A stretch of 64,000 bases of DNA. It comes from a bacterium (GTDB lineage: Bacteria; Myxococcota_A; UBA9160; UBA4427). The notes beneath the pieces were generated by a model. The model did not search any database and was not told where the DNA came from. It was given only the letters and a program-made list of their open reading frames with translations. Below, one piece after another: positions 1-64,000 of this stretch. How positions within the stretch are numbered: position 1 is the first letter of the stretch; each line of letters opens with the position of its first letter. Both the position numbers and the translations under genes were made by a program. The stretch lies in assembly GCA_024742285.1 (NCBI GenBank), contig JANSYR010000003.1, forward strand, positions 445,657-509,656. Reading direction: 5' to 3'.

Positions 1-23
1 GGTCAGGGTCTGGAGATCCACGC

Positions 24-272
24 CTAGTCCTCTTCCACGCCGTGCTCGTGATCGATCTTCCCCATGCGCCAGGCGTAGAAGAAGATCAGCGCGACGAAGA
101 CGTAGATCGAGCCCTGCTGGGCGAAGAAGAAGCCGACCTGCAGGCCGCCCCACTCGATCCGGTTCAGCCAGTCGAGACCGAGGATCCCGAAGCCGAAAGA
201 CACGAGGAACCAGACGGCGAGGCAGAGCCCCACGAGACGCAGGTTGTCCTGCCAGTAGGTGGTCTTGCGCAA
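24..272 (-). CDS. DUF4212 small subunit of a sodium:solute symporter
   Basis: An 82-residue membrane protein with two hydrophobic segments (about residues 12-32 and 45-68). The motifs WFLVSFGFGI and FFFAQQGSIYVFV are typical of the DUF4212 family, small partners encoded just before a large sodium:solute (acetate-type) symporter subunit. The large subunit would lie beyond the left edge of the window. I chose the TTG start at 272 because AGGAG lies 7 bases upstream and the product then has the usual family length; a GTG at 392 would add an uncharacteristic charged extension. The gene is divergent from the P450 at 426. Confidence 0.85.
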   Translation of the reverse strand: MRKTTYWQDNLRLVGLCLAVWFLVSFGFGILGLDWLNRIEWGGLQVGFFFAQQGSIYVFVALIFFYAWRMGKIDHEHGVEED

Positions 273-425
273 GAAGAGGCTCCTGATTCGCGCGGACCGG
301 GACGGCGGCGCGGGCGATCGCCATCCGGAGTCCAGCGGATCGCGCCGTTGGGGGCAACCCTGCGGATCGTCGTCGCAGGAATGCTCGAGCACCTACAATG
401 AGGGACGCAACCGCCTGGAGTTCCG

Positions 426-1622
426 ATGTCCGAGTCCCTGGTCTTCAATCCCTTCAGCTACGAGATGCACGAGGATCCGTACCCGACCTACGCGCGGCTT
501 CGGGACGAGGCCCCCTGCCACCACAACGCGGAGATGGACTTCTGGACCTTGTCGCGCTTCGACGACGTCCTCGAAGGCTACCGGGACTGGGAGCGCTTCA
601 CGTCGACGAAGGGCGTGGCCCTCGAAGAAGTCGGGTCCGGAAGTGCGCCGTCGATGATCGGGATGGATCCGCCCGTCCAGACGAGGCTCCGCAAGCTGAT
701 CGTCCGGGAATTCAACCCGAAACGGGTGGGGGCGCTCGAGCCGCGGATCCGCGCATTGACGACCCGCTTCCTCGACGAGCTCGTCGAGTCCGGGGCGTGC
801 GATCTGATCGAGCGCTTCGCGGCGCGCTTGCCCTCCGACGTGATCTCGACGCTTCTCGGCGCGCCGTCCGAGGATCACGAGTCGCTCCGGACCTGGACGG
901 AGACCATGATGCACCGTGAGGACGGCGTGTCGTCGATCTCCCCCGCAGCTTCCGAAGCCTCGGGGAATCTGCTTCGCTACTTCGCCGATCTGATCCAGCG
1001 GAAGCGGAAGAAGCCGGGGGCGGACCTGATCTCCGGACTGGTCGAGGCGGAACTCGAGGGCCGGCGGTTGGACGATCGCGAGATCCTCGGTTTCTGCTTC
1101 CTGCTCATCTCCGGCGGCAACGAGACGACGGAGAAGCTGATCGCGAACACCGTGCACCAACTCTCCCGTCATCCGGCGCAGAAGGCCGCGATCGTCGAGG
1201 ACCCGGGGTGGATTCCCGCGGCGATCGAAGAGTCGTTGCGCTTCCGCAGCCCGACCCAGTACATGGTCCGGGCGGCGACCCGCGACGTCGGGCTACACGG
1301 ACGCACGATTCCCGCCGGCGATCGCGTGGTGCTCCTGATCGGTGCCGCGAATCACGACCCGCGCCGCTTCGACGAGCCGAATCGCTTCGATCTCCACCGG
1401 AACGCCGTGCAGCATCTCGCCTTCGGTTTCGGCCCCCATTTCTGTCTCGGCGCACGGCTGGCGCGACTCGAGGCGCGCGTCGCCATGGAGGAGATCCACG
1501 CCCGGCTGCCCGACTACGAAGTCGACGAGTCCGGTGTGAGCGTCGTCCATGCCGGGAACGTGGCCGGGCTCGCGACGCTCCCGATCCGCTTCAGTCCGTC
1601 GGCGCCGATCGGTTCGGCTTGA
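426..1622 (+). CDS. Cytochrome P450
   Basis: A soluble bacterial P450 of 398 residues. It has the I-helix motif GGNETT (about 230-235), the ExxR motif as EESLR (268-272) and the heme loop FGFGPHFCLG with Cys340 as thiolate ligand. There is no membrane anchor, so it would need separate ferredoxin partners; none is adjacent. The ATG is preceded by GGAG at about 7 bases. It is one of three P450s in the window, and the three differ in their I-helix and heme-loop residues. The substrate cannot be told from sequence; terpenoid, steroid or fatty-acid hydroxylation are typical for such class-I enzymes. Confidence 0.95.
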   Translation: MSESLVFNPFSYEMHEDPYPTYARLRDEAPCHHNAEMDFWTLSRFDDVLEGYRDWERFTSTKGVALEEVGSGSAPSMIGMDPPVQTRLRKLIVREFNPKRVGALEPRIRALTTRFLDELVESGACDLIERFAARLPSDVISTLLGAPSEDHESLRTWTETMMHREDGVSSISPAASEASGNLLRYFADLIQRKRKKPGADLISGLVEAELEGRRLDDREILGFCFLLISGGNETTEKLIANTVHQLSRHPAQKAAIVEDPGWIPAAIEESLRFRSPTQYMVRAATRDVGLHGRTIPAGDRVVLLIGAANHDPRRFDEPNRFDLHRNAVQHLAFGFGPHFCLGARLARLEARVAMEEIHARLPDYEVDESGVSVVHAGNVAGLATLPIRFSPSAPIGSA

Positions 1623-1629
1623 TGCGTGG

Positions 1630-2694
1630 CTAGCGTCCGCAGACGAGGTTGCAGGGCAGGTCCACGTGGAGGACCGCCCCGTTGGCGCAGTGGCACGCGC
1701 CATCCGCAGCGCGTCGGGACGCTCGCGCCGGCGCTGCCTGCGCCGGCGCGGCCGGACTCGGACCCTCGCGCGGGCTCTCGAAGGCGAGCTCGCCGGGCAT
1801 GCACTGGCTCCCCCCGGAGCTCGGACAGCCGGGTTTGTAGACGAGGCCCGCGACCGGCGTGAATCCGCGCGGCGTCCCGTTCCAGAACTTCACCGGGATC
1901 GTCTGTCGCTTGCCGTCGCGCCGGAGCTTGAAGACCTCGAAGTGGAGGTGCGGGCCGGTCGAGAAGCCGGTGTCGCCGGAGAGGCCGATCAGGTCCCCCT
2001 GTCGAACGCGCTGTCCGACCCGGGCGGGGCCGCCGTGTCGCAGGTGCGCGTAGATCGCGAAGGTCCCGTCGCGGTGTTCGATCACGACCCGGTTGTCCTT
2101 CTCGAACTCCCCGGTTCGCGTTCCGCTCGCGACCATGTCGTTGATCACCTCGACGATCACGCCGCCGCGGCTCGCCAGGATCGGCGTGCCCCAGGGCATC
2201 GGGAAGTCGAGGGCATAGGCGCCGAGCCCCTTGTGGCTGAACTTGCCGTTGTAGCCCTGGCTGATGCCGCGCCGCGTCCCGCCGCCGAAGGGCATGCGGT
2301 AGTGACGCGAGTCGTCGTGGACGGCGTTCGGATTCCCGCGCAGCATCGTGAACTTCGTCTCGTGGGCGTAGGCACGTCGCTGGTCGACGATCGCCGCGAC
2401 CCCCGCGTCGTAGCGCCCGCCGGGCTCCGCGCGGAGGGCGAAGGGCAGGGGCTGCAGCGGGCGGAGGTTCTCGAGGGTCGTCGGCTCTACGACGATCCAG
2501 GTCGACGCCTTGCGCCGACTCTGGATCTGGAACGTCACGAACTCTCCGCGGCGCACCGTGCGCAGGCACACCCGATCGTGGCAGGTCCACTCGGACGTCT
2601 CCTCGGTCGACGCCGCCGCGGCGTCCGCCAGCGGGCCGACGGCACCGGAGAGGAGGACGAGAGCCAGGGTCGGGACGAGGTCGGCGACGCGCAT
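1630..2694 (-). CDS. Secreted M23 family metallopeptidase
   Basis: A 354-residue protein with an N-terminal signal peptide (about 1-26) and a LytM/M23 domain near residues 140-265. Likely zinc and catalytic residues are His154 and Asp163 (HKGLGAYALDF), His217 and the HLH motif at 249-251 (GPHLHFEV). The family cleaves peptidoglycan cross-links or acts as an inactive envelope scaffold; here the full H-D-HxH set is present. A Cys-containing N-terminal domain and a Pro/Ala-rich, Cys-containing tail flank the peptidase. It converges with the P450, their stops 7 bases apart, and lies downstream of the HAF-repeat gene on the same strand. Confidence 0.9.
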   Translation of the reverse strand: MRVADLVPTLALVLLSGAVGPLADAAAASTEETSEWTCHDRVCLRTVRRGEFVTFQIQSRRKASTWIVVEPTTLENLRPLQPLPFALRAEPGGRYDAGVAAIVDQRRAYAHETKFTMLRGNPNAVHDDSRHYRMPFGGGTRRGISQGYNGKFSHKGLGAYALDFPMPWGTPILASRGGVIVEVINDMVASGTRTGEFEKDNRVVIEHRDGTFAIYAHLRHGGPARVGQRVRQGDLIGLSGDTGFSTGPHLHFEVFKLRRDGKRQTIPVKFWNGTPRGFTPVAGLVYKPGCPSSGGSQCMPGELAFESPREGPSPAAPAQAAPARASRRAADGACHCANGAVLHVDLPCNLVCGR

Positions 2695-2742
2695 GCGTCG
2701 CGTATCGGAGCCCCCGCTTCGTGGCTTGAAGGTCCGCGCGCG

Positions 2743-3843
2743 CTAGTCGGCGGGGGCCGGCGGGAGGACGATGACCCAGGCCTCGGTCGCGCCCTCGGGG
2801 TTTCGCCCCGTCCCGGCGATCGTTCGTCCGTCGTCGGAAATCGCCTCGGCGCGCTCGAGGTGCCAGTCCTTCGGGATGTCGATCCCGTTCGCGCCTGCGA
2901 CGGCCTCGACCGAGCGGAGGCCACGCGTTCGCGACCAGACGAAGGCCTCGCTCCCGCGCTTCGTCGTGCCGCGCCCGACGATCCATCGGCCGCCCTGCGA
3001 GACCGCGAGCGCCTCGCTGTCGTGGGCGCCTCCGGCGAGGTCGCCCAGGCCCCGCAGGCCGCCTCGAACGCTCCATCGGAAGGCTTCCGGCCCGCGCGCG
3101 CTCGTCCCGACCCCGACGACGACGCTCGCGTCCGGCGCGATGCCGCGCGCCTTGCTCTCGAAGGCGCCTCCGGAGAGGTCGCCGAGTCCGCGCGGCGCTT
3201 CGCCCTCGCGCCAGAGGGTCGCCTGCCACCCGCGCTCGGAGCTCGCGCCCCCGACGATGCTCTTTCCGTCCGCCGAGACGTCGTCTGCGCGGCTGCTCGG
3301 ACGTCCACCCTCGAGGCTTCCGAGGTCGACCATGCCCGTATCGCGGGTCCAGCGGAACGCGCGCGGCCAGGTCCGGACGCTGCGGATCGCCTGGGCCGTA
3401 CCGACCGCGACGGATCCGTCCCGGGAGACACCGATCGCGTCGTTCGAGAAGATGCCGCGAGGCAGATCGCCGAGGCCGAGCATTCCTTCACTCGCGCTCC
3501 AGCGGAAGCCCTCTTTGCCGGAGGAGGACTGGCTGGTCCCGACCACGACGCGACCGTCGCCGGAGATCGCGGTCGCGCGACTCACTCGCGCGCCGCCCTC
3601 GAGATCGCCGAGGGCCACCAGACCGGCGTCGGCATCCCAACGGAAGCCCTCCTCGCGATCGAACTCGTCGACGATCGACGCGCCCACGACGAAGCGCCCG
3701 TCGGCGCTCAGGTCGAGGGTCCGGCTGGCGAAGGCGCCGCCCGGGAGATCACCGAGCGCGTGGAAGCCCGCGGCCGTCTCCGCGCGAGCCGCACCCGACG
3801 AAGCGCAGAAGAGCAGCGTGAGGAGGAGGATCCGTCGAATCAC
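2743..3843 (-). CDS. Secreted HAF-repeat protein, seven repeats
   Basis: A 366-residue exported protein: signal peptide of about 21 residues (IRRILLLTLLFCASSGAARA) followed by seven repeats of roughly 45-50 residues with the pattern LGDLxGGxFxSxAxxVSxDGxVVVG. This is the extracellular HAF repeat. Seven such units could close as a beta-propeller, which is my inference. The last repeat is degenerate. The GTG start at 3843 overlaps the stop of the upstream GST gene in a GTGA junction, suggesting coupled translation, although the two products share no obvious role. Function unknown; probably a surface or periplasmic binding protein. Confidence 0.85.
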   Translation of the reverse strand: MIRRILLLTLLFCASSGAARAETAAGFHALGDLPGGAFASRTLDLSADGRFVVGASIVDEFDREEGFRWDADAGLVALGDLEGGARVSRATAISGDGRVVVGTSQSSSGKEGFRWSASEGMLGLGDLPRGIFSNDAIGVSRDGSVAVGTAQAIRSVRTWPRAFRWTRDTGMVDLGSLEGGRPSSRADDVSADGKSIVGGASSERGWQATLWREGEAPRGLGDLSGGAFESKARGIAPDASVVVGVGTSARGPEAFRWSVRGGLRGLGDLAGGAHDSEALAVSQGGRWIVGRGTTKRGSEAFVWSRTRGLRSVEAVAGANGIDIPKDWHLERAEAISDDGRTIAGTGRNPEGATEAWVIVLPPAPAD

Positions 3844-4637
3844 GGCGCCTGACGGGCCGCCGCGGCCTTCTCGACCTCGGCCCGGACCGCTTCGCCGTTC
3901 GCACGGAACATCGCGAGCACCGGCTCCGGGAGCCAGTCCGTCACCGACTTCGCGAAGGTCGGAAGCGACTCGACGCGTGCGAACCAGTCGCCCACCCGCG
4001 GTCGGGCCTCGACGAGCGTGTCCATCGCGAGATGGCGTAGGCGCAGCACGTACGGCAGGGCCGCCGCGTCGGCGAGTCCGAAGGTCTCGCCCGAGAGCCA
4101 GGGTTGCCCGGCGAGGGCCGCGTCCATGTCGTCGAGGAAGTCGAGATGGGCGTGGAGCGCGCCGACGAACTCGGGGGCCTCGACGCCGTGCTCGATCACC
4201 GAGCGACGCCGAGCGCGCTGGGCCGGGTCCGGGATCGCGGCGAGGTTCTTTTCTCGGACCTCTTCGGGCTGCTGGAGAAGAATCGCGCGCGGGCCGATCG
4301 CGAAGGTGATCACGCCGCATTGCGGATGCACCGAGTCGATCATCCTGGTCCACAGCCGGACGGCATGTCGTCCGGCCGGGTCCGTCGGCCGCAGGGGCTT
4401 CTCCGGATAGGCCTCGTCGACGTACTCGTTGATGAGCGTGCTCTCGACGAAGGCGCGGCCGTCGTCGACGAGGGTCGGGACGACGTGGCTCGGATTCAGC
4501 TTGACGTATTCGGGGTCGTGCTGACCGCCGCCGATCAGATCGATCTCGTGGGAGGTGTAATCGAGACCCTTGGCGTCGAGGACCAGGCGGACCTTCTGGG
4601 AGCAGGTCGAGGCGGCGTTGTGGTAGAGCTCGAGCAT
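3840..4637 (-). CDS. Glutathione S-transferase family protein
   Basis: A 265-residue cytosolic protein with an N-terminal thioredoxin-like GST domain (opening LELYHNAASTCSQKVRL, then NPSHVVPTL with the cis-proline, and ESTLINEY as the glutathione-binding segment) and a C-terminal helical domain (WLSGETFGLADAAALPYVLR). The Ser/Cys region near residues 9-12 is the likely catalytic site. Substrate unknown; detoxification or ring-cleavage isomerisation are usual roles. The ATG at 4637 is used because the open upstream extension has no GST similarity. It overlaps the HAF-repeat gene start by four bases. Confidence 0.9.
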   Translation of the reverse strand: MLELYHNAASTCSQKVRLVLDAKGLDYTSHEIDLIGGGQHDPEYVKLNPSHVVPTLVDDGRAFVESTLINEYVDEAYPEKPLRPTDPAGRHAVRLWTRMIDSVHPQCGVITFAIGPRAILLQQPEEVREKNLAAIPDPAQRARRRSVIEHGVEAPEFVGALHAHLDFLDDMDAALAGQPWLSGETFGLADAAALPYVLRLRHLAMDTLVEARPRVGDWFARVESLPTFAKSVTDWLPEPVLAMFRANGEAVRAEVEKAAAARQAP

Positions 4638-4846
4638 GGTGGGAGCGTAGCGTGCCGCGGGGTTCGCTCGGCTCGCACCCGGTCGGTATCTCTCAATGGC
4701 GACGACCGGCCAGCCGACTACCCTTCGAGGCGCACTTCTTCGAGACGCACGGTTTCGAACCGCGTTGGGGGACGCACTCGGCCGGACCATGGGGGATCCG
4801 CTCGAATCGCCCGCGAGCCCCGCGCAGAGAGTGGGGAAGCTTCGAC

Positions 4847-5929
4847 GTGGCACCTGGGAATCCGGACGACGCGACATCGACCCGGCGTTGGCTTCCGCTC
4901 GCGGCCGGCGGCGCCCTGGCCGTCGGCGGCTTCCTGGTCGGGCAGTGGTCGGCCGCGGTCGACTCGATCCCCCACGACGTCGCTGCCGAGGACATCTCGG
5001 CGGAAGAGATGGAGGCCGCCCTCGACCACGTGATCCGGGTGCCTCTCGCCTTCGAGCGGTCGCGGGAGCTGATCCGCCTGCTCGAACGACTGACCCCCGA
5101 GAACATCGGCGGCGCGCTCCAGGTCGTGGCCGAGCACCAGGAGCTCTGGGATCCGGTCGACCTCCAGCTGCTGACCTCGGCCTGGACGGCGATGGATCCG
5201 ATCGGTGCCGCCGAAGAGACGCAGACCTGGGTGCCGGAGATCCGGAGCGAGGTCGCCTTCCGGCTGGTGATCCGCGAATGGGCCACCGGAGATCGACAGC
5301 TCGAGGCCGTCGAATACGTCCAGACGCTGCCGGACGAGCGACTCTATGCCCTCGCGGGTGGCCCGCTCATTCGCGGCTGGGCCCTGTCCGGCGACGGCGA
5401 CTACGCGCTCGAGATGGCGCGGCTGCTCTGGGACAGCCGGACCCGACTCGACGTCGTGGACGGATACTGTCGCGGCGTCGTCCAGAGCGAGGGGCCTGAT
5501 CGGCTCCTCGAGATCGTGGAGGCGCTCGACCCCGCGCTCGAGGATGCCTTCGATCAGCGGCTGGCCCGGATCGGCCTGATCGTCGCCGCGCCTCTGCGTC
5601 CGGAGAAGGCGGCGGCGCTGCTTTCCAAGCTCATTCCGGGGGACGAGGAGCGGCAGGCGCGCTTCGAACCGGTCGTGCCGCGGATCGCCTCGAGCTGGCA
5701 GGACGAGGGCTTCGAGGCGCCGGCGGATTGGCTCGCGACGCTGCCCTCCTCGCGGTCGCGCAACAACGCGCTTGCGGCCCTGCTGCGCGACTGGCGGGCT
5801 TCGGCGCCCTCCGAGATGGGCAGCTGGTTCGAGGCCAGTCCGCTCGATCCGCAGCTCAAGGGCGACCTGCGGCGCGCGCTCGCGCCGCGCAAGGCGCGCG
5901 AGGTCGAGGTCGAGGCTGAGGCTTCCTGA
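4847..5929 (+). CDS. Membrane-anchored helical-repeat protein of unknown function
   Basis: Not a recognised family. The preferred GTG start (GGGGAAG 7 bases upstream) gives 360 residues with one transmembrane segment near residues 14-32 (PLAAGGALAVGGFLVGQW), then an all-helical region rich in Leu, Glu and Trp. Helical units of about 35-40 residues follow a pattern of Trp, acidic residue, Ala-rich helix, as in IREWATGD and LRDWRASAPSEMGSWFE. The frame is open further upstream to 4652. It resembles the protein at 10017-11336 in layout; the two flank the duplicated PEP-CTERM genes. It converges on 6096 with a bidirectional terminator between. Confidence 0.6.
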   Translation: MAPGNPDDATSTRRWLPLAAGGALAVGGFLVGQWSAAVDSIPHDVAAEDISAEEMEAALDHVIRVPLAFERSRELIRLLERLTPENIGGALQVVAEHQELWDPVDLQLLTSAWTAMDPIGAAEETQTWVPEIRSEVAFRLVIREWATGDRQLEAVEYVQTLPDERLYALAGGPLIRGWALSGDGDYALEMARLLWDSRTRLDVVDGYCRGVVQSEGPDRLLEIVEALDPALEDAFDQRLARIGLIVAAPLRPEKAAALLSKLIPGDEERQARFEPVVPRIASSWQDEGFEAPADWLATLPSSRSRNNALAALLRDWRASAPSEMGSWFEASPLDPQLKGDLRRALAPRKAREVEVEAEAS

Positions 5930-5983
5930 CCGACGTGCGGGTGGGCTCCGGCGGTCGAAGGCCTGAGGCTGGCGGCCGCCCAC

Positions 5984-6026
5984 AAAGAAAGAGGCCGCCT
6001 CGACGATGTCGAGACGGCCTCTTCTT
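5984..6026. terminator. Bidirectional rho-independent terminator
   Basis: Arms at 5991-6003 and 6009-6021 form a 13-bp stem with a single C-A mismatch and the loop CGATG. It is flanked by AAAGAAA on the left and TTCTT on the right, so it can stop transcripts from both sides; the U-rich tail is better for the minus-strand PEP-CTERM gene. A near-identical hairpin lies at 7982-8012 behind the paralogue. Confidence 0.85.
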
Positions 6027-6095
6027 GGACTGTGCTTCGAGCCGACCCAGCCGTGAGCGGATGCTCAGGAGAGGGGGGCTCTCAGCCGGTTCCGC

Positions 6096-7421
6096 TTAGC
6101 GGCGACCGCGGCGAACCGCCATCGTGCCGAGCAGGCCGACGCCCGCGAGCAGCGCCACCGCCGAAGCGGGCTCCGGGGTGAACACGAGGTTCATGCCGGA
6201 GAGCTGGGCGTTGATCTGCTGGCCACCCGTCGCGTCGGTTCGCTTGGAGTAGGAACCCGCCACGAGGCCGACGTTGCGGCGGAGACCCGTCGCGAACGAG
6301 GACACGGCGTCGTGTCCGTCACCGATCATGGTGTTGGTGTCGAGGATCGTCGCCGCACCCGCCATCCGCGTCGCCTGACGCGTGATGGTGATGTTGCCGG
6401 TCGTCCAGGCATACATGTGCTTGTTGGACGTGGCGCTCGGGAGCGGGAACGGGCCGGGGCCACCGTTGGTGTCGAAGCCGACGACGATGTTGCAGCCCGG
6501 CGGCAGCGCGGGGGCCGCCGTCGAGGTGCAGAAGCCGCCCGGGAGCGGGTTGTGCGGGTCGAGACCGAAGGTCTTGAGCGTACCCGGAGCCTGGCCGCCC
6601 GCGACCACGTAGTTCCAGCCCGCGCCGTTCCGGATCGCCGGGTTGCCGAGGATGCCGTCACCGAGCGGGTTGACGCCGATGACCGGCGCCTGGGCGGGCG
6701 TGCCGAGGGCGTCGATGTTCGGGCCACCGATGAAGAGGTCGCCGCCACCATCGAGGAGGAGCGTCGCCGTACCGGAGAAGCCGTTACCACCGCTGTAGGT
6801 GACAGAGACGCGCTCGAGACCACCGTTGAACGTGTCGGTGATGGTCGTGTTGATCGCCTGGCGATACTGGTAGTTCGGGTCCGTCGTGGCGAGGCCGTTG
6901 TTCTGGCCGAACGCGTTCAGGTTGCCGACGGAGAACACGCGGTTCGCGAAGGCGCGGGTGTCGGCGTTGCCGACGAAGCCGCTGGCGCTCTCCGTGAGAC
7001 CGCCGTTGAGGGTGCGGTCCGCACGCGGAGCGCTCGCCATGAACGAGGTCACGAGGTAGATCGCGACGTTGCCGAGCACCTGCGCGTCCTGGGTCCTCGT
7101 CTGGTTCATGAAGCCGGCCGGGAGCGTGAACGCCGAGCCGACCGCGCGCGGATCGCCGACGATCGAGGTCGCGCCGGGAACGCCGATGACGGGCGCCGTC
7201 GTGTTGCCTGCGCCCTGACCGAAGAACGCCTGTCGCTTGAAGTGGCAGCGCGCGTTGTCCGCGGAAGCGTCACAGGCCACCAGCGGCTGGTTCTGCGGGA
7301 TGTTGATGATGATGCCGTTCGTCTCGTGGTAGTTACCGGCGAGCCCGACCGCGCCGGCATTCCCAGCGAAGCCAGCGATCATCGCGACGGCGAGTGCGCC
7401 GCGAAGCCAGTTCTTGAACAT
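6096..7421 (-). CDS. PEP-CTERM sorting domain protein (tandem copy 1)
   Basis: A 441-residue exported protein with a signal peptide (about 1-24) and a C-terminal tripartite sorting signal: TPEPASAVALL, a hydrophobic helix, then an Arg-rich end (RRGRR). Exosortase would cut and anchor such a protein in the envelope; no exosortase gene is in this window. The mature part is rich in Gly, Asn, Thr and Ala with few charges, and has four cysteines in two pairs (CDASADNARC; CTSTAAPALPPGC). AAGGAG lies 7 bases before the ATG. It is a close paralogue of 8098-9420. Its structural role is unknown, though a matrix or filament protein is plausible. Confidence 0.88.
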   Translation of the reverse strand: MFKNWLRGALAVAMIAGFAGNAGAVGLAGNYHETNGIIINIPQNQPLVACDASADNARCHFKRQAFFGQGAGNTTAPVIGVPGATSIVGDPRAVGSAFTLPAGFMNQTRTQDAQVLGNVAIYLVTSFMASAPRADRTLNGGLTESASGFVGNADTRAFANRVFSVGNLNAFGQNNGLATTDPNYQYRQAINTTITDTFNGGLERVSVTYSGGNGFSGTATLLLDGGGDLFIGGPNIDALGTPAQAPVIGVNPLGDGILGNPAIRNGAGWNYVVAGGQAPGTLKTFGLDPHNPLPGGFCTSTAAPALPPGCNIVVGFDTNGGPGPFPLPSATSNKHMYAWTTGNITITRQATRMAGAATILDTNTMIGDGHDAVSSFATGLRRNVGLVAGSYSKRTDATGGQQINAQLSGMNLVFTPEPASAVALLAGVGLLGTMAVRRGRR

Positions 7422-7981
7422 CGAGTTTCTCCTTCAGATTGAATTCGTCGGAAGCTCAGGTCGGGTCGCTCTCGTCACGCGTACGACCCGCTTGCACTTC
7501 CTCATCCGCCTCGCCGAGGCGCGGCGCATGTCCTGTTCGGAAGGGGCCCATGGCCCTCATTCCATCTCTCTCTTGATCTTGATGTGACCAGGGGCATCCG
7601 TTCGTCGCGGATGCCCCATGTCCCCCATTTGTCCCTGACGGTGATTCTGATGCGAATCGCCCCCGGGAAGAAACACGCTGCACCCTATCACGGCCGCCTG
7701 TGCGACTGGTGAGAATTATCAACGAGAAGTCGTCTTTTCGGACATTTCCGTGACGGGCAAATCATCGGCAAAGTCGCCGGTCGAGATCTTAAATCTCAAA
7801 TGATTCCAGCGTTTTGAGGACATGAGTTGCGACTCTCTAGGTGGATCCTCATTGATCCCCCGGGGGCTCGCGAGTGTTCCTGAGGGGGCATCAGGTGTCG
7901 CGGAGTCGTGATTCGTCGCCCCAACTGCCCCCAGCCGCGGTGGCAGACGAGATGGACGAGGGCGCGACCCGGCCAAAGAAA
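7422..7981. other. Long leader and intergenic region of the first PEP-CTERM copy
   Basis: About 560 bases without a convincing gene between the start of PEP-CTERM copy 1 and the terminator of copy 2. It is less GC-rich than its neighbours in places (7700-7830) and contains a perfect inverted repeat at 7591-7617. A promoter for 6096-7421 must lie here, but I cannot assign -35 and -10 boxes with confidence. Small open frames in it have no family signature. Confidence 0.5.
7591..7617 (-). promoter_or_regulatory. Perfect hairpin in the PEP-CTERM leader
   Basis: GGGGCATCCG and CGGATGCCCC form a 10-bp perfect stem with a 7-base loop, about 170 bases upstream of the ATG at 7421. No T-run follows on either strand, so it is not a simple terminator. 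It may be a leader structure or an operator. Confidence 0.35.
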
Positions 7982-8018
7982 GAGGCCGCCTCGACGGAGT
8001 CGAGGCGGCCTCTTCTTT
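7976..8018. terminator. Bidirectional rho-independent terminator (second copy)
   Basis: A perfect 14-bp stem (arms 7982-7995 and 7999-8012) with loop GGA, flanked by AAAGAAA on the left and TTCTTTT on the right. The left arm and its A-rich flank match the terminator at 5984-6026, showing that the duplicated unit included the terminator. Confidence 0.88.
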
Positions 8019-8069
8019 TCAGGCCCTGCTTCCTGCCGTCTCTCCGAGGAGAGAGGCCCTCAGCGTGAT

Positions 8070-8105
8070 GTGCCTATCGGCGTGCCTATCGGCGTTCCTA
8101 CCGGC
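8070..8105. repeat. Three tandem 12-mers spanning a stop codon
   Basis: Units GTGCCTATCGGC at 8070, GTGCCTATCGGC at 8082 and GTTCCTACCGGC at 8094. On the minus strand each unit carries an in-frame TAG, so the PEP-CTERM gene ending at 8098 is followed by two further in-frame stops at 12-base intervals. Likely replication slippage over the gene's 3' end. Confidence 0.85.
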
Positions 8106-9420
8106 GTCGTCGGACCGCCATCGTGCCGAGCAGGCCGACGCCCGCGAGCAGCGCCACCGCCGAAGCGGGCTCCGGGGTGAACACGAGGTTCATGCCGGCG
8201 AGCTGGGCGTTGATCGCCTGAACGCCCGTGCCGTCGGTTCGCCTGGAGTAGGAACCCGCCACCAGACCGACGTTGCGGCGGAGACCCGTCGCGAACGAGG
8301 ACACGGCGTCGTGTCCGTCACCGACCATCGTGTTGGTGTCGAGGATCGTCGCCGCACCCGCCATCCGCGTCGCCTGACGCGTGATGGTGATGGTGCCCGT
8401 CGTCCAGGCGAAGACGTGCTTCTGCGACGTTGCACTCGGGAGCGGGAACGGGCCGGGGCCGCCGTTGGTGTCGAAGCCGACGACGATGTTGCAGCCCGGC
8501 GGCATCGCGGGGGCCGCCGTCGAGGTGCAGAAGCCGCCCGGGAGCGGGTCGTGCGGGTCGAGACCGAAGGTCTTGAGCGTGCCGGGGGGCTGGCCGCCGG
8601 TGACCACGTAGTTCCATCCCACACCGTTTCGTTCCCGCTGGACGGCGCCACTGGGCGACGCGAGGGGGTTGACGCCGATGACCGGCGCCTGGGCCGGCGT
8701 GCCGAGGGCGTCGATGTTCGGTCCGCCGATGAAGAGGCGACCGCCACCGCTGAGGAGCAGGGCCGCCGTCCCGGAGAAGCCGCCCCCGCCGCTGTAGGTG
8801 ACCGAGACGCGCTCGAGGCCGGCGTTGAACGTATCCGTGACGGTCGTGTTGATCGCCTGCCGGTAGTCGTAGTTCGGATCCGTGGTCGCGAGACCGTTGT
8901 TCTGGCCGAAAGCGCTGACGTTGCTGACCGAGAACACGCGGTTCGCGAAGACGCGCGTGTTCGGCGGGGTCACGTAGCCCGGAGCGCTCTCCGTCAGGCC
9001 GAGGTTCGTGTCGCGGTTCGCGCCGGGGGCACTCGCCGTGAAGAACGTGGTCAGGTAGATCGCGACCGCGCCGAGGACCTGGGCGTCCTCGGTCTGGCTC
9101 TGCGCCATGAAGCCCGGGGGCAGCGTGAACGCGGAGCCGACCGCACGCGGGTCGCCGACGATCGAGGTCGCCCCGGGAACGCCGATGGCGGGCGCCGTCG
9201 TGCGGCCCACGCCCTGCCCGAAGAACGCCTGTCGCTTGAAGTGGCAGCGCGCGTTGTCCGAGGACGCGTCACAGTCCGCCAGCGGCTGGTTCTGCGGGAT
9301 GTTGATGATGATGCCGTTGGTCTCGTGGTAATTCCCCGCGAGCCCCACCGCGCCGGCATTCCCAGCGAAGCCAGCGATCATCGCGACGGCGAGTGCGCCG
9401 CGAAGCCAGTGCTTGTACAT
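8098..9420 (-). CDS. PEP-CTERM sorting domain protein (tandem copy 2)
   Basis: A 440-residue paralogue of 6096-7421, alignable end to end, with nearly the same signal peptide and the same tail (TPEPASAVALL, hydrophobic helix, RRRR-type end). The four cysteines are conserved. Divergence is concentrated in the middle, for example after GVNPL and around the segment before FANRVFSV. AAGGAG lies 7 bases before the ATG in the same leader context (CTGAAGGAGAGACTCG). With its own terminator it forms the second unit of a roughly 2.0-kb tandem duplication. Function unknown; presumably anchored at the cell envelope by exosortase. Confidence 0.88.
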   Translation of the reverse strand: MYKHWLRGALAVAMIAGFAGNAGAVGLAGNYHETNGIIINIPQNQPLADCDASSDNARCHFKRQAFFGQGVGRTTAPAIGVPGATSIVGDPRAVGSAFTLPPGFMAQSQTEDAQVLGAVAIYLTTFFTASAPGANRDTNLGLTESAPGYVTPPNTRVFANRVFSVSNVSAFGQNNGLATTDPNYDYRQAINTTVTDTFNAGLERVSVTYSGGGGFSGTAALLLSGGGRLFIGGPNIDALGTPAQAPVIGVNPLASPSGAVQRERNGVGWNYVVTGGQPPGTLKTFGLDPHDPLPGGFCTSTAAPAMPPGCNIVVGFDTNGGPGPFPLPSATSQKHVFAWTTGTITITRQATRMAGAATILDTNTMVGDGHDAVSSFATGLRRNVGLVAGSYSRRTDGTGVQAINAQLAGMNLVFTPEPASAVALLAGVGLLGTMAVRRRR

Positions 9421-10016
9421 CGAGTCTCTCCTTCAGATTGAATGCTGCAGAAGCGCTTGCTCGGTCGGTCTCATCGAATCCTGTGTGCGACCCGCTTGCT
9501 CTTCTTCGTCCGCTTCAGCTGGACGTCGCTCATGTTCCGCGGAACCGGAGCCAGGCCCCGTTTCCTTCATGGTGGGGCACAAGCCCCGTTGCTATGCCGG
9601 CTGCGAGGCCGGCCCTTCCGTCCTGTGTAATTCCGTTGCGAATCACCCTCACGGAAGGGACACTTTTCAGCCTAACATGATCGCCACCCGGACCGGGAAG
9701 AATTGTTGATCGGCAGTCACCTTTCTTGGGACGATGGGCTGTGCGGTCCCTCAGGGCGGTCGCCCAGCAGACACCTCGCGGGCCAGCGTCAAATTGCCGG
9801 CCGTCTGGTCGACGACCAGGCTGCGCGCTCGGATCCGGGCGGGACGGCTGCGAAGCGGTACGATCGCCGCCTCCCCGCGAGATTCGGAGTCAACGATCCT
9901 CGTCTCGCTGCCGATAAGAGAAGGCCCATGGGCCGTCTCCCGGGTCCAGAAATGCGTGCCGCGTTCCAGGCCCATGGGGAGGCTCTCGAAGGGTGAGATT
10001 CAGGAAGGCGCCGATC
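9421..10016. other. Divergent intergenic region
   Basis: About 600 bases between the minus-strand PEP-CTERM copy 2 and the plus-strand helical-repeat gene. Near 9480-9520 it keeps a stretch similar to 7460-7510 upstream of copy 1 (CGACCCGCTTGC in both), a remnant of the duplicated leader. Short GC hairpins occur near 9573-9588 (GGGGCACAAGCCCC) and 9599-9616 (GCCGGC arms). I see no convincing gene and cannot place promoters. Confidence 0.5.
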
Positions 10017-11336
10017 ATGTCCCGACAGACGAAGAAGAACGATGATTCGACCCCCGCATCGACGCAGATCGGGGCGGAGTCCCGAGCGACAGGGCGAAGT
10101 TCGGGTCTAATTCACCTCGCTTTGATGATCGCGTTGCTGGGCTCGTCGCTCGTGACACTTCATTGCGCAGACGGCGATTCGGGCCGGTCGCAGCCGCCGG
10201 AAGGCGGCCTCGCCGCGATTCTTCGCCACCCGGATCCGCTGGAGCGGATTCGCTGGACGGCGGAGTACCTGGAGGACGCCGACCCCGAGGATCTCTTCGA
10301 GATCCAGTACGTGTTCGAGACGGCGCCGCTCGCTCGCGGCGATCGCGAGTACGCCCTCTTCGGCCACTGGTGGGCGACCTTCGATCCGAAGGCCGCCTAC
10401 GACGCCACGTTCAACTCGTTGCGGATGGAAGGGGGCCACGTCATCCGTCAGATCATGCGGACCTGGGCGCGGAATGATCCGAAGGCGTTGAACGGGTCGG
10501 AGCTGCTCTGGGATCCTCAGACCTGGGGATCGACGGCGCCCGGCATGCGCCCCGAGCTCGTCGAGGCGGTCACGATCGGCTGGTACGAGTCGGGCGAACC
10601 GGACCTCGAAGCCTGGCTCTCCGGGCTCTCGGACGCGAGTGCCCAGTCCGCCGGGCTCAAGACCTACGTCACGATGAAGGTGATGTACGACGGCGGAGAG
10701 GAAGCGCTCCGCTGGGCGCTCGCCCTCGACGAAGACGAGGGGAGGAAGGCGATCTTCGGCCTCGCCCTCAACGTCGTGTCCCACGAAGACCCTCAGCTCG
10801 CCATCGAGTGGCTGGGAAGAGCCGAGGAGATGGGCGCCGACGTGGGCAGCGCGATGCGTCGGATCGCGAATGCCTGGGGCCACCACGACCCCGTTGCCGC
10901 GGCGGCCTGGCTGCTCGAACAGGAAGACAGCCGAGACCGAGCGGTGGCGCTCAAGTCCGTGGCCCAGCACTGGGTGCGATGGGACTACGACGGGTTCCGC
11001 GAATGGCTCCGCGGGCAGCAGAAGGACGTCGGGTTCGACAAGATGCGGGCGACCTTCGTGCGGTCGGGGTCGAAGAGCCGCCAGTACAAGGTCGACTGGC
11101 GCGCGCTGCTCGAGGTCGCCGAAGCGATCACGGAGCCGGCGCAGAATCGCAAGGAGGTCTACTGGGTCCTCCAGCGCTGGTACCTCGTGGACGAGGAGGC
11201 CGTGCTCGCCTGGTTCGAGGCCAACCCGGACCGCTTCCCCGAGAAGGTGAAGAAGCGCCTCGGTCTCGTGCCCGACAACGAGTCGGCATTGATCAAGGCC
11301 GCGGTTGCGGATCAGACGACGGAGTCACCGTCGTAG
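10017..11336 (+). CDS. Membrane-anchored helical-repeat protein, paralogue of 4847-5929
   Basis: A 439-residue protein of no named family. A hydrophobic segment near residues 29-50 ends in LVTLHCADG, compatible with a signal-anchor or a lipoprotein with a long n-region. The rest is helical, with units built on Trp-x3-Asp-x2-Ala-x2-Trp-Leu: WARNDPKALN, AWGHHDPVAAAAWL, HWVRWDYDGFREWL, RWYLVDEEAVLAWF. These look like HEAT- or Sel1-like solenoid repeats. The ATG at 10017 has AGGAAGG about 9 bases upstream. Pairing with the duplicated PEP-CTERM genes hints at a shared envelope role, which is inference. Confidence 0.65.
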   Translation: MSRQTKKNDDSTPASTQIGAESRATGRSSGLIHLALMIALLGSSLVTLHCADGDSGRSQPPEGGLAAILRHPDPLERIRWTAEYLEDADPEDLFEIQYVFETAPLARGDREYALFGHWWATFDPKAAYDATFNSLRMEGGHVIRQIMRTWARNDPKALNGSELLWDPQTWGSTAPGMRPELVEAVTIGWYESGEPDLEAWLSGLSDASAQSAGLKTYVTMKVMYDGGEEALRWALALDEDEGRKAIFGLALNVVSHEDPQLAIEWLGRAEEMGADVGSAMRRIANAWGHHDPVAAAAWLLEQEDSRDRAVALKSVAQHWVRWDYDGFREWLRGQQKDVGFDKMRATFVRSGSKSRQYKVDWRALLEVAEAITEPAQNRKEVYWVLQRWYLVDEEAVLAWFEANPDRFPEKVKKRLGLVPDNESALIKAAVADQTTESPS

Positions 11337-11410
11337 ATTCCTGCTGATCGGATTCCCCGGGCGGCGTGCTCGGCCGTCTCGCAGGAGTCGGCCCCGGCGA
11401 CGTCGCAGGA

Positions 11411-12445
11411 CTAGCGTCGGCGGCGGCTCGGAGTGCCGTCGAAGCGGACCCGGACCCCGGTGCCGAGCCGGTAGAACCACCGATCGTGCTTGTACGTCCA
11501 GGTTGCCTGCTCTTCGGGGTATTCGGGATTCGCGGCGGAGAGGTTCGTTTCGAGGTCGCCGAAGATCCGCGTGCCCTGACCCTTGATATAGATGGACCAG
11601 GCGAAGGGCCCGAGGTGGTCCCCCGCCTCGTACTCGACCTCGAACGCGGCGCCGGCGCCATGGTAGATCTCGCGCTGCTTGCCGCTGATCTCGATCGAGC
11701 GGTAGGTGTTGTCATAGGTCCGCGCGGAACCCACGTTGGTGTTCAATCGGACCGCGCGGCGCAACACGCCGTAGACGTCGAAGGGGAGGCGCGAGTAGAC
11801 GACGGACGGCTTCAGCCGGAAACGGTGGCCCTCGATGTCCACGAGAAAGGCGGCGCCGAAGCCGGCGTGGACCTGGGGACCCTGGTACTGCACGGTGGTC
11901 TTCGTGCCGCGTCCCGTGACCGCGGTCTCGCCGAGGATGGCCGTCGAGCTGTCGGTGACGCCCAGCGGGATGCCGAGCCTGCCGGGATTGCCGTCTCGTG
12001 CCAGACCGACTTCCGGACCGATCGCCGCCGCGACGTTCACGTTGAGGAAGAAGCGCGGCGCGTATTCGGCGGACGCGACGCGAGGCGACATCAGCTCGAA
12101 GTCGCCGCCGACCGTGAAGGCGGTGATCTGCTCTCGTGAGCGCGACGGGTTGAGTACCTGATCGCCGTTGAAGTCCAGGAAGCGTTGACCCGCGTTCGCG
12201 ACCCGGGGGCCCACGATGGTCGTCCCCGTCGTGACCGCCTTGCCGGTCGTGCCCATGACATCGACCTGGAGCGCCATTGCGGGCGTCCATCGTCGCTCGG
12301 GATCGAAGTCGTCGTCCGCGGCCGTGACAGGCGTTGCCGATCCCGCGACGAGCGCCGAGGTCGAAGCGATCAAGGCGAGGCGTTCGAACGCACCACGGAT
12401 GGCGCGTCGTCGGTCGGGCGACTTCGAGGCGGACGGGTTGATCAT
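11411..12445 (-). CDS. Outer-membrane barrel-like protein
   Basis: A 344-residue exported protein of unknown family. An N-terminal signal region (about 20-45, ending near VTAADDD) is followed by alternating hydrophobic and polar strands typical of beta-barrels (RFFLNVNVAAAIG, GFGAAFLVDIEG, FRLKPSVVYSR, WFYRLGTGVRVRF). The final aromatic strand ends in an unusual RRRR tail instead of a terminal Phe. The ATG at 12445 with GGAG upstream is preferred; the frame stays open to an ATG at 12517. It is divergent from the TonB-dependent receptor, so the two could be co-regulated. Confidence 0.6.
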   Translation of the reverse strand: MINPSASKSPDRRRAIRGAFERLALIASTSALVAGSATPVTAADDDFDPERRWTPAMALQVDVMGTTGKAVTTGTTIVGPRVANAGQRFLDFNGDQVLNPSRSREQITAFTVGGDFELMSPRVASAEYAPRFFLNVNVAAAIGPEVGLARDGNPGRLGIPLGVTDSSTAILGETAVTGRGTKTTVQYQGPQVHAGFGAAFLVDIEGHRFRLKPSVVYSRLPFDVYGVLRRAVRLNTNVGSARTYDNTYRSIEISGKQREIYHGAGAAFEVEYEAGDHLGPFAWSIYIKGQGTRIFGDLETNLSAANPEYPEEQATWTYKHDRWFYRLGTGVRVRFDGTPSRRRR

Positions 12446-12889
12446 CTCCGGACGTCTCCGTCTCGGTGCAGGCTCGCCATGCGCATCTCCCAAGTCTATT
12501 CGAAATCGTCGAGACATGACTACTGCACCCGTAGGGTCGAGAACACCCGAATGGTCCGGATTCGATCCGGCGCTCGAAGTGTGCTCGGAGGTGCGCCTGT
12601 ACGGAAACGAGAATGGCCGGGCGCACAGCCATCGTCGAGCGGCTGCCTAGGCTAGCTGGATGGGAATCGTTGTCGACACATTCGAACCGGGTGGGAATCG
12701 CTCGTGTTCTAACGACTCGTCAACTGCTGGGGCCTCATGCAGGAGACCGGCAAGGGGCGATGTTCGAAGTACTGGGCGAGGCGCGCACGTATCGATTCCG
12801 GTACCCATGGGTGGAGCCTATGAGGGCTTGAGGCCGGAGGGCACCCTGCTAGCGTCGGGACCTCCGGAAGACTGAAGGAGTCCGCCCCG
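12446..12889. other. Divergent regulatory region
   Basis: 444 bases between the barrel-like gene and the TonB-dependent receptor. It must hold promoters for both. I found no Fur-like palindrome and no clear -35/-10 pair. Only the ribosome binding site AAGGAG at 12875-12880, 9 bases before the receptor ATG, is clear. Confidence 0.4.
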
Positions 12890-15526
12890 ATGCGTGATTG
12901 TTGGGCTCGCGCCGCCCACTGCTCGCCCGTCAAGATCACTCTGTGCGTATTCGGCATGGCCGTGGTCGGCGTGGTGGCGAGTGCTCCTCGAGCGGTTGCG
13001 CAAGAGACCGATTCCGCCGACCCCTTCGCGGGCGTCGAAGAGATGGTCGTGACGGGTTCTGGTACCGCGGCGCTTCTCGCGGAGACGAACTCCTCTTCGA
13101 TTGGCTTCAACGCGGACGACCTCGATGGCCTCGGCGTAGAGAACATCGGCGACGTCGCGGACTACGTTCCGAACCTCGAGATCCGGAGCCAGAACCAGAC
13201 GAACGCTTCCTTCTTCGTTCGTGGCGTCGGCCTCCAGGACTTCGGCGCCAACGCTTCGAGCTCCGTGCCGATCTTTCAGGACGGCATCGTCCGCAACCCG
13301 TCGGCGACGCAGCTGTCGGGTCTCTTCGACATCGGCGCCCTCAGCGTGATGCGGGGGCCGCAGGGATCGGGGAACTATCGGAACGCTTCGGCGGGCGCGA
13401 TTTCGTTCGAGGCGGCGAAGCCGACGAGCGACTTCACGGGTTATGCGACGACGACCATCGCCCGCATCGTGAGCGTCGATGCCCGCGACGCGAATCGATA
13501 CGGCTTCGAGACGGCGGTGAGCGGCCCCGTCTGGGGCGACGTGGTCTCGATTCGCTTGTCGACGCGATACAGCCACGAGAATCCCTTCCACGAGAACGGA
13601 TGTGCGAATCGAACGCCGATCGACGATCGACTCGGCGTCTCGCTCGGCGGGCCGATCTCGTCGGAAGAGGCGGCGCTCTGCGGGGAAGACATTCGTCCCG
13701 CACGTACGGGGCCGCCCAACAAGAGTCAGGTCACTCCGTATCTCGGTCGCTACATCGGCGAGGTCGACGACTTCGCCTTCCGCGGTCAGATCAGGATCGA
13801 GCCTCCCGACCTCCCGCTCGACGTGACCTTCCGGGTCGAGCTCTCCAACCTCAACCGGGACTCGACGGTCGGCCAGCACATCGGTACGAGCCGCCGCATC
13901 CGAGGCAGCGGAAACATCTTCGAGCGCCACCTCGGTGGTGGGGATCGGCGTCGATACATCGATCCCGACATCGCAGCGCGCGAGGATCAGCTGATCGACT
14001 TCTTCCGCAACGCGAACCCCGGCCTCAACAACAACGGGGTCCTGGCGCTCGCCGAGCGGCAGCTCAATCGAGAGCTGTACAAGCAGCCGCTCGACGAGAG
14101 CCCCTATCGCGGCGACTTCGACAGCCCGGGTCGCACGATCCTCGAGACCAACGCGGCTTCGATGGGGCTCGACTACGAACTCGACTCGTCCGTCCTGGAG
14201 GTGAATCTCGGCTTCGTCGACTACAAGAAGTCGGAGGTGCAGGACACGGACATGAGTCCGAACATCCTCTTCCCCTCACGCTCGAACGACCAGGCCTGGG
14301 AGGTCTACGGCAGTCTGGACTGGAGCGGGGACGCGATCGCAGACTTCCCGATCGAATGGAAGCTCGGCGGCTACACGCTGATCGAGCAGGTCGAGGCGAC
14401 GCAGCGACAGACGATCGCGATCTCGAACGCCGCCACGAACTTCATCAACGACTTCACCCAGGAGATCTACAGCTTCGGCACCTTCGCCGAGGCCCGATAC
14501 GAGTTCTTCGAGGGTTGGAGCGCCGAGGCGGGCATCCGATACAACTGGGAGCGGAAGGACTTCGACGTCCGGCGGTTCAACCGGACCGTTCCCACGTCGC
14601 CGATCGAAAAGTCGGCGAACCAGCGCACCTGGGATGCGATCACCGGCTTCGGACTGGTCAAGTACGAATTCACCGAGTCCATCGCCGCCTGGATGAAGTA
14701 CACGCGTGGGTTCAAGGCAGGCCACTTCAACCCGAGCCGCCCCCGCGACGCCAAGGCGCCGGGGCGAGGCTTCGCGGATCCGGAGCAGATCGACGCCGTC
14801 GAATGGGGCTTCGAGTTCGGGGCCTGGGCCGACCGCATCAAGGGCAACGGCGCGATCTTCTACTACAACTACAAGAACTACCAGGTCTTCCGTCTCTCGA
14901 GCACGGCGTCGGGCGTCTTCCGGACGATCGAGAACGCCCAGCAGGCGCGGAACTACGGCGCCGAGGCCGAGCTGGTTATCAGGCCCCTCGAGGGCTACGC
15001 CCCGGAGGCGATCGAGGGCCTGAACATGAAGCTCAACCTCGGCTGGCTGGATACCAGCTTCGTCGAATTCACGGCCTTCGAGGAAAGGCCCTTCTCGGCC
15101 GGCTTCATCGGCGTCACGATCGACTATTCCGGCAACCAGCTCATCAGCGCCCCGAACCTGCAGGTGGTCGGCGTCTTCACCTGGCCGATCATCATCAACC
15201 GCTTCGGCACGATCACCCCGCAGTACGACTTCACCTGGACCGACGACACGCCCTTCGGCCCGAACGGCGGTCGAGGCGAGGTCGACAACGACGGCAACGA
15301 CCGCTTGCAGCCCTACACGGTCGGCAATCGCGCGTACATCCTGCACAACGTGCGGTTGTCGTATACGCCGCTCGAGGGGCAGTTCGAGGTGGCTGGATTC
15401 TGTCGGAATCTGACGGACGAGCGGTACGTGAACTTCGGGGTGGATCTGAGCCAGTTCGCGGAGTTGATTCTGAACTTCGTGGCGCCGCCGCGGACTTGTG
15501 GGATGGACATCCGCTTCAACTGGTAA
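12890..15526 (+). CDS. TonB-dependent outer-membrane receptor
   Basis: An 878-residue receptor with a signal peptide (about 1-38, ending AVAQE), a TonB-box-like EEMVVTG near residues 49-55, a plug domain (VENIGDVADYVPNLEI, FFVRGVG, SVMRGPQGSGNYRNASAGAI) and a long beta-barrel ending in the typical aromatic strand (DIRFNW). Energised by TonB-ExbBD, it imports large substrates. The type with IRGVG and GPQG motifs is common for carbohydrate, terpenoid or steroid uptake as well as siderophores; the ligand is unknown. AAGGAG is 9 bases before the ATG. An insertion sequence begins 3 bases after the stop without truncating the gene. Confidence 0.93.
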   Translation: MRDCWARAAHCSPVKITLCVFGMAVVGVVASAPRAVAQETDSADPFAGVEEMVVTGSGTAALLAETNSSSIGFNADDLDGLGVENIGDVADYVPNLEIRSQNQTNASFFVRGVGLQDFGANASSSVPIFQDGIVRNPSATQLSGLFDIGALSVMRGPQGSGNYRNASAGAISFEAAKPTSDFTGYATTTIARIVSVDARDANRYGFETAVSGPVWGDVVSIRLSTRYSHENPFHENGCANRTPIDDRLGVSLGGPISSEEAALCGEDIRPARTGPPNKSQVTPYLGRYIGEVDDFAFRGQIRIEPPDLPLDVTFRVELSNLNRDSTVGQHIGTSRRIRGSGNIFERHLGGGDRRRYIDPDIAAREDQLIDFFRNANPGLNNNGVLALAERQLNRELYKQPLDESPYRGDFDSPGRTILETNAASMGLDYELDSSVLEVNLGFVDYKKSEVQDTDMSPNILFPSRSNDQAWEVYGSLDWSGDAIADFPIEWKLGGYTLIEQVEATQRQTIAISNAATNFINDFTQEIYSFGTFAEARYEFFEGWSAEAGIRYNWERKDFDVRRFNRTVPTSPIEKSANQRTWDAITGFGLVKYEFTESIAAWMKYTRGFKAGHFNPSRPRDAKAPGRGFADPEQIDAVEWGFEFGAWADRIKGNGAIFYYNYKNYQVFRLSSTASGVFRTIENAQQARNYGAEAELVIRPLEGYAPEAIEGLNMKLNLGWLDTSFVEFTAFEERPFSAGFIGVTIDYSGNQLISAPNLQVVGVFTWPIIINRFGTITPQYDFTWTDDTPFGPNGGRGEVDNDGNDRLQPYTVGNRAYILHNVRLSYTPLEGQFEVAGFCRNLTDERYVNFGVDLSQFAELILNFVAPPRTCGMDIRFNW

Positions 15527-15529
15527 GTC

Positions 15530-15548
15530 GTGGACCGGAGAATTCGCC
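15530..15548 (+). repeat. Left terminal inverted repeat of the insertion sequence
   Basis: GTGGACCGGAGAATTCGCC; 16 of 19 positions match the right end. Similarity continues weakly inward with the shared word ATCGTG after a two-base gap. Confidence 0.8.
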
Positions 15549-15597
15549 CCGGCCATCGTGTGCCCGACTGGTCCGCTGCGATAGCCCTCGGTTCCGG

Positions 15598-16704
15598 TCA
15601 GATGGCTTTCTTCGCACAGTGTTCGACGCAGCGGCCGATGGCTCTCGTCTCGATTCGACCGAAGTAGCAGTCGTCGAGCCACTTCGAGAGCCGTGACCGG
15701 AAGGGCATCAGGCGTCGGGCGAGGATCGCGTCGAGCGTCAGCGCCCGCTTGATCAAGCCCAGCGCCACCGCCGGTGGACCATTCCGTCGGTTCTCGGATC
15801 GATCCTTCATGTAGTTGCGCCAGACCGTCCAGATCGCGGCTCGATAGAGCATGGATTGGCGGCGCTTCGAGAAGGCGATCGTCTCGCGTTTGTGGTTCGC
15901 ACTCGAGTGGCGAAGCAGAGAATCGGTGAGATTGACGGGAAAGAGCGGGTTGCTCGTCGTGCGCGGTTCTCGGGAATTCGTCCGCTGGTGAAGGAACGTT
16001 CGGTCCGGGAGGCGGCGTAGCGCCGCCGGGTACGAGGTGTGCTCGTCGGATCGGAGCTCGACCACGCCTCCCGGCGGGATCACGCGCCGGAGCAGCTCCT
16101 CGACTCGTTTGCGGGTCGCTCGAGCGTCGGGCCTTCCGTACTTCTTTTCGAGGATTCGCCGCCTGACGGCCTGACTCGGACGCATCACCCCGCTTCGCCG
16201 GAGCTCCGCATCGTTGAAGCCGTAGACGAAGAGTGATGTTCCGACGACCAGGTTGAGGTCCATCGGCCAGTACTGGCTGTGCTCGAAGCTACGAAAGCCA
16301 TCGAGCACGAGCGGCTCGGTCGGGCAGGCGCGCGGCCGGATGCGCTCGTGAAAAAGGAGGCAGTGTCGGCCGAGCCGGTCCGATAGACGACGAATCGTCG
16401 TGTGGGAGACGCCGAACTCTCGCGCGATCTGACGAAAGCCGGAGCACGACACGAGCCGGTGAAACGTGGGGGCGAGCAGGTCCGGGCGTCTCAGCCAATA
16501 GGTAGTGGAGAACGTCTGTGAACTGAAGTTCCGGCCGCAATGGGAACAGCGGTACTTCTGGATCCGGCGAGGTGCTCGGTTCCTGACGTAGAAGCCCTTC
16601 TTGACGAAGCGCCAAGCCCCTGGTTCGCCATGGGAATCACAGCAAGGGTTGGGGCAGAAGGGAGGGCGGTGCAGGCGTGTGGTGATCGACATCCCTTCTG
16701 GCAT
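15598..16704 (-). CDS. Zinc-ribbon DDE transposase
   Basis: A 368-residue transposase. An N-terminal zinc ribbon (Cys17, Cys21 or 22, Cys53, Cys56) is followed by a helix-turn-helix (FRQIAREFGVSHTTIRRL) and a DDE-type core: Asp135 (LVLDGFRSFEHSQYW), Asp220 (VELRSDEHTSYPAALRR) and Glu274 (NHKRETIAFSKRRQSM), with a nearby His/Asn pair (HSSANH). This order resembles IS1 and IS1595 family enzymes. It appears full length and is framed by terminal inverted repeats, so the element may still be active. A second ATG at 16692 is possible. Confidence 0.82.
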   Translation of the reverse strand: MPEGMSITTRLHRPPFCPNPCCDSHGEPGAWRFVKKGFYVRNRAPRRIQKYRCSHCGRNFSSQTFSTTYWLRRPDLLAPTFHRLVSCSGFRQIAREFGVSHTTIRRLSDRLGRHCLLFHERIRPRACPTEPLVLDGFRSFEHSQYWPMDLNLVVGTSLFVYGFNDAELRRSGVMRPSQAVRRRILEKKYGRPDARATRKRVEELLRRVIPPGGVVELRSDEHTSYPAALRRLPDRTFLHQRTNSREPRTTSNPLFPVNLTDSLLRHSSANHKRETIAFSKRRQSMLYRAAIWTVWRNYMKDRSENRRNGPPAVALGLIKRALTLDAILARRLMPFRSRLSKWLDDCYFGRIETRAIGRCVEHCAKKAI

Positions 16705-16720
16705 CGCACGATCGGTGCCA

Positions 16721-16739
16721 GGAGAAATCTTCGGTCCAC
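16721..16739 (-). repeat. Right terminal inverted repeat of the insertion sequence
   Basis: Read inward on the minus strand it is GTGGACCGAAGATTTCTCC, matching the left end except at positions 9, 13 and 17. Its outer base is directly adjacent to the stop codon of the sulfatase-like gene. Confidence 0.8.
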
Positions 16740-18152
16740 CTACGGGATTTCGTACCCTAGGGCGCGAAGCTGATCCAACTGCAGCTCATCCAGCTCATAG
16801 AACTGCTGCTCGAACAGCGGCGGCTCCCCCGCCTCCCGGTCCGCCACCGCGCGCAGCCGTTCCAGGACCTCGCCCTCCGCGCTCGCGAGATCGAACTGCT
16901 GTCCGTCTTCCACCGAGAACAGCGACTCGAACGGCTTCCCGTCGCCGTCACTCCCAGCGACGTAACGGTAGGGCCCGTCGAGCACCGTGACGGCACCCGA
17001 GGCGTCGGTCCCGGGGCGTCCCCAGTTCTCGTCGAGGTACGCCATGACGACGTCGTCCGGCGCGGCCTCGGGCGCGGTGCCTCGAGCGCTCGCCACGATC
17101 GTGTCGAAGCGCGAGTGGCCGTCGAGACCCGATCGATCGTCGGGGACACCCGCCAGCTCGAGGAGGGTCGGCCAGACGTCTTCGTTCGACGTCAGCTCGG
17201 TCACCACGATCGGCTCTTCGAGGGCGAAGGGCAGGGAGATGATGAGCGGCGTCTCCGTGGTCTCCGGGAAGACGGATCGCGCGTGGCCTTCGAAGCCGCG
17301 CTCGCCGAAGGCCTCTCCGTGGTCCGAGAGGATGACGACGATCGTCTCGTCGAGCAGTCCGCGCTGGCCGAGGTGATCGTAGAGCTTCGAGACGACCCAG
17401 TCGGTCCGCAGGAGGGAGTTGTCGTAGAGGTCCGCGATCGTGTTGCCGAAGAGTGCCGACTCCTCGTCGTAGGTGTACTCGTGCAGGTCCATCAGGTGCA
17501 GGTAGAGGAACCAGCGCTTGGACTCGCCGTGGATGCGAAGGAACTCGATGCCGTCGTCGATCAGGGTCTCGTCGTTGCCGTGGGCCTGCGCGTTGGGACG
17601 GAGCTGGACCTCGGAAGGCTTGAGCCCGAGGCCCATGGGTCGGAAGTATTTGTCGAATCCCTGGTCGAAGCCGAAATAGCCGTGGACCCAACCGTTGCGG
17701 TAGAGGCCCACGTTCATGAATCCGGCCTCCGCGAGGAGCTCCGCCGGCATGAGGACGTCGTCGGGGATGGTGTGGTTGAACTTGGTCACGCCGACGCGGA
17801 GCGGGGTGAGGCTGGACCAGAGCGAGGCCATCGAGGACTTGGTCCAGGACGACTGGGCGATGTGTCGGTCGAAGCGGATTCCCGTGCTCGCCAGCTCGGT
17901 CAGGAAGGGCGTCGTGTCGCGCTCGTAGCCGTAGGCGCTCATGCGCTCCGCGCGGAGCGTGTCGATCAATACGAACAGGATGTTCGTATCGGTCCGCTCG
18001 GACAGCGCGACGAGATCCTCGATCGATCCCGTCGGGCGCCAGGACGACTCGCCGGGCTCGATCCGGATCGAGCGGAACAGGAAGGCGGTGATGAGCGCGA
18101 CCGCCAGCAGGACGAAGGGCCAGAGCGGCCGGTTCGAAGCGTTCTCCGACAT
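16740..18152 (-). CDS. Membrane-anchored sulfatase-like hydrolase
   Basis: A 470-residue protein of the alkaline phosphatase/sulfatase superfamily, with one N-terminal transmembrane helix (about 10-26) and the catalytic domain outside. Metal-site residues are visible: Asp64 (FVLIDTLRAERMS), Asp277-His278 (SDHGEAFGERG) and His290. The nucleophile segment reads SSWTKSSMAS (101-110), so the Cys/Ser-x-Pro-x-Arg signature needed for formylglycine is absent; Thr104 or a serine may act instead, as in phosphotransferase-like relatives. The C-terminus (LGYEIP) is typical of the family. An insertion sequence ends directly after the stop codon. Confidence 0.8.
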   Translation of the reverse strand: MSENASNRPLWPFVLLAVALITAFLFRSIRIEPGESSWRPTGSIEDLVALSERTDTNILFVLIDTLRAERMSAYGYERDTTPFLTELASTGIRFDRHIAQSSWTKSSMASLWSSLTPLRVGVTKFNHTIPDDVLMPAELLAEAGFMNVGLYRNGWVHGYFGFDQGFDKYFRPMGLGLKPSEVQLRPNAQAHGNDETLIDDGIEFLRIHGESKRWFLYLHLMDLHEYTYDEESALFGNTIADLYDNSLLRTDWVVSKLYDHLGQRGLLDETIVVILSDHGEAFGERGFEGHARSVFPETTETPLIISLPFALEEPIVVTELTSNEDVWPTLLELAGVPDDRSGLDGHSRFDTIVASARGTAPEAAPDDVVMAYLDENWGRPGTDASGAVTVLDGPYRYVAGSDGDGKPFESLFSVEDGQQFDLASAEGEVLERLRAVADREAGEPPLFEQQFYELDELQLDQLRALGYEIP

Positions 18153-18450
18153 GGCGGCGGACTCTACTCGATTCGATTCTCCGGGGGTAGGGATGCCCTT
18201 CGCACTTTGCGAATCGAGGGCGGCGATGCTAACCGACACGCATATTCGATCAGTGCATGCGGTTGCCCCCCCTTTTACGGCGCTTCGGCGTCGTAGAGGA
18301 CCAGCGGTGCTTGATGAAGCGAGCGGCGCGTTGATCGGAAGACGACCTGCGGCCGCGCGATCGATGGCGCCTCGCCGATCGCTCGCGCGCAAGGAGAACG
18401 AGATTCTCACCTCGGCAACCGTTCGGAGATTTCCCGGGACCCTCGGAAGT

Positions 18451-20841
18451 GTGAGACGTCGGGCGAACCGCGTACGCGCTGCGCGTTTCCCGCTCACGTG
18501 CTGCCTGGTCGTCGCGATCCTGTCGGGTTGCGCGAGCGAGCCCGTTCCCACCCTCGACGAGGTCCGGACGCTGCTCGCGGCGGGGCAGGTCGACGAGTCG
18601 GTCGAAGCGATGCGGGCGATGATCGATGCGGGGGATCGGAGCGGGGAGACGCTCTTCCTCTATGGGCGCACGCTGAGCCGGCTCGGCCGCGCGGGCCAGG
18701 CCGTCTGGGCGCTGGACGAGGCGATGAACCTCGAGGACTGGGTCGTGCCGGCCGGTGTCGCGCTGGCGAGTTCGTGCAACCAGTGGGAGAACTGGGATCT
18801 CGCGCTCGCGACCCTCGCGCGGGTTCGCGACGAGCGGCCGGACGATCCCGAAGAGGACCTCGGTACGCGCCTGCTCGAGGCGCGGGTCCGGCTGAACACG
18901 CGGCGCATGAACGACGAGGCGCTCTCGCTTCTCGAGGGGATCGTCGAGGATTTCCCGGAGTCCGAGATGGCGCGCCGTATGAAGGCGGTGGCGCAGCTTC
19001 GGGTGGGCGATGCGGATGCGGCGTACGAGACGATTCTCGCCGCCGGTCTGCTCGGAAGCGGTGGGACTGCGGAGGAGGGCGATCCCGTCGCCGAGGCCGG
19101 TGAAGAGGCTCCTGGGGATCCCGAGGACGAGGGGGACGGGCCGGCCCTCGCGGCAGCCGATCCGCCTCGGGACGGCGACGCGGAGGGCGCGGAGAGCGAG
19201 GCGGCGGCCGTCGCGGCCGCGGAGATCGATGCGGTCGACGGGGAAGAGTACTGGTGCAGCGTGCGGATCAGCTTCAAGCGCGAAGCCGGCGACATCGCCG
19301 AGGCCGAGGAGATCGCCTCGTCCTGCCTCGAGAAGTTTCCGGAGTCTCGTGGCGTCCTGAACGAAGCGATCCAGCTCTACGCGGCGCTCGGCAAGAACGA
19401 TCGAAGCCTCGACGTACTGAAGCAGGCGTATGACGAGTCGCCCGGCGACGCTCAGATCCGCCGGGCCTACGTCACCTACCTGACCGAGCTGGGACGGGTC
19501 GACGACGCCGCGGACGTGATTCGTTCCTCGATCGAATATGCGAAGGAGAACGCCTCGGACGGGGTTGTCGTCGCGGAGGCGACCCTCGAAGCCGAATACG
19601 GTGCGTTCATGATCGATCTCGGGCGCTACGAAGAGGGCGTCGAGGCCTACGAGCGCTCCCTCGAGCTCGCGGGGGATCTCGCGGCACCGGATCTCCTCTT
19701 CCGGGCAGCGGACGCGTTGATCTATCTCGAGCGCTACGACGATGCGCTCGATCTCGCGCGCCGGACGCCGGTGGACGTCCACCGTGAGATGGTGATGGGG
19801 CGCGTGGCCTTCGAGCGCCGGGACTACGCGGGCGCGATCGCCTACATGACGCGGGCCGCGACGCTGTGGCCCCAGAACGCCCCGGTCCGGTACTACCTGG
19901 CTCGCGCGGCCGAGGGGATCGGGGAGTTCGACGAGGCCGTCGAGCACTACCGTCAGGCGGTCCGGTCGGATCCGTCCCTCGCCGAGGCGCGCGAACGCTT
20001 GATCGCGCTCTACATGTCCGAGGGGCGTGCCCGCGAGGCGCTGACGATCCTCAACTTCAACTCGCCGAAGGGGGACTCGGCCTCGAGCACCCGGCTCCAT
20101 CTGCTGCGCGTCGAGCTCCAGGCGCGGCTCGCGATCGAGCCGAACCTCTCGCTTCCGCGCGGACTCGACATGCCGATTCGGGATTTCCAGGTCGCCGTCG
20201 CGGGCGCGCTCGCGAACGGGCTCGCCCACGTCGCCGGCCCCGCCGGCGCCGCCGCGACCCTCGCTGAGCTCGTCGAGGCTGCGGAGCCCTCTTCCCGGGC
20301 TCCGTTGATCGCGCAACGGATCGTGCGTCTGCTCGAATCGGGCGCCACGACGGAGGCGATCGAAGTCGCCCGGTCGGCGGCCGCGCGGTTTCCGAAGGAC
20401 CCGACGCTTCGCGTCGCGGTCGGGCGCGCGCTGTCGCAGGACGACGCGTCGCAGGCGGAGGCTCGCGTCGAGTTCGAGGCCGCCCTCGAAGCGGACGAGG
20501 ACGCGGTCGATGCCGTGATCGGGCTGGGGGATCTCGCCCGTCGTGCCGGGAAGGCGAACGAGGCGATCGCGCACTACGAACGTGCGCTCGAGATCGACGA
20601 CACGCGCTTTGCCGCGGCGGGCCCGCTCTCCGAGCTGTTGGTGGAACGCGGCGATCGAGCTGCGGCGATCGAAGGGCTCGAGGATTTCGTCGCACGCGTC
20701 GCTCCCTACGACGGGCGGGGCGCGCGTCTACTCGCCGAGCTCCTCGGCGACGACGCCGATGCGGAGCGTGAGGCCCGGCTGACAGCGCAGGCGGATCGCT
20801 TCGCCGCGCCGCCGGAGACGCTGCCCCTCTCGAGCACCTAG
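18451..20841 (+). CDS. Large TPR-repeat lipoprotein
   Basis: With the GTG start at 18451 the 796-residue product has a basic n-region, hydrophobic core and lipobox LSGC, so it is probably a lipoprotein. The body consists of many tetratricopeptide repeats, e.g. LGRYEEGVEAYERSLELA, GIGEFDEAVEHYRQAVRSD and AGKANEAIAHYERALEID. Between two TPR blocks lies an acidic low-complexity insert of about 65 residues rich in Glu, Asp, Ala and Gly. The frame is open further upstream (ATG at 18364), so the start is uncertain. Size, lipoprotein signal and the PEP-CTERM gene downstream recall the TPR lipoprotein of PEP-CTERM/exosortase systems, but that assignment needs a profile search. Confidence 0.75.
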   Translation: MRRRANRVRAARFPLTCCLVVAILSGCASEPVPTLDEVRTLLAAGQVDESVEAMRAMIDAGDRSGETLFLYGRTLSRLGRAGQAVWALDEAMNLEDWVVPAGVALASSCNQWENWDLALATLARVRDERPDDPEEDLGTRLLEARVRLNTRRMNDEALSLLEGIVEDFPESEMARRMKAVAQLRVGDADAAYETILAAGLLGSGGTAEEGDPVAEAGEEAPGDPEDEGDGPALAAADPPRDGDAEGAESEAAAVAAAEIDAVDGEEYWCSVRISFKREAGDIAEAEEIASSCLEKFPESRGVLNEAIQLYAALGKNDRSLDVLKQAYDESPGDAQIRRAYVTYLTELGRVDDAADVIRSSIEYAKENASDGVVVAEATLEAEYGAFMIDLGRYEEGVEAYERSLELAGDLAAPDLLFRAADALIYLERYDDALDLARRTPVDVHREMVMGRVAFERRDYAGAIAYMTRAATLWPQNAPVRYYLARAAEGIGEFDEAVEHYRQAVRSDPSLAEARERLIALYMSEGRAREALTILNFNSPKGDSASSTRLHLLRVELQARLAIEPNLSLPRGLDMPIRDFQVAVAGALANGLAHVAGPAGAAATLAELVEAAEPSSRAPLIAQRIVRLLESGATTEAIEVARSAAARFPKDPTLRVAVGRALSQDDASQAEARVEFEAALEADEDAVDAVIGLGDLARRAGKANEAIAHYERALEIDDTRFAAAGPLSELLVERGDRAAAIEGLEDFVARVAPYDGRGARLLAELLGDDADAEREARLTAQADRFAAPPETLPLSST

Positions 20842-21305
20842 CGCGCGCGGGCGATCGTGCTTCGCGCGCGCAGGCCCGCGCGCTGCGAAGGCCGTTCGAG
20901 GTGACTGGGTCGGTTTCCGGGCTCGGCCCGTGCCGCCCGAGCCGCGTCTCCGCGTCGGGGACGCGTCGATCTCTGCGGTGCCTCCCGCGGGGAAATCGAA
21001 GGGTGGGATTTTCACAACTCTTCGATTTTTCTCCCCACTCCTGCTTTGGCTCGTGATAGGGTGGTCGAGACCTGTAGGGGATGGCCGTCTGCGGTGGGAC
21101 GCAAACGGTGCAAAGGCTTGTTCAACCGTCTTTTTTCACCATCAGGTCAGATTGAGTGTGCGGAGGGAGCGCGTCACCGCGGATGGTTCGCGGCGCCGGG
21201 CTCCAGCCAGCGGACCTTCGTGTCCAGCGCTGGCTCATTCGCTCCGTGTGGATACGGATCGCGCGCGTCTTTCGCGTGGGATTGCTGATTCTGATGAGGT
21301 GAAAG
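20842..21305 (+). other. Leader region of a PEP-CTERM gene
   Basis: About 460 bases with no supported gene. Composition shifts toward A and T near 21000-21060 and 21115-21150, suggesting that the promoter of 21306-22049 lies here. The ribosome binding site GAGGTGA sits about 5 bases before the ATG. No riboswitch or sigma-54 site could be supported. Confidence 0.45.
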
Positions 21306-22049
21306 ATGATTCGAAAGCAGAGTCTCGCCGCGGTTGCCGCGGTGGTTGGCCTGATGATCCCCTCGGGCGCTATGGCGCTCGGTATCTCCGTCGTGGGCTC
21401 CTCGAGCACCAGCGGCACCCCCGGCCTGGTTCGATTCGGTGACACGATCACGGTCGACCTCGTCGTCGAGAACGCGACCCTCGATGACATCTTCGGGATC
21501 GACATCGCGGCCCGTGGCCACGACGTCAATGGTGACGGCCTCGCCAACGACGGTCTCGAGATCGTTGGCGGGCAGACGTCCTTCAACCTCTTCGCGGACA
21601 TCGGCGCCGGCGACCTGGGAATCGAGAACACGATCAACCCGGGCATCCAGCTGCGCGGTTCCCCGCTGATGTTCCCCGGCACGCCGTCCGAGACGCCCGC
21701 CGTGGAGCTGCACGCGATGGTCTTCTCCGGACTCGACACGCTGGGTGGTGCGGGTGACGGCCAGGACGACTTCGGCGTCGGCCCGAACTTCAACGTCGAG
21801 GCGGGCAACGTCCACTTCCAGGTGACCTTCTCGCCCACCAACGGTCCCTCGAGCCCGCTGGTCAGCCTGACCGACATCACGCTCGAGTTCGGCGTCTTCT
21901 CCGAGCTCGGCTACGAGGCGGTCGGTGACGGTGGCGGGTTCCTTTCGTTCACCAACGACAGCCTGACGATCCAGGTCATCCCGGAGCCAGGCACCGCGCT
22001 CCTCATGGGCCTCGGCCTGGCCGGCCTGGCCACGATTCGCCGCCGCTAG
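21306..22049 (+). CDS. PEP-CTERM sorting domain protein
   Basis: A 247-residue exported protein: signal peptide about 1-24 (ending AMALG), a beta-rich domain starting with LVRFGDTITVDLVVENA, which resembles cohesin-like or adhesin-type beta-sandwich domains, and a C-terminal sorting signal (IPEPGTALLMGLGLAGL, then IRRR). It is very rich in Gly, Asp and Thr and has no cysteines. It is unrelated in its mature part to the tandem pair at 6-9 kb. It has its own long leader and a strong terminator, so it is probably monocistronic. Expected to be exosortase-processed and surface-attached. Confidence 0.88.
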   Translation: MIRKQSLAAVAAVVGLMIPSGAMALGISVVGSSSTSGTPGLVRFGDTITVDLVVENATLDDIFGIDIAARGHDVNGDGLANDGLEIVGGQTSFNLFADIGAGDLGIENTINPGIQLRGSPLMFPGTPSETPAVELHAMVFSGLDTLGGAGDGQDDFGVGPNFNVEAGNVHFQVTFSPTNGPSSPLVSLTDITLEFGVFSELGYEAVGDGGGFLSFTNDSLTIQVIPEPGTALLMGLGLAGLATIRRR

Positions 22050-22132
22050 ACCTGACTGGCAGGCGGCCGGCGGGGCCGAGCTCCCCTTTCTTTCGGCTTT
22101 TGTAAGGCTGCTTGGCTCCGCCACCCAGACGA

Positions 22133-22172
22133 CGGCGGGTTCCTCGACGAGGAGCCCGCCGTTTTCTTTTTT
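22133..22172 (+). terminator. Strong rho-independent terminator
   Basis: Arms CGGCGGGTTCCT and AGGAGCCCGCCG (one T-G wobble) form a 12-bp stem with loop CGACG, followed by TTTTCTTTTTT. It ends the PEP-CTERM transcript of 21306-22049. Confidence 0.93.
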
Positions 22173-22338
22173 GCGGCCTTGCTCGGCGCAGTTGATCGCG
22201 ACGGGAGTTGCTCGTCGGGCGACCGGTCGCCGTATCGGGCGCCTGGGAGGTGGTCGCTTCATCGCCTGCGCATCTGGCGACGAGCCAGGCCGGGTCTCGC
22301 CCGCTGCCTTCGTCTGCGCGGATCGAAGGCGGGCCTCG

Positions 22339-22866
22339 CTAGCGCAGCTGGCGCTCGAGGTCGTCGAGGGCGGCTTCTGCCCAGCTCTCGAGGGTCGCGT
22401 CCGCGGTGCCGCCGATCGGATGGGGGACGACGACGACGCGGGCGTCGGGGAAGCGGAGCTCGCGGGCCATCTGGTCGGCGAGCGCGGCGAACTCGCGGCT
22501 CGCGATCGCGACGGTCGCGCGGCCGCGTTCTTCCAGGGAGCGCGTGTCGTGGAGACTCCACGACGTGCAGCTGCCTCAATCGGCGGTGCCCGTGAGGACC
22601 ACCTCCACTTCGGCGGCGAGGCGATCGAGGAGGTCGGTTTCGCAGGGGGTGGCGGCGGTCTGCTTCTGGAACACGCCCACGAAGGTGGCGCCCGTCCGCG
22701 TCGCGAGGCTTTGGCCCATTGCGCGCAGGAGGTGTGCGGCGCCCGCCTTCCCGTTGTCGAGGGCAGCGATCCGCTTGCCCGCGAGCGCGCCGATCGCGAC
22801 GCGCGCCGTCGGCATCGCGTTCGGATCGACGCTGCCTTCCGGGGAGTAGATGTTCGTGGCGGCCAT
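22339..22866 (-). CDS. UGSC family selenoprotein (selenocysteine at in-frame UGA)
   Basis: A 175-residue protein read from ATG 22866 (AAGGAG 8 bases upstream) to TAG 22339, crossing an in-frame TGA at 22578-22576. The codons around it encode Gly-Thr-Ala-Asp-TGA-Gly-Ser-Cys-Thr, the U-G-S-C signature of a family known to use selenocysteine or cysteine here, so Sec97 and Cys100 form a redox motif. The reading frame stays family-like after the TGA (ATVAIASREFAAL, VVPHPIGGT) and a SECIS-type hairpin starts 11 bases after the UGA. The N-terminal half contains IAALDNGKAGA. The function of the family is unknown; a thiol/selenol redox reaction is likely. It is 62 bases downstream of 22929-24098, probably one operon. 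Confidence 0.88.
22546..22564 (-). promoter_or_regulatory. Bacterial SECIS-like hairpin
   Basis: Reading on the minus strand, 11 bases after the UGA come GTCGTGGA, loop GTC, TCCACGAC: a perfect 8-bp stem. The apical loop starts 19 bases after the UGA and opens with G, as required for SelB recognition in known bacterial SECIS elements. It lies inside the coding region of the UGSC gene. Confidence 0.8.
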
Positions 22867-22928
22867 CGGGTCGAGCTCCTTGTTCGGGGTCGGGGGGTGG
22901 GGGATGGATCGGGCGGGGAGGGATCGCT

Positions 22929-24098
22929 TCAGGGCGCCAGCGGCAGCGTCGCGCTGGCTGTCATGCCCCAGCTGGGGACGACGCAGGAGTGCTTCCCCGC
23001 GCCGCCGGTCACGAGGATCCGGAACTTGTCGGGATCCCGCGCGATCGGCTTGGCGTCGTCGTCGCCCAGGGCCTCTTCCCACTCCGCGTACTGCGCGATC
23101 TCGAAGGCGCGTCGGAAGCGTCCCATCGGGAGTCGCGCGTGTTCGAAGAAGAACTGCTGGACGTCTTCTCGCGAGTAGCCGGCATCGGCGATCCCGTGAG
23201 CGTGTTCCGGGCCGAGGAAGACGAACCACTCCGCGCTCGAGACCGGCGCGTTGTTCGAGCCGAGGGTCGTCATCGTGCTCGCGATCATCTCGAGCGTCTG
23301 CGAAGCCGACCGGACTTCGTGGTCCTGGACGTTGTGCGGGTTCTCGCCGCAGTGGACCGAGACGGCACTCGGAGCGTCGAGTCCGCGGCTGGCCGGGTAG
23401 GGCGCCCAGGGGCTGTCGGCCTGGTTCTCGGCCACGCAGTACGTGTACTTGGACGGTTGCCCCTGCGTGGAGGCATCGCCGGCGCCGGGGCGTGCGCCCG
23501 CCACGTTGAGCATCACGAGGCGGAGTGCCCGCCCGACGGTCGCGTTCGCGCGGTTGCCCGGCCCGAAGGCCCCGAGCCCGGCATTGAAGCCGAGCTCGGC
23601 GACCGCGTCGCCGTGGACGATCAGGAGGGGCGCCACGGGATGCGTCGTCGCGTTCACGCCGCGGAGGTTCACCTCGGCCCGGGTGAGGGCCCGGATCGCG
23701 GTCGTGAGGATCGGGAGCGTTCCGGCGGGACAGCCCGCCATGACGGCGTTCACGGCGAGGGTACGTCGCGTGACGAGACCCCCCCGAGGTGGGAGTGAGG
23801 TCAGGACCTCGTCCGGGTCGACGCCGATCGGGAGGCACGAGAGGGCCCGCTCGACTCGCTCCGGTGTCGGCGGGATCAAGGGGAGTCCATCCCCCCAGCC
23901 GCGACCTTGAGCGAACTCGAGGAAGGCTTCCGGGTCGTCGTCGGGGAGCTCGATGTCGGCGTCGAGGGGGGCCTTCGCGGGGCCCTCGGTATCGGCGCCG
24001 GGGAGCGCACACACGTCGTCCTCGCACGCCCCATCGAGGGGCGGCGTTTCCCTGATGCTCTCGTCGCCTGCCGGGCTACCGTCGATTCGTTGGGTCAC
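22929..24098 (-). CDS. Conserved protein of unknown function, partner of the UGSC selenoprotein
   Basis: A 389-residue cytosolic protein with no family I can name. The N-terminus is acidic and variable with a Cys pair (ACEDDVC); a conserved-looking core starts at GRGWGDGLPLIPPTPERV and continues with AVNAVMAGCPAG, GVNATTHPVAPLLIVHG, GAFGPGNRANATVGRALRL and HCGENPHN. The Gly-, Asn- and His-rich loops suggest an enzyme with bound metal or phosphate, and several cysteines (MAGCPAG, TYCVAEN, VHCGEN) could be redox partners of the downstream selenoprotein. The GTG start at 24098 has only a weak ribosome binding site. Confidence 0.7.
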   Translation of the reverse strand: MTQRIDGSPAGDESIRETPPLDGACEDDVCALPGADTEGPAKAPLDADIELPDDDPEAFLEFAQGRGWGDGLPLIPPTPERVERALSCLPIGVDPDEVLTSLPPRGGLVTRRTLAVNAVMAGCPAGTLPILTTAIRALTRAEVNLRGVNATTHPVAPLLIVHGDAVAELGFNAGLGAFGPGNRANATVGRALRLVMLNVAGARPGAGDASTQGQPSKYTYCVAENQADSPWAPYPASRGLDAPSAVSVHCGENPHNVQDHEVRSASQTLEMIASTMTTLGSNNAPVSSAEWFVFLGPEHAHGIADAGYSREDVQQFFFEHARLPMGRFRRAFEIAQYAEWEEALGDDDAKPIARDPDKFRILVTGGAGKHSCVVPSWGMTASATLPLAP

Positions 24099-24167
24099 TG
24101 TCCATCTCGCGTCGGAATCCTAGGCCATTCAGGCGAGAAGAGTGATCCGAGAAGTGAGGTCCCCGCA

Positions 24168-25379
24168 ATGCCCGAGCTTCCGAAGACGTTGTTCGATCCG
24201 GAGATCATCCGCGATCCCTTCTCCACCCTGGCGATCCTGCGAGAGCACGCACCGGTCTTTCACGACGAGGCGGTCGGTCTCTTCGTCTTGTCGCGACACG
24301 ACGACGTCAAGGCGTTGTTCGCCGAGGAGCATCTGCTCTCCCGCGACCGCAGGCTCGCGCCCGACTTCGTGCCTCCGCCGCCCGGGTCGTGGGCCGAGAG
24401 GATGGACGAGCAGGGGACGGGACGCGCGGAGGGCGAGGACCATCGCGCCTGGCGAGCGCGGCTCTCCAAAGGATTCACGCCGCGCGCGGTCGCTCGCCAG
24501 GAAGCGCAGGTCCGGGAGGTCGTGGCGAAGTTCGGGGATCCGCTGCGGGGGCGAAAGGGCGTGGTCGATCTGGTCGACGCGTTCACGAATCCGATTCCCA
24601 ATACGGTGATCAGCCGGATCGTCGGAATCCCGCCGTATCCGGACGAAGAGGACCGGTTTCGTCAGCTCGCCCAGGACGTGATCCGTCGCTTCTTTCCGAT
24701 GGCAGACGAAGAGAACATCCGTCGGGGCGAGGCAGCCTTCGACGAGCTCGCCGAATGGGTCGGAAAGCTGGCAGAGGAACGGCGCGAGCAGGCCGCCGAG
24801 GATTTCGTGTCCGATCTGATCCACGGCAATCCGGACGATCCGATGACCGACGAGGAGATCGTGATCATCGTCGCGATCCTGATCGCCGCGGGTTCCGAGA
24901 CGACGACGCTCGGGGGGACGAACGCACTCAAGCTGCTGCTCCGGCATCCGCACCAGCTCGAACTCCTGCGAGAGGACCCCGGTCTCGCGAGGGCGGCCGT
25001 CCGAGAGTCCTTGCGATTCGATTTCGGAACGATCGCAGGGTCGCCCCGTTTCGCGATGGAGGACTTCGAGCTTCACGGGGTGGCGATCCCGAAGGGCTCG
25101 GTCGTGATGCTGAGCTCGGCCGCAGCGAATCGCGATCCCCGTGTCTTCGACGACCCGGATCGGTTCGACATCACGCGCGACAACCGGGAGATGCTCACCT
25201 TCGGGAGCGGCCCCCACTACTGTCTCGGCGCGAACCTCGCGTTGCAGGAGATGGCCTGCATGCTCGATGCGGCGACGAGCTTCCTGCCCGAGACGGCACG
25301 GCTCCTCGATGACGAGATCGAATGGGAGTCGGTCGGAATCATCCGCCGCCCGAGCACCCTCCCGGTCCACTTCGGCTAG
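24168..25379 (+). CDS. Cytochrome P450
   Basis: A 403-residue soluble P450 with AGSETT in the I helix (241-246), ESLR as the ExxR motif (280-283) and the heme loop FGSGPHYCLG with Cys352 as ligand. The ATG at 24168 has GAGG 9 bases upstream; an open upstream extension lacks P450 similarity. It resembles the CYP107/CYP125-like range of class-I bacterial P450s in length, but the subfamily cannot be fixed by eye. It is divergent from the UGSC operon and converges with the amidohydrolase at 25584 across a repeat-filled gap. Confidence 0.93.
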   Translation: MPELPKTLFDPEIIRDPFSTLAILREHAPVFHDEAVGLFVLSRHDDVKALFAEEHLLSRDRRLAPDFVPPPPGSWAERMDEQGTGRAEGEDHRAWRARLSKGFTPRAVARQEAQVREVVAKFGDPLRGRKGVVDLVDAFTNPIPNTVISRIVGIPPYPDEEDRFRQLAQDVIRRFFPMADEENIRRGEAAFDELAEWVGKLAEERREQAAEDFVSDLIHGNPDDPMTDEEIVIIVAILIAAGSETTTLGGTNALKLLLRHPHQLELLREDPGLARAAVRESLRFDFGTIAGSPRFAMEDFELHGVAIPKGSVVMLSSAAANRDPRVFDDPDRFDITRDNREMLTFGSGPHYCLGANLALQEMACMLDAATSFLPETARLLDDEIEWESVGIIRRPSTLPVHFG

Positions 25380-25394
25380 TCGAGCCGAGGAACG

Positions 25395-25521
25395 CTCAGC
25401 GCAAGCCGCGTCCCGGGCTCCCCCAGAGCCCTCAGCGCAAGCCGCGTCCCGGGCTCCCCCAGAGCCCTCAGCGCAAGCCGCGTCCCATGCTCCCCCAGAG
25501 CCCTCAGCGCAAGCCGCGTCC
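25395..25521. repeat. Tandem 36-bp repeats at a convergent junction
   Basis: Three full 36-bp units start at 25395, 25431 and 25467, plus a half unit to 25521. The first two are identical; the third differs by two bases. Unit core: CCCCCAGAGCCCTCAGCGC. The reverse complement of the core matches, at 19 of 21 bases, the repeat core at 54881-55100. There are no spacers, so it is not a CRISPR array. After it, GCGCGTAGCGCCGAC occurs twice (25540-25581). Confidence 0.9.
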
Positions 25522-25583
25522 ACGAAGGACGCGGCGAGAGGCGCGTAGCGCCGACCAAAAAAAGTGCGCGTAGCGCCGACTGC

Positions 25584-26792
25584 TTAGCCGAGCGTCCGGA
25601 ACGCGTTGGTGTGGGTCTGCTCCGGGAATTCGCTCGCCGCGAGCGGCACGCTCAGCTCGTCCCAGGTCGGACCGCACTTCTCGGCGAGGGGCTTGAGTGC
25701 CTCCAGGTCGAAGTCGTAGAGCTCTGCGGCGTTCAGGCCGAGCATCTTCCGGGCGTTCTCTTCGCCGACGTCGTTGAACGTATGGCGCAGGGCCAGGCGC
25801 GTGTGGGGGTAGGTGCCTTCGTAGTGGGGGTAGTCGCTGCCCCAGAGGATCCGCTCGGTGCCGATCACGTCGCGATCGCGGATCTCGACCGGCGACGCGG
25901 AGCTCGCGCCGTAGTAGCAGTTGCGCTGGGCGTAGAAGGACGGCGGCTCCGGGGTCGCGACGCCTTCCGGGAACTGGAACTCGCCGGCGACGCCCTTCGA
26001 GATCCGCTCCCACGCCGAGTCGAGGCGCTGGAGCGTGTCCGGAACCCAGGCACAACCGGACTCGGTGATGATGTACTTGAGCTTCGGGAAGCGGTGGAAG
26101 ACGCCCGACAGGATCAGCTGGCTGTAGCTGCGTGTGGAGAAGAAGGGCGTTTCGATCAGGCGGATCGGCAGCGAGATCGGCAGCCGGCCGTAGTCGGGGG
26201 AGCCGGTCCCGCCGTGGTGGTTGATCACGAGCCCCGTCTCTTCGAGCAGCGCCCACATCCGGTCGTAGTCCGGGTGGTAGAGCGGCTTGATGAAGCTCGT
26301 GCAGTCGTCCGGGACGTGGGGCAGGAGCACGCCGCCGCGGAGGCCGGCGTCGGCGATCCACTCGATGTCCTTGATGGCTTCGTCGATGTCGTTGAGATAG
26401 ACGAGCCCGATCCCCGCGCGCTGGGCCGGGAACTCGTCGCACCAGTCCTTGAGCCACCGGTTGTGGGCGCGGATGCCCTCGAGGCGGAGCGGGTAGTCCT
26501 CGGGGCTCGGATTGCCGCAGATGAGCACGCTGGTCCGGAAGAAGGGCGGCACGGTGTTCGGGAAGATGATCTCGCCGACGACGCCGTCGTTCTCCATGTC
26601 GGTCATGCGCGCATCGTCGTCCCAGTTGAGGTGCTTCTTGGAGCCGATGTGCTTCTTCTGGGGGTTCGTGTAGGAACCGCGCCAGTCGTCGAAGAGCGCC
26701 TGGTGCTTGCTGTCGAGGTAATCGCGGTATCGGTTGACCTGGGCACCGGCGTGGGTGTCGGACGAGATGACGACGAAGGGTTCGCTGCTCAT
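25584..26792 (-). CDS. Amidohydrolase-2 (ACMSD-like) metal-dependent hydrolase
   Basis: A 402-residue TIM-barrel protein. Metal-binding features include SSDTHAG near the N-terminus (D-x-H), the histidine pair in INHHGG, and Asp in the late motif LWGSDYPHYEGTYPHT. This is the amidohydrolase-2 family, which includes decarboxylases such as ACMSD and gamma-resorcylate decarboxylase and hydrolases of ring-cleavage products. The ATG has GAGAGG about 4 bases upstream. Substrate unknown; placement between two P450 genes fits aromatic or alicyclic catabolism. Confidence 0.85.
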   Translation of the reverse strand: MSSEPFVVISSDTHAGAQVNRYRDYLDSKHQALFDDWRGSYTNPQKKHIGSKKHLNWDDDARMTDMENDGVVGEIIFPNTVPPFFRTSVLICGNPSPEDYPLRLEGIRAHNRWLKDWCDEFPAQRAGIGLVYLNDIDEAIKDIEWIADAGLRGGVLLPHVPDDCTSFIKPLYHPDYDRMWALLEETGLVINHHGGTGSPDYGRLPISLPIRLIETPFFSTRSYSQLILSGVFHRFPKLKYIITESGCAWVPDTLQRLDSAWERISKGVAGEFQFPEGVATPEPPSFYAQRNCYYGASSASPVEIRDRDVIGTERILWGSDYPHYEGTYPHTRLALRHTFNDVGEENARKMLGLNAAELYDFDLEALKPLAEKCGPTWDELSVPLAASEFPEQTHTNAFRTLG

Positions 26793-26911
26793 GGGACCTC
26801 TCTCGATTCGGGCGGGGTTCGGGCGTACCGGGCCTGCTGGGGAGCGCCTCCAGCCGCCCCCCGATCATGTCAAATCGGTGGGGCGGCGCCAGACGAGCCC
26901 GGCGGGTGCGC

Positions 26912-28132
26912 TCAGGTGCCGCCGAGTCGCAGCGTGAGGCCCGAGGCGAGGCGCCGGATCGTGGCGAAGGGGACCAGTCGGGGCGGCTCGACGATCTCCA
27001 TCTCGCGGGTCGCCGACAGCAGCGCGCGCACGACCTCCTGGGCCTCCATGCGCGCCAGGCCGGCGCCGAGGCAGAAATGGGCGCCGAGGCCGAAGGAGAG
27101 CGGTCTCGGGCCGCGGCGATCGAGGTCGAAGCGGTCCGGGGCGTCGAACGCGCGAGGGTCGCGATTGCTGCCTGGAAACAGGAAGTGGACCGGGACGCCG
27201 CGGGGAAGCGCGTGGCCCGCCTGCGTCTCGAGGTCCTCGGTCGGCGCCCGGAGACTGCCCAGCGTCGGGGGTTCGAGGCGCAGCATCTCTTCGACGGCCA
27301 CCGGGATCAGGGTCGGATCCTCCCGGAGGCGTGCGACCGCCGCGGGATGGCGGAGGAGCGCTGCGAGCCCGATCGAGAGCAGTCCGCGCGTGGTGTCGTG
27401 GCCCGCGAAGAGGAGGTTGATCGCCATCGCCTCGCACTCCTGCGGCGAGAGCCGGTCGCCCGCGTCGGTCGCGCTCGCCAGCGCGGTCAGCAGGTCGTCC
27501 CGCGGCGCGCGACGCCGCGCGTCGAAGAGCCCGCGAAGCAGGCCGGTCAGCGCCTCGACCGCCTCTTCGCACCGCGCCCTTTGCTCGTTCGAGAGGCGCG
27601 TCGCGAAGACCCGGCCGAGCTCCGCGGTCCAGTCGCGCACCGCCGGCCAGGCGTCTTCGGGAACGCCGAGCAGCTCGCAGATGACGGCGATCGGGAGGGG
27701 GTCGGCGACCGCTGCCTCGAAGTCGACGTCACCCGCGTCGACGACAGGGCGGACGCGTCGCTCGGCGAGGGCGCGCACGCGCGGACGAAGGGCGTCGACG
27801 CGGCGCGGCGTGAAGGCGCGGCTCACGAGTCCGCGAAGCCGTCCGTGCTCCGGTGGATTCGTGTTGAACATGACGAGGCGCCACCAGTCGGCGAGAGGGC
27901 CTTCGGTGATGCCGATGCCTTCGAGGAGCCGCCCGCCGACCGTGAGCATGCGCGGGTCGGCGAGGAGGCGTTCGGTGTCCGCATAGCGAAGGACGACGCG
28001 CTCGCCCCGACCGGTGCGCGCGAGGGGGGCGGCTTCGCGGGCGGGGGCGAGGGCCGCGGCCGGGTCCTGCCAGAGGTCCGGGTCGGCGAGGTCGACGAGG
28101 GGAAGGTCTTCGGGATCGTCGGCGAGGGCCAT
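26912..28132 (-). CDS. Cytochrome P450
   Basis: A 406-residue soluble P450. I-helix motif AGHDTT (243-248), EEMLR as ExxR (281-285), heme loop FGLGAHFCLG with Cys354. The ATG at 28132 starts a family-like N-terminus (LADPDLWQDP); the frame is open upstream across the promoter of the divergent gene, which I regard as chance. It lies 119 bases upstream of the amidohydrolase on the same strand and may be cotranscribed with it. Confidence 0.93.
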   Translation of the reverse strand: MALADDPEDLPLVDLADPDLWQDPAAALAPAREAAPLARTGRGERVVLRYADTERLLADPRMLTVGGRLLEGIGITEGPLADWWRLVMFNTNPPEHGRLRGLVSRAFTPRRVDALRPRVRALAERRVRPVVDAGDVDFEAAVADPLPIAVICELLGVPEDAWPAVRDWTAELGRVFATRLSNEQRARCEEAVEALTGLLRGLFDARRRAPRDDLLTALASATDAGDRLSPQECEAMAINLLFAGHDTTRGLLSIGLAALLRHPAAVARLREDPTLIPVAVEEMLRLEPPTLGSLRAPTEDLETQAGHALPRGVPVHFLFPGSNRDPRAFDAPDRFDLDRRGPRPLSFGLGAHFCLGAGLARMEAQEVVRALLSATREMEIVEPPRLVPFATIRRLASGLTLRLGGT

Positions 28133-28254
28133 CTCGCCACCGTAGCGGTCGCGGACGGCCGGCGCGCCGCCGGTGGCGCGTCGCCGCGAATCCCGCGACC
28201 CTTGCCGCTCGCCCGAACGAGCGCGGCCGAGTCGCGCATCGAGATCGAGTTCGG

Positions 28255-28278
28255 AACCGAAACCGAAACCGAAACCGA
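28255..28278. repeat. Hexanucleotide (AACCGA)x4
   Basis: Four exact AACCGA units in the leader of the gene starting at 28295, ending 16 bases before its ATG and just before its ribosome binding site. Copy-number change here would alter leader length, not the protein. Confidence 0.9.
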
Positions 28279-28294
28279 GAAAGGACCTCCCGAC

Positions 28295-28738
28295 ATGTCG
28301 ACCTTCGCCGCCATTCCCTGGATCGCCGAACACATCGAGCTCTACGAGAAGGATCCCGAGAAGGCCCACATGTGGGACTCCTCACATCTCGGCGGTCCGG
28401 GCATCCTGCCCACGCTCCTGCTGACGACGACCGGTCGCAAGACCGGCGAGAAGCGGTCGCTGCCCCTGATCTACAAGGAGATCGACGGCGCCTACGTGAT
28501 CATCGCGTCGAAGGGCGGCATGCCGAACCACCCGATCTGGTTCCTCAACCTCGAGGCGAACCCGGCGTGCGACCTGATGGTCGGCGCGAAGCCGGTGAAG
28601 GCCCGCGCGCGGGTCGCCGAAGGCGAAGAGCGCACGAAGCTCTGGGCCGAGCTCGCCGAGCTCTATCCGCCCTACGACGACTACCAGACGAACGCCGGCG
28701 AGCGCGTGATCCCGGTCGTGGTCCTCGACCCCGTCTGA
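28295..28738 (+). CDS. Deazaflavin (F420)-dependent nitroreductase family protein
   Basis: A 147-residue split-beta-barrel protein of the Ddn/DUF385 type. Diagnostic segments: LLTTTGRKTGEKRSLPLIY (cofactor-binding start of the barrel), YVIIASKGGMPNHPIWFLN and ANPACDLMVG. Members bind F420 and reduce nitro compounds, quinones or unsaturated rings. AAAGGA lies about 9 bases before the ATG. It implies F420 biosynthesis in the host, in line with the two LLM-type enzymes nearby. Divergent from the P450 at 28132. Confidence 0.9.
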   Translation: MSTFAAIPWIAEHIELYEKDPEKAHMWDSSHLGGPGILPTLLLTTTGRKTGEKRSLPLIYKEIDGAYVIIASKGGMPNHPIWFLNLEANPACDLMVGAKPVKARARVAEGEERTKLWAELAELYPPYDDYQTNAGERVIPVVVLDPV

Positions 28739-28743
28739 ACCTC

Positions 28744-28855
28744 CGGCTGCGTGCACTCGCCGGGTTGGTCCGCCGGCTGCGGGCGCTCGTCTAATCCGCC
28801 TGCTGCGGGCGCTCGCAGGGTTGATCCGGCGGCTGCGGGCACTCGCCGCGGTGGG
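28744..28855. repeat. Imperfect tandem repeats of about 28 bp at a convergent junction
   Basis: Four degenerate units built on GGCTGCGGGCGCTCG followed by a variable GGGTTGATCCG fill the gap between the F420-type gene and the lipoprotein gene. The reverse complement contains CGAGCGCCCGCAG, which recurs in the repeats at 48950-48997. Confidence 0.75.
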
Positions 28856-29599
28856 TCACTCTGGCGTGCGGCCCGTCAGCTTGTAGATCCCGTCGTTGCA
28901 TTCGGTCTCGGTGCGGACGGTGGTCGTAGGCGTGATCTTCTGCAGCTCGTTGGTCATGTCGGTGACCATCTCTCCGAGGGCCCGCCCGAGCCGCGGGAGA
29001 TTCGCGCCGACGCGACCCGTGCCCGGGCCACCGCCCAGTCCGCGATGGGACGCGTAGCGGATCAGGACCTGATTCGACCTGGAATCGCTGAACTCGATGA
29101 TCATCGTCGCCGAGCCGAACGAGTTCACGAAGGAGGTCGACGATCCGCTGCCGCCGCTCTCGTCGATGTGCAGTCGCATGTCCTTCAAGCCGAGCTGGAT
29201 CGCGACGACGCACGGACCGGGTTTGTAGGCGCGCCCGACGGGGCTCGGTTCCTCCGTGAACGCTTCCATCGCCTCGATCAGCATGAGCCGGACCTTCTGC
29301 TCCTCGTTCGGTTCCAGCTCCGTCTGCCCGAGCCCGTAGGTGAAGCCGACGCCGGCGATCAGGATGTCGTCGTAGTGTCCGACGTGGTGATCGGGACGGA
29401 CCCAGAGCATCGACCGGGGCGTCTTGCGGACGAGCGCCAGGCCGCTGGGGGTCATCTCGGGGGCGTCCGGGACGCCGCGGCTCCCGCCGGGTCCGTCCGC
29501 GCCCGTGCAGGCGAGGAGCCCACCGATCAGGAGCAACGCCAGCGTCGAACGTGCGCGAAGCCGGCGTGCGCCGGGATGGTCGAAGGAAGCAGGTGCCAT
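28856..29599 (-). CDS. Lipoprotein, possibly DUF3313 type
   Basis: A 247-residue protein with a lipoprotein signal (hydrophobic core then LLAC near residues 28-31). After a Gly/Pro-rich linker the mature part has a strand-rich domain (GHYDDILIAGVGFTYG, PCVVAIQLGLKDMRLHID, MIIEFSDSRSNQVLIRYA), reminiscent of DUF3313 lipoproteins, though this is a by-eye similarity. GGGAGGA is 6 bases before the ATG. Probably outer-membrane or inner-membrane attached; function unknown. Confidence 0.65.
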   Translation of the reverse strand: MAPASFDHPGARRLRARSTLALLLIGGLLACTGADGPGGSRGVPDAPEMTPSGLALVRKTPRSMLWVRPDHHVGHYDDILIAGVGFTYGLGQTELEPNEEQKVRLMLIEAMEAFTEEPSPVGRAYKPGPCVVAIQLGLKDMRLHIDESGGSGSSTSFVNSFGSATMIIEFSDSRSNQVLIRYASHRGLGGGPGTGRVGANLPRLGRALGEMVTDMTNELQKITPTTTVRTETECNDGIYKLTGRTPE

Positions 29600-29750
29600 G
29601 ACGGATCCTCCCGAGCGGGCCTTCGAATGGAGTCTGCCGCGCCTCGGGTGTTCGCGCACCCGCGATCGCCCCGCGCGCGGCGACGACCGGTCGGGGGAAC
29701 GCCCCCCGAAGTCAGGGGCTGCCGGTCGCTGCGAGGAGAGGCCGACGAGG

Positions 29751-30665
29751 TCAGGAGAACGCGACGGCGGAGTCCGAGAGGCCCAGGAACGCCACGGTGT
29801 CCTGGATGGCATTTCCGGCGGCGCAGACCGCAACGCGGCGTAGCACGCGCGGGCCGACCACCCGGGGGCAGGCCGCCCGGGCGTGCTGCAGGGCCACGTT
29901 GTCCCAGACGACCAGATCGTCGGGGCGCCAGACGTGGACGTAGCGATTGGCCTCGGTGTAGAGGTAGCCCTCGAAGATCCTGCCCAGCAGGGCACGGCTC
30001 TCCGGATCCCCATGCTCCTCGTCGGAGAGCTCGACGATCCGCTCCGTCTGCTGGAGCGTGCAGGTGAGCGCGTCGACGCCGGGCTTGTGGGGGTGTTCTC
30101 GGATCAACGGCCAGGTGTGGCTCTGGGTGGGCGCCGCCGGATCCGTGCGCCCCTCGAGATAGAGCCGCACGTCCGGCTTCATCTCGGCGAGGTCGTGCGC
30201 GCAGAACACGTGATAGCCGGCGAGCTCCGCGCGCAGAGGGGCGGGCATCTCGTCGAGGGGCGCGACGTTGCTGTAGAAGAAGGTCTCGGAGGGCGTGTCG
30301 GGAAGCCGTTCGCCCCAGAGCGAGATCACGTCGGCGGGGTAGGGCGTGTAGGTGTAGTCCATGTGAGCCGTGAGCTCGCCCTCGCGGTACCCGTCGTTCA
30401 TCTCGTCGGTGCCGTGACCGTCCGCGTTCGACACCCACGAGTGGAACTCTCCCGGAACGCGCTCCTCGATCACCGGGCCGAAGTGCGCGAGAAGCGCGAC
30501 CTGTGCGTCGATCGAGAGCTCCGCCTGGTCGGGGAACACTAACAGGTGTCGATCGTTCCAGACCGCTTCGATTTCGCGCCAGGTCGCGTCGTCGAGGCCG
30601 GCCTCGAGGTCGACGCCGTCGACGCGGGCGCCGATCCGACCGGGGAGGGGTTCGAACTCGGCCAT
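29751..30665 (-). CDS. TauD/TfdA family Fe(II)/2-oxoglutarate dioxygenase
   Basis: A 304-residue enzyme of the TauD/TfdA fold. The iron ligands are visible as His101-x-Asp103 (AHMDYTY) and a distal His261 (ALQHARA), with an arginine about 15 residues later for 2-oxoglutarate (GPRVLRRV). GGAGG lies 5 bases before the ATG. Such enzymes hydroxylate or cleave sulfonates, aryloxyacids and many other substrates, so the substrate is open. The gene follows the NTF2-like gene by 19 bases on the same strand and is likely cotranscribed. Confidence 0.88.
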   Translation of the reverse strand: MAEFEPLPGRIGARVDGVDLEAGLDDATWREIEAVWNDRHLLVFPDQAELSIDAQVALLAHFGPVIEERVPGEFHSWVSNADGHGTDEMNDGYREGELTAHMDYTYTPYPADVISLWGERLPDTPSETFFYSNVAPLDEMPAPLRAELAGYHVFCAHDLAEMKPDVRLYLEGRTDPAAPTQSHTWPLIREHPHKPGVDALTCTLQQTERIVELSDEEHGDPESRALLGRIFEGYLYTEANRYVHVWRPDDLVVWDNVALQHARAACPRVVGPRVLRRVAVCAAGNAIQDTVAFLGLSDSAVAFS

Positions 30666-30684
30666 GGAAACCTCCGTTCCTCGC

Positions 30685-31185
30685 CTAGCGCTTCGGGGCG
30701 ACTTCCTCGAATCGGATACCACCGCGGGCGAGGTCGAAGGAGAGATGCTCCTCCATGTTTCCGATCTGGTCCACGATCACGACGCGATCGGCGAAACGCC
30801 AGACGTCGTCCCGGCGCTCGAACCGGTCTTCGTAGCGACCGCCGACGATCGCCTGGAACGGAAGCTTCTCGGTCGCCTGGAAGACGACGAAGTACGACTT
30901 CGCGGTCGCCGTGTCCTGCTCTTCCTCGATCTCGATCCGGACGTTCGTGGAGAGGTGGCGCGTGCGGAGCGTGCCGTCCTCGTGGACGCGGTTGGTGGCC
31001 GCGTAGAAGCGGCCGACCTGCTCGCCCGTCATGCCGTTCTCGCTGTCCTCGGCGGACGTCGAACGCATCGTCCCGTGCGCGAAGAGCGCCGAGAGTCCGT
31101 CGAAGTCGGCGAGATCGACGCACTCCGCATAGCGGAACATCAGCGTCGAGATCGCGTGGTGGCTCTCCCAGGTTCCGGCTCCCAT
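30685..31185 (-). CDS. NTF2-like (SnoaL-type) protein
   Basis: A 166-residue cone-shaped alpha+beta barrel protein. The opening helix and acidic pair (MFRYAECVDLADFDGLSALFA), followed by strands with RTRHLSTNVRIEIEEE and GGRYEDRFERRDDVWRF, match the SnoaL-4 branch, which includes hydroxysteroid or polyketide cyclases and dehydratases and the small subunit of ring-hydroxylating oxygenases. No separate oxygenase large subunit is adjacent, so a stand-alone cyclase or isomerase role is likelier. First gene of a two-gene unit with the TauD-like enzyme. Confidence 0.82.
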   Translation of the reverse strand: MGAGTWESHHAISTLMFRYAECVDLADFDGLSALFAHGTMRSTSAEDSENGMTGEQVGRFYAATNRVHEDGTLRTRHLSTNVRIEIEEEQDTATAKSYFVVFQATEKLPFQAIVGGRYEDRFERRDDVWRFADRVVIVDQIGNMEEHLSFDLARGGIRFEEVAPKR

Positions 31186-31256
31186 ACGTTTCCTCCCCTC
31201 GGATCACGGACATCGAGGCCGATCCGGCCCTCGCCGACACTGTACACTGCGAAGCG

Positions 31257-31943
31257 ATGGAGAAGCTGGTCTATCTGCTGGGGGATACGGACGCGGGGAC
31301 GACGCCGCGAAGTCGGGACGACCTGCGCGATCGGATCTTCTCCGTCGTCCCGGCGCTCGAGTCCGCCGGCGGGAAGTCACTCACGATCTCCGTGGCGGAC
31401 GTAGCGGATCCGGCCGCCGAGGGAATCGCCCAGGGCAACGCCCACGGGTTGATCGACGGCCAGATCTCGCTCTGGCTCGATCACGTCGATGCTCGCGGCG
31501 AGGTGGAAGCGATCGTCCGCGGGCTGGCGACGCGACATGCCGGCTATCTGGTCACGGAGTCGATCCTGCGCGAGTACCCGGATCGGAGTTGGAAGCGCGG
31601 TGAGGCGAGCCCGGGCGTCACGATCCTCTCGACCTTCCCGAAGTCCGACGCCCTCGACCTCGAGACCTTCTATGCGCGATGGCACGGGTCCCACGGTCCG
31701 CTCTCCCTGCTCCTCCATCCCCTCACCCGCTACGTGCGCAACAGTGTCTTCCGCCCCTTGACCGAGAACGCGCCGACCCTCCACGGGATCGTCAGCGAGT
31801 CCGTCGGATCCTGTGCCGTCGCCGCGGATCCGGAGATCTTCTACAGCGGGCGCGAGAACCGGAAGAAGCTCGTGAAGGACATGCTCTCCTTCCTCGACTT
31901 CGAGACCGTGAGCAGCGTGGCGATGCGCGAATACCTGTTCTGA
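31257..31943 (+). CDS. EthD-domain protein
   Basis: A 228-residue protein with a C-terminal ferredoxin-like alpha/beta-barrel region containing FYARWHGSHGPLSLLLHPLTRYVRN, the hallmark of EthD-type proteins, and an N-terminal half that seems a second, divergent copy (SLWLDHVDARGEVEAIV). EthD was found with an ether-degrading P450 system; family members are small dimeric proteins of catabolic operons. The ATG at 31257 begins the conserved part; no strong ribosome binding site is visible. Divergent from the NTF2/TauD unit. Confidence 0.78.
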   Translation: MEKLVYLLGDTDAGTTPRSRDDLRDRIFSVVPALESAGGKSLTISVADVADPAAEGIAQGNAHGLIDGQISLWLDHVDARGEVEAIVRGLATRHAGYLVTESILREYPDRSWKRGEASPGVTILSTFPKSDALDLETFYARWHGSHGPLSLLLHPLTRYVRNSVFRPLTENAPTLHGIVSESVGSCAVAADPEIFYSGRENRKKLVKDMLSFLDFETVSSVAMREYLF

Positions 31944-31991
31944 GGCGCGATCCCGGAAGGGACGCGCCACGCACGGAGTGCCCCCGCGCGA

Positions 31992-32903
31992 TCAGGATTC
32001 GCCGCGCTGCGCCCGCGCCCGGGCGGCGAGGAAGCGGCGCGTCCGGTCGGCGCATTCGGGATCGGCGTCGCCCGAGACCATGATCGGATTCAGGTCCGTC
32101 GCGCCGCTCGCCTCGAGGCGTTCGAGTCCCTGGACGATCGCGTCCTCGTTCCCGACGATCGCGAGCTGGCTCACGCGCTCGAGCCCCTGGGCCGCCATCG
32201 CCCGCTGGTAGGGCGGAAGCGCCATCGAGGGCGCCGTATAGGCGTCCATCAGCGTCGACATCGCGTCGACCTCGTCGGTCAGCATGACCGGCACGCTCGC
32301 GACGATGCGTTTGCCCGCCGGCAGGCGAGGGGCGACGTGGGACTGGATGAAGTCGGGGCCGGCGAAGACGAGGGTCACTCCGTCGGTGAGCTCGCCGGCC
32401 AGCTCGATCATCTTCGGGCCGAGGGCCGCGAGGATCACGCTCGGGGGCGTCGTGCCCTGGATCGGCGTGTCCACGCGCACGCGCTCGAACTCTCCGGCGT
32501 GCTTCACGTACTCGCCGCGCAGCAGCGGGCGAAGCACCTCGAGCGCCTCCTTCGTTCGCGCGAGCGGGCGGTCGTTCGGCAGGCCCAGCTTCTTGTCGAG
32601 GATCGCCGCATGACCCGCGCCGACGCCCAGGCACAGACGCCCCTGCGTCGAGAGCTGGGTCGTGAGGGCTTGTTGGGCGAGGGTCACCACGTGGCGCGTC
32701 GGAAGCGGCACGACCGACGTCCCGAGCTCGATCCGGTTCGTACGGAGGCCCGCCATCGCGAAGAGCGTCAAGACGTCGTGGACGAAGATCTGCCCGATCC
32801 AGACCGTGTCGAATCCTTCGGCCTCGGCGCGTTCGAAGTCCTGGAGGATCGTCTCCGCCTCGGCGACGCCGTGGGTGTCGAATTGAAGGCCGATCCGCAT
32901 CAT
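31992..32903 (-). CDS. LLM class (F420/flavin-dependent) oxidoreductase
   Basis: A 303-residue TIM-barrel enzyme of the luciferase-like superfamily: MRIGLQFDTHG at the N-terminus, FDTVWIGQIFVHDVLT, RIELGTSVVPLPTRHVVTLAQQA and GRLCLGVGAGH are characteristic. The LLM class uses F420 or FMN to transfer hydride or activate oxygen. A start at 32900 (second Met) is equally possible. The gene is divergent from the tandem NTF2 protein and converges with the EthD gene. Confidence 0.88.
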   Translation of the reverse strand: MMRIGLQFDTHGVAEAETILQDFERAEAEGFDTVWIGQIFVHDVLTLFAMAGLRTNRIELGTSVVPLPTRHVVTLAQQALTTQLSTQGRLCLGVGAGHAAILDKKLGLPNDRPLARTKEALEVLRPLLRGEYVKHAGEFERVRVDTPIQGTTPPSVILAALGPKMIELAGELTDGVTLVFAGPDFIQSHVAPRLPAGKRIVASVPVMLTDEVDAMSTLMDAYTAPSMALPPYQRAMAAQGLERVSQLAIVGNEDAIVQGLERLEASGATDLNPIMVSGDADPECADRTRRFLAARARAQRGES

Positions 32904-32968
32904 CGCCGACTACTCTACCATCGATCGCAATCCGCTCCCGAGGCGCGGAGCGCGCGAGAGGGCACGGG

Positions 32969-34099
32969 ATGGGACGCTGGAGCAAGGAAGAGATCGAAGC
33001 CGCCTTCAAGACCTATCAGGTCCAGGGCCGCGCCGCCGCGCGGTCCGGAGACTGGGCGCGCTGGGGCGAGATGTTCACCGAGGACGTGACCTACGTGGAG
33101 CAGGAGGTCGGTCAGTGGGGCGGGCGCGCGGCGGCCGTCCGCGAGATGGCCGCGCTCATGCACCAGAACGAGGGCACGCCCTGGGTCTGGGTGAACCAGT
33201 ATCCCGTCAAGGCGTACCTCGTCGACGAAGATCGCGGCTGGGTGTGGTCCCAGATCTGGAATCGGATGGAGGACCCGGGCAACGGGCAGGTCCTCCAGGA
33301 GAACTGCCTGACCATGCTCCGCTACGACGGGGACGGGCTCTTCTCGTACGAGGAGGACCTCTACAACCCCCACGCCTACGTCCGGATGGTGAAGGAGTGG
33401 GTGAAGATCCACGAGGCGTGCGAGAAGGACGCGATCGACGAGACGACGCGCGCCGCGCGCGCCGAGGCCGCGCGGGCCTTCGCGGACGAGCCGACCTTCG
33501 AAGCCGAGTCGCCGCCCATGGACCTCGGCAAGCGCCACGCCGAGGCGCGCGCGAATCGCGGGTCGCAGGGACGCTTCCCGCGCGAGGAGATCGAAGAGGC
33601 GTTCGACCACTTCCGCAAGCAGCTCGCGTTGGCGGGCAAGACGCGCGACTGGAGCCACTTCGGCGCGGCGATCACCAAGGACGCGACCTGGATCGACTGC
33701 GCCCTCGGCCACATCGGCAAGCGGGAAGGCATCCTGCGAACCATCGAAGACCGACTCCACCGGGTCGAGGACGATGCGCCCTGGGTCCAGCTCTGCCGCT
33801 TCCCCGCCGGCGAGTTCATCATCGACGAAGCGCGGGAGAGCGTCTGGTCCTTCTTCTGGGCCCGCTTCGCCGACGTCGGCGACGGAATCCGCCACGAGGC
33901 CAAGGTCTTCGCCGAGCTCCAGTACCACGGCGACGGCCTCTTCAAGGTGATCGAGACCCTCTACAACCCGAACCACTTCGACAAGGCGATGGCGTCGTAC
34001 GTGGCGGGCCGCGACGCCTACGAAGAGCGCAAGGAGCGCCGGGCGAAGCGTCTCGCGGAGCGCGAAGCGAAGGCGCGGAGCATGACGCCGGACGATTGA
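32969..34099 (+). CDS. Protein with two tandem NTF2-like domains
   Basis: A 376-residue protein in which two NTF2/SnoaL-like domains follow each other. Domain 1 begins WSKEEIEAAFKTYQ and ends near YEEDLYNPHAYVRM; domain 2 begins FPREEIEEAFDHFRKQ and ends VIETLYNPNHFDKAM. The repeated words (EEIE-AF, DVTYVE versus DATWID, PWVWVNQYP versus PWVQLCRFP, DGLF, LYNP) show an internal duplication. A basic, Glu/Arg-rich tail follows. Single-domain relatives are cyclases, dehydratases or isomerases of polyketides and steroids. Which domain keeps activity is not clear. Confidence 0.82.
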   Translation: MGRWSKEEIEAAFKTYQVQGRAAARSGDWARWGEMFTEDVTYVEQEVGQWGGRAAAVREMAALMHQNEGTPWVWVNQYPVKAYLVDEDRGWVWSQIWNRMEDPGNGQVLQENCLTMLRYDGDGLFSYEEDLYNPHAYVRMVKEWVKIHEACEKDAIDETTRAARAEAARAFADEPTFEAESPPMDLGKRHAEARANRGSQGRFPREEIEEAFDHFRKQLALAGKTRDWSHFGAAITKDATWIDCALGHIGKREGILRTIEDRLHRVEDDAPWVQLCRFPAGEFIIDEARESVWSFFWARFADVGDGIRHEAKVFAELQYHGDGLFKVIETLYNPNHFDKAMASYVAGRDAYEERKERRAKRLAEREAKARSMTPDD

Positions 34100-34120
34100 G
34101 TCCCCGCGCAACGATCCGCG

Positions 34121-34867
34121 TCACGTCGTGACGTTGCCGCCGTTCAGCTGGAGCGTCTGTCCGGTCATCCATTTGGCTTCCTCGCTCACCAGATAGACGA
34201 CGCAGGGCGCGATGTGTTCCGGCTGGGCGCAGAATCCGACGGGGACGGTCTTGGCCATGTGGGCCGTGACGCTCGGGTCCGTGTGATTGTCGATCATGCC
34301 GAGGGCGACGGTGTTGGCGGTGACGCCGTTCCGGGCGACCTCCATGGCGAGGTGGCGCATGAAGGCGATGCCGCCGCCCTTGCCGGCGCCGTAGGCGGAG
34401 ACGCCGAGGGGGATCCCGGTCGTGCCGGCACCGGAGCTGATGGTGACGATCCGGCCGTAGCCGCGATCGCACATGCCGTTGATCACGGCGTGGCTGCAGT
34501 TCATCACGCCATACGTGTTGAGGTCGATCTGCTTGCGCCAATCCTCGGGCTTCGTCTCGCGGAACTGGCCGACGCCCATGCCCGGCGGCACGCCGGCGTT
34601 GTTCACGAGGATGTCGAGGGGGCCGAGCTCGGCTTCGACCTTCGCGACGCCGGCGGTCACGGCCTCGTAGTCGCTGACGTCGAAGGCGGCGGCGATCGCG
34701 GCTCCGCCCTCGCTCTTGATCGCGTCCGCCGCTTCGGCGGCGCGGTCTTCGAAGAGGTCGTTGATCGCGACCTTCGCGCCCTGGCTCGCGAGGGCCTGAG
34801 CGATGCCGCGGCCGACGCCCTGTCCGGCGCCGGTGACGAGGGCGGTGCGCCCGGTGAGATCGAACAT
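34121..34867 (-). CDS. Short-chain dehydrogenase/reductase
   Basis: A 248-residue classical SDR: cofactor motif TGAGQGVG (12-19), NNAG near residue 89, catalytic Ser in TISSGAG and the Tyr-x3-Lys motif YGAGK. The acidic residue after strand 2 (INDLFED) points to NAD(H). Probably oxidises or reduces a ring alcohol or hydroxyacyl intermediate. The GGAG ribosome binding site is close to the ATG. Convergent with the tandem NTF2 gene. Confidence 0.92.
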   Translation of the reverse strand: MFDLTGRTALVTGAGQGVGRGIAQALASQGAKVAINDLFEDRAAEAADAIKSEGGAAIAAAFDVSDYEAVTAGVAKVEAELGPLDILVNNAGVPPGMGVGQFRETKPEDWRKQIDLNTYGVMNCSHAVINGMCDRGYGRIVTISSGAGTTGIPLGVSAYGAGKGGGIAFMRHLAMEVARNGVTANTVALGMIDNHTDPSVTAHMAKTVPVGFCAQPEHIAPCVVYLVSEEAKWMTGQTLQLNGGNVTT

Positions 34868-35003
34868 GGGGTCTCCTTCGCAGGGGCCGATCGCCGGCCC
34901 GCGTACACGCTATCGGATTGGCGGGTGCTCGCGAGACGGTTCGTCGGCGGTGTACGCTCCGGCGCCGCGGACACCGTCCGCGGTCCTGCAGCCCGGAGGC
35001 CCC

Positions 35004-35867
35004 ATGCGCATCGGTATTTCGCTCCCCGTCCGCGAACTGAAGAACGACCTCGGTGCGATCCGCGAGTTCGCCCAGACGGCGGACGATCTCGGCCTCGCTC
35101 ATCTGCGCGTACCCGACCAGGTGATCCGCCCGAAGAGCGGTCACCTGCACGAGCCGATGACCCTGCTGGCCTGGGTCGCCGGGATCACGCGTCGGATCGA
35201 GCTCGTGCCTTCCGTGATCGTGACCCCCTCGCGCCAGACGGCGCTCCTCGCCAAGCAGGCCGCGGAGATCGACGTGCTCTCGGGCGGTCGGCTCCGGATG
35301 GGGATCGGCGTCGGCGGGAGTCGCGAAGAGTACGAAGCGCTCGGCGAGGACTTCTCGACGCGCGGCCGGCGATGCGACGAGCAGATCGAGCTGCTCCGGA
35401 AGCTCTGGACCGAGGAGAATCCGATCTTCGAGGGCGAGTTCGATCGGGTCGACGGGTTCGGGCTCGACCCGCTCCCCGTCCAGCGGCCGATCCCGATCTG
35501 GGTCGGTGGGGGCGCGGGCTTCGGCAAGGATTTCGGACGCGAGGCGCTGCTGCGGCGGATCGGTCGACACGCGGACGGTTGGTTCGCGATCGTGCCGATC
35601 CCCTCCGTCGCCGGCTTCCAGGAGACGATCGCGGTGCACGCGCGCGAGGCGGGTCGCGACCCGGCTTCGATCGGCCTCGAAGGAGGCTGCGGCATGGCGG
35701 GCAAGACGACCGAGGAGTGGCTCGGCCGGCTGCGCGACTGGGAGGGCGCCGGCGCCTCGCACCTCTGCCTGCGGACCCTCGACGGCGAGCTCTCCGCGCC
35801 GGAACAGCTCGACCTCATGCAGGCCGCCCACCGCGTCCTCGGCCTCGAAGGCATCGCGTGCGAGTGA
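35004..35867 (+). CDS. LLM class F420-dependent oxidoreductase
   Basis: A 287-residue luciferase-like TIM-barrel enzyme. Features: MRIGISLPVRE, RRIELVPSVIVTPSRQTALLAKQAAEIDVLSGGR (read in two short motifs IELVPSVIV and AAEIDVLSGGR), MGIGVGGSREEYEALGEDF and the late GRHADGWF. These are typical of F420-dependent members. GGAGG lies 5 bases before the ATG. Convergent with the split-barrel protein at 35896, with a 22-bp duplication at the junction. Confidence 0.9.
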   Translation: MRIGISLPVRELKNDLGAIREFAQTADDLGLAHLRVPDQVIRPKSGHLHEPMTLLAWVAGITRRIELVPSVIVTPSRQTALLAKQAAEIDVLSGGRLRMGIGVGGSREEYEALGEDFSTRGRRCDEQIELLRKLWTEENPIFEGEFDRVDGFGLDPLPVQRPIPIWVGGGAGFGKDFGREALLRRIGRHADGWFAIVPIPSVAGFQETIAVHAREAGRDPASIGLEGGCGMAGKTTEEWLGRLRDWEGAGASHLCLRTLDGELSAPEQLDLMQAAHRVLGLEGIACE

Positions 35868-35874
35868 CCGCGTT

Positions 35875-35914
35875 CAGCCGACCGGGTAAGAGCCCTCAGC
35901 CGACCGGGTAAGAG
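35875..35914. repeat. 22-bp tandem duplication over a stop codon
   Basis: CAGCCGACCGGGTAAGAG occurs at 35875-35892 and again at 35897-35914. On the minus strand it encodes the last residues and the stop of the gene ending at 35896, so the 3' end has been duplicated into the convergent gap. Confidence 0.9.
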
Positions 35915-36372
35915 TCCTTCGGCAGCTTCGCGTGGTCCCACGACACGATCCGCTCCGGGCGCAGGCGGACGCCGACGCGATTGCGGATCACGTGCTCGAC
36001 CATCGGGCGTCGGGATTCGTCCCAGGGACCCTGCTGACGCTCGTTGAGCGCGACGCCGATCCGGAACAGCGTCGCTTCGTCGTCGAGGAGCTCCGCTCGG
36101 CCCGCCACGTTCACGCCCGCGAGCTCGTCGTAGTGGGCGCCGCTCTCGACGTGGAGGGAACAGCGCGGATCGCGGCGCAGGTTCACGATCTTCTGCGCCT
36201 TCGCCTTCGACAGGAGATGGACCGCGCCGTCGAACCAGGCGAAGTACATCGCGATCTGGTGGATCAGCCCGTCGGGGCCGATCGTCGCCATCGTGGCGGC
36301 CCGATGGACCGACAGGTAGCCATCGATCTCGTCCTCGGTCATCACGACGCGCGCGCGCAGGTTCTCGCCCAT
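35896..36372 (-). CDS. Pyridoxamine 5'-phosphate oxidase-like (FMN/F420 split barrel) protein
   Basis: A 158-residue split-beta-barrel protein: MTEDEIDGYLSVHRAATMATI at the start (seen as LSVHRAATMATI), GLIHQIAMYFAWFDGAVHLL, then KIVNLRRDPRCSLHVE. These are hallmarks of the PPOX-type fold binding FMN, F420 or heme-related cofactors. The ATG at 36372 is preferred because residues upstream are not family-like. Likely a reductase of small organic molecules. It lies back-to-back with the MFS transporter. Confidence 0.85.
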   Translation of the reverse strand: MGENLRARVVMTEDEIDGYLSVHRAATMATIGPDGLIHQIAMYFAWFDGAVHLLSKAKAQKIVNLRRDPRCSLHVESGAHYDELAGVNVAGRAELLDDEATLFRIGVALNERQQGPWDESRRPMVEHVIRNRVGVRLRPERIVSWDHAKLPKDSYPVG

Positions 36373-36443
36373 GTGGCCAGTGTAGAGGGCCCGTCCCGGG
36401 CCCGCGCGACCCGCTAACGTTCGGAGACCCACAGGAGGACCGC

Positions 36444-37700
36444 GTGTCTCGAGGCTGGATCATCGTCACCGTCGCGTTCGTGGCGAACTTCGTCGCCATG
36501 GGCACCGTGCTCCAGCCGGTTCCGGTCCTGCTCCTCCCGTTCGTGGAGGAGTTCGGCGTCGGTCGTGCCTGGGCGGTCCTGCCGTCGGCGGCGACCCTGG
36601 CCGGGGGCATGGTGATCATGCCCTTCGTCGGACGATTGATGGCGACGGTGCCGATCCGCCGGATGATGATCGCGGGGGCGCTCTCGCTCTCCTTCGCCTT
36701 CTATGCGATGTCCCTCGCGACCGAGTTCTGGCAGATCCTCGCGCTCTTTTCGCTCCCCTGCGGCTTCGGCCTGGGGGCGCTGGGGGTGGTCGCGACGAAC
36801 ACGTTGGTCGTGAACTGGTTCGAGGAGCAGCGAGGGCTCGCCCTGGGCGTCGCCATGATGGGGATGTCGCTCGCGGGTGTGGTCATGTTGCCGCTCTCGG
36901 GCTGGGTCCTCGAAGCGTCGGGCTGGCGAGGCGTATGCCGGATGCTCGCGTCGATCGATCTCGCCGTCGTTCCGCTGCTCGCGCTGACGATCGTGACGCG
37001 CCCCTCGGACGTCGGCCTCCGGCCGGATGGCGCGACCGACGCGCGGGACGAAGGTCCCGCACTGCTCGCGCAAGAGGAAGACGGATCGATCGCGTCGACT
37101 CGCGAGATCGTCACGAACCCGTCCCTCTGGCTGCTCGCGGCGGCCTGCGGCCTGGTCTTCTTCGGCTCGATGGGGATCATGAACAACGGCATCGCGTTCG
37201 CCGTCGATCGCGGGATCGATCCGCTTCGCGCGTCGGTGATCGTGGCGGCGATGGCCCTCGGGGCCGGAGCGGGCAAGCTCGTCTTCGGCTGGCTCGGTGG
37301 GCGATTCGGGGAACCCGTGGCGTTCGCGATCGCGCTCGGCCTGCAGGTCGTGACCCTTGCGGGTTACCTCGTCTTCGCGTCCTACGAGATCCTGCTCGTG
37401 ATCAGCCTGGTCTATGGCCTGGGCCTCGGCGGGATCTCGCCCCTCCAGGTCGCGCTGCTCGCGCGGGTGGTCGGTGCTCGCAGCTTCGCGCCGGCGCAGG
37501 GCCTGATCGGACCGATCCAGATCCCGTTCCAGATCGCCGGCCCGTCCCTGGCCGGCTTCATCGCCGACACGCGCGGGAGCTACGACCTCGCGATCGTGAT
37601 CTTCATCGCGGCGATGCTCGTGTCCGCTCTCGCGATGGGTGCGATGACGCTGCGCGAGAATCGGAGCACGGCGCTGGCCGACGAGCCGGCGACGGCCTGA
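36444..37700 (+). CDS. MFS transporter
   Basis: A 418-residue inner-membrane protein with 12 predicted helices and a loop between helices 6 and 7 (about residues 190-220). It fits the MFS branch of oxalate/monocarboxylate-type carriers (short loops, ALGVAMMGMSLAGVVMLPLSG read as GVAMMGMSLAG). The GTG start has AGGAGG 5 bases upstream. It stands 12 bases from the end of the ring-cleavage operon, so uptake or efflux of an aromatic acid is a reasonable guess. Confidence 0.88.
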   Translation: MSRGWIIVTVAFVANFVAMGTVLQPVPVLLLPFVEEFGVGRAWAVLPSAATLAGGMVIMPFVGRLMATVPIRRMMIAGALSLSFAFYAMSLATEFWQILALFSLPCGFGLGALGVVATNTLVVNWFEEQRGLALGVAMMGMSLAGVVMLPLSGWVLEASGWRGVCRMLASIDLAVVPLLALTIVTRPSDVGLRPDGATDARDEGPALLAQEEDGSIASTREIVTNPSLWLLAAACGLVFFGSMGIMNNGIAFAVDRGIDPLRASVIVAAMALGAGAGKLVFGWLGGRFGEPVAFAIALGLQVVTLAGYLVFASYEILLVISLVYGLGLGGISPLQVALLARVVGARSFAPAQGLIGPIQIPFQIAGPSLAGFIADTRGSYDLAIVIFIAAMLVSALAMGAMTLRENRSTALADEPATA

Positions 37701-37712
37701 CGCGACTCCTGC

Positions 37713-38672
37713 TCAGGCGGGAACGACTTCGTTGCGCTGGAGGCCGAGATCGAGGGCGCCATCGTCGGTGCCGATCCGGGCCTCGATCACGTCCCCGATC
37801 TGGAGCCTTCGCTCGTTGCCGCTCGCAACCCGACGCAACATGCCCTGCCGGCGCTTCGGGCTCACGATCTGGCCGATCGCCATGATCGGCTTCGGCGGCG
37901 CCTGCATCGCGCAGCCGCCCGGTGTCCCGGTCGCCAGCAGGTCGCCGGTCTGCCAGTCCTGGAGACCGGAGAGCTCGGTCAGCGTCGGCGCGGGCCGATG
38001 GATCATGTCCGTCGCGAGGGCGTTCTGTCGCGTCTCGCCGTTCACGGAGAGCTCGAGGCGGATGTCGTCGAAGCGGGCGAGATCGTCGGCGTCGACGAGG
38101 GTCAGGAAGGGGCCGCAGGGCCCGAAGGTCCGGTAGCTCTTGCCCTTGTAGAACTGCATCTCCGGGAGCTGCACGTCGCGTGCGCTGATGTCGTTCACCA
38201 GGACGAGCGCACCGACGTACTCGTGCAGGTTCTGCTCGTCCACCTCGACCGGTCCGTCGACGTCGCTCGCGAAGACGAGGCCGAGCTCGACCTCGTAGTC
38301 GAGGAACTCGACGTGGTCGGGCTTGCGGATCGCCGTGGTCGCGGGCGCGAGACACGACGAGGCCTTGCGGAAGAAGACGTTGAAGGGGCTCGTCTTCGGA
38401 TCGAAGCCCGACTCCTGCATGTGCGAGTAGTAGTTGATCGCCTGGCAGAGGAACTGACGCTCCTGGGTGATCGGCGAGAGGACTTCGAGGTCGGCGCGGG
38501 CGAGCGCGCCTTCGCCCGTGCTTGCCGCCACGGAGCGGGCGGCGTCGCGCCCGGTCTGCATGAAGTCGCGCGTGGTCGGGAAGTCGCCTTCGATCGGGGC
38601 GACGCGATCGCCGAGTACGACGCCCCAGGCGGGGCCTCCGGCGGTCTGATAGCGGACGACATTGAGGGCCAT
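37713..38672 (-). CDS. Fumarylacetoacetate hydrolase family protein
   Basis: A 319-residue FAH-fold enzyme. The metal-binding and active-site region shows DYEVELGLVFA, NDISARDVQ and TGTPGGCAM, the conserved blocks of the family that includes fumarylacetoacetase, fumarylpyruvate hydrolase and 2-hydroxypentadienoate hydratase-like enzymes. AGGAG is 8 bases before the ATG. It is the last gene of the TetR-hydroxylase-dioxygenase set, so it should hydrolyse or hydrate the ring-cleavage product. Confidence 0.9.
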   Translation of the reverse strand: MALNVVRYQTAGGPAWGVVLGDRVAPIEGDFPTTRDFMQTGRDAARSVAASTGEGALARADLEVLSPITQERQFLCQAINYYSHMQESGFDPKTSPFNVFFRKASSCLAPATTAIRKPDHVEFLDYEVELGLVFASDVDGPVEVDEQNLHEYVGALVLVNDISARDVQLPEMQFYKGKSYRTFGPCGPFLTLVDADDLARFDDIRLELSVNGETRQNALATDMIHRPAPTLTELSGLQDWQTGDLLATGTPGGCAMQAPPKPIMAIGQIVSPKRRQGMLRRVASGNERRLQIGDVIEARIGTDDGALDLGLQRNEVVPA

Positions 38673-38708
38673 CGTGGGATCTCCTGTGAAGACGCGGGTT
38701 GCGCGGGA

Positions 38709-39809
38709 CTATCGAAGCCAGGGACGGGCGGGCTGGCCCATCGCGCCGGCGAGTTGACGAAGGGTGGCGAAGTCGATCCGACCGGCGCGGAGCTCGCGCA
38801 GGACGTCGCGGAGCAGGCCGAGGCCGGGCTGGGGACCGAAGGACTTCGGGAGATCTTCGCCCCAGGCGTAGATCCCGCCTCGGGTGAGCGGCGAGTATCC
38901 CGTCGGCACGCTCGCGTCGAAGACGTCGCCGTCGCTGTAGTGCTCCATCTCGTGACCGTCGGGATCGCGCCAGTAGTCGAAGAGCTGGCTGCCGAGGAGG
39001 TGGCGTCCGATTCCCCAGAAATGATTCCAGCCGGCAGCGTGCATCACCTGATTGCCCTGACCGATCGCATCGACGTCGATCACCTCGAACGCGCAATGGA
39101 CGAAGGTCGGCGCGAGTCCCATCGCCAGCGCGACAGCGTGGTGGTCCGAGGGCGCGTCGCCGCGGTCGGTCCGCATGAAGGCGAGGGCGGGGCGCCCGTC
39201 GTCGAGACACTGCACGTCGCTCGGGAGGAGGCCCAGGTGGCGCATGTACCACTCCGCGGTCTCTTCGAAGCGGTTCGACTGGAGCACGTAGTGGCCGAGG
39301 CGCCAGGCGAGGGCGGGCTCGAGGGGCGCGCGCTGTCCAGTGTTGACGCGCGGCTTGTCGAAGGGCGTGTTGACCGGGAGGATCTCCTCGCGAAAGGGCA
39401 GGGGCTCGACTCGTTCCACGCCGTACGCCACCTCGACGAGGTAGCCGTTCGGGTCGGTCAAGCGCACGACCTCGCCGCCGCCGGGCCGTTCGAGCTTCTC
39501 GATCGGTCGACCGGTTGTCGCCGACAGGGTGTCGAGGTCTTCTCGCGAGGCGGCGAGGAAGCCGCCGCCCACGAAGCCCGGATCCTCGGCAGGACGGGCG
39601 AGATAGACGTAGGGCAGCGGACCGGCGCCGCGGAAGAACTGGCCCTCGGGACTCGACCCCGAGGCGACGAGACCGAAGTCCTCGAGGAAGGGCTGGACCT
39701 TCGCGAGATCGGGCTTGTCGAAGATCACCCAGGCGACCTCGGCGGCCTTGATGATCGGGTCGTGGCGCTCGAGCGGGATCGAGCCGGGCGGACGGGAGGC
39801 ATGGGCCAT
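38709..39809 (-). CDS. Two-domain VOC (extradiol-type) dioxygenase
   Basis: A 366-residue protein with two glyoxalase/VOC modules. The C-terminal one has the expected iron ligands: His in THVHCAFEV-like FVHCAFEVID, a second His in the HFWGIGRHLLGSQLFDYW block and Glu in HEMEHYSDGD. This suits a type-I extradiol ring-cleavage dioxygenase such as catechol 2,3- or 2,3-dihydroxybiphenyl dioxygenase. The ATG at 39809 has GGAG 10 bases upstream; one at 39824 is also in frame but lacks a binding site. Encoded between the hydroxylase and the FAH hydrolase. Confidence 0.87.
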   Translation of the reverse strand: MAHASRPPGSIPLERHDPIIKAAEVAWVIFDKPDLAKVQPFLEDFGLVASGSSPEGQFFRGAGPLPYVYLARPAEDPGFVGGGFLAASREDLDTLSATTGRPIEKLERPGGGEVVRLTDPNGYLVEVAYGVERVEPLPFREEILPVNTPFDKPRVNTGQRAPLEPALAWRLGHYVLQSNRFEETAEWYMRHLGLLPSDVQCLDDGRPALAFMRTDRGDAPSDHHAVALAMGLAPTFVHCAFEVIDVDAIGQGNQVMHAAGWNHFWGIGRHLLGSQLFDYWRDPDGHEMEHYSDGDVFDASVPTGYSPLTRGGIYAWGEDLPKSFGPQPGLGLLRDVLRELRAGRIDFATLRQLAGAMGQPARPWLR

Positions 39810-39856
39810 GTCGAGGGACTCCATTCTGGACGGGCGGTGGGATTGCGCGGGACCGG

Positions 39857-41563
39857 TCAGGACCGGGAGGCCCCGCGGACGCGATCGAGGATCGCGCCCG
39901 GATCGTCGGGCACGGCGTCGCCGCGCCAGGCGACGTGCTGGTCGGGGCGGACCAGGACGAGGTCGCGTTCGTAGATCGTGCGGACGCGGTCTTCGCGCAC
40001 GTCGAGCACGTCGAGGGGGACTCCGCGTTCGCGCGCGGCGGCGAGCATCGATTCGACGTCCCGGTCGACGAAGCGGATCAGGGTGAAGCCCTTGCCGAGC
40101 AGGTCGAAGAGCGCGCGCCCGTCCTCGAGGAAGAGGCTCGGAATGCGCGCGCCGGGGCGCGTGGTCGGCACGTAGTGCGCCATGCCGACGGGCGGAGCCT
40201 CGTCGTCCTCGTAGCAGAGGACGTTCGAGTCGTCGTAGCGATACCCGATTTCGATCCCGAGGGCCTCGTTCTCGAGGTTGCCGAGCTCGAGGATCTTCGC
40301 GCCGTACGCCTCGCGTGCCCGGGCGCCGGCCTGCGAGTCTTCGTGGACCGCCGGGGTGTGATGGGAAGCGATCTGGACGCGGACCCCGAGATGGCGGGCC
40401 GAGGCCGCTCGGTTCCGGAAGCCGACCGGTCGTCTCTCGGCGTCGTAGGAAGGCAGGAGCCCCGGACCGCCCCAGCCTTCGACCCTCGCGGCGAGCTTCC
40501 AGCCGAGATCCACCGCATCGCCGACGCCCGTGTTCATGCCGTAGCCGCCGGTCGGGACGACCTGGTGGGCCGAGTCGCCGGCGAGCCACACGCGGCCCTG
40601 GCCGTAGCTGCGGGCGAGGCAGAGCCGGGGGCGCCAGGGGTTCGCGACGAGGATCTCGCAGTCGAACTCGGCTCCGACGTTCTCGAAGAGGAACTTCTGC
40701 GGGTCGAGCTCGGTCGCGTCGACGCCGCCGGGGAGCGGAACGTGGATCGTCCACGTGTCGCGGTCGTTCTGGGAGATGATCGTGCCGCCCACGGCGCTCT
40801 GGATGTGCCAGGCCGTGCCGAAGCGCTCCATGAAGTCGAGGTCGCTCGACTTGAAGTGGATCATGTACATCTCGCCGCCCGGCGGCCGCTGGCCGTGGAT
40901 CAGACCCTTGACCGCGGTCTTGATCAGCTTCCAGAGCCCGCCCGAGGCGCGCGCGACCTCGCCGGGCGCGAGGTCGTCGAGCGGGGTGCCGAGCTCCTTG
41001 CGCGTGACGCTGCCGGCGCCGTCGCAGCCGGCGAGGTACTGCGCGCGGACCGACTCGGTCGCGCCGCTCGCGGTGTTCCGGATCGTCGCGGTCACGCCGT
41101 CTTCGTCCTGCGTGAACGATTCGAGCGCGTGACCGAAGCGGACCTTCACGTGCTTCGCTCCCCGCTCCAGGATCCCCTTCAGGACGGGCTCGAGCACCAC
41201 CTGCGAGATCCGCAGGTCGGGCTCGAGGGGCATCGTGCCGTCGTTCGTCGTCCGGATGATGTCGCGGCCCCAGTGGATGCTCGGATAGTCGAAACGCGCG
41301 ACCTCCCACTCCGCGAGGCGCGTACACCAGACGACGGTCATCGGGTTCTCTTCGGGCACGCCATGGCCGCGGATCTCGCCCGCGATCCCGAGTCGCCGGA
41401 AGTGCTCCATGCTCCGGCCATTGGTCACGTCCATCTTCGGATGCTTCGTGGTCGACGGGTTTCGCTCGACGAGGACGGCGTCGATCCCGCGGTGCTCGAG
41501 CTCGAGGGCCAGCACGAGACCGACGGGGCCTCCGCCGGCGATCAGGACGGGCGTCTCGGTCAC
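39857..41563 (-). CDS. FAD-dependent aromatic monooxygenase
   Basis: A 568-residue class-A flavoprotein hydroxylase. FAD-binding GGGPVGL (10-16), the DG motif as GCDGAGS and the GD motif as GDSAHQVVPTGGYGMNTG are intact, and the C-terminal thioredoxin-like domain of the phenol/3-hydroxyphenylpropionate hydroxylase branch (MhpA, TfdB, PheA) is present. It would add a hydroxyl group next to an existing one using NAD(P)H and oxygen, giving a catechol for the next enzyme. The GTG start at 41563 overlaps the TetR stop (GTGA), implying coupled translation. Confidence 0.92.
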   Translation of the reverse strand: MTETPVLIAGGGPVGLVLALELEHRGIDAVLVERNPSTTKHPKMDVTNGRSMEHFRRLGIAGEIRGHGVPEENPMTVVWCTRLAEWEVARFDYPSIHWGRDIIRTTNDGTMPLEPDLRISQVVLEPVLKGILERGAKHVKVRFGHALESFTQDEDGVTATIRNTASGATESVRAQYLAGCDGAGSVTRKELGTPLDDLAPGEVARASGGLWKLIKTAVKGLIHGQRPPGGEMYMIHFKSSDLDFMERFGTAWHIQSAVGGTIISQNDRDTWTIHVPLPGGVDATELDPQKFLFENVGAEFDCEILVANPWRPRLCLARSYGQGRVWLAGDSAHQVVPTGGYGMNTGVGDAVDLGWKLAARVEGWGGPGLLPSYDAERRPVGFRNRAASARHLGVRVQIASHHTPAVHEDSQAGARAREAYGAKILELGNLENEALGIEIGYRYDDSNVLCYEDDEAPPVGMAHYVPTTRPGARIPSLFLEDGRALFDLLGKGFTLIRFVDRDVESMLAAARERGVPLDVLDVREDRVRTIYERDLVLVRPDQHVAWRGDAVPDDPGAILDRVRGASRS

Positions 41564-42219
41564 GGGCGGGTCTCCGTCGCCGGCGCATCGGCCGCCAGCT
41601 GCGGGAAGAAGAGGCGGACGACGGCTTCGGCGTGGGCGTCGATCGCCTCCTTCGCGAAGACGTCCTTCGACGTGATCATCTCGAACTCGGGGGCGAGGGT
41701 GTACCGCGTCGTCGCCGCACCGATCAGCATGTACATGAGCTCCTCGGGTGGTGCGGGCAGCTCGACGCCGTCCGCTTCGAGCTCACGGAATCCGCTCATC
41801 GAGACCTCCATGAAGCCGCGGATGTAGTGGTCGACCAGCCAGACGAGGCGTTCGCTCGAGGTCTTGCCTTCCTGGAGCATGAATCGGTGGAAGTGGGGAT
41901 GGGTCGCGTTGAAGCGGACGAACTCCGTCACCAGGAGTCGGACCCGGGTCCGGACGTCGACGCCGTCGAGTCCCTGCGCCCGGGTCATGAGCCGCTCGCT
42001 GATCGTGCCCATCAACGATTCGGCGGCGGCCTTCCAGAGCGCCTCCTTGGTCGTGAAGTGGAACGGGATCGCGGATTGGGCGACGTCCGCGCGCCGGGCG
42101 ATCGCGCGCGTCGAAGCGCCCGAGAAGCCGTGGAGAGCGAATTCGTGGCAGGCCGCGTCGACGAGCCGCTGGCGGGTCTCGGCGCTGCGCTGTTGGGGTC
42201 GTCGGGTCCGTCCAGGCAT
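41560..42219 (-). CDS. TetR family transcriptional regulator
   Basis: A 219-residue repressor. The N-terminal helix-turn-helix (VDAACHEFALHGFSGAS, then ARRADVAQSAIPFHF) is typical of TetR; the ligand-binding part resembles the CecR/DUF1956-like group with HFHRFMLQEGKTS. It starts 8 bases from a perfect 20-bp palindrome, and its gene is the first of the ring-cleavage operon, so autoregulation plus control of 41563-37713 is expected, with the pathway substrate or an intermediate as inducer. Confidence 0.92.
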   Translation of the reverse strand: MPGRTRRPQQRSAETRQRLVDAACHEFALHGFSGASTRAIARRADVAQSAIPFHFTTKEALWKAAAESLMGTISERLMTRAQGLDGVDVRTRVRLLVTEFVRFNATHPHFHRFMLQEGKTSSERLVWLVDHYIRGFMEVSMSGFRELEADGVELPAPPEELMYMLIGAATTRYTLAPEFEMITSKDVFAKEAIDAHAEAVVRLFFPQLAADAPATETRP

Positions 42220-42227
42220 CGCCCTTG

Positions 42228-42247
42228 TTTAGTTCGATCGAACTAAA
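42228..42247. promoter_or_regulatory. Perfect 20-bp palindromic operator of the TetR regulator
   Basis: TTTAGTTCGATCGAACTAAA is its own reverse complement. It lies 8 bases upstream of the TetR start codon and 133 bases before the divergent SDR gene, in an otherwise AT-richer stretch. Size and symmetry suit a TetR dimer-pair site. Confidence 0.9.
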
Positions 42248-42380
42248 TAATCAAGATAAATGGGTCGAACGACCTGAAAAGCCGACTCGCGGCCGCTGCC
42301 AGGGCGTGGCGGAGTCGAAATCTCTCTGGAAATCCGCGATCTTGCGCGAGCCGGCCCGGACCGGGGCGGGAGGAGGCGAC

Positions 42381-43232
42381 ATGGGACGATGTGAAGGGCG
42401 AGTGGCGTTCGTGACGGGGGCGAGCCGCGGAATCGGCAAGGCGATCGGCATGCGTCTGGCGAGTGAGGGCGCGTCCGTCGTGCTCAACGCCTCCCGCATG
42501 GGCGCCCACGGCGATCTGCCGGGGACCCTCGAGAGCGCGGCCGCCGATCTCCAGGAGGCGGGCTTCAAGGCCGCGGCGATCGCCGGCGACCTCGCCGATC
42601 CCGCCGCCCGGGAGGGATTGATCGATCGCGCGAGCGACTTCTTCGGTCCGGTCGACATCCTCGTGAACAACGCGGCGGCCGGCTTGATGAAGCTTCCGAG
42701 CCAGACGACCAACGAGGACCGGAGCTTCATGTTCGAGCTGAACGTGAACGCGCCCGTCGACCTGGCCCAGCAGGCGATTCCCGGCATGATGGAGAAGGGC
42801 GGCGGCTGGATCCTCAACATCGGGAGCGCCACCTCGTCGAATCCGGAGCTCCCCTACCGCGACTCGAAGACGTCCGCCTGGATCATCGGCGCCTACGGCG
42901 CGACCAAGGCCGCCCTGGACCGCTACACCGAAGCCCTCGCGCACGAGATGCAGGAGCACGAGATCTTCGTGAACTGCATGATGCCGACTTCGATCGTGCT
43001 GACGAGCGGGGCGGACTACGTACGCGACATCGCGCGCGCCAACCCCGACTGGGTCGAGCCCGTCGAGATGATGGCCGAGGGCGCGCTCGAGCTCTGCTCG
43101 GGCCGCCACGTCGGCCGCGTCCTGACCAGTCGCGAGATCGTCCACGGCACGGCGCGCAAGGTCCACAGCCTGGACGGCAAGACGGTGCTCGGCGACGCGT
43201 TCCTGCTCGCGGATCCGGAGTCGACCTTCTGA
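42381..43232 (+). CDS. Short-chain dehydrogenase/reductase
   Basis: A 283-residue SDR with TGASRGIG (12-19), NNAA, and the catalytic Tyr-x3-Lys as YGATK about 5 residues beyond the usual spacing. The insert PYRDSKTSAWIIG before the catalytic Tyr is longer than in classical SDRs. AGGAGG is 4 bases before the ATG. It is divergent from TetR, sharing its control region, and its stop overlaps the next gene (CTGA), so the two are likely translated together. Confidence 0.9.
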   Translation: MGRCEGRVAFVTGASRGIGKAIGMRLASEGASVVLNASRMGAHGDLPGTLESAAADLQEAGFKAAAIAGDLADPAAREGLIDRASDFFGPVDILVNNAAAGLMKLPSQTTNEDRSFMFELNVNAPVDLAQQAIPGMMEKGGGWILNIGSATSSNPELPYRDSKTSAWIIGAYGATKAALDRYTEALAHEMQEHEIFVNCMMPTSIVLTSGADYVRDIARANPDWVEPVEMMAEGALELCSGRHVGRVLTSREIVHGTARKVHSLDGKTVLGDAFLLADPESTF

Positions 43233-43807
43233 GCGACGACGAGATCCTGATCGTCTCGGGCCTTCCGCGCTCCGGCACGTCGCTCGTGATGCAGATGCTC
43301 GAGGCGGGCGGCGTTCCGATCCTGGCGGACGACCTACGCGCCCCGGACGAGGACAATCCGAAGGGCTACTACGAGCTCGAAGCGGTGAAGGGACTCGCGG
43401 AAGACGCGTCCTTCCTCGACGAAGCCGTCGGTCGAGCGGTCAAGGTCGTGGCCCCCCTCGTCGGGAAGCTGCCGGTCGGGCACGCGTACCGGATCGTCTT
43501 CATGGAGCGGGATCTCGAGGAGGTGCTCGCTTCGCAGGAGGCGATGATGGAGCGCCGCGGCACCGTCGACGACGCTTCGGGTCCCGCGATGGCGATCGCC
43601 TTTCGAGGCCTGCTCGAGAAGGTCACCGGCGAGCTCGTGTCGCGCTCCGACGTCGAGATCCGATTCTTCTCGCACGCCATGCTGCTGCGGCTACCGGATC
43701 TCGTGGCCGCGCGGATCGCGGAGTTCGTCGGTGGGATCGATCCCGCGCGGGTCCCCGCCATGGCGGCCTGCGTCGCCCCCGGGCTCCACCGCCGCCGCGC
43801 CCGTTAG
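43229..43807 (+). CDS. Sulfotransferase-like protein with probable CTG start
   Basis: The family motif VSGLPRSGTSLVMQML (5'-phosphosulfate binding loop) lies upstream of every ATG in this frame, so translation must start before 43286. The best candidate is CTG at 43229, which overlaps the SDR stop (CTGA) and has GGAG 8 bases upstream, giving 192 residues. A second family feature is RIVFMERDLEEVLASQEAM. It is shorter than most sulfotransferases (about 250-300), so it may be a compact or incomplete member. Transfers sulfuryl groups from PAPS if active. Its stop overlaps the convergent GST stop. Confidence 0.75.
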   Translation: MSDDEILIVSGLPRSGTSLVMQMLEAGGVPILADDLRAPDEDNPKGYYELEAVKGLAEDASFLDEAVGRAVKVVAPLVGKLPVGHAYRIVFMERDLEEVLASQEAMMERRGTVDDASGPAMAIAFRGLLEKVTGELVSRSDVEIRFFSHAMLLRLPDLVAARIAEFVGGIDPARVPAMAACVAPGLHRRRAR

Positions 43808-44415
43808 ACGGTCCCCGCCTTCTGGTACGCGGGGCGCGCCGCGATCCGCTCGCAGTAGGCCCGGCAGTTCGGCGTCGCCTCCGAGACGAAGCCGAGATAG
43901 CCCGCGATGTTCAGACCGAACTGGATCATGATGTCGGCGGCGCTGAAAGTGTCGCCGACGATGAAGTCACGGCCTTCGAGAGCGCGCTCGACGACGCCGA
44001 CCAACGACGGCGCGAGTTCCTTGCCCCGATCCACGAGGGCGGGGATCCGCATCTCTTCGGGCATCGGCCCGCCGTGCGCCGCGACCTCGCCCATGATGAT
44101 GGTGAGCGGGTTCTCGCCGTAGGCCATCCACTGGGAGACGAGGGCGCCCTCGCGAGTGCCCCGCGGCGGGACCAGGGAATCGCCGCCGTGCTTCGTCGCG
44201 AGGTACTCGAAGATCGCGGTCGTCTCCCAGAGCACGAACCCGTCGTCGTCGATCGCCGGGACCTTGCCGAGGGGATGGATCGCCAGATAGTCGCGGGTCT
44301 TCATCTCCGGCGTGAACATCGCCAGCGGTGAAATCGAGTAGTCGATCCCGAGCTCCTCGCAGAGCCAGACGACGCGCATCGAACGCGACTGTTTCGAGTG
44401 GTAAATCGTCAGCAT
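43804..44415 (-). CDS. Glutathione S-transferase
   Basis: A 203-residue GST: N-terminal thioredoxin fold with YHSKQSRSMRVVWLCEELG, HPLGKVPAI (cis-Pro) and LWETTAIFEYLA, and a C-terminal helical domain with FIVGDTFSAADIMIQFGL. Ser near position 10 is the probable glutathione activator, as in beta/theta-like bacterial GSTs. Distinct from the GST at 3840. Convergent overlap of the last bases with the sulfotransferase-like gene. Confidence 0.92.
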   Translation of the reverse strand: MLTIYHSKQSRSMRVVWLCEELGIDYSISPLAMFTPEMKTRDYLAIHPLGKVPAIDDDGFVLWETTAIFEYLATKHGGDSLVPPRGTREGALVSQWMAYGENPLTIIMGEVAAHGGPMPEEMRIPALVDRGKELAPSLVGVVERALEGRDFIVGDTFSAADIMIQFGLNIAGYLGFVSEATPNCRAYCERIAARPAYQKAGTV

Positions 44416-44525
44416 GCCCCCAGTCTAACCGCCCCGGCGGGCCGTTCGGAGCCCGATCGCGCGGGTCTTCCCGGGTGGCTACGTTCGCGTGCCGCTGACA
44501 GGCACCCACCCTCGGAGACAGACCC

Positions 44526-46229
44526 ATGGGCAATCTCATCGTCAAGAACGGCCTCCTGATCGACGGCACCGGAAGCCCGGCCCGCAAGGCGGACGTCCGG
44601 ATCCGCGACGGCCTCGTGACCGAGGTCGGACCCGATCTCGAACCGGACGGGGAGGAGGTCGTCGATGCCGCGGGCGCCTACGTGACCCCCGGCTTCATCG
44701 ACTCCCACACCCACCTCGATCCGTCGATGTTCTGGGATCCGGGCTGCGACCCGATGCCCCAGCACGGGGTGACCACGGCGCTGATCGGCAACTGCTCGCT
44801 CTCGCTGGCGCCGGTCAAGCCCTAGCACCTCGACGAGGTGATGGACGTCTTCTGTTACATCGAGGACATGCCGATCGAGGAGTTTCGGAGCGGCATCCCC
44901 TGGAACTGGCAGACCTGGCGCGAGTACCGCGATTCGATGAACGAGAACGGGGCGGCGCTCAACATGGCGTCCCTGATCGGTCACTCGATGCTGCGGATCT
45001 ACGTGATGGGCGAGGACGCCTGGACGCGCGCGGCGACGGACGAAGAGATCGAGGCGATGTGCGCGGAGCTCGCCGATGCCCTCGAGGCCGGCTGCTACGG
45101 GCTGTCGACGTCGTTCTTCGACGTCGACAGGCAGGGGCGCTTCGTCCCGACGCGCTTCGCCGAGCAGAAGGAGTTCGACGCCCTGGCGGCGACGATGGGG
45201 AAGGCCGGCCACGGCCTCGTCGAGTTCATCCCGAACTTCACCGGCGAGAAGCCCCTCGAAGAGATGAAGCAGATCGCCGACGCGACGGCGCCGCACGCCG
45301 GCGTGACCGCGATCTGGAACGGGCTGCTCCACACCGAGATGGCCCCGGATCGCCACCGCGAGCTGATCGACTACTCGCAGTCGCTCCGCGACGCCGGCGC
45401 CGACATCTGGCCCGTCGCCTCGCCGCGGACCGTCGACTTCAACGTCAACTGGGAGCAGACGATGGTCTTCATGATGCTCCCGGAAGGCTGGAACAAGATC
45501 ATGCTGGTCGCGGGGGAGGAGCGCGCCGCGATGCTCCGGGATCCCGAGTGGCGGAAGGTCGCGCGAGAGGAGTGGGATCGGGTCGACAAGTCGCTCTTCC
45601 CGAACACGCGGATCGAGCACGTGAAGTTCACCTCGGTTACGAAGCCCGAGCACGAGCGCTGGCTCGCGAAGAGCCTGAAGGACCTGGTCGACGAGCGTGG
45701 CGGGCACCCGAGCGACGTCTTCGCGGACTGGATCCTCGAGAACGACCTCGAGCCCGGGGTCGTCGCCGCCGGCGTGTCGAACTCGAGCGTCGAGGGCGTG
45801 AGCGAGATGCTGGTCGACGATCGCGTGATCGTCAGCGCGAGCGACGCGGGCGCGCACGTCCAGATGATGTGCGCCGCGGGGGACACCACGCTCTTCCTGA
45901 CGCGTCATGTCCGCGAGCGCGGCGACTTCACCCTCGAGAAGGCGATCTGGGAGCTGACCGGTGCCCAGACCAAACGCCTCGGCTTCAAGGATCGCGGGAT
46001 CCTCGCGCCCGGCTACGCCGGGGATCTCACGATCTTCGACCTGGACGAGCTCGCCTGGGGGAACGAGTACTTCGTGGACGACCTGCCCAGCGGCGGTGCT
46101 CGCCTCCGCCGGCCGCCGGGGGGCTATCGGCTGACCGCCTGCAACGGCGTCGTCACCCAGCGCGACGGCGAGCTGACCGGCGCGAATCCCGGCCGTGTGC
46201 TCGACGGGGGCGCGGCGCGCCCGGGCTGA
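44526..46229 (+). pseudogene. N-acyl-D-amino-acid deacylase, interrupted by one amber codon
   Basis: A 567-codon amidohydrolase gene intact except for TAG at 44823-44825, after 99 codons. The frame resumes immediately with family-like sequence (HLDEVMDVFCYIEDMP). Before the stop: DGTGSPARKADVRIRDG and the metal motif DSHTHLDP; after it: the late motifs IVSASDAGAHVQ and GILAPGYAGDLTIFD of D-aminoacylase/dihydroorotase-like enzymes. The codon lies at a position usually occupied by Glu (P-E-H context), so GAG to TAG by one base is likely. Options: recent null mutation, sequencing error, or restart at ATG 44841, which would lose the HxH metal ligands. Confidence 0.85.
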
Positions 46230-46260
46230 TCCGACGAGCGGCGTTCGGCCGCGAATCGTT

Positions 46261-46974
46261 TCAGGCTCGCTCCGACGTCACCGCCCGCTCGAGCTTCTCG
46301 AGGTCGTAGACCACGACGTAGCCGCGTCCGTGCTCGATCAGGCCGTCGGTGCCCCAGCCGCTCAGGATCCGGTTCACGCTCACGCGGGTCATGCCCACGC
46401 TCTCGCCGATCTCCTGTTGCGAGAGCTTGTGCTCGATCCGGAGCGAGCCGTCGTCGTTCTGGTGGCCGTACTGGTCGTTGAGCGTCTTCAGTCGGTGGAG
46501 GAGCCGCGTCCCGGAGTCGAGCAGGACGGCATCCTCGACGAAGGACGTCGACTGGCGAATGCGGCCGCACAGGATCGCCATCATCTTGATCGCGGTCTCG
46601 GGATTGCGGCGCAGGACGTCGAGGAAGTCCTGCCGCGCGAGCTCGACGATCTCCGAGTCGACCGCGGCGATCGCGTCGGCGGAGCGCGGGAGGCCGTCGA
46701 GGAGCGCCATCTCACCGAAGACCTGGCCGGCCTCGATGATGTTGTGGATCACCTCGGTTCCGGTGGGCGAGGTCGAGACGATCTTGACGCGACCCTTCGC
46801 GACGAACATGACGTCGGTCCCTTCGTCGCGCTTCATGAAGATGATCTTGCCGCGCGGGCACTGGACGCGGCGAACGCGTCCGGCGAGGGCATCGATCTCG
46901 TGCCCGGGGATCTGGCCGAGCAGGTCCGAACTCCGAAGCAGGCTGAGAAGCTCTTCGCGTCCGATCGGCGGCAT
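46261..46974 (-). CDS. Crp/Fnr family transcriptional regulator
   Basis: A 237-residue regulator: N-terminal cyclic-nucleotide-binding barrel (PRGKIIFMKRDEGTDVMFVAKGRVKI, seen as EGTDVMFVAKGRVKI; GQVFGEMALLDGLPRSADAIA matches the phosphate-binding cassette) and C-terminal helix-turn-helix (LSQQEIGESVGMTRVSVNRILSGW, seen as EIGESVGMTRVSVNRIL). The cassette with Glu and Arg-Ser-Ala favours a Crp-type cAMP or cGMP ligand; no Fnr-type Cys cluster is present. Converges with the broken deacylase gene. Confidence 0.9.
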   Translation of the reverse strand: MPPIGREELLSLLRSSDLLGQIPGHEIDALAGRVRRVQCPRGKIIFMKRDEGTDVMFVAKGRVKIVSTSPTGTEVIHNIIEAGQVFGEMALLDGLPRSADAIAAVDSEIVELARQDFLDVLRRNPETAIKMMAILCGRIRQSTSFVEDAVLLDSGTRLLHRLKTLNDQYGHQNDDGSLRIEHKLSQQEIGESVGMTRVSVNRILSGWGTDGLIEHGRGYVVVYDLEKLERAVTSERA

Positions 46975-47108
46975 GGGGCGGGGCGCTTCCTCGTCGATTC
47001 CGCAGGCAGGCGAGGAAGAACACCCTCTGCACGGCGCGCACGGAGGCCGGAAGCATCGCAAACGAACCCGCGGCTGCCCACCGACCGAGGGTCGGTCCGC
47101 GCGGTCCG

Positions 47109-47381
47109 TCAGGGGGTGGTGGAGCCGTTCGGCGGAACCTCCAGCACGTCGATGGGGACGCCCTCTTCCTCGTCGGGAAAGATCTCCGCCGGCGCGAGCT
47201 CTCGCAGGGCCTGCTTGGAGGTCACGTGGACGCGGATCGCCACCTCGTCGAGGAGTTCGCCCCGCCGCTCGCGGAGTCCGACGTCCACGCCGGTCACGCC
47301 CGGGCGACGCAGCCACGCGCCGCGAACCCGTTCGAGCACCTTCCGTGCCCGCTCCACCTTCGCTGAATCGAGGGGTCTCAT
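47109..47381 (-). CDS. Small conserved protein of unknown function
   Basis: A 90-residue protein: a charged N-terminal helix (SAKVERARKVLERVRGAWL) then a small alpha/beta unit with PGVTGVDVGLRERRGE, VAIRVHVTSKQALREL and IPIDVLEVP-like VPIDVLEV. This unit looks like the domain often found in front of trypsin-like or beta-lactamase-like proteins, here on its own. AGGA is 4 bases before the ATG at 47381. Function unknown. It lies upstream of the Crp-type gene on the same strand, 134 bases away. Confidence 0.6.
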   Translation of the reverse strand: MRPLDSAKVERARKVLERVRGAWLRRPGVTGVDVGLRERRGELLDEVAIRVHVTSKQALRELAPAEIFPDEEEGVPIDVLEVPPNGSTTP

Positions 47382-47570
47382 GGTTTCCTCGTCGTTGGAT
47401 TCGCGGAGCACAATGCCGCTCGGCGCGCGATGGACACATCACGAGGATGCGCCGCGCCCGGCGGCTTCGATGTATCGACCTTCACAGTCCCGCGATCTCG
47501 GGACGTTTTCCTTTCGGACACCTCTCTCGCGTGCCGAGCGGCGGCGGTACCCTTCGTTCGAGGTATCGAA

Positions 47571-48890
47571 GTGTCGAATCCGGATCCCACACGCCTGCAG
47601 AGCGCCCGCTACACCTCGGAAGACTGGGCCGCCCTCGAACGGGAGCGACTCTGGCCGCGAACGTGGCAGATCGCCTGCACCGAGGACTGCGTTCCCGAGC
47701 CGGGCGACCACTGGCTGTACGAGATCGGCGACGTGTCGATCGTGGTGGTGCGGGGAGGGGACGCGCGGATCCGTGCCTTCCTGAACGCCTGCCCGCACCG
47801 GGGCAATGCCCTGGTCCGTGGACACGGCCGCGGCCTCGACCGGATCCGATGCGCCTACCACCACTGGTGCTTCGGGCTCGACGGGCGCCTCGAATCGGTC
47901 TCAGCCCAGGGCGAGGCGGCAGCGAGGGGAGGCGCCCCGACGCGCGCGACGGGCGGCGCCGGAGTTGGCCTCGTCGATGTCCAGGTCGGCGTCTGGGGCG
48001 GATTCGTCTTCGTGAACCCGGACCCGGAAGCCGAGCCGCTGGAGCGCTGGCTCGAGGGCCTTCCCGACGAGCTCGCCTGGGTCGAGATGGCGCGGTTCGG
48101 CTGCGACCGTTTCATGACGATCGAGCTCGACTGCAACTGGAAGGTCGCCGTCGACGCCTTCATCGAGACCTACCATCTGCACGCGGTCCACCCGCAGATG
48201 CTCGCGATCGCGGACGACGTACACACGCCGATCACCCTCTACGACAAACACACGAAGTTCGTGCAGCCCTACGGCGTTCCGAGTCCGCGACGCGGCGGAG
48301 ACGTCGGCGACCAGGAGCTGTGGGAGAGCTTCGCGTCCAACCTCGGACACCGGATGGGGATCCCCTTCGCCGAGCAGATGAAGCCGGGGCCCGCGCCGAC
48401 GGTGCCGGATGGCCAGACCATGCGGGACGTGCTGGTCGGCCGGATCCGCGCCCATCTGTCGACGCTCGGATCGCTCTACGACGACCTCGACGATCACCAC
48501 GTGATCGACGACTTCCACTACCACGTCTTCCCGAACGCGGTCTTCAACGTGTTCGCGGGCTGGTACGGGTTGATCCGCACGCGCCCCGGGCCGACGCCGA
48601 ACACGTGCTTCCTCGACATGTGGAACTTCGACCTGCGCCGCGCCGACGACCCGGACGCGCACCCCCGCCCGGAAGACGTCGTGCTCCCGCGCGACGAATG
48701 GCCCGCCCTGGGTCCCGTCCTGATGCAGGACCTCGAGCTTCTGGGCCAGGTTCAGAAGGGGCTCCGCCAGCCGGGCCTCCACGAAATCCGCCTGACCCCC
48801 GCCGAATCCCGGATCGGCCGGATGCACACCATCCTCGACCGCTTCCTCGACCCGCCCGAAGCCCTCCGCCTCCCGGCGAAGCCCGACTGA
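47571..48890 (+). CDS. Rieske aromatic ring-hydroxylating oxygenase, alpha subunit
   Basis: A 439-residue Rieske non-heme iron oxygenase. The 2Fe-2S ligands are Cys74-x-His76 and Cys94-x2-His97 (CPHRGN; CAYHHWC). The catalytic iron ligands include His202 and His207 (FIETYHLHAVHP). The GTG start at 47571 has GAGG 7 bases upstream; the open upstream frame is not family-like. Reductase and beta subunits are not adjacent, as is common for steroid-, demethylase- or carnitine-type oxygenases. The substrate is unknown. Confidence 0.92.
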   Translation: MSNPDPTRLQSARYTSEDWAALERERLWPRTWQIACTEDCVPEPGDHWLYEIGDVSIVVVRGGDARIRAFLNACPHRGNALVRGHGRGLDRIRCAYHHWCFGLDGRLESVSAQGEAAARGGAPTRATGGAGVGLVDVQVGVWGGFVFVNPDPEAEPLERWLEGLPDELAWVEMARFGCDRFMTIELDCNWKVAVDAFIETYHLHAVHPQMLAIADDVHTPITLYDKHTKFVQPYGVPSPRRGGDVGDQELWESFASNLGHRMGIPFAEQMKPGPAPTVPDGQTMRDVLVGRIRAHLSTLGSLYDDLDDHHVIDDFHYHVFPNAVFNVFAGWYGLIRTRPGPTPNTCFLDMWNFDLRRADDPDAHPRPEDVVLPRDEWPALGPVLMQDLELLGQVQKGLRQPGLHEIRLTPAESRIGRMHTILDRFLDPPEALRLPAKPD

Positions 48891-48949
48891 CGCCCGCCCG
48901 CAGGCAACGGACTCAGCAGAAGCCCATCGCCTGCGCGACCCCCCCTTTC

Positions 48950-48997
48950 GCCGAGCGCCCGCAGGCGAAAAACGAGCCGAGCGCCCGCAGGCGAAAA
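48950..48997. repeat. Two 22-bp direct repeats at a convergent junction
   Basis: GCCGAGCGCCCGCAGGCGAA recurs at 48950 and 48976 (period 26), each ending in AAAA, just past the stop of the alcohol dehydrogenase gene. The word CGAGCGCCCGCAG is shared, in reverse complement, with the repeats at 28744-28855. Confidence 0.85.
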
Positions 48998-48998
48998 C

Positions 48999-50081
48999 CT
49001 AGTCGAAGACGATCACGGAGCGGGCGACCTCACCGGCACGCATGGCGTCGAAGGCCGGGTTGATCTCGTCGAGGGGGATGCGCTTGGAGATCATCTCGTC
49101 GAGCCGCAGGCGACCGTCCAGGTAGTAGTCGACGTACTGGGGCATGTCGCGACGGAACGCGTTCGAGCCCATGAACGAACCGAGGATCCGCTTCTCCTGG
49201 AGGGTCAGGTCCGACGCGTTGATCGGGACCTCCTGGTCCGTCGGGAGGACCCCGACGAGGACCGCCGCGCCGCCCTTCGCGATCATGCCGACGGCCTGCT
49301 TGATGGTCGGCTGGAGGCCGATGCACTCGAAGGCGTAGTCGACGCCGCCCCCGGTCATCTCGAGGACCTCGCCGACGGCGTCCTTGTCGGCGGCGTTCAC
49401 GGCGTCGGTCGCGCCGAGATCGCGCGCGAGCTCGAGCTTCCAGTCCATCGTGTCGATGGCAATGATCCGGCCGGCGCCGGCGATCCGGCAGCCCTGGAGC
49501 GCGGAGAGGCCGACGCCGCCGAGGCCGATGACGGCGGTCGTCGCACCGGGCTCGACCTTCGCGGTTCGCAGCGCGGCGCCGATCCCCGTCGTCACGCCGC
49601 AGCCGATCAGGGCCGCGCGATCGAGGGGCATGTCGTCGCGGATCTTCACGAGCGCCCGCTCGTGGGTCAGCATGTTCTCGGCGAACGACGACAGCGCGAA
49701 CTGGACGATCGGCTCCCCGTTCTGGGTGAGTCGCGACGTGCCGTCGAGGCGCGCGAGCATCTGCGGGGGCAGGCAGAGATGGGGGCGGCCTGTCAGGCAG
49801 TAGTTGCAGCTGCCGCACCAGGCGTTCAGGCACCCGATCACGTGATCGCCGGGCTCGAAGTCCGTGACGTTCTCGCCGACGGCTTCGACGACGCCGGCCG
49901 GCTCGTGGCCGAGGACGCAAGGCAGCATCATGCCCATGTCGCCGGTGATGATGTGGAGATCGCTGTGGCAGATGCCCGAGGCGGCGGTCCGGGTCAGGAC
50001 CTCGTTCGGGCCGGGCTTGTCGATGTCGACCTCTTCGATCGAGAGCGGGGCGTTCAGTTCACGGAGGACGGCGGCCTTCAT
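48999..50081 (-). CDS. Zinc-dependent alcohol dehydrogenase (MDR class)
   Basis: A 360-residue medium-chain dehydrogenase. Catalytic zinc ligands: Cys in SGICHSD and His-Glu in LGHEPAG; structural zinc cluster CLNAWCGSCNYCLTG with a following Cys; Rossmann motif GLGGVG with an acidic residue in IAIDTMD indicating NAD(H). It resembles class-III/AdhD-type enzymes that oxidise primary alcohols. AGGAG is 6 bases before the ATG. It converges with the Rieske oxygenase and may oxidise alcohols formed in the same pathway. Confidence 0.94.
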   Translation of the reverse strand: MKAAVLRELNAPLSIEEVDIDKPGPNEVLTRTAASGICHSDLHIITGDMGMMLPCVLGHEPAGVVEAVGENVTDFEPGDHVIGCLNAWCGSCNYCLTGRPHLCLPPQMLARLDGTSRLTQNGEPIVQFALSSFAENMLTHERALVKIRDDMPLDRAALIGCGVTTGIGAALRTAKVEPGATTAVIGLGGVGLSALQGCRIAGAGRIIAIDTMDWKLELARDLGATDAVNAADKDAVGEVLEMTGGGVDYAFECIGLQPTIKQAVGMIAKGGAAVLVGVLPTDQEVPINASDLTLQEKRILGSFMGSNAFRRDMPQYVDYYLDGRLRLDEMISKRIPLDEINPAFDAMRAGEVARSVIVFD

Positions 50082-50220
50082 GGGGATCTCCTGGCGGATG
50101 GACGTTTCGCGAGCGATCGAGTCTAGCCTCGGCGCACCGCGGCTCGCGACCCATCCGAAGGCGCGATTGCTACGGTGATCCGACCGGCGGACGACCGTCG
50201 GAACGTTGGAGGCACGACTC

Positions 50221-51012
50221 GTGGAAGACTGTCCGATCCAGATCGGAAGCATGCTGCTCACCCTCGTGGACCCGAGCCCGGGCCACGAAGCCGCGTACAA
50301 CCGCTGGTACGAGCGCGACCACTTCTACGCGGGCTGCATGGTCGGTCCCTGGCTCTTCGCCGGGAGCCGCTGGGTCGCGACCCGCGCCCTCAAGGACCTG
50401 CGGATCTCCGACGGAGGCGGCGAGGTCGCGAACCCGGTCGATGCCGGGTCGTACGTGGCGATCTACTGGGTGCTCGAAGGCAAGGACGACGATCACTGGA
50501 AGTGGGCGGGCGAGCAGGTTCACTGGCTCTACGAAAACGATCGGGGCTTCGCCGAACGGACCCACGTCCACACGGTCCTCTTCGACTACGTGACGACCGC
50601 CTATCGCGACGCCGATCCCGTCCCGATCCAGCTGGCCCTCGATCACGGCTACCCCGGAATCGCGATGATCGCGACCGAGCGCGCGGAAGGCGTCTCCGAG
50701 GCGGACCTCGCCGCGTGGACCGCCTCGTCCGAGGCGCTCTCGGACGGCGGGGTCGCCTCGATCTCGACCTGGCGACCACAGCCGCGCAACGAGATCACGG
50801 GCAACTCGCCGATGGACCTCGGGACGGGGACCGGCGGGCCGGAACGGACGATGCAGCTCGCCTTCCTCGAGCGGGATGCCGCCGACGCCTGGACCGAGGT
50901 CGAGGCGTACGCGAAGGCGATCGACGGGAGCGGTCTCGGGCGGGTCTGCTTCGCGGGCCCGTTCCACAAGACCGTCGTCGGGACCGACACCTACGCGGAT
51001 CAGCTCTGGTAG
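50221..51012 (+). CDS. Dimeric alpha/beta-barrel-like (EthD-type) protein of unknown function
   Basis: A 263-residue protein whose N-terminal half (MLLTLVDPSP, YNRWYERDHFYAGCMVGPW) looks like an EthD/antibiotic-biosynthesis-monooxygenase type barrel, and whose C-terminal half may be a second barrel. The GTG start at 50221 with GGAGG 9 bases upstream is preferred to a TTG five codons earlier. No catalytic motif is evident. Divergent from the alcohol dehydrogenase, so possibly part of the same catabolic function. Confidence 0.65.
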   Translation: MEDCPIQIGSMLLTLVDPSPGHEAAYNRWYERDHFYAGCMVGPWLFAGSRWVATRALKDLRISDGGGEVANPVDAGSYVAIYWVLEGKDDDHWKWAGEQVHWLYENDRGFAERTHVHTVLFDYVTTAYRDADPVPIQLALDHGYPGIAMIATERAEGVSEADLAAWTASSEALSDGGVASISTWRPQPRNEITGNSPMDLGTGTGGPERTMQLAFLERDAADAWTEVEAYAKAIDGSGLGRVCFAGPFHKTVVGTDTYADQLW

Positions 51013-51025
51013 GCGGTCGCCCGGC

Positions 51026-51553
51026 CTAGCCCGAGCCGCCCGCGCGGAAGGCGGCGAGCCAACGCGCGAGGTCGTCCGGCGTGAGGTTCCGCGCCTCGCC
51101 GCTCGACATCTCGAGGGTCCGTCGGGCGAGGCTCGGCCAGTCGGCGATCGGGACGTCGCAGCGTGTGGGCGCCAGCACTTCCCAGTGGGCGATCGACTCG
51201 ACGCCGAGCGCCGCCAGCAGCGGTCGATGGCGATCGAAGCGGCCGACGTTCACGACGATGCGCGGCCACGCGTCGAGCTCGTCCGCGAGGGCGGGGTCCT
51301 GCTTCATCCCGTGCAGGCGCCGGCAATCGCTGCACCACGCCGCGGAGAACTCGACGAGCAGGGGGCGCGCGGACTCCAGGGAAGAGCGGCAGAGCGTGTC
51401 GAGCTCGCTCGTCAGCTGTGCATCGGTCCGGAAGGGAGCGTCGTAGGCCGTGGCCGGCGAGGGCACGCTCGGATCGGCGTCCGTCCGTTCGCAACCGAGG
51501 CCCGGAACCAGGGCGAGAAACGCGATGAGCGAGGGGATCGGGTGGGCTTTCAA
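51026..51553 (-). CDS. Thioredoxin-fold lipoprotein or secreted protein
   Basis: A 175-residue exported protein. The TTG start (GGAGG 4 bases upstream) gives a signal sequence ending GLGC, a lipobox-like site at about residue 21. A thioredoxin fold follows with the active-site motif WCSDC (EFSAAWCSDCRRLHGM), similar to DsbD C-terminal or thioredoxin-like periplasmic domains. It would handle disulfides or cytochrome c maturation in the periplasm. Two further cysteines lie outside the motif. Confidence 0.78.
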   Translation of the reverse strand: MKAHPIPSLIAFLALVPGLGCERTDADPSVPSPATAYDAPFRTDAQLTSELDTLCRSSLESARPLLVEFSAAWCSDCRRLHGMKQDPALADELDAWPRIVVNVGRFDRHRPLLAALGVESIAHWEVLAPTRCDVPIADWPSLARRTLEMSSGEARNLTPDDLARWLAAFRAGGSG

Positions 51554-51645
51554 GGGGCCTCCGGCGCGCTGCGGGGAGCGCGGCGAGAGTCTAGTCTTGG
51601 CGCCCGCGTCGCGCCGATCCGGGCGGGACCCATCAGGAGATGACC

Positions 51646-51927
51646 GTGCTCGAGGTGAACGAATATTTCGACGGCAACGTGAAGTCGATCGGCTTCCAGA
51701 CCGAGACCCTCCCGGCGACCGTCGGCGTGATGGCACCCGGCGAGTACGAATTCGGGACGAGTCAGAAGGAGACGATGACCGTCGTCTCCGGCGAGCTCGT
51801 CGTGAAGCTTCCCGGCGAGAACGACTTTCGCGCCTATCCGGCGGGCGAGCGCTTCGTCGTCGAGGCGAACCAGTCGTTCCAGCTGAAGGTCGCCGTCGCG
51901 ACGGCCTATCTCTGCACCTACGCGTAG
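51646..51927 (+). CDS. ppnP: Pyrimidine/purine nucleoside phosphorylase
   Basis: A 93-residue cupin of the DUF1255/PpnP family, which phosphorolyses several nucleosides to base and ribose-1-phosphate. The sequence [39 protein letters not shown] and the closing YLCTYA match PpnP along its full length. I chose GTG 51646 over ATG 51640: the product then starts M-L-E-V-N-E-Y-F, in register with E. coli PpnP (M-L-Q-S-N-E-Y-F), and AGGAG gains a normal 6-base spacing, while the ATG directly abuts it. Confidence 0.92.
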
Positions 51928-52167
51928 GGCCGACGAGGGGGGCGAAGCGACCCCGGGGACCCGGATCCGGCGCCGACGACGGGCCGGCGCCCCCGTCGTG
52001 ATCGACGCCGCTCCGGAATCCTGAGCGCTCACCGTCTCGGCCTCGGGGAAACACGTCCCCTCGACGAAAAACCGCCCGATTTTCCGACACATCGGAAGTC
52101 TCCACACCACGGAACCCCACACGCAGCGGGCCTGCTCTGGGACCGCAGCGGGTAGTTGGGGTTCCCG

Positions 52168-52785
52168 ATGTACACGCGACTTCTCTTCCCGATTCTGGCC
52201 ACGATCGGCCTCCTGCTGAGCGCAGGAGGGGTTTCGGCCGCCGTGATCGAGGCGACGGCTTCCTCCTTCACGGGAGATCCGCTCTCGGTCTCCGTCACCA
52301 TCGACGACGAAGCCGACGCCGGGAGCCTCGTGATCACGCTCTCGGTCGACGAGTCGGAATCGACCGCCGATCTGCGCGGTTTCTTCGCGCACGTCGCCGA
52401 CGAGAGCCTGCTGGCGGGTCTGTCCGTGAGCGGCGCGAGCGTGGGCAGTGCGACGTTCGCAGCCAACGACGTGATCAATCTCCGGCGCGGCAACAACCTG
52501 AACGGCGGTGGGTCGCTCTGCCCATGCGATCTCGGCCTCGAGATCGGAAGCCCGGGAATCGGCTCCGATGACATCCAGTCCGTGACCTTCACGCTCTCGC
52601 ACGCGACCGAGAGCTTGAGCACCTCCTTCCTGAGCGGACAGGCCTTCGGTGTGCGCGCGACGAGCGTCGGCACCGACGGCTCCCGCGAGGGTTCGTCGAA
52701 GCTGGTCGGGGTCGTCCCCGAGCCGTCGACGTCGCTGCTGCTGCTCATGGGGCTGGCCGGTCTGGCCGGATCACGCCGACGCTGA
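52168..52785 (+). CDS. PEP-CTERM sorting domain protein
   Basis: A 205-residue exported protein with a signal peptide (about 1-24, ending GVSA), a beta-sandwich-like domain (LSVSVTIDDEADAGSLVITL) and a C-terminal sorting signal (VPEPSTSLLLLMGLAGLAG, then SRRR). One Cys-Pro-Cys motif is present (SLCPCDLG). Similar in layout, not in sequence, to the PEP-CTERM protein at 21306. The ribosome binding site is weak (GGGG). Expected to be exosortase-processed; function unknown. Confidence 0.85.
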   Translation: MYTRLLFPILATIGLLLSAGGVSAAVIEATASSFTGDPLSVSVTIDDEADAGSLVITLSVDESESTADLRGFFAHVADESLLAGLSVSGASVGSATFAANDVINLRRGNNLNGGGSLCPCDLGLEIGSPGIGSDDIQSVTFTLSHATESLSTSFLSGQAFGVRATSVGTDGSREGSSKLVGVVPEPSTSLLLLMGLAGLAGSRRR

Positions 52786-52867
52786 TCCACCGAGGGAGAC
52801 ACCCTCGATTTCGCCTTCGTCCCCGACCTCCCTTACGATCTGCTCGATCTGCGAGGGAGGGAACGCA

Positions 52868-53413
52868 ATGATCGCGTCGAATCGGATCCGACGATGGGTG
52901 GGTGCACTCGCGGGATGCTTGCTGGTGTCTTCGGTCGCCTGTACGGGTCCGATCTCCGTTGCCACCCGGAACCACGACGAGATCCGGCTGGGAGACTTCG
53001 ACGCCTTCCGACTCGAGGTGGCGAGCGCCGAGGGCGCCGATCCGGAGCGTGACGGGATCCCGCTCCAGCTGCTCGAGCGGGAGGCGGGCGCGCTCATCAC
53101 GGAGCGCGGCTACCGACTCGCGCCCGGCGCGGGCCACGCCGTCTCGATCCGCCTCACGGCGGGTCCCGAGCGGGTCGTCCGCCGGACGTGGTCCGCAGAT
53201 CCCGGATACAACGCCTATGTCGAGCGAGAACGCGAGGAAGCCGTCCTCGTCCTCTCGGCGGTCGACGACGGGCGCGGGCTCGAAGCGTGGCGCGGCGAAT
53301 CGCGCGTACGGCTCCCCGAGGCGGGGATGCTCGTCGGCCCGAGCCGCGAGACCGTGTGGATGGATGCCCTCGCCGAGCTGATCGGCCGACTGCCGGCGCG
53401 CTCCGAGAACTGA
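52868..53413 (+). CDS. DUF4136-like lipoprotein
   Basis: A 181-residue protein with a lipoprotein signal (lipobox SVAC near residue 25) and a domain with YRLAPGAGHAVSIRL and EAVLVLSAVDDGRGLEAWRGE, the pattern of DUF4136 lipoproteins, in which strands alternate with the phrase G-x-x-x-W-x-G. GGAGGG is about 6 bases before the ATG. Inferred to be membrane attached on the periplasmic side. Function unknown. Confidence 0.7.
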   Translation: MIASNRIRRWVGALAGCLLVSSVACTGPISVATRNHDEIRLGDFDAFRLEVASAEGADPERDGIPLQLLEREAGALITERGYRLAPGAGHAVSIRLTAGPERVVRRTWSADPGYNAYVEREREEAVLVLSAVDDGRGLEAWRGESRVRLPEAGMLVGPSRETVWMDALAELIGRLPARSEN

Positions 53414-53494
53414 CTCTCGGGGCGACGTCCGAGAATTCACCGAAATGCCATCCGTCCCGCCGCCTCGAGGACCTAGCCTCCGGGCCAAGAGCTC

Positions 53495-53971
53495 ATGTCG
53501 ACGTCCCGCCCCCTCTCCGACCCCACACCGACGCCCCGCTCGCTGATCGCCGCCTTCGTCCTCGCGCTGGCGGCGGTCGCCTGCTCCGATGCGCCCGACG
53601 ACACCGTCTCCGACGAGCGCCTGGCCGCGTATCGCGCGCAGATCCCGGATCTCGTGGCCGAGGACTGCCGTCGCCATGAGACGAACGTCTCCGTCCACGG
53701 ACCCGCGTGCGAAGCCGCTTCCTCGCTCTTCCACGAGGCCGTCGGCGATCTCCTGGCGACCGTGCCGCCGACCTGGGAGAAGCAGGTCCTGGCGATCGGG
53801 GGCATCTGCCGAGCCAAGGCCTATCGCTACGCGCAGTCAGAGCTGGATCGAAGGGAGGAGACCGACCTCCTCGTCGAGGGACTCGCGGCGGCGCCGGTCT
53901 GTCTCGAAGAGCAGTTCGAGCTCTTGAAGGACGTGGCGCGCCGCGAGGGCGTGCCGGTTCCTGGCGACTGA
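53495..53971 (+). CDS. Small putative lipoprotein
   Basis: A 158-residue protein with an N-terminal Pro-rich stretch, a hydrophobic segment and lipobox-like AVAC at residues 27-30. The mature part is helical with four cysteines (EDCRRHE, GPACEAA, GGICRAKAY, APVCLEEQ) that could form two disulfides. No family recognised. It stands alone between the DUF4136-like gene and an SDR. Confidence 0.6.
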   Translation: MSTSRPLSDPTPTPRSLIAAFVLALAAVACSDAPDDTVSDERLAAYRAQIPDLVAEDCRRHETNVSVHGPACEAASSLFHEAVGDLLATVPPTWEKQVLAIGGICRAKAYRYAQSELDRREETDLLVEGLAAAPVCLEEQFELLKDVARREGVPVPGD

Positions 53972-54064
53972 TCGCGCGTCGGACGCGATGGCCCGTCCTC
54001 CTTCCGCTGCCTAGACTCCGCCCGCGTTCCGACGCCGAATCGTCGGGCGGAGAGGAGGCGAGCG

Positions 54065-54862
54065 ATGAGTGATCAGCGACTGCAGGGCCAGGTGATGATG
54101 GTGACGGGGGCCTCCTCCGGGATCGGTCTCGCCTGCGCCGAGCGTTTCGTGCGCGAGGGCGCGGTCGTCCACGGTTTCGACGTCGCCGAAAAGCCCGCGG
54201 CCTGGGCGGCGATCGAGAAGGACGCGCCCGGCTCGACGTTCACCGTCGGCGACGTGCGCGACGAGGCGGCCCAGAAGGCGTGGGCCGCGGACGTGAAGGC
54301 CGCGCACGGTCGGATCGACTCGATCGTGACCGCGGCCGGCGTCGCGAGCGGCGGCCCGGTCCACTTGATTCCCACCGAGGAGTGGCAGCGGGTGCAGGAC
54401 ATCAACCTGACCGGGACCTTCCTGTCGGTGAAGGCGGTGATCGACACGATGCTCGAGCAGCGCTCGGGTACGATCATCACGGTCGCCAGCGTCGAAGGTC
54501 TCGAGGGCGCCGAAGGGGGCAGCACCTACAACGCGTCGAAGGGCGGCGTCGTGCTGCTGACGAAGAACCTCGCGATGGACTACAGCCGGATGGGCATCCG
54601 GTCGAACTGCATCTGCCCCGGGTTCATCGACACGCCGCTCTTCCAGTCCGTGATCGGTCAGCCGAGCCAGGCCGAGTTCGCCGAGAAGATCAAGGAGCAG
54701 CACAAGATCGGCCGCTTCGGGCGACCCGAAGAGATCGCCGGCGCGGCCTTCTTCCTCGCCTCGGACGACTCGAGCTTCGTCTCGGGCCACGCGCTCCCGG
54801 TCGACGGCGGCTACGTCGCGGGTCATCGACACGGACACACGAAGCTGATGGGGCTCGACTGA
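54065..54862 (+). CDS. Short-chain dehydrogenase/reductase
   Basis: A 265-residue classical SDR with TGASSGIG (14-21), acidic residue in HGFDVAEK (NAD preference), TAAGVASGG in place of NNAG, catalytic Ser in TVASVEG and Tyr-x3-Lys in YNASKGG. C-terminal GGYVAGHRHGH is a His-rich variant of the family's substrate loop. Good ribosome binding site (GGAGGCGAGCG). Substrate unknown; steroid or acyl alcohols are common. Confidence 0.92.
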   Translation: MSDQRLQGQVMMVTGASSGIGLACAERFVREGAVVHGFDVAEKPAAWAAIEKDAPGSTFTVGDVRDEAAQKAWAADVKAAHGRIDSIVTAAGVASGGPVHLIPTEEWQRVQDINLTGTFLSVKAVIDTMLEQRSGTIITVASVEGLEGAEGGSTYNASKGGVVLLTKNLAMDYSRMGIRSNCICPGFIDTPLFQSVIGQPSQAEFAEKIKEQHKIGRFGRPEEIAGAAFFLASDDSSFVSGHALPVDGGYVAGHRHGHTKLMGLD

Positions 54863-54880
54863 GACCTGGCGGCGCTGCGC

Positions 54881-55100
54881 GCCTCTCGACGCAGCCTTTG
54901 TGGGCTGCGTCTTGCGCTCAGGGCTGTGGGGGAGCGCGTTTGTATCGCCTGGGCCTCTCGACGCAACCTTTGTGGGCTGCGTCTTGCGCTCAGGGCTGTG
55001 GGGAGCGCGCTCGGATCGGCTTTGCGTCTCTCGACGCGGCCTGATCGCCCGCGGCTTGCGCTCAGGGCTGTGGGGGATGCGCTCGGATCGCCATTGCGTC
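54881..55100. repeat. Three tandem repeats of about 72 bp at a convergent junction
   Basis: Units begin CTCTCGACGC at about 54882, 54954 and 55026 and contain CTTGCGCTCAGGGCTGTGGG. The first two are nearly identical; the third diverges in its first half. The core is the reverse complement of the 36-bp repeat at 25395-25521 with two mismatches in 21 bases. It fills the gap between the SDR and the Fur-controlled gene. Confidence 0.85.
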
Positions 55101-55134
55101 TGGTGCGCTTCGCCCAGCGCGGGTCTCCGGGGGG

Positions 55135-55356
55135 TCAGTGGACGGTCGTGGGGACCGTGGTGGGGTGGGGCTCGATCTTCGTGGTGGCGCGGGCAATCGA
55201 TTGGGCCATGGCAGCGAAGGCCTCGGGCGTGAGGCGGAGGGTCGTGTTGGCGAGCGTCAGGTGGACGCTGCCGCAGGTGCAGTGGGTGATCTGGTGACCG
55301 TCTCCGCGGGCGAGGAGGCGGTGGCGACAGGCGTCGGAAGCGGGGCGGCGGGGCAT
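55135..55356 (-). CDS. Fur-controlled 73-residue protein with Cys-x-Cys motif
   Basis: A 73-residue cytosolic protein of unknown family: basic N-terminus with a Cys (SDACRHRL), then a compact beta-rich core ITHCTCGSVHLTLANTTLRL followed (as separate short motifs HCTCGSVHLTL and LTPEAFAAMAQSIARA) by a helix, and a Thr/Pro/His tail. The pattern of a metal-like Cys pair, short strands and a helix recalls small DUF6686-like proteins. GGAG is 7 bases before the ATG. It has a strong promoter overlapped by a perfect Fur-type box, so it is probably made under iron limitation. Confidence 0.75.
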   Translation of the reverse strand: MPRRPASDACRHRLLARGDGHQITHCTCGSVHLTLANTTLRLTPEAFAAMAQSIARATTKIEPHPTTVPTTVH

Positions 55357-55387
55357 CTCGGGACTCCGTGTTGGGGTGACGCGGCCT

Positions 55388-55416
55388 AGATTACGAAATT
55401 GAAAATCATTTTCAAT
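55388..55416 (-). promoter_or_regulatory. Sigma-70 type promoter with overlapping Fur box
   Basis: On the minus strand TTGAAA (55415-55410) and TAATCT (55393-55388) are 16 bases apart, a good -35/-10 pair ending about 30 bases before the ATG at 55356. The 19-bp palindrome ATTGAAAATCATTTTCAAT (55398-55416) covers the -35 box and most of the spacer, as Fur sites do. Confidence 0.85.
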
Positions 55417-55464
55417 ATCGTGGTAACAGTCTGCCCTGACGAATGAATTCGCTCCAGAACAGGT

Positions 55465-56319
55465 TCAGCCCGTCCGCTTCGCCCACTCCCGGCGGATGAA
55501 GTCGTGGCCCTCCCGGGCGAGCTTCTCCTCGTCCTCGAACATCGGGCGCCAGATCTTCGTCGCGGCGGCGAGGGACGGCAGGGCGCTGCCGAAGGCCTCG
55601 ATCGTGAGCCAGCCGTCGTAGCCGCCGGCCACGAGGGCATCGAAGGTCGCGTCCCACGCGACCTGTCCGGCGCCCGGGGTGCTGCGGTCGTTCTCCGAGA
55701 TGTGCACGTGATGGATGGCCGCGGCGTTCGCGCGCACGGCGCCCGGGGAATCCTTCTCCTCGATGTGGGCGTGGAACGTGTCGTAGTGGATGCCGACGTT
55801 CGGACGGTCGAGGTCCCGGACGTAGCGCGCCGTGTCCGCCGCGGTGTTCAGGAGATAGATCTCGAAGCGGTTCAGGAACTCGAAGGCGAGGGCGATGTCG
55901 TGCTTCGCCGCGTGGTCGGCGACCTCGCCGAGCACCTCGACGCTGCCGTTCCATTCCTCTTCGGTCGGGCCCGCGCCGCTGAACTGCCCGATCGCGGCGT
56001 AGAGCGGCCCGGCCAGCGTCGACACGCCGGCGGCTTCGCAGCAGTCCACGACGAGACGCAGACGCTCGGTCGCGGCGGACCGCACCGCCGGATCGGGAGA
56101 GATCGGGTCGTGCTCGGGGTTGCAGACCGTGACTGCCGTGCGTTCGAGGCCGAGGTCGTCGAGGTGGCGGCCGAGGGCGGCGAACCGCTCGGGATCCGGA
56201 TCGAAGATCGGCAGCTCGACCCCGTCGAAGCCCATCTCCTTCAGACGGCCGTAGAGCGGCAACCATGACTCGTCGACCGGGTCGTCGGTCCAGAGGAAGA
56301 GGTTCATTCCGACCTTCAT
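55465..56319 (-). CDS. Sugar phosphate isomerase/epimerase family protein
   Basis: A 284-residue TIM-barrel protein of the xylose-isomerase-like (AP endonuclease 2) superfamily. Likely metal ligands: Glu in ALAFEFLNR, Asp in GIHYDTFHAHIEE, His in HHVHISENDR and Glu in LTIEAFG. This layout matches D-tagatose 3-epimerase/D-psicose epimerase-like enzymes, also found as inosose isomerases or hydroxypyruvate isomerases. Substrate unknown. Confidence 0.88.
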   Translation of the reverse strand: MKVGMNLFLWTDDPVDESWLPLYGRLKEMGFDGVELPIFDPDPERFAALGRHLDDLGLERTAVTVCNPEHDPISPDPAVRSAATERLRLVVDCCEAAGVSTLAGPLYAAIGQFSGAGPTEEEWNGSVEVLGEVADHAAKHDIALAFEFLNRFEIYLLNTAADTARYVRDLDRPNVGIHYDTFHAHIEEKDSPGAVRANAAAIHHVHISENDRSTPGAGQVAWDATFDALVAGGYDGWLTIEAFGSALPSLAAATKIWRPMFEDEEKLAREGHDFIRREWAKRTG

Positions 56320-56416
56320 GGGTGACTCCTGGGGAAGCGGGGCCCGGTGCGGCGAGGGACCGCGCCTACTCTACACTCTCCCCGGTCGTCTCCGGCCGCT
56401 GGAGAGGAGGACGTCC

Positions 56417-56695
56417 ATGCGCATTGGCTTCTACGCGACCCTTCGAAAGATCGTGGGCGAGAAGTACGTCGAGCTCGACGTGCCAGTGCCGTGCACGCTC
56501 CAGCAGATCGTCGACGCCGTCGTCGCGGCCCATCCGGATCTGGGCGAGGAGATCCTCGACCCATCCGGGGGGCTCGACCGGTACATCCATCTCTTCGTCG
56601 ACGGGCGCAGCTCCAAGTTCCTCGAAGCCGGCCTCGCGACCGAGGTCGACGGGAGCCAGTCGATCGAGTTCTTCCCGGCGGTGGCGGGCGGCTAG
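56417..56695 (+). CDS. MoaD/ThiS-like sulfur carrier protein
   Basis: A 92-residue ubiquitin-fold protein ending in Gly-Gly (AVAGG), the site that MoeB-like enzymes adenylate and thiocarboxylate. Motifs: YATLRKIVGEK and LFVDGRSSKFL. MoaD gives sulfur for molybdopterin; close variants are encoded next to tungsten aldehyde oxidoreductases. Such an enzyme lies 1 kb away (57650-59464), so use in tungstopterin synthesis is plausible. GAGGAGG is about 6 bases before the ATG. Confidence 0.85.
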   Translation: MRIGFYATLRKIVGEKYVELDVPVPCTLQQIVDAVVAAHPDLGEEILDPSGGLDRYIHLFVDGRSSKFLEAGLATEVDGSQSIEFFPAVAGG

Positions 56696-56731
56696 CCCGG
56701 ATCCCAGCGGACCCTCGCGAGCGGTCGCGCC

Positions 56732-57469
56732 TCAGTGCAGGGTCGCGAAGCTGGCGCCCAGGCTCGGGAGCTTGGGACCCAGGTCGCGCAAGGCCTCGTT
56801 CAGCGCGTTCTCGGTCAGCGTGGCGAAGTAGAGCGCGTCGTTGCCCCAGTTGTAGAAGAGCCCCTGCGTGAGCTTGTGGCGGCCGTCCGTCTGGTAGGTC
56901 CAGACGACCTGGCCCGACGGATCGACGAGCTCGAACTCGAACTCGGTCTCGTTGATCGACGATCCGGCCGGGAATCCGATGTACCAGAGCAGGGGGCCGA
57001 AGACGCTCAGACCGTACGAGTAGACCGTTCCCTGATAGAAGGTCCGGTGGGCCGTGCCGCGGAGCATGTAGTCCGCTTCGCGCGTCTCGCCTCCGAGCGT
57101 GAAGTAGACACGCTTGAAGAGACCCGAGTTCTCGAAGGATCGCGCTGCCGCCTTCCCGAGATCCTCGTCGACCTGGAACTCCCACTCGGAGATCGTCATG
57201 AACGCCTTCGCCGCTTCCGGGCGCTCGTAGTTCACGCTGGCGTAGGGCATGAGCGGGATCAGGTAGAGAAACATCGTCGCCGACTGGTTCTTCACCGGCC
57301 GGGACTCCCGGAACGGGAGGACGCCGATCGTCAACTCCGTGGGCTGGGTATCCGCGCGGTAGAGCTGGTCGGGGTTGACCGGGTAGGTCCACTTCGCCTG
57401 GGTATTGCAGCCGACGAGCGAGAAGATCGTCGCGAGGACGGTGAGCAGGACGATTGCCGAGCGGGACAT
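56732..57469 (-). CDS. Putative lipoprotein of unknown function
   Basis: A 245-residue protein with a clear lipoprotein signal (lipobox LVGC about residue 21). The mature part has GVLPFRESRPVKNQS and later FGPLLWYIGFPAG, segments seen in outer-membrane-attached lipoproteins of unknown role, and a membrane-prone stretch near residues 65-80 (MFLYLIPLMPYAS). AGGAG lies close upstream of the ATG at 57469. It sits between the MoaD-like and aldehyde oxidoreductase genes without obvious link to either. Confidence 0.7.
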   Translation of the reverse strand: MSRSAIVLLTVLATIFSLVGCNTQAKWTYPVNPDQLYRADTQPTELTIGVLPFRESRPVKNQSATMFLYLIPLMPYASVNYERPEAAKAFMTISEWEFQVDEDLGKAAARSFENSGLFKRVYFTLGGETREADYMLRGTAHRTFYQGTVYSYGLSVFGPLLWYIGFPAGSSINETEFEFELVDPSGQVVWTYQTDGRHKLTQGLFYNWGNDALYFATLTENALNEALRDLGPKLPSLGASFATLH

Positions 57470-57649
57470 GACCTCTCCTTCGCGCCGAATGCGCGGCCAG
57501 TACGGGACGGTCGAAGCGTAGGCGAATGTCCTGTGCCGTCGAGTGCGCACGCGGCCGGACGAGGCCGTGCGTCGGAATTCCGCCGTACGGTCTTTCCGAA
57601 CGGAATCAGCCCGACCCGCCTCCGCTGCCGGGGACGCGAGCGACCTGGA

Positions 57650-59464
57650 TCAGGGGACCTGCAGCTCGGCGAGCTTCTCGTCCGGGACGACGCCGTCCTT
57701 CCAGCCGCGAATCGCGTAGTACTCGCCGAGCATCTGATCGAGCTCGGAGACGTGGCCCTTCGAGCCCGAGAGGGTCGAGGCCTCCTCGGTGAAGCGCTTC
57801 GGCAGGGTGTCGCTGCCTTCGCGAAAGCCCGCCAGGTTGTTGTAGTAGCGCTCCAGGTTGTAGATGCGTTCGCCGGCTTTCATCACGTCGTCGGCGGTGC
57901 ATTCGATTCCCATGGCGCCGGCCCACTGCTGGGCGTACTCGTCGGCGCCCTGGGCGAAGGCGCTGAACTTGCAGAGGTCGAGGCTGTCGGAGAACGCGGC
58001 GAGGTCCTGGAAGATCATCACGAGCTCGCCCTTGCCCTTCCAGGCGAGCGGGTCGGCTTCGACGTCGACCACGCCGAGCTCGGCGGCGGCCACGTAGGCA
58101 CGCAGATGGCACGCGCCGCGGTTGCTGGTCGCGTAGCCGAGCCCCATCCCCTTCAAGCCGCGCGGGTCGTAGGCGGGCACGGCCTGGCCCTTCACGGCCA
58201 TCGCCGCCTCCGGTTTTCCGAGATTCGCGGCCGCCCGGACTGCACCGTCCGCGAGCTTGTCGCCCACGCCCTCGCGAAGCGCGAGCTGCTCGGTCAACGC
58301 GACCATGCGGCCATCATCGCCCCAGGCGAGCGATTCCCCGTTCGTCAGCCCGTCCTCGGAGCACTCCATGAAGACAGAGTAGACGTTGCCGAGCTCGATC
58401 GGGTCGAGGCCGTAGTCGTTGCACTGGTCGATCAGCTTCGCGACCGAGCGGATGTCGTCGACGTCGCAGTTGGCGCCGAGGGCCCAGGCGGGCTCGTACT
58501 CGACGCTCTCCATCTTGAGGCCCTTCCACGGGCCGTCCTCGATGGTCACCTCCTTCTTGCACGCGACCGGACAGGCGTGGCAGGTCGGGTTTCCGGAGAG
58601 GAGGTTCTGCTCGACGTACTCCCCGGAGAGGGTCTCGGCCCGCTCGCCGAAGGAGGTCAGCTGGGAGTTCCGGACGCCCAGGGCCCCGATCGAGTTCGTC
58701 ACGTTCATCAGCACGTTCGTGCCGTAGACCGAGAGGCCGCCCTTCTTGGGACTCGTGATGTTCTTCTCGTCGCGGATCGTGTCGAGGGCGGCCTTCCGCG
58801 CGCCCTGCCAGGCGGCCTTGTCCGGAACGTCGCTCTTCTCGTTGCCCGCGCGGACGACGATCGCCTTCAAGTTCTTGCTCCCGCCGACGGCGCCGGTTCC
58901 GCCGCGGCCGAAGGCGCGGTCGTCTTCGTTCACCCAGACCGCGAAGCGCGAGAGGTTCTCGCCGGCCTGGCCGATCGCGTTGACCGAGAGGTTCTTCTCC
59001 CCGTAGCGCTCCTTGTAGAACGCCACGGTCTCGTGGATCCCCTTGCCCCACGTGTCGCTCGCGTCGCGGATCTCGATCTCGCCGTCCTCGACGAAGACGT
59101 AGACCGGGGTGTCGGCCTTGCCCTCGAAGACGATCCCGTCGAAGCCGGCCCAGCGGACGCGGGCGGCGGTCCACCCGCCCTGGTGGCTGTCGGTCACGGT
59201 GTTCGTGAGCGGCGACTTGGTGACGGCGGCCCAGCGGCCCGACATGCTCGTCTCGCTGCCGGAGAGCGGTCCGTTCATGAAGCAGAGGATGTTCTCGGGC
59301 GAGAGTGGGTCGACGTCGACGCCGTTCTCGAGCACGTAGCGGACGCCGAGGCCGCGACCGCCGATGTACTTGTCGACCCATTCCTGCGGCGCCGGCTTCT
59401 TCGTGACGGTTCGGTTCGTGAGGTCGATGTGGGCGATGTCGCGGCCGAAGGTCCTGGCGTCCAT
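57650..59464 (-). CDS. Aldehyde ferredoxin oxidoreductase
   Basis: A 604-residue tungsten-type oxidoreductase, full length for the family. The 4Fe-4S ligands are Cys295, Cys298, Cys302 (CHACPVAC) and Cys498 (SLDLCKF), and the N-terminal domain shows YIGGRGLG and GPLSGSETSMSGR, the pterin-binding region. It oxidises aldehydes to acids with ferredoxin, or runs in reverse. AAGGGAG is 8 bases before the ATG at 59464. Known members need low potential and low oxygen, so it contrasts with the many oxygenases around it. A MoaD-like gene lies nearby. Confidence 0.94.
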   Translation of the reverse strand: MDARTFGRDIAHIDLTNRTVTKKPAPQEWVDKYIGGRGLGVRYVLENGVDVDPLSPENILCFMNGPLSGSETSMSGRWAAVTKSPLTNTVTDSHQGGWTAARVRWAGFDGIVFEGKADTPVYVFVEDGEIEIRDASDTWGKGIHETVAFYKERYGEKNLSVNAIGQAGENLSRFAVWVNEDDRAFGRGGTGAVGGSKNLKAIVVRAGNEKSDVPDKAAWQGARKAALDTIRDEKNITSPKKGGLSVYGTNVLMNVTNSIGALGVRNSQLTSFGERAETLSGEYVEQNLLSGNPTCHACPVACKKEVTIEDGPWKGLKMESVEYEPAWALGANCDVDDIRSVAKLIDQCNDYGLDPIELGNVYSVFMECSEDGLTNGESLAWGDDGRMVALTEQLALREGVGDKLADGAVRAAANLGKPEAAMAVKGQAVPAYDPRGLKGMGLGYATSNRGACHLRAYVAAAELGVVDVEADPLAWKGKGELVMIFQDLAAFSDSLDLCKFSAFAQGADEYAQQWAGAMGIECTADDVMKAGERIYNLERYYNNLAGFREGSDTLPKRFTEEASTLSGSKGHVSELDQMLGEYYAIRGWKDGVVPDEKLAELQVP

Positions 59465-59641
59465 GGGTGGGCTCCCTTGCGCGCGCCCGCCGGAAGAGGC
59501 GTAGCGCCTCACCATTCTAGACCGATCGACGGCGGCGTTGGAAGCGCTTTCCCGACCGGGTGGGCGTGGCCTCGATCCGGAACGCAGAAGGCGACCCGCC
59601 CGCCCCCCGGCAAGCGGGCCGCCCGGGCCGACCGCCGCGCG

Positions 59642-60367
59642 TCAGAACCGGAAGAATACGCCTGCGCCCACGGAGACGTAGTCCAGGTCCTCGACGTCGC
59701 CGGTCGGAAGCACGTAGCCCGTGTCGACGGAGAGGCCGATGTTCTCGGTCACGTAGAACTCGACACCGCCGCCGAAGCGAGCCGCGAAATCGGTGTCGGT
59801 CTTCTGGAACGTCGAGACCGGGTCGTCGGATCTCGCGCTCAGGAATCCGAGTCCGGCCGAGAGGTAGGGCTGGACGCGCCCGGTCGCGAGATAGCCCTTC
59901 ACGTCGCCGGTGAGCGCCTGCGTGCGCGTCTCCGAGATCTCCGTTCCGTCCACCGACGTCTCGAAGTCCTCCATCCACTCGTAGTGCGCCTCGAGGGCGA
60001 GGTGCGGCGTGATGCGCGCACCGAGCCGGCCTGCGAGGCCGAACGAAGGATCGACCTCCACGTTGTTCACGCCCGGGATCTCCGTCAGCTGCCCCTCGAG
60101 CCGCGTCGTGAAGCCACCGACCAGGCCGCCGCCGACGTAGAGACCCGAGCGGGCGTAGTCGCCGTTCTCCGCCATGATGCGATCGAATCGGCTGTTGGCC
60201 TGCGCGGACCCCGCGCCGCCGAGCAGCGCCAGCGCGGCCAGCGCCACGATCGGTGCGAACCGCACGCGGGACCGCGTCCGTCGCTCGCTCGGGAAGGGTC
60301 GCCCCTCCCGGAAGAAGCGGGTCACGGGATTCGGATTCCGGTGGCGGGATTGCGATCGACGGTCCAT
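59642..60367 (-). CDS. Outer-membrane beta-barrel protein (OmpW/OmpA-like)
   Basis: A 241-residue protein with a long basic n-region, a signal core (about 41-62, ending SAQA) and an eight-stranded-barrel pattern: GLYVGGGLVGGF, GRLGARITPHLALEAHYEW, VQPYLSAGLGFL, ARFGGGVEFYV, and a terminal Phe (VFFRF), the signal for BAM insertion. The ATG at 60367 has GGAGGA 7 bases upstream. Function unknown; similar small barrels serve as channels or structural proteins. Confidence 0.8.
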   Translation of the reverse strand: MDRRSQSRHRNPNPVTRFFREGRPFPSERRTRSRVRFAPIVALAALALLGGAGSAQANSRFDRIMAENGDYARSGLYVGGGLVGGFTTRLEGQLTEIPGVNNVEVDPSFGLAGRLGARITPHLALEAHYEWMEDFETSVDGTEISETRTQALTGDVKGYLATGRVQPYLSAGLGFLSARSDDPVSTFQKTDTDFAARFGGGVEFYVTENIGLSVDTGYVLPTGDVEDLDYVSVGAGVFFRF

Positions 60368-60698
60368 GTCTCGGTCCTCCATGGCACGCGGTCTCGTCAG
60401 CGCGCTCGAGGCGACCTGCCTCTCTGGCGACGACGGTCGAGTCGAGGGCGGGCGTTCCGTCCCCGTCTCGTGCGTGTCCGTTGAGGCGTGGGAGCGGCGT
60501 AGACCGGGCGCAGTTCGGGAATCCGCGTCGCCGCGCTCTCGTCCGGTTCGCGGAAAAAGTGCGGAACCCGGGCGTACGTCGAGGCACGCAGGCCGGCCCG
60601 CGGGCGCGGCCCTGCCCTTCGTCTCGCGGCTCGGCGGGCGCGAGACCCGGCTATCCTCGGCGGCGACCGAGGGTCCAGGATCGAGGAGGGGCGAGGGC
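60368..60698. other. Divergent intergenic region
   Basis: 330 bases between the barrel gene and the ketosteroid isomerase gene. GC-rich, with no supported gene and no recognisable operator; a short A-run (GGAAAAAGTG near 60553) is the only AT-rich spot. Promoters for both genes should be here. Confidence 0.4.
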
Positions 60699-61058
60699 GT
60701 GGCGCTGACCAGGGAACGGGCCGAGGCGGTCTTCGCGGCCTACAGCGAGCGACACGCTCGTTGCGACCTCGCCGGGGTCCTGGCGCTGTTCGCTCCGGAT
60801 GCGACGGTCGAGGATCCCGTCGGCGCACCGGGCTACGTCGGTCTCGACGCGATCGAGGGGTTCTATTCGGGGACGCAGGCTCGGAACGGTCCGATGACGA
60901 TCGAGCGGGCGGGCGCGCTGCTCGTCGGGGGCGACGAGCTCGCGGTGCACGTCCGGGCCGAGCTCGAGGCGGCGGGCGCGCCTCCGGCGATGGACGTGAT
61001 CTACGTGATCGCCGTCGACGAGGCGGGTCGGATCCGTTCGCTTCGGGCGTGGTACTAG
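60699..61058 (+). CDS. Ketosteroid isomerase-like enzyme with intact catalytic residues
   Basis: A 119-residue NTF2-fold protein closely resembling Delta5-3-ketosteroid isomerase. Tyr15 (FAAYSERH), Asp39 (FAPDATVEDPVG) and Asp99 (PPAMDVIYV) correspond to Tyr14, Asp38 and Asp99 of the Comamonas enzyme, and the closing strand (RIRSLRAWY) matches its SMRALF end. It would shift a double bond in 3-oxo-Delta5 steroids via a dienolate. The GTG start has AGGAGG upstream. It points to steroid or terpenoid turnover in this organism. Confidence 0.85.
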   Translation: MALTRERAEAVFAAYSERHARCDLAGVLALFAPDATVEDPVGAPGYVGLDAIEGFYSGTQARNGPMTIERAGALLVGGDELAVHVRAELEAAGAPPAMDVIYVIAVDEAGRIRSLRAWY

Positions 61059-61139
61059 CAGCCTGCTCCCGTCGATCGTGTCCTATCCTGCCGCTCGGAT
61101 CGCGCAGACGGAGCGCGACCGGAAACCGGGAGAACGGGA

Positions 61140-61580
61140 ATGAAGTGGCTCGTCATCGCGGGTGGCACGCTCGTCGTGCTCGCGGTCGCGATGCCCGTCC
61201 TCATGTACGTCCAGGGGCGCCTGTCGAACCCCGGTGTCGAGGACGAGGTCCGCAACGATCCTTCGGGTGAGCGCGCGCAGAAGGTCATGCTCCTCACGCT
61301 GCCGTCCGGGAGGACGATCCCCGTGAACTTCCTCCGGGAGGACGGGCGCGTCTATGCGGGCGCGGACGGTTGGTGGTGGAAGGAGCTCCGCGACGGACCG
61401 CACGAGGTGACGGTCTTCGTGCAGGGCGAGGAGCTGTTCGGCCGTGCTCGCGCCGTCACCGATCAGCCCGAATATCGGAAGGACGTCTTCACCCGGCTTC
61501 GGCCGACGGCGCTCCCGGGCTTCGGGACGCTCGTCGAGGTCCTGCTCGATCCGAACGATCCGGGCGGCCCGGTTCGCTAG
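61140..61580 (+). CDS. Membrane-anchored F420-type split-barrel protein
   Basis: A 146-residue protein with an N-terminal transmembrane segment (about 4-24) and a small beta-barrel: LPSGRTIPVNFLRED, VYAGADGWWWKEL, VTVFVQGEELFGRARAV. The pattern of strands and the word order resemble deazaflavin-dependent nitroreductase/quinone reductase proteins, though by eye only. It starts 81 bases after the ketosteroid isomerase gene and may be cotranscribed with it. Confidence 0.6.
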   Translation: MKWLVIAGGTLVVLAVAMPVLMYVQGRLSNPGVEDEVRNDPSGERAQKVMLLTLPSGRTIPVNFLREDGRVYAGADGWWWKELRDGPHEVTVFVQGEELFGRARAVTDQPEYRKDVFTRLRPTALPGFGTLVEVLLDPNDPGGPVR

Positions 61581-61592
61581 TCGCGACGGCGT

Positions 61593-62633
61593 CTACAGGT
61601 TCCCCGCACACGCCACCGCGTTCTCGAGCATCCGGTCGACCCGGGCGAGTACGTGATCGACGTCGGTTCCGCCGCCGAGGCCCCCCGCGGCCCCGGCTCG
61701 GAGACGCGCGGCGACCCCTTCGACGAGGCAGGCCATCTTCCACCAGCTGAAGGCCCGGTAGTAGTCGACCTGCGAGAGGTCGAAGCCGGAGCGGTCGGCG
61801 TACATCGCGATCGCCTCGGCGCGGCGCGGAAAGGCCGGGTGGCGCGTCGGCGAGGGCGAGCCGAAGTCGTGCTCCTCGTCGGGGTCGGTCCAGTAGAGCA
61901 CGGACCACACGAAGTCGGCGACGGGGTCGCCCAGGGTGCAGAGCTCCCAGTCGAGGACGGCGCGGATCCGGAAGTCGCGCCCGAGCACGGTGTTGTCGAA
62001 GCGGTAGTCGCCGTGGACCAGGCCGCAGCCCTGCTGCGCGGGCACGTGCTTCGAGAGCGTCTCGTGGAGCTCGTAGACGACCGGCAGCTCGCGACCCTTC
62101 GACGCCTCGAACTGACGAAGCCAGCGCGCGAGCTGTCGCTCGACGTAGGCGTCGCGCCGACCGAGATCGCCGAGTCCGACGGCGTCCGCGTCGAGCTTCG
62201 CCATCGCGACCTGTACGTCGATCAGGGACTCGGCGGCCGTCCGGCAGGCGTCCGCGTCCATGTCCTTCGCGTCCTCCGGACCACGGAGGATCCGTCCCTC
62301 GGCGAAGCCCATCACGTAGAACTCGGCCCCGATCACCGAGACGTCCTCGCAGTAGGCGACCGCATCCGGAACCGGGATGCCGCATTCCGGGTGGGCGTGG
62401 AGCGCCTCGATGATCCGCCACTCGCGACCCATCTCGTGCGCCGTCGCGATCCGCGCCCGCTCCGGCGGGCGGCGAAGCGCCCAGCGATGCCCGTCGGGGC
62501 GCTCGACCACGTAGGTCAGGTTCGAGCCGCCGGCGGCGACGAGCTCGAAGGAGAGCTCGGCGTCCGCTCCTTCGACGTTCTCCGCGAGCCAGGACCGGAT
62601 CGCGGGCAGGTCGAGTCCTCGCACCTCGCTCAT
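61593..62633 (-). CDS. APH-family phosphotransferase (ACAD10/11-like)
   Basis: A 346-residue kinase-fold protein. Key residues: the catalytic HGDYRFDN loop (His-Gly-Asp), the metal-binding DWELCTLGDP and the N-lobe GGSNLTY. This is the branch encoded with acyl-CoA dehydrogenases and linked to phosphorylation of hydroxyacyl-CoA intermediates in fatty-acid or cholesterol side-chain breakdown. No acyl-CoA dehydrogenase is adjacent. Its start is 19 bases from the end of the esterase gene upstream on the same strand. Confidence 0.9.
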   Translation of the reverse strand: MSEVRGLDLPAIRSWLAENVEGADAELSFELVAAGGSNLTYVVERPDGHRWALRRPPERARIATAHEMGREWRIIEALHAHPECGIPVPDAVAYCEDVSVIGAEFYVMGFAEGRILRGPEDAKDMDADACRTAAESLIDVQVAMAKLDADAVGLGDLGRRDAYVERQLARWLRQFEASKGRELPVVYELHETLSKHVPAQQGCGLVHGDYRFDNTVLGRDFRIRAVLDWELCTLGDPVADFVWSVLYWTDPDEEHDFGSPSPTRHPAFPRRAEAIAMYADRSGFDLSQVDYYRAFSWWKMACLVEGVAARLRAGAAGGLGGGTDVDHVLARVDRMLENAVACAGNL

Positions 62634-62652
62634 CGTTCGCGCGCCTCGTGCA

Positions 62653-63570
62653 TCAGAAGCCCGACGTCGGGGCGTCGGGGTTCAGCGCCGCGCCGAGGGC
62701 GGCGTTGTACACGGTGAACGCGACTCCGGCGGTCCGCGGATCGAGGGGATCGGCGCCGTGATAGGCGCCGGGGCAGTTGTAGAGCTCGACTTCGATCCCG
62801 GCGGCGAGCAGGTCGAGTCCGTACTGGATGCCTTCGTCCCGGAGCGGGTCGAGGCCGTTCGTCTGGATGAAGGCCGGCGGGAGTCCGCTCAGGTCCTCCG
62901 CCCGACCCGGCGCCGCGTAGGCCGGCGTCTTCTCGCGGTCGAAGTCCTCGCCCAGATAGTGGAGCCACATGCCCTCGGCGGCGGCCGCGTTGAACCCCGG
63001 GGTCCCCGGCCCCGCCTGACCCATCGAGGGCGTGTTCAAGCGGTCGTCGATCACCGGAATCATCATCGCCTGGTAGCTGATCTCCGGTCCTCCCCGGTCT
63101 CGTGCCATCAGGGTGATCGCCGCCGTGAGGGCGCCGCCGGCGCTCCCCCCGGTCACGACCAGGCGGTCGAGATCGGCGCCGAGCGCGTCGGCGTTGTCTG
63201 CGGCCCAGAGCAGGGCCGCATAACAGTCTTCGGGCGCGGCGGGGTAGGGGTGCTCCGGCGCGAGCCGGTAGTCGACGGAGACGAGGACGCAGTGGTGGTT
63301 CATCGACCAGTTCGCCTCCATTCCGGCGAAGGTCTCGGGATGGAGGAAGCAGAACGCGCCGCCGTGGAAATGGACGAGGAGCGGCAGCGCGCCCTCCGCA
63401 TCCTTCGGGCGATAGACGAGAACGCGGACGTCCGGGGCGCCCTTCGGGCCGGGGACGAAGCGCTCTTCGATGTCGAGTCGCTCGCGGTGCTCGTCGGTCA
63501 GCTCCATCCCGGGGAACAGATCCTCGGGCAGGCTGCGATCGATCGGTAGGAGCTTGTCGGCGCGGGGCAT
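62653..63570 (-). CDS. HSL-type alpha/beta hydrolase (esterase)
   Basis: A 305-residue esterase of the hormone-sensitive lipase family. Oxyanion motif HFHGGAF, nucleophile in GGSAGG (Gly-Gly-Ser-Ala-Gly-Gly), Asp in QTNGLDPLRDEG and His in CPGAYHGAD complete the site. Substrates are usually short-chain or steroid esters. Good Shine-Dalgarno-like GGAGG precedes the ATG at 63570. It forms a two-gene unit with the phosphotransferase. Confidence 0.92.
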   Translation of the reverse strand: MPRADKLLPIDRSLPEDLFPGMELTDEHRERLDIEERFVPGPKGAPDVRVLVYRPKDAEGALPLLVHFHGGAFCFLHPETFAGMEANWSMNHHCVLVSVDYRLAPEHPYPAAPEDCYAALLWAADNADALGADLDRLVVTGGSAGGALTAAITLMARDRGGPEISYQAMMIPVIDDRLNTPSMGQAGPGTPGFNAAAAEGMWLHYLGEDFDREKTPAYAAPGRAEDLSGLPPAFIQTNGLDPLRDEGIQYGLDLLAAGIEVELYNCPGAYHGADPLDPRTAGVAFTVYNAALGAALNPDAPTSGF

Positions 63571-63672
63571 GTTCTTCCTCCAGCGGAGATCCTATCACGC
63601 GGAAGGAGTCGTCGAGTCGGTCATCTCGGGCTTGCGATAGGCTTTCTGGGACTCCGATCGAGGTGCCAAGCC

Positions 63673-64000
63673 ATGAACGCGACCGATCTCCTTCGCCCTG
63701 CCTTCCTGCTCGCCGCCTGGACCCTGGTGATCACGGCCTGGATGTTCGTGACGCGGATCCCGACGATGGCGAAGCTGAAGATCGATCCGCAGGACGCGCG
63801 CGACACTTCGCGCCTGAACGACCTGCTCCCCCACGAAGTGCAGCGGGTCGCGCGGAACTACAACCATCTCTTCGAGCAGCCGACGCTCTACTACGCGGTC
63901 GTGCTCATGATCGCGACGATCGGCGCCGTCGACGAACTCCACGTCGCCTGCTCGTGGGCGTTCATGGGGCTGCGCGTCGCTCACTCCTGCGTCCAGGCGA
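63673..64000 (+). CDS. MAPEG family membrane protein (partial, runs off the window)
   Basis: The first 109 residues of an integral membrane protein. TM1 is about residues 8-27; the loop NDLLPHEVQRVARNYNHLFEQPTLYYAV (read as VARNYNHLFEQPTLYY) is the MAPEG signature, in which Asn, Glu and Tyr residues bind glutathione in eukaryotic relatives; TM2 follows (AVVLMIATIGAV). The bacterial members are of unclear role. The 3' end lies beyond the right edge. Confidence 0.85.
   Translation, partial: MNATDLLRPAFLLAAWTLVITAWMFVTRIPTMAKLKIDPQDARDTSRLNDLLPHEVQRVARNYNHLFEQPTLYYAVVLMIATIGAVDELHVACSWAFMGLRVAHSCVQA

Follow-up and report, generated by a model that had tools for sequence, protein, structure and literature searches.

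A UGSC-family selenoprotein gene and its upstream partner as candidate subunits of a thioredoxin-dependent reductase

In a 64-kb window, the whole stretch of DNA analyzed here, a minus-strand reading frame is interrupted by a TGA codon, which raises the question whether this codon ends a short gene or encodes the selenocysteine (Sec) of a longer protein, and, if the latter, what kind of enzyme such a protein might form. An earlier sequence-only reading of this DNA had proposed that gene callers would stop at the TGA at 22578-22576, that the frame continues for 78 codons with family-like sequence, and that a perfect 8-bp hairpin follows 11 bases after the UGA. Coordinates, codon count, and hairpin are all correct on direct reading, and an ordinary gene caller does end at this TGA.

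A UGSC gene with an in-frame TGA

The features of the gene are as follows.

22339-22866, minus strand: UGSC-family selenoprotein gene, 175 residues with Sec97; Pfam PF24696, 3.4e-40
22576-22578, minus strand: in-frame TGA, Sec97 of U-G-S-C; TGA kept in 5 paralogues and ~100 relatives
22546-22564, minus strand: bacterial SECIS-type stem-loop (predicted), 8 bp, loop GUC; fixed offset, GUN loop, AGT codon, and covariation
22876-22881, minus strand: Shine-Dalgarno-like AAGGAG ahead of the UGSC start codon, read from the sequence

The frame opens with an ATG at 22866-22864 and, after the TGA, runs through 78 more sense codons to a TAG at 22341-22339. Its 175-residue read-through product, with the peptide ...VLTGTADUGSCTSWSLHD... 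around Sec, contains the predicted Asp-Sec-Gly-Ser-Cys and matches the Pfam UGSC family (PF24696) over residues 6-174 of 175 (3.4e-40, 138.4 bits; gathering cut-off, 25 bits). Because the match spans almost the whole product, the sequences on both sides of the TGA belong to one family, as the earlier reading had recognized for the part beyond it. The window protein shares with this family (PF24696, NF041046) the common U-G-S-C motif, a stem-loop after the UGA, the existence of Sec and Cys members, and an end-to-end profile match. It is set apart by T-S-W-S after UGSC, which marks its subclade, and by a score of 124.2 bits (with C written for U) against the NCBIfam equivalog NF041046, 0.8 bits short of the cut-off of 125. 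Position 97 (Cys, or Sec in its place), G98, S99, and C100 are invariant across 60 aligned members.

UGSC selenoproteins have been known since 2008, when they were described in the GOS selenoproteome (PMC2398784); the window gene adds a new member to a family named then, and its novelty is limited to that extent. Within the host phylum, UGSC genes scoring over the cut-off were found in 68 of 379 genomes, and nearly all of these genes contain a single internal TGA. TGA stands at the Sec97 codon in about 100 relatives, with conserved sequence beyond it, a few copies in the phylum have TGT or TGC there, and UGSC relatives from Actinomycetota, Pseudomonadota, Acidobacteriota, and archaea carry Cys. 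In the alignment that had been proposed as a check, the read-through product pairs end to end with UGSC proteins in which precisely this codon is TGA or encodes Cys, and the family's use of either residue, as stated in the earlier reading, is borne out. In a tree of 138 sequences, Sec and Cys have exchanged at least nine times, at least four of these exchanges being forced by well-supported branches.

The host genome contains four further UGSC genes, and TGA occupies the same codon in all five; a gene caller that reads every TGA as a stop would shorten every one of them. Paralogues are also numerous elsewhere, with about nine matches in one relative (G356). Another TGA-containing UGSC gene, with its partner, lies on the same contig (C3:513381-513899), ~3.7 kb past the window end.

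The downstream stem-loop and the Sec machinery

After the 11 bases that follow the TGA (22575-22565) comes GTCGTGGA-GTC-TCCACGAC (22564-22546), a perfect 8-bp stem with a 3-nt loop. The loop starts with G, 19 nt after the UGA, and the whole stem-loop lies 12-30 nt downstream of the UGA. Folding of the 42 nt past the TGA is more stable than that of ~97% of versions with synonymous codons (z -2.3), which is modest alone; the same shuffle test across TGA sites gives a median z of about -1 and is a weak test here. The TGT or TGC copies tested showed no excess folding stability. That this gene's hairpin is only moderately unusual against synonymous shuffles, and that an ordinary gene caller ends at the TGA, could be taken to favor a coincidental hairpin next to a TGA that is a genuine stop or arose by an inactivating mutation or a sequencing error.

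Comparison among relatives argues against such a coincidence. The stem-loop region is found at the same offset in 97 distinct TGA sites, the sequences of which are related, so that the counts do not represent independent events, and its 3-nt loop is GTG, GTC, GTT, or GTA in 87 of them. The serine codon in the loop, which provides the top A-U pair and the GU of the loop, is AGT in all 81 cases, whereas in the partner genes AGT accounts for 5.1% of the codons for serine (p about 3e-105); since amino-acid conservation does not demand AGT, this bias far exceeds what relatedness alone would produce. The pair below the top A-U is C-G in 69 sequences and G-C in 24, a compensatory change, and standard pairs fill 92.9% of pair cells, compared to 84.8% in column shuffles (maximum 86.5%). 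One of the five host paralogues (L018) fits the standard stem poorly, and a scan of the window against Rfam returned no RNA family at the gathering threshold. Judged from these alignments, the conserved position, loop, and codon are the signature of selection on RNA structure, as for bacterial SECIS elements; the hairpin seen in the single sequence is hence a feature held in a fixed place across relatives, with compensatory change and extreme codon bias.

Searched family by family, the host assembly (6.5 Mb, 56 contigs) proved to encode a tRNA-Sec with anticodon UCA (67.8 bits; gathering score, 47), SelB, SelA (458 bits), and SelD (259 bits). The sequence-only reading had made its interpretation depend on the presence of selC and selB; both genes were found, and together with selA and selD they complete the set of four for which it had proposed a search. 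With this machinery present, the AGT codon in 81 of 81 loops, and a TGA at the same codon in the five host paralogues and about 100 relatives, each with conserved sequence beyond it, a true stop has next to no chance of being the right explanation; the paralogues and relatives exclude a stop, a pseudogene, or a sequencing error. The window gene is almost certainly a true selenoprotein gene, and the selenocysteine interpretation is supported.

Two further observations concern the Sec-related genes of this genome. The SelD match (C16:123873-124790, L056) sits inside a 791-residue open frame and may be part of a fusion protein. At a separate locus (L169, C15 near 136325), the frame of a PrdB-like protein contains a TGA (...ALMVPV-U-PVCHQS...), after which comes a hairpin that has a CAGTCC/GGACTG stem and a GTG loop; this protein represents a second selenoprotein family.

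The partner protein and its gene neighborhood

The selenoprotein identity of the gene is in itself ordinary; the interest of the locus lies in a near-obligate partner, the coupling to thioredoxin, and a probable kinship with PrdB. Beyond the sequence-only reading, the analysis brought out the partner gene at 22929-24098 and five UGSC-partner pairs in the genome. The genes upstream of UGSC are as follows.

22929-24098, minus strand: partner gene, up to 389 residues, 62 nt upstream of UGSC
23907-25379, plus strand: cytochrome P450 (PF00067) gene, divergent neighbor; true start probably downstream, near 24165
25584-26792, minus strand: Amidohydrolase_2 (PF04909) gene; homologues adjoin UGSC in the same subclade, an association only

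The partner gene has a GTG start as listed, with a conserved core beginning near residue 55, and encodes a ~360-aa protein that matched no family in Pfam or NCBIfam and is labeled 'hypothetical protein' in public plasmid annotation. Exactly five relatives of it occur in the host genome, each adjoining one of the five UGSC genes. Across the host phylum, a partner lies within 3 kb of 98 of 106 UGSC copies, always on the same strand, and three of the eight copies without a nearby partner are close to contig ends. The pairing extends to all 48 Cys-type loci found in other lineages, Natronomonas and an Archaeoglobi genome among them; in several of these loci, partner and UGSC form one continuous frame. 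Such single frames, apparent natural fusions, were noted in both Sec and Cys lineages (L145, L071, L195, L199, L200, L202, L222). The 2008 study (PMC2398784) reports UGSC fused to a conserved domain, 'Unknown_1', which may be the partner described here.

What the partner might do was approached through its predicted structure and conserved residues. The model (pLDDT 88.7) has only weak fold matches, and conserved positions include D70, G71, T151, T152, G189, and R190, with no invariant Cys. A search of solved structures by sequence with the UGSC and partner profiles found no meaningful relative. With the partner model as query, class I fumarases head the Foldseek list (E about 1e-4), and this ranking is the basis for an alternative in which the pair is a lyase or hydratase, the partner being a distant class I fumarase relative and the Sec/Cys protein an accessory redox switch. 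The TM-scores of these matches are only 0.23-0.28, however, and the lack of an invariant Cys makes a fumarase-type iron-sulphur site unlikely, so that the partner is not assigned as a class I fumarase. A net reduction would also fit thioredoxin coupling better than a lyase reaction, and the lyase or hydratase explanation is accordingly an improbable one. Assignment of the partner as a PrdA/GrdE homologue was likewise rejected, as no PF09338 match emerged with E values as high as 10 allowed; nor was a pyruvoyl processing site identified in the partner.

Short cysteine-containing motifs were seen at the partner N terminus. Residues 25-30 of the window partner read CEDDVC, a motif common to the window's subclade, and C-G-P-E-G-C occurs in another partner clade at the place where a third clade has a thioredoxin domain; these C-rich motifs are possible redox tails.

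The wider neighborhood was considered with caution. P450 and amidohydrolase families are both very abundant in these genomes, too abundant for such neighbors to serve as proof of a pathway, and all that was therefore kept, as weak context, is that UGSC and amidohydrolase genes lie side by side in the subclade of the window. In other phyla, CoA transferase-like genes occur in 20 of 48 Cys-type loci, and further neighbors include SDR, acyl-CoA dehydrogenase, and CoA ligase genes (families named by eye). Together, the neighbors suggest catabolism, with UGSC and its partner at a step in the breakdown of an organic compound. Elsewhere in the window, a transposase-like gene with zinc-finger-like CxxC motifs (15598-16704, minus strand) sits between TonB-receptor-like and sulfatase-like genes, all named by eye.

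Fold, thioredoxin link, and proposed reaction

An AlphaFold2 model of UGSC based on 60 sequences is confident (pLDDT 94.9) and shows five alternating strands and helices, with Sec opening the helix after strand 3. Its best structure matches include flavodoxins at TM about 0.4-0.5, values that make flavodoxin-like a statement of fold class, not of family, and no thioredoxin is among the 50 matches listed. This model bears on an alternative proposal in which Sec is real and UGSC serves as a general thiol-disulfide oxidoreductase or antioxidant of thioredoxin-like fold. The proposal follows the 2008 metagenome study (PMC2398784), in which the fold is deemed likely to be thioredoxin-like, and it can draw on the UxxC motif, which UGSC does have in common with thioredoxin-like UxxC selenoproteins, and on the thioredoxin genes and domains nearby. 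In contrast, the predicted flavodoxin-like alternation of beta and alpha elements leaves a thioredoxin fold unsupported, and the near-obligate large partner is a second difference from those selenoproteins. One specific large partner in 98 of 106 and 48 of 48 loci, combined with catabolic neighbors, suggests a metabolic enzyme. A general oxidoreductase is for these reasons unlikely, if less so than a lyase.

Profile comparison points to a different relationship. In an hhalign comparison with ten PrdB-like sequences (one of them, the first, hits TIGR04483 PrdB at 9.5e-45, below the equivalog cut-off), UGSC gives E 3e-6, with Sec placed on Sec and resolving Cys on resolving Cys; with 138 UGSC sequences the value is E 9e-6, compared to 0.02 to 0.8 for 12 controls (the partner, a reversed control, and ten families without relation to UGSC). 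As the match extends over only about 76-79 residues, with a probability of 83-88%, homology is likely rather than certain; PF07355 was not listed in a single-sequence Pfam scan of UGSC. Based on these profiles, UGSC is likely a free-standing protein related to that half of the PrdB/GrdB family (TIGR04483, PF07355) which carries Sec. Both have UxxC after a predicted Rossmann strand and a link to thioredoxin, the profile likeness lies in the segment around and after Sec, and the PrdB-like protein of the host genome is a selenoprotein in its own right. UGSC differs in that the long N-terminal part of PrdB/GrdB is absent and that its partner has no detectable PrdA/GrdE match.

The thioredoxin link is seen directly in relatives. 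Fused to the N terminus of 45 partners is a domain containing DCPTC or a close variant of it, and all of these partners are paired with UGSC proteins that have a Cys shortly after UGSC; searches with the domain hit thioredoxins (solved structures, best E 8e-5; Pfam, 0.004, below cut-off). The gene order is trxB-trxA-partner-UGSC in Arthrobacter and partner-UGSC-trxB in Roseovarius, trxB lies three genes upstream of the pair in Variovorax, and it is also present in three further loci (L187, L207, L209). The glycine reductase of clostridia also depends on thioredoxin and is encoded together with trxA and trxB. The window's own partner carries no fused thioredoxin domain, and no trxB was found in the 64-kb window, so that the reductant of the window pair is one that we infer.

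Taken with the PrdB/GrdB likeness, these data lead to a model that we consider somewhat better than an even prospect, in which the locus encodes two subunits of a thioredoxin-dependent selenoenzyme, a PrdB/GrdB-type reductase. At UGA codon 97, SelB and tRNA-Sec would insert Sec under the direction of the downstream stem-loop. UGSC would be the small subunit, a flavodoxin-like Rossmann domain with Sec at the N terminus of the helix that follows strand 3 and a putative resolving Cys three residues further on (U-G-S-C). The upstream ~360-residue partner, predicted to bind UGSC in a physical complex, would most likely build the substrate site. The selenolate would attack the substrate and displace a leaving group, so cleaving a carbon-heteroatom bond reductively in the manner of proline or glycine reductase, and, by analogy with PrdB/GrdB, the bond cleaved may be next to a carbonyl. 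Cys100 would resolve the adduct as a selenenylsulfide, and thioredoxin, fused to the partner in sister clades and encoded next door elsewhere, would restore the selenol.

More generally, UGSC and its partner could constitute an unrecognized, widespread class of two-subunit, thioredoxin-dependent Sec/Cys reductases, a non-pyruvoyl cousin of proline and glycine reductases that acts in bacterial and archaeal catabolism, with several paralogous systems per genome for different substrates; we hold this extension more tentatively, at slightly less than even chances. With its conserved partner, its coupling to thioredoxin, and a likely tie to PrdB, UGSC turns from a family of unknown function into a testable enzyme, and the cultivable hosts of Cys-type pairs (Sphingobium, Arthrobacter, Roseovarius, Variovorax) allow genetics without Sec. 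On the Arthrobacter plasmid NZ_CP012477.1 (L229), a gene annotated as phosphosulfolactate synthase directly adjoins the trxB-trxA-partner-UGSC cluster.
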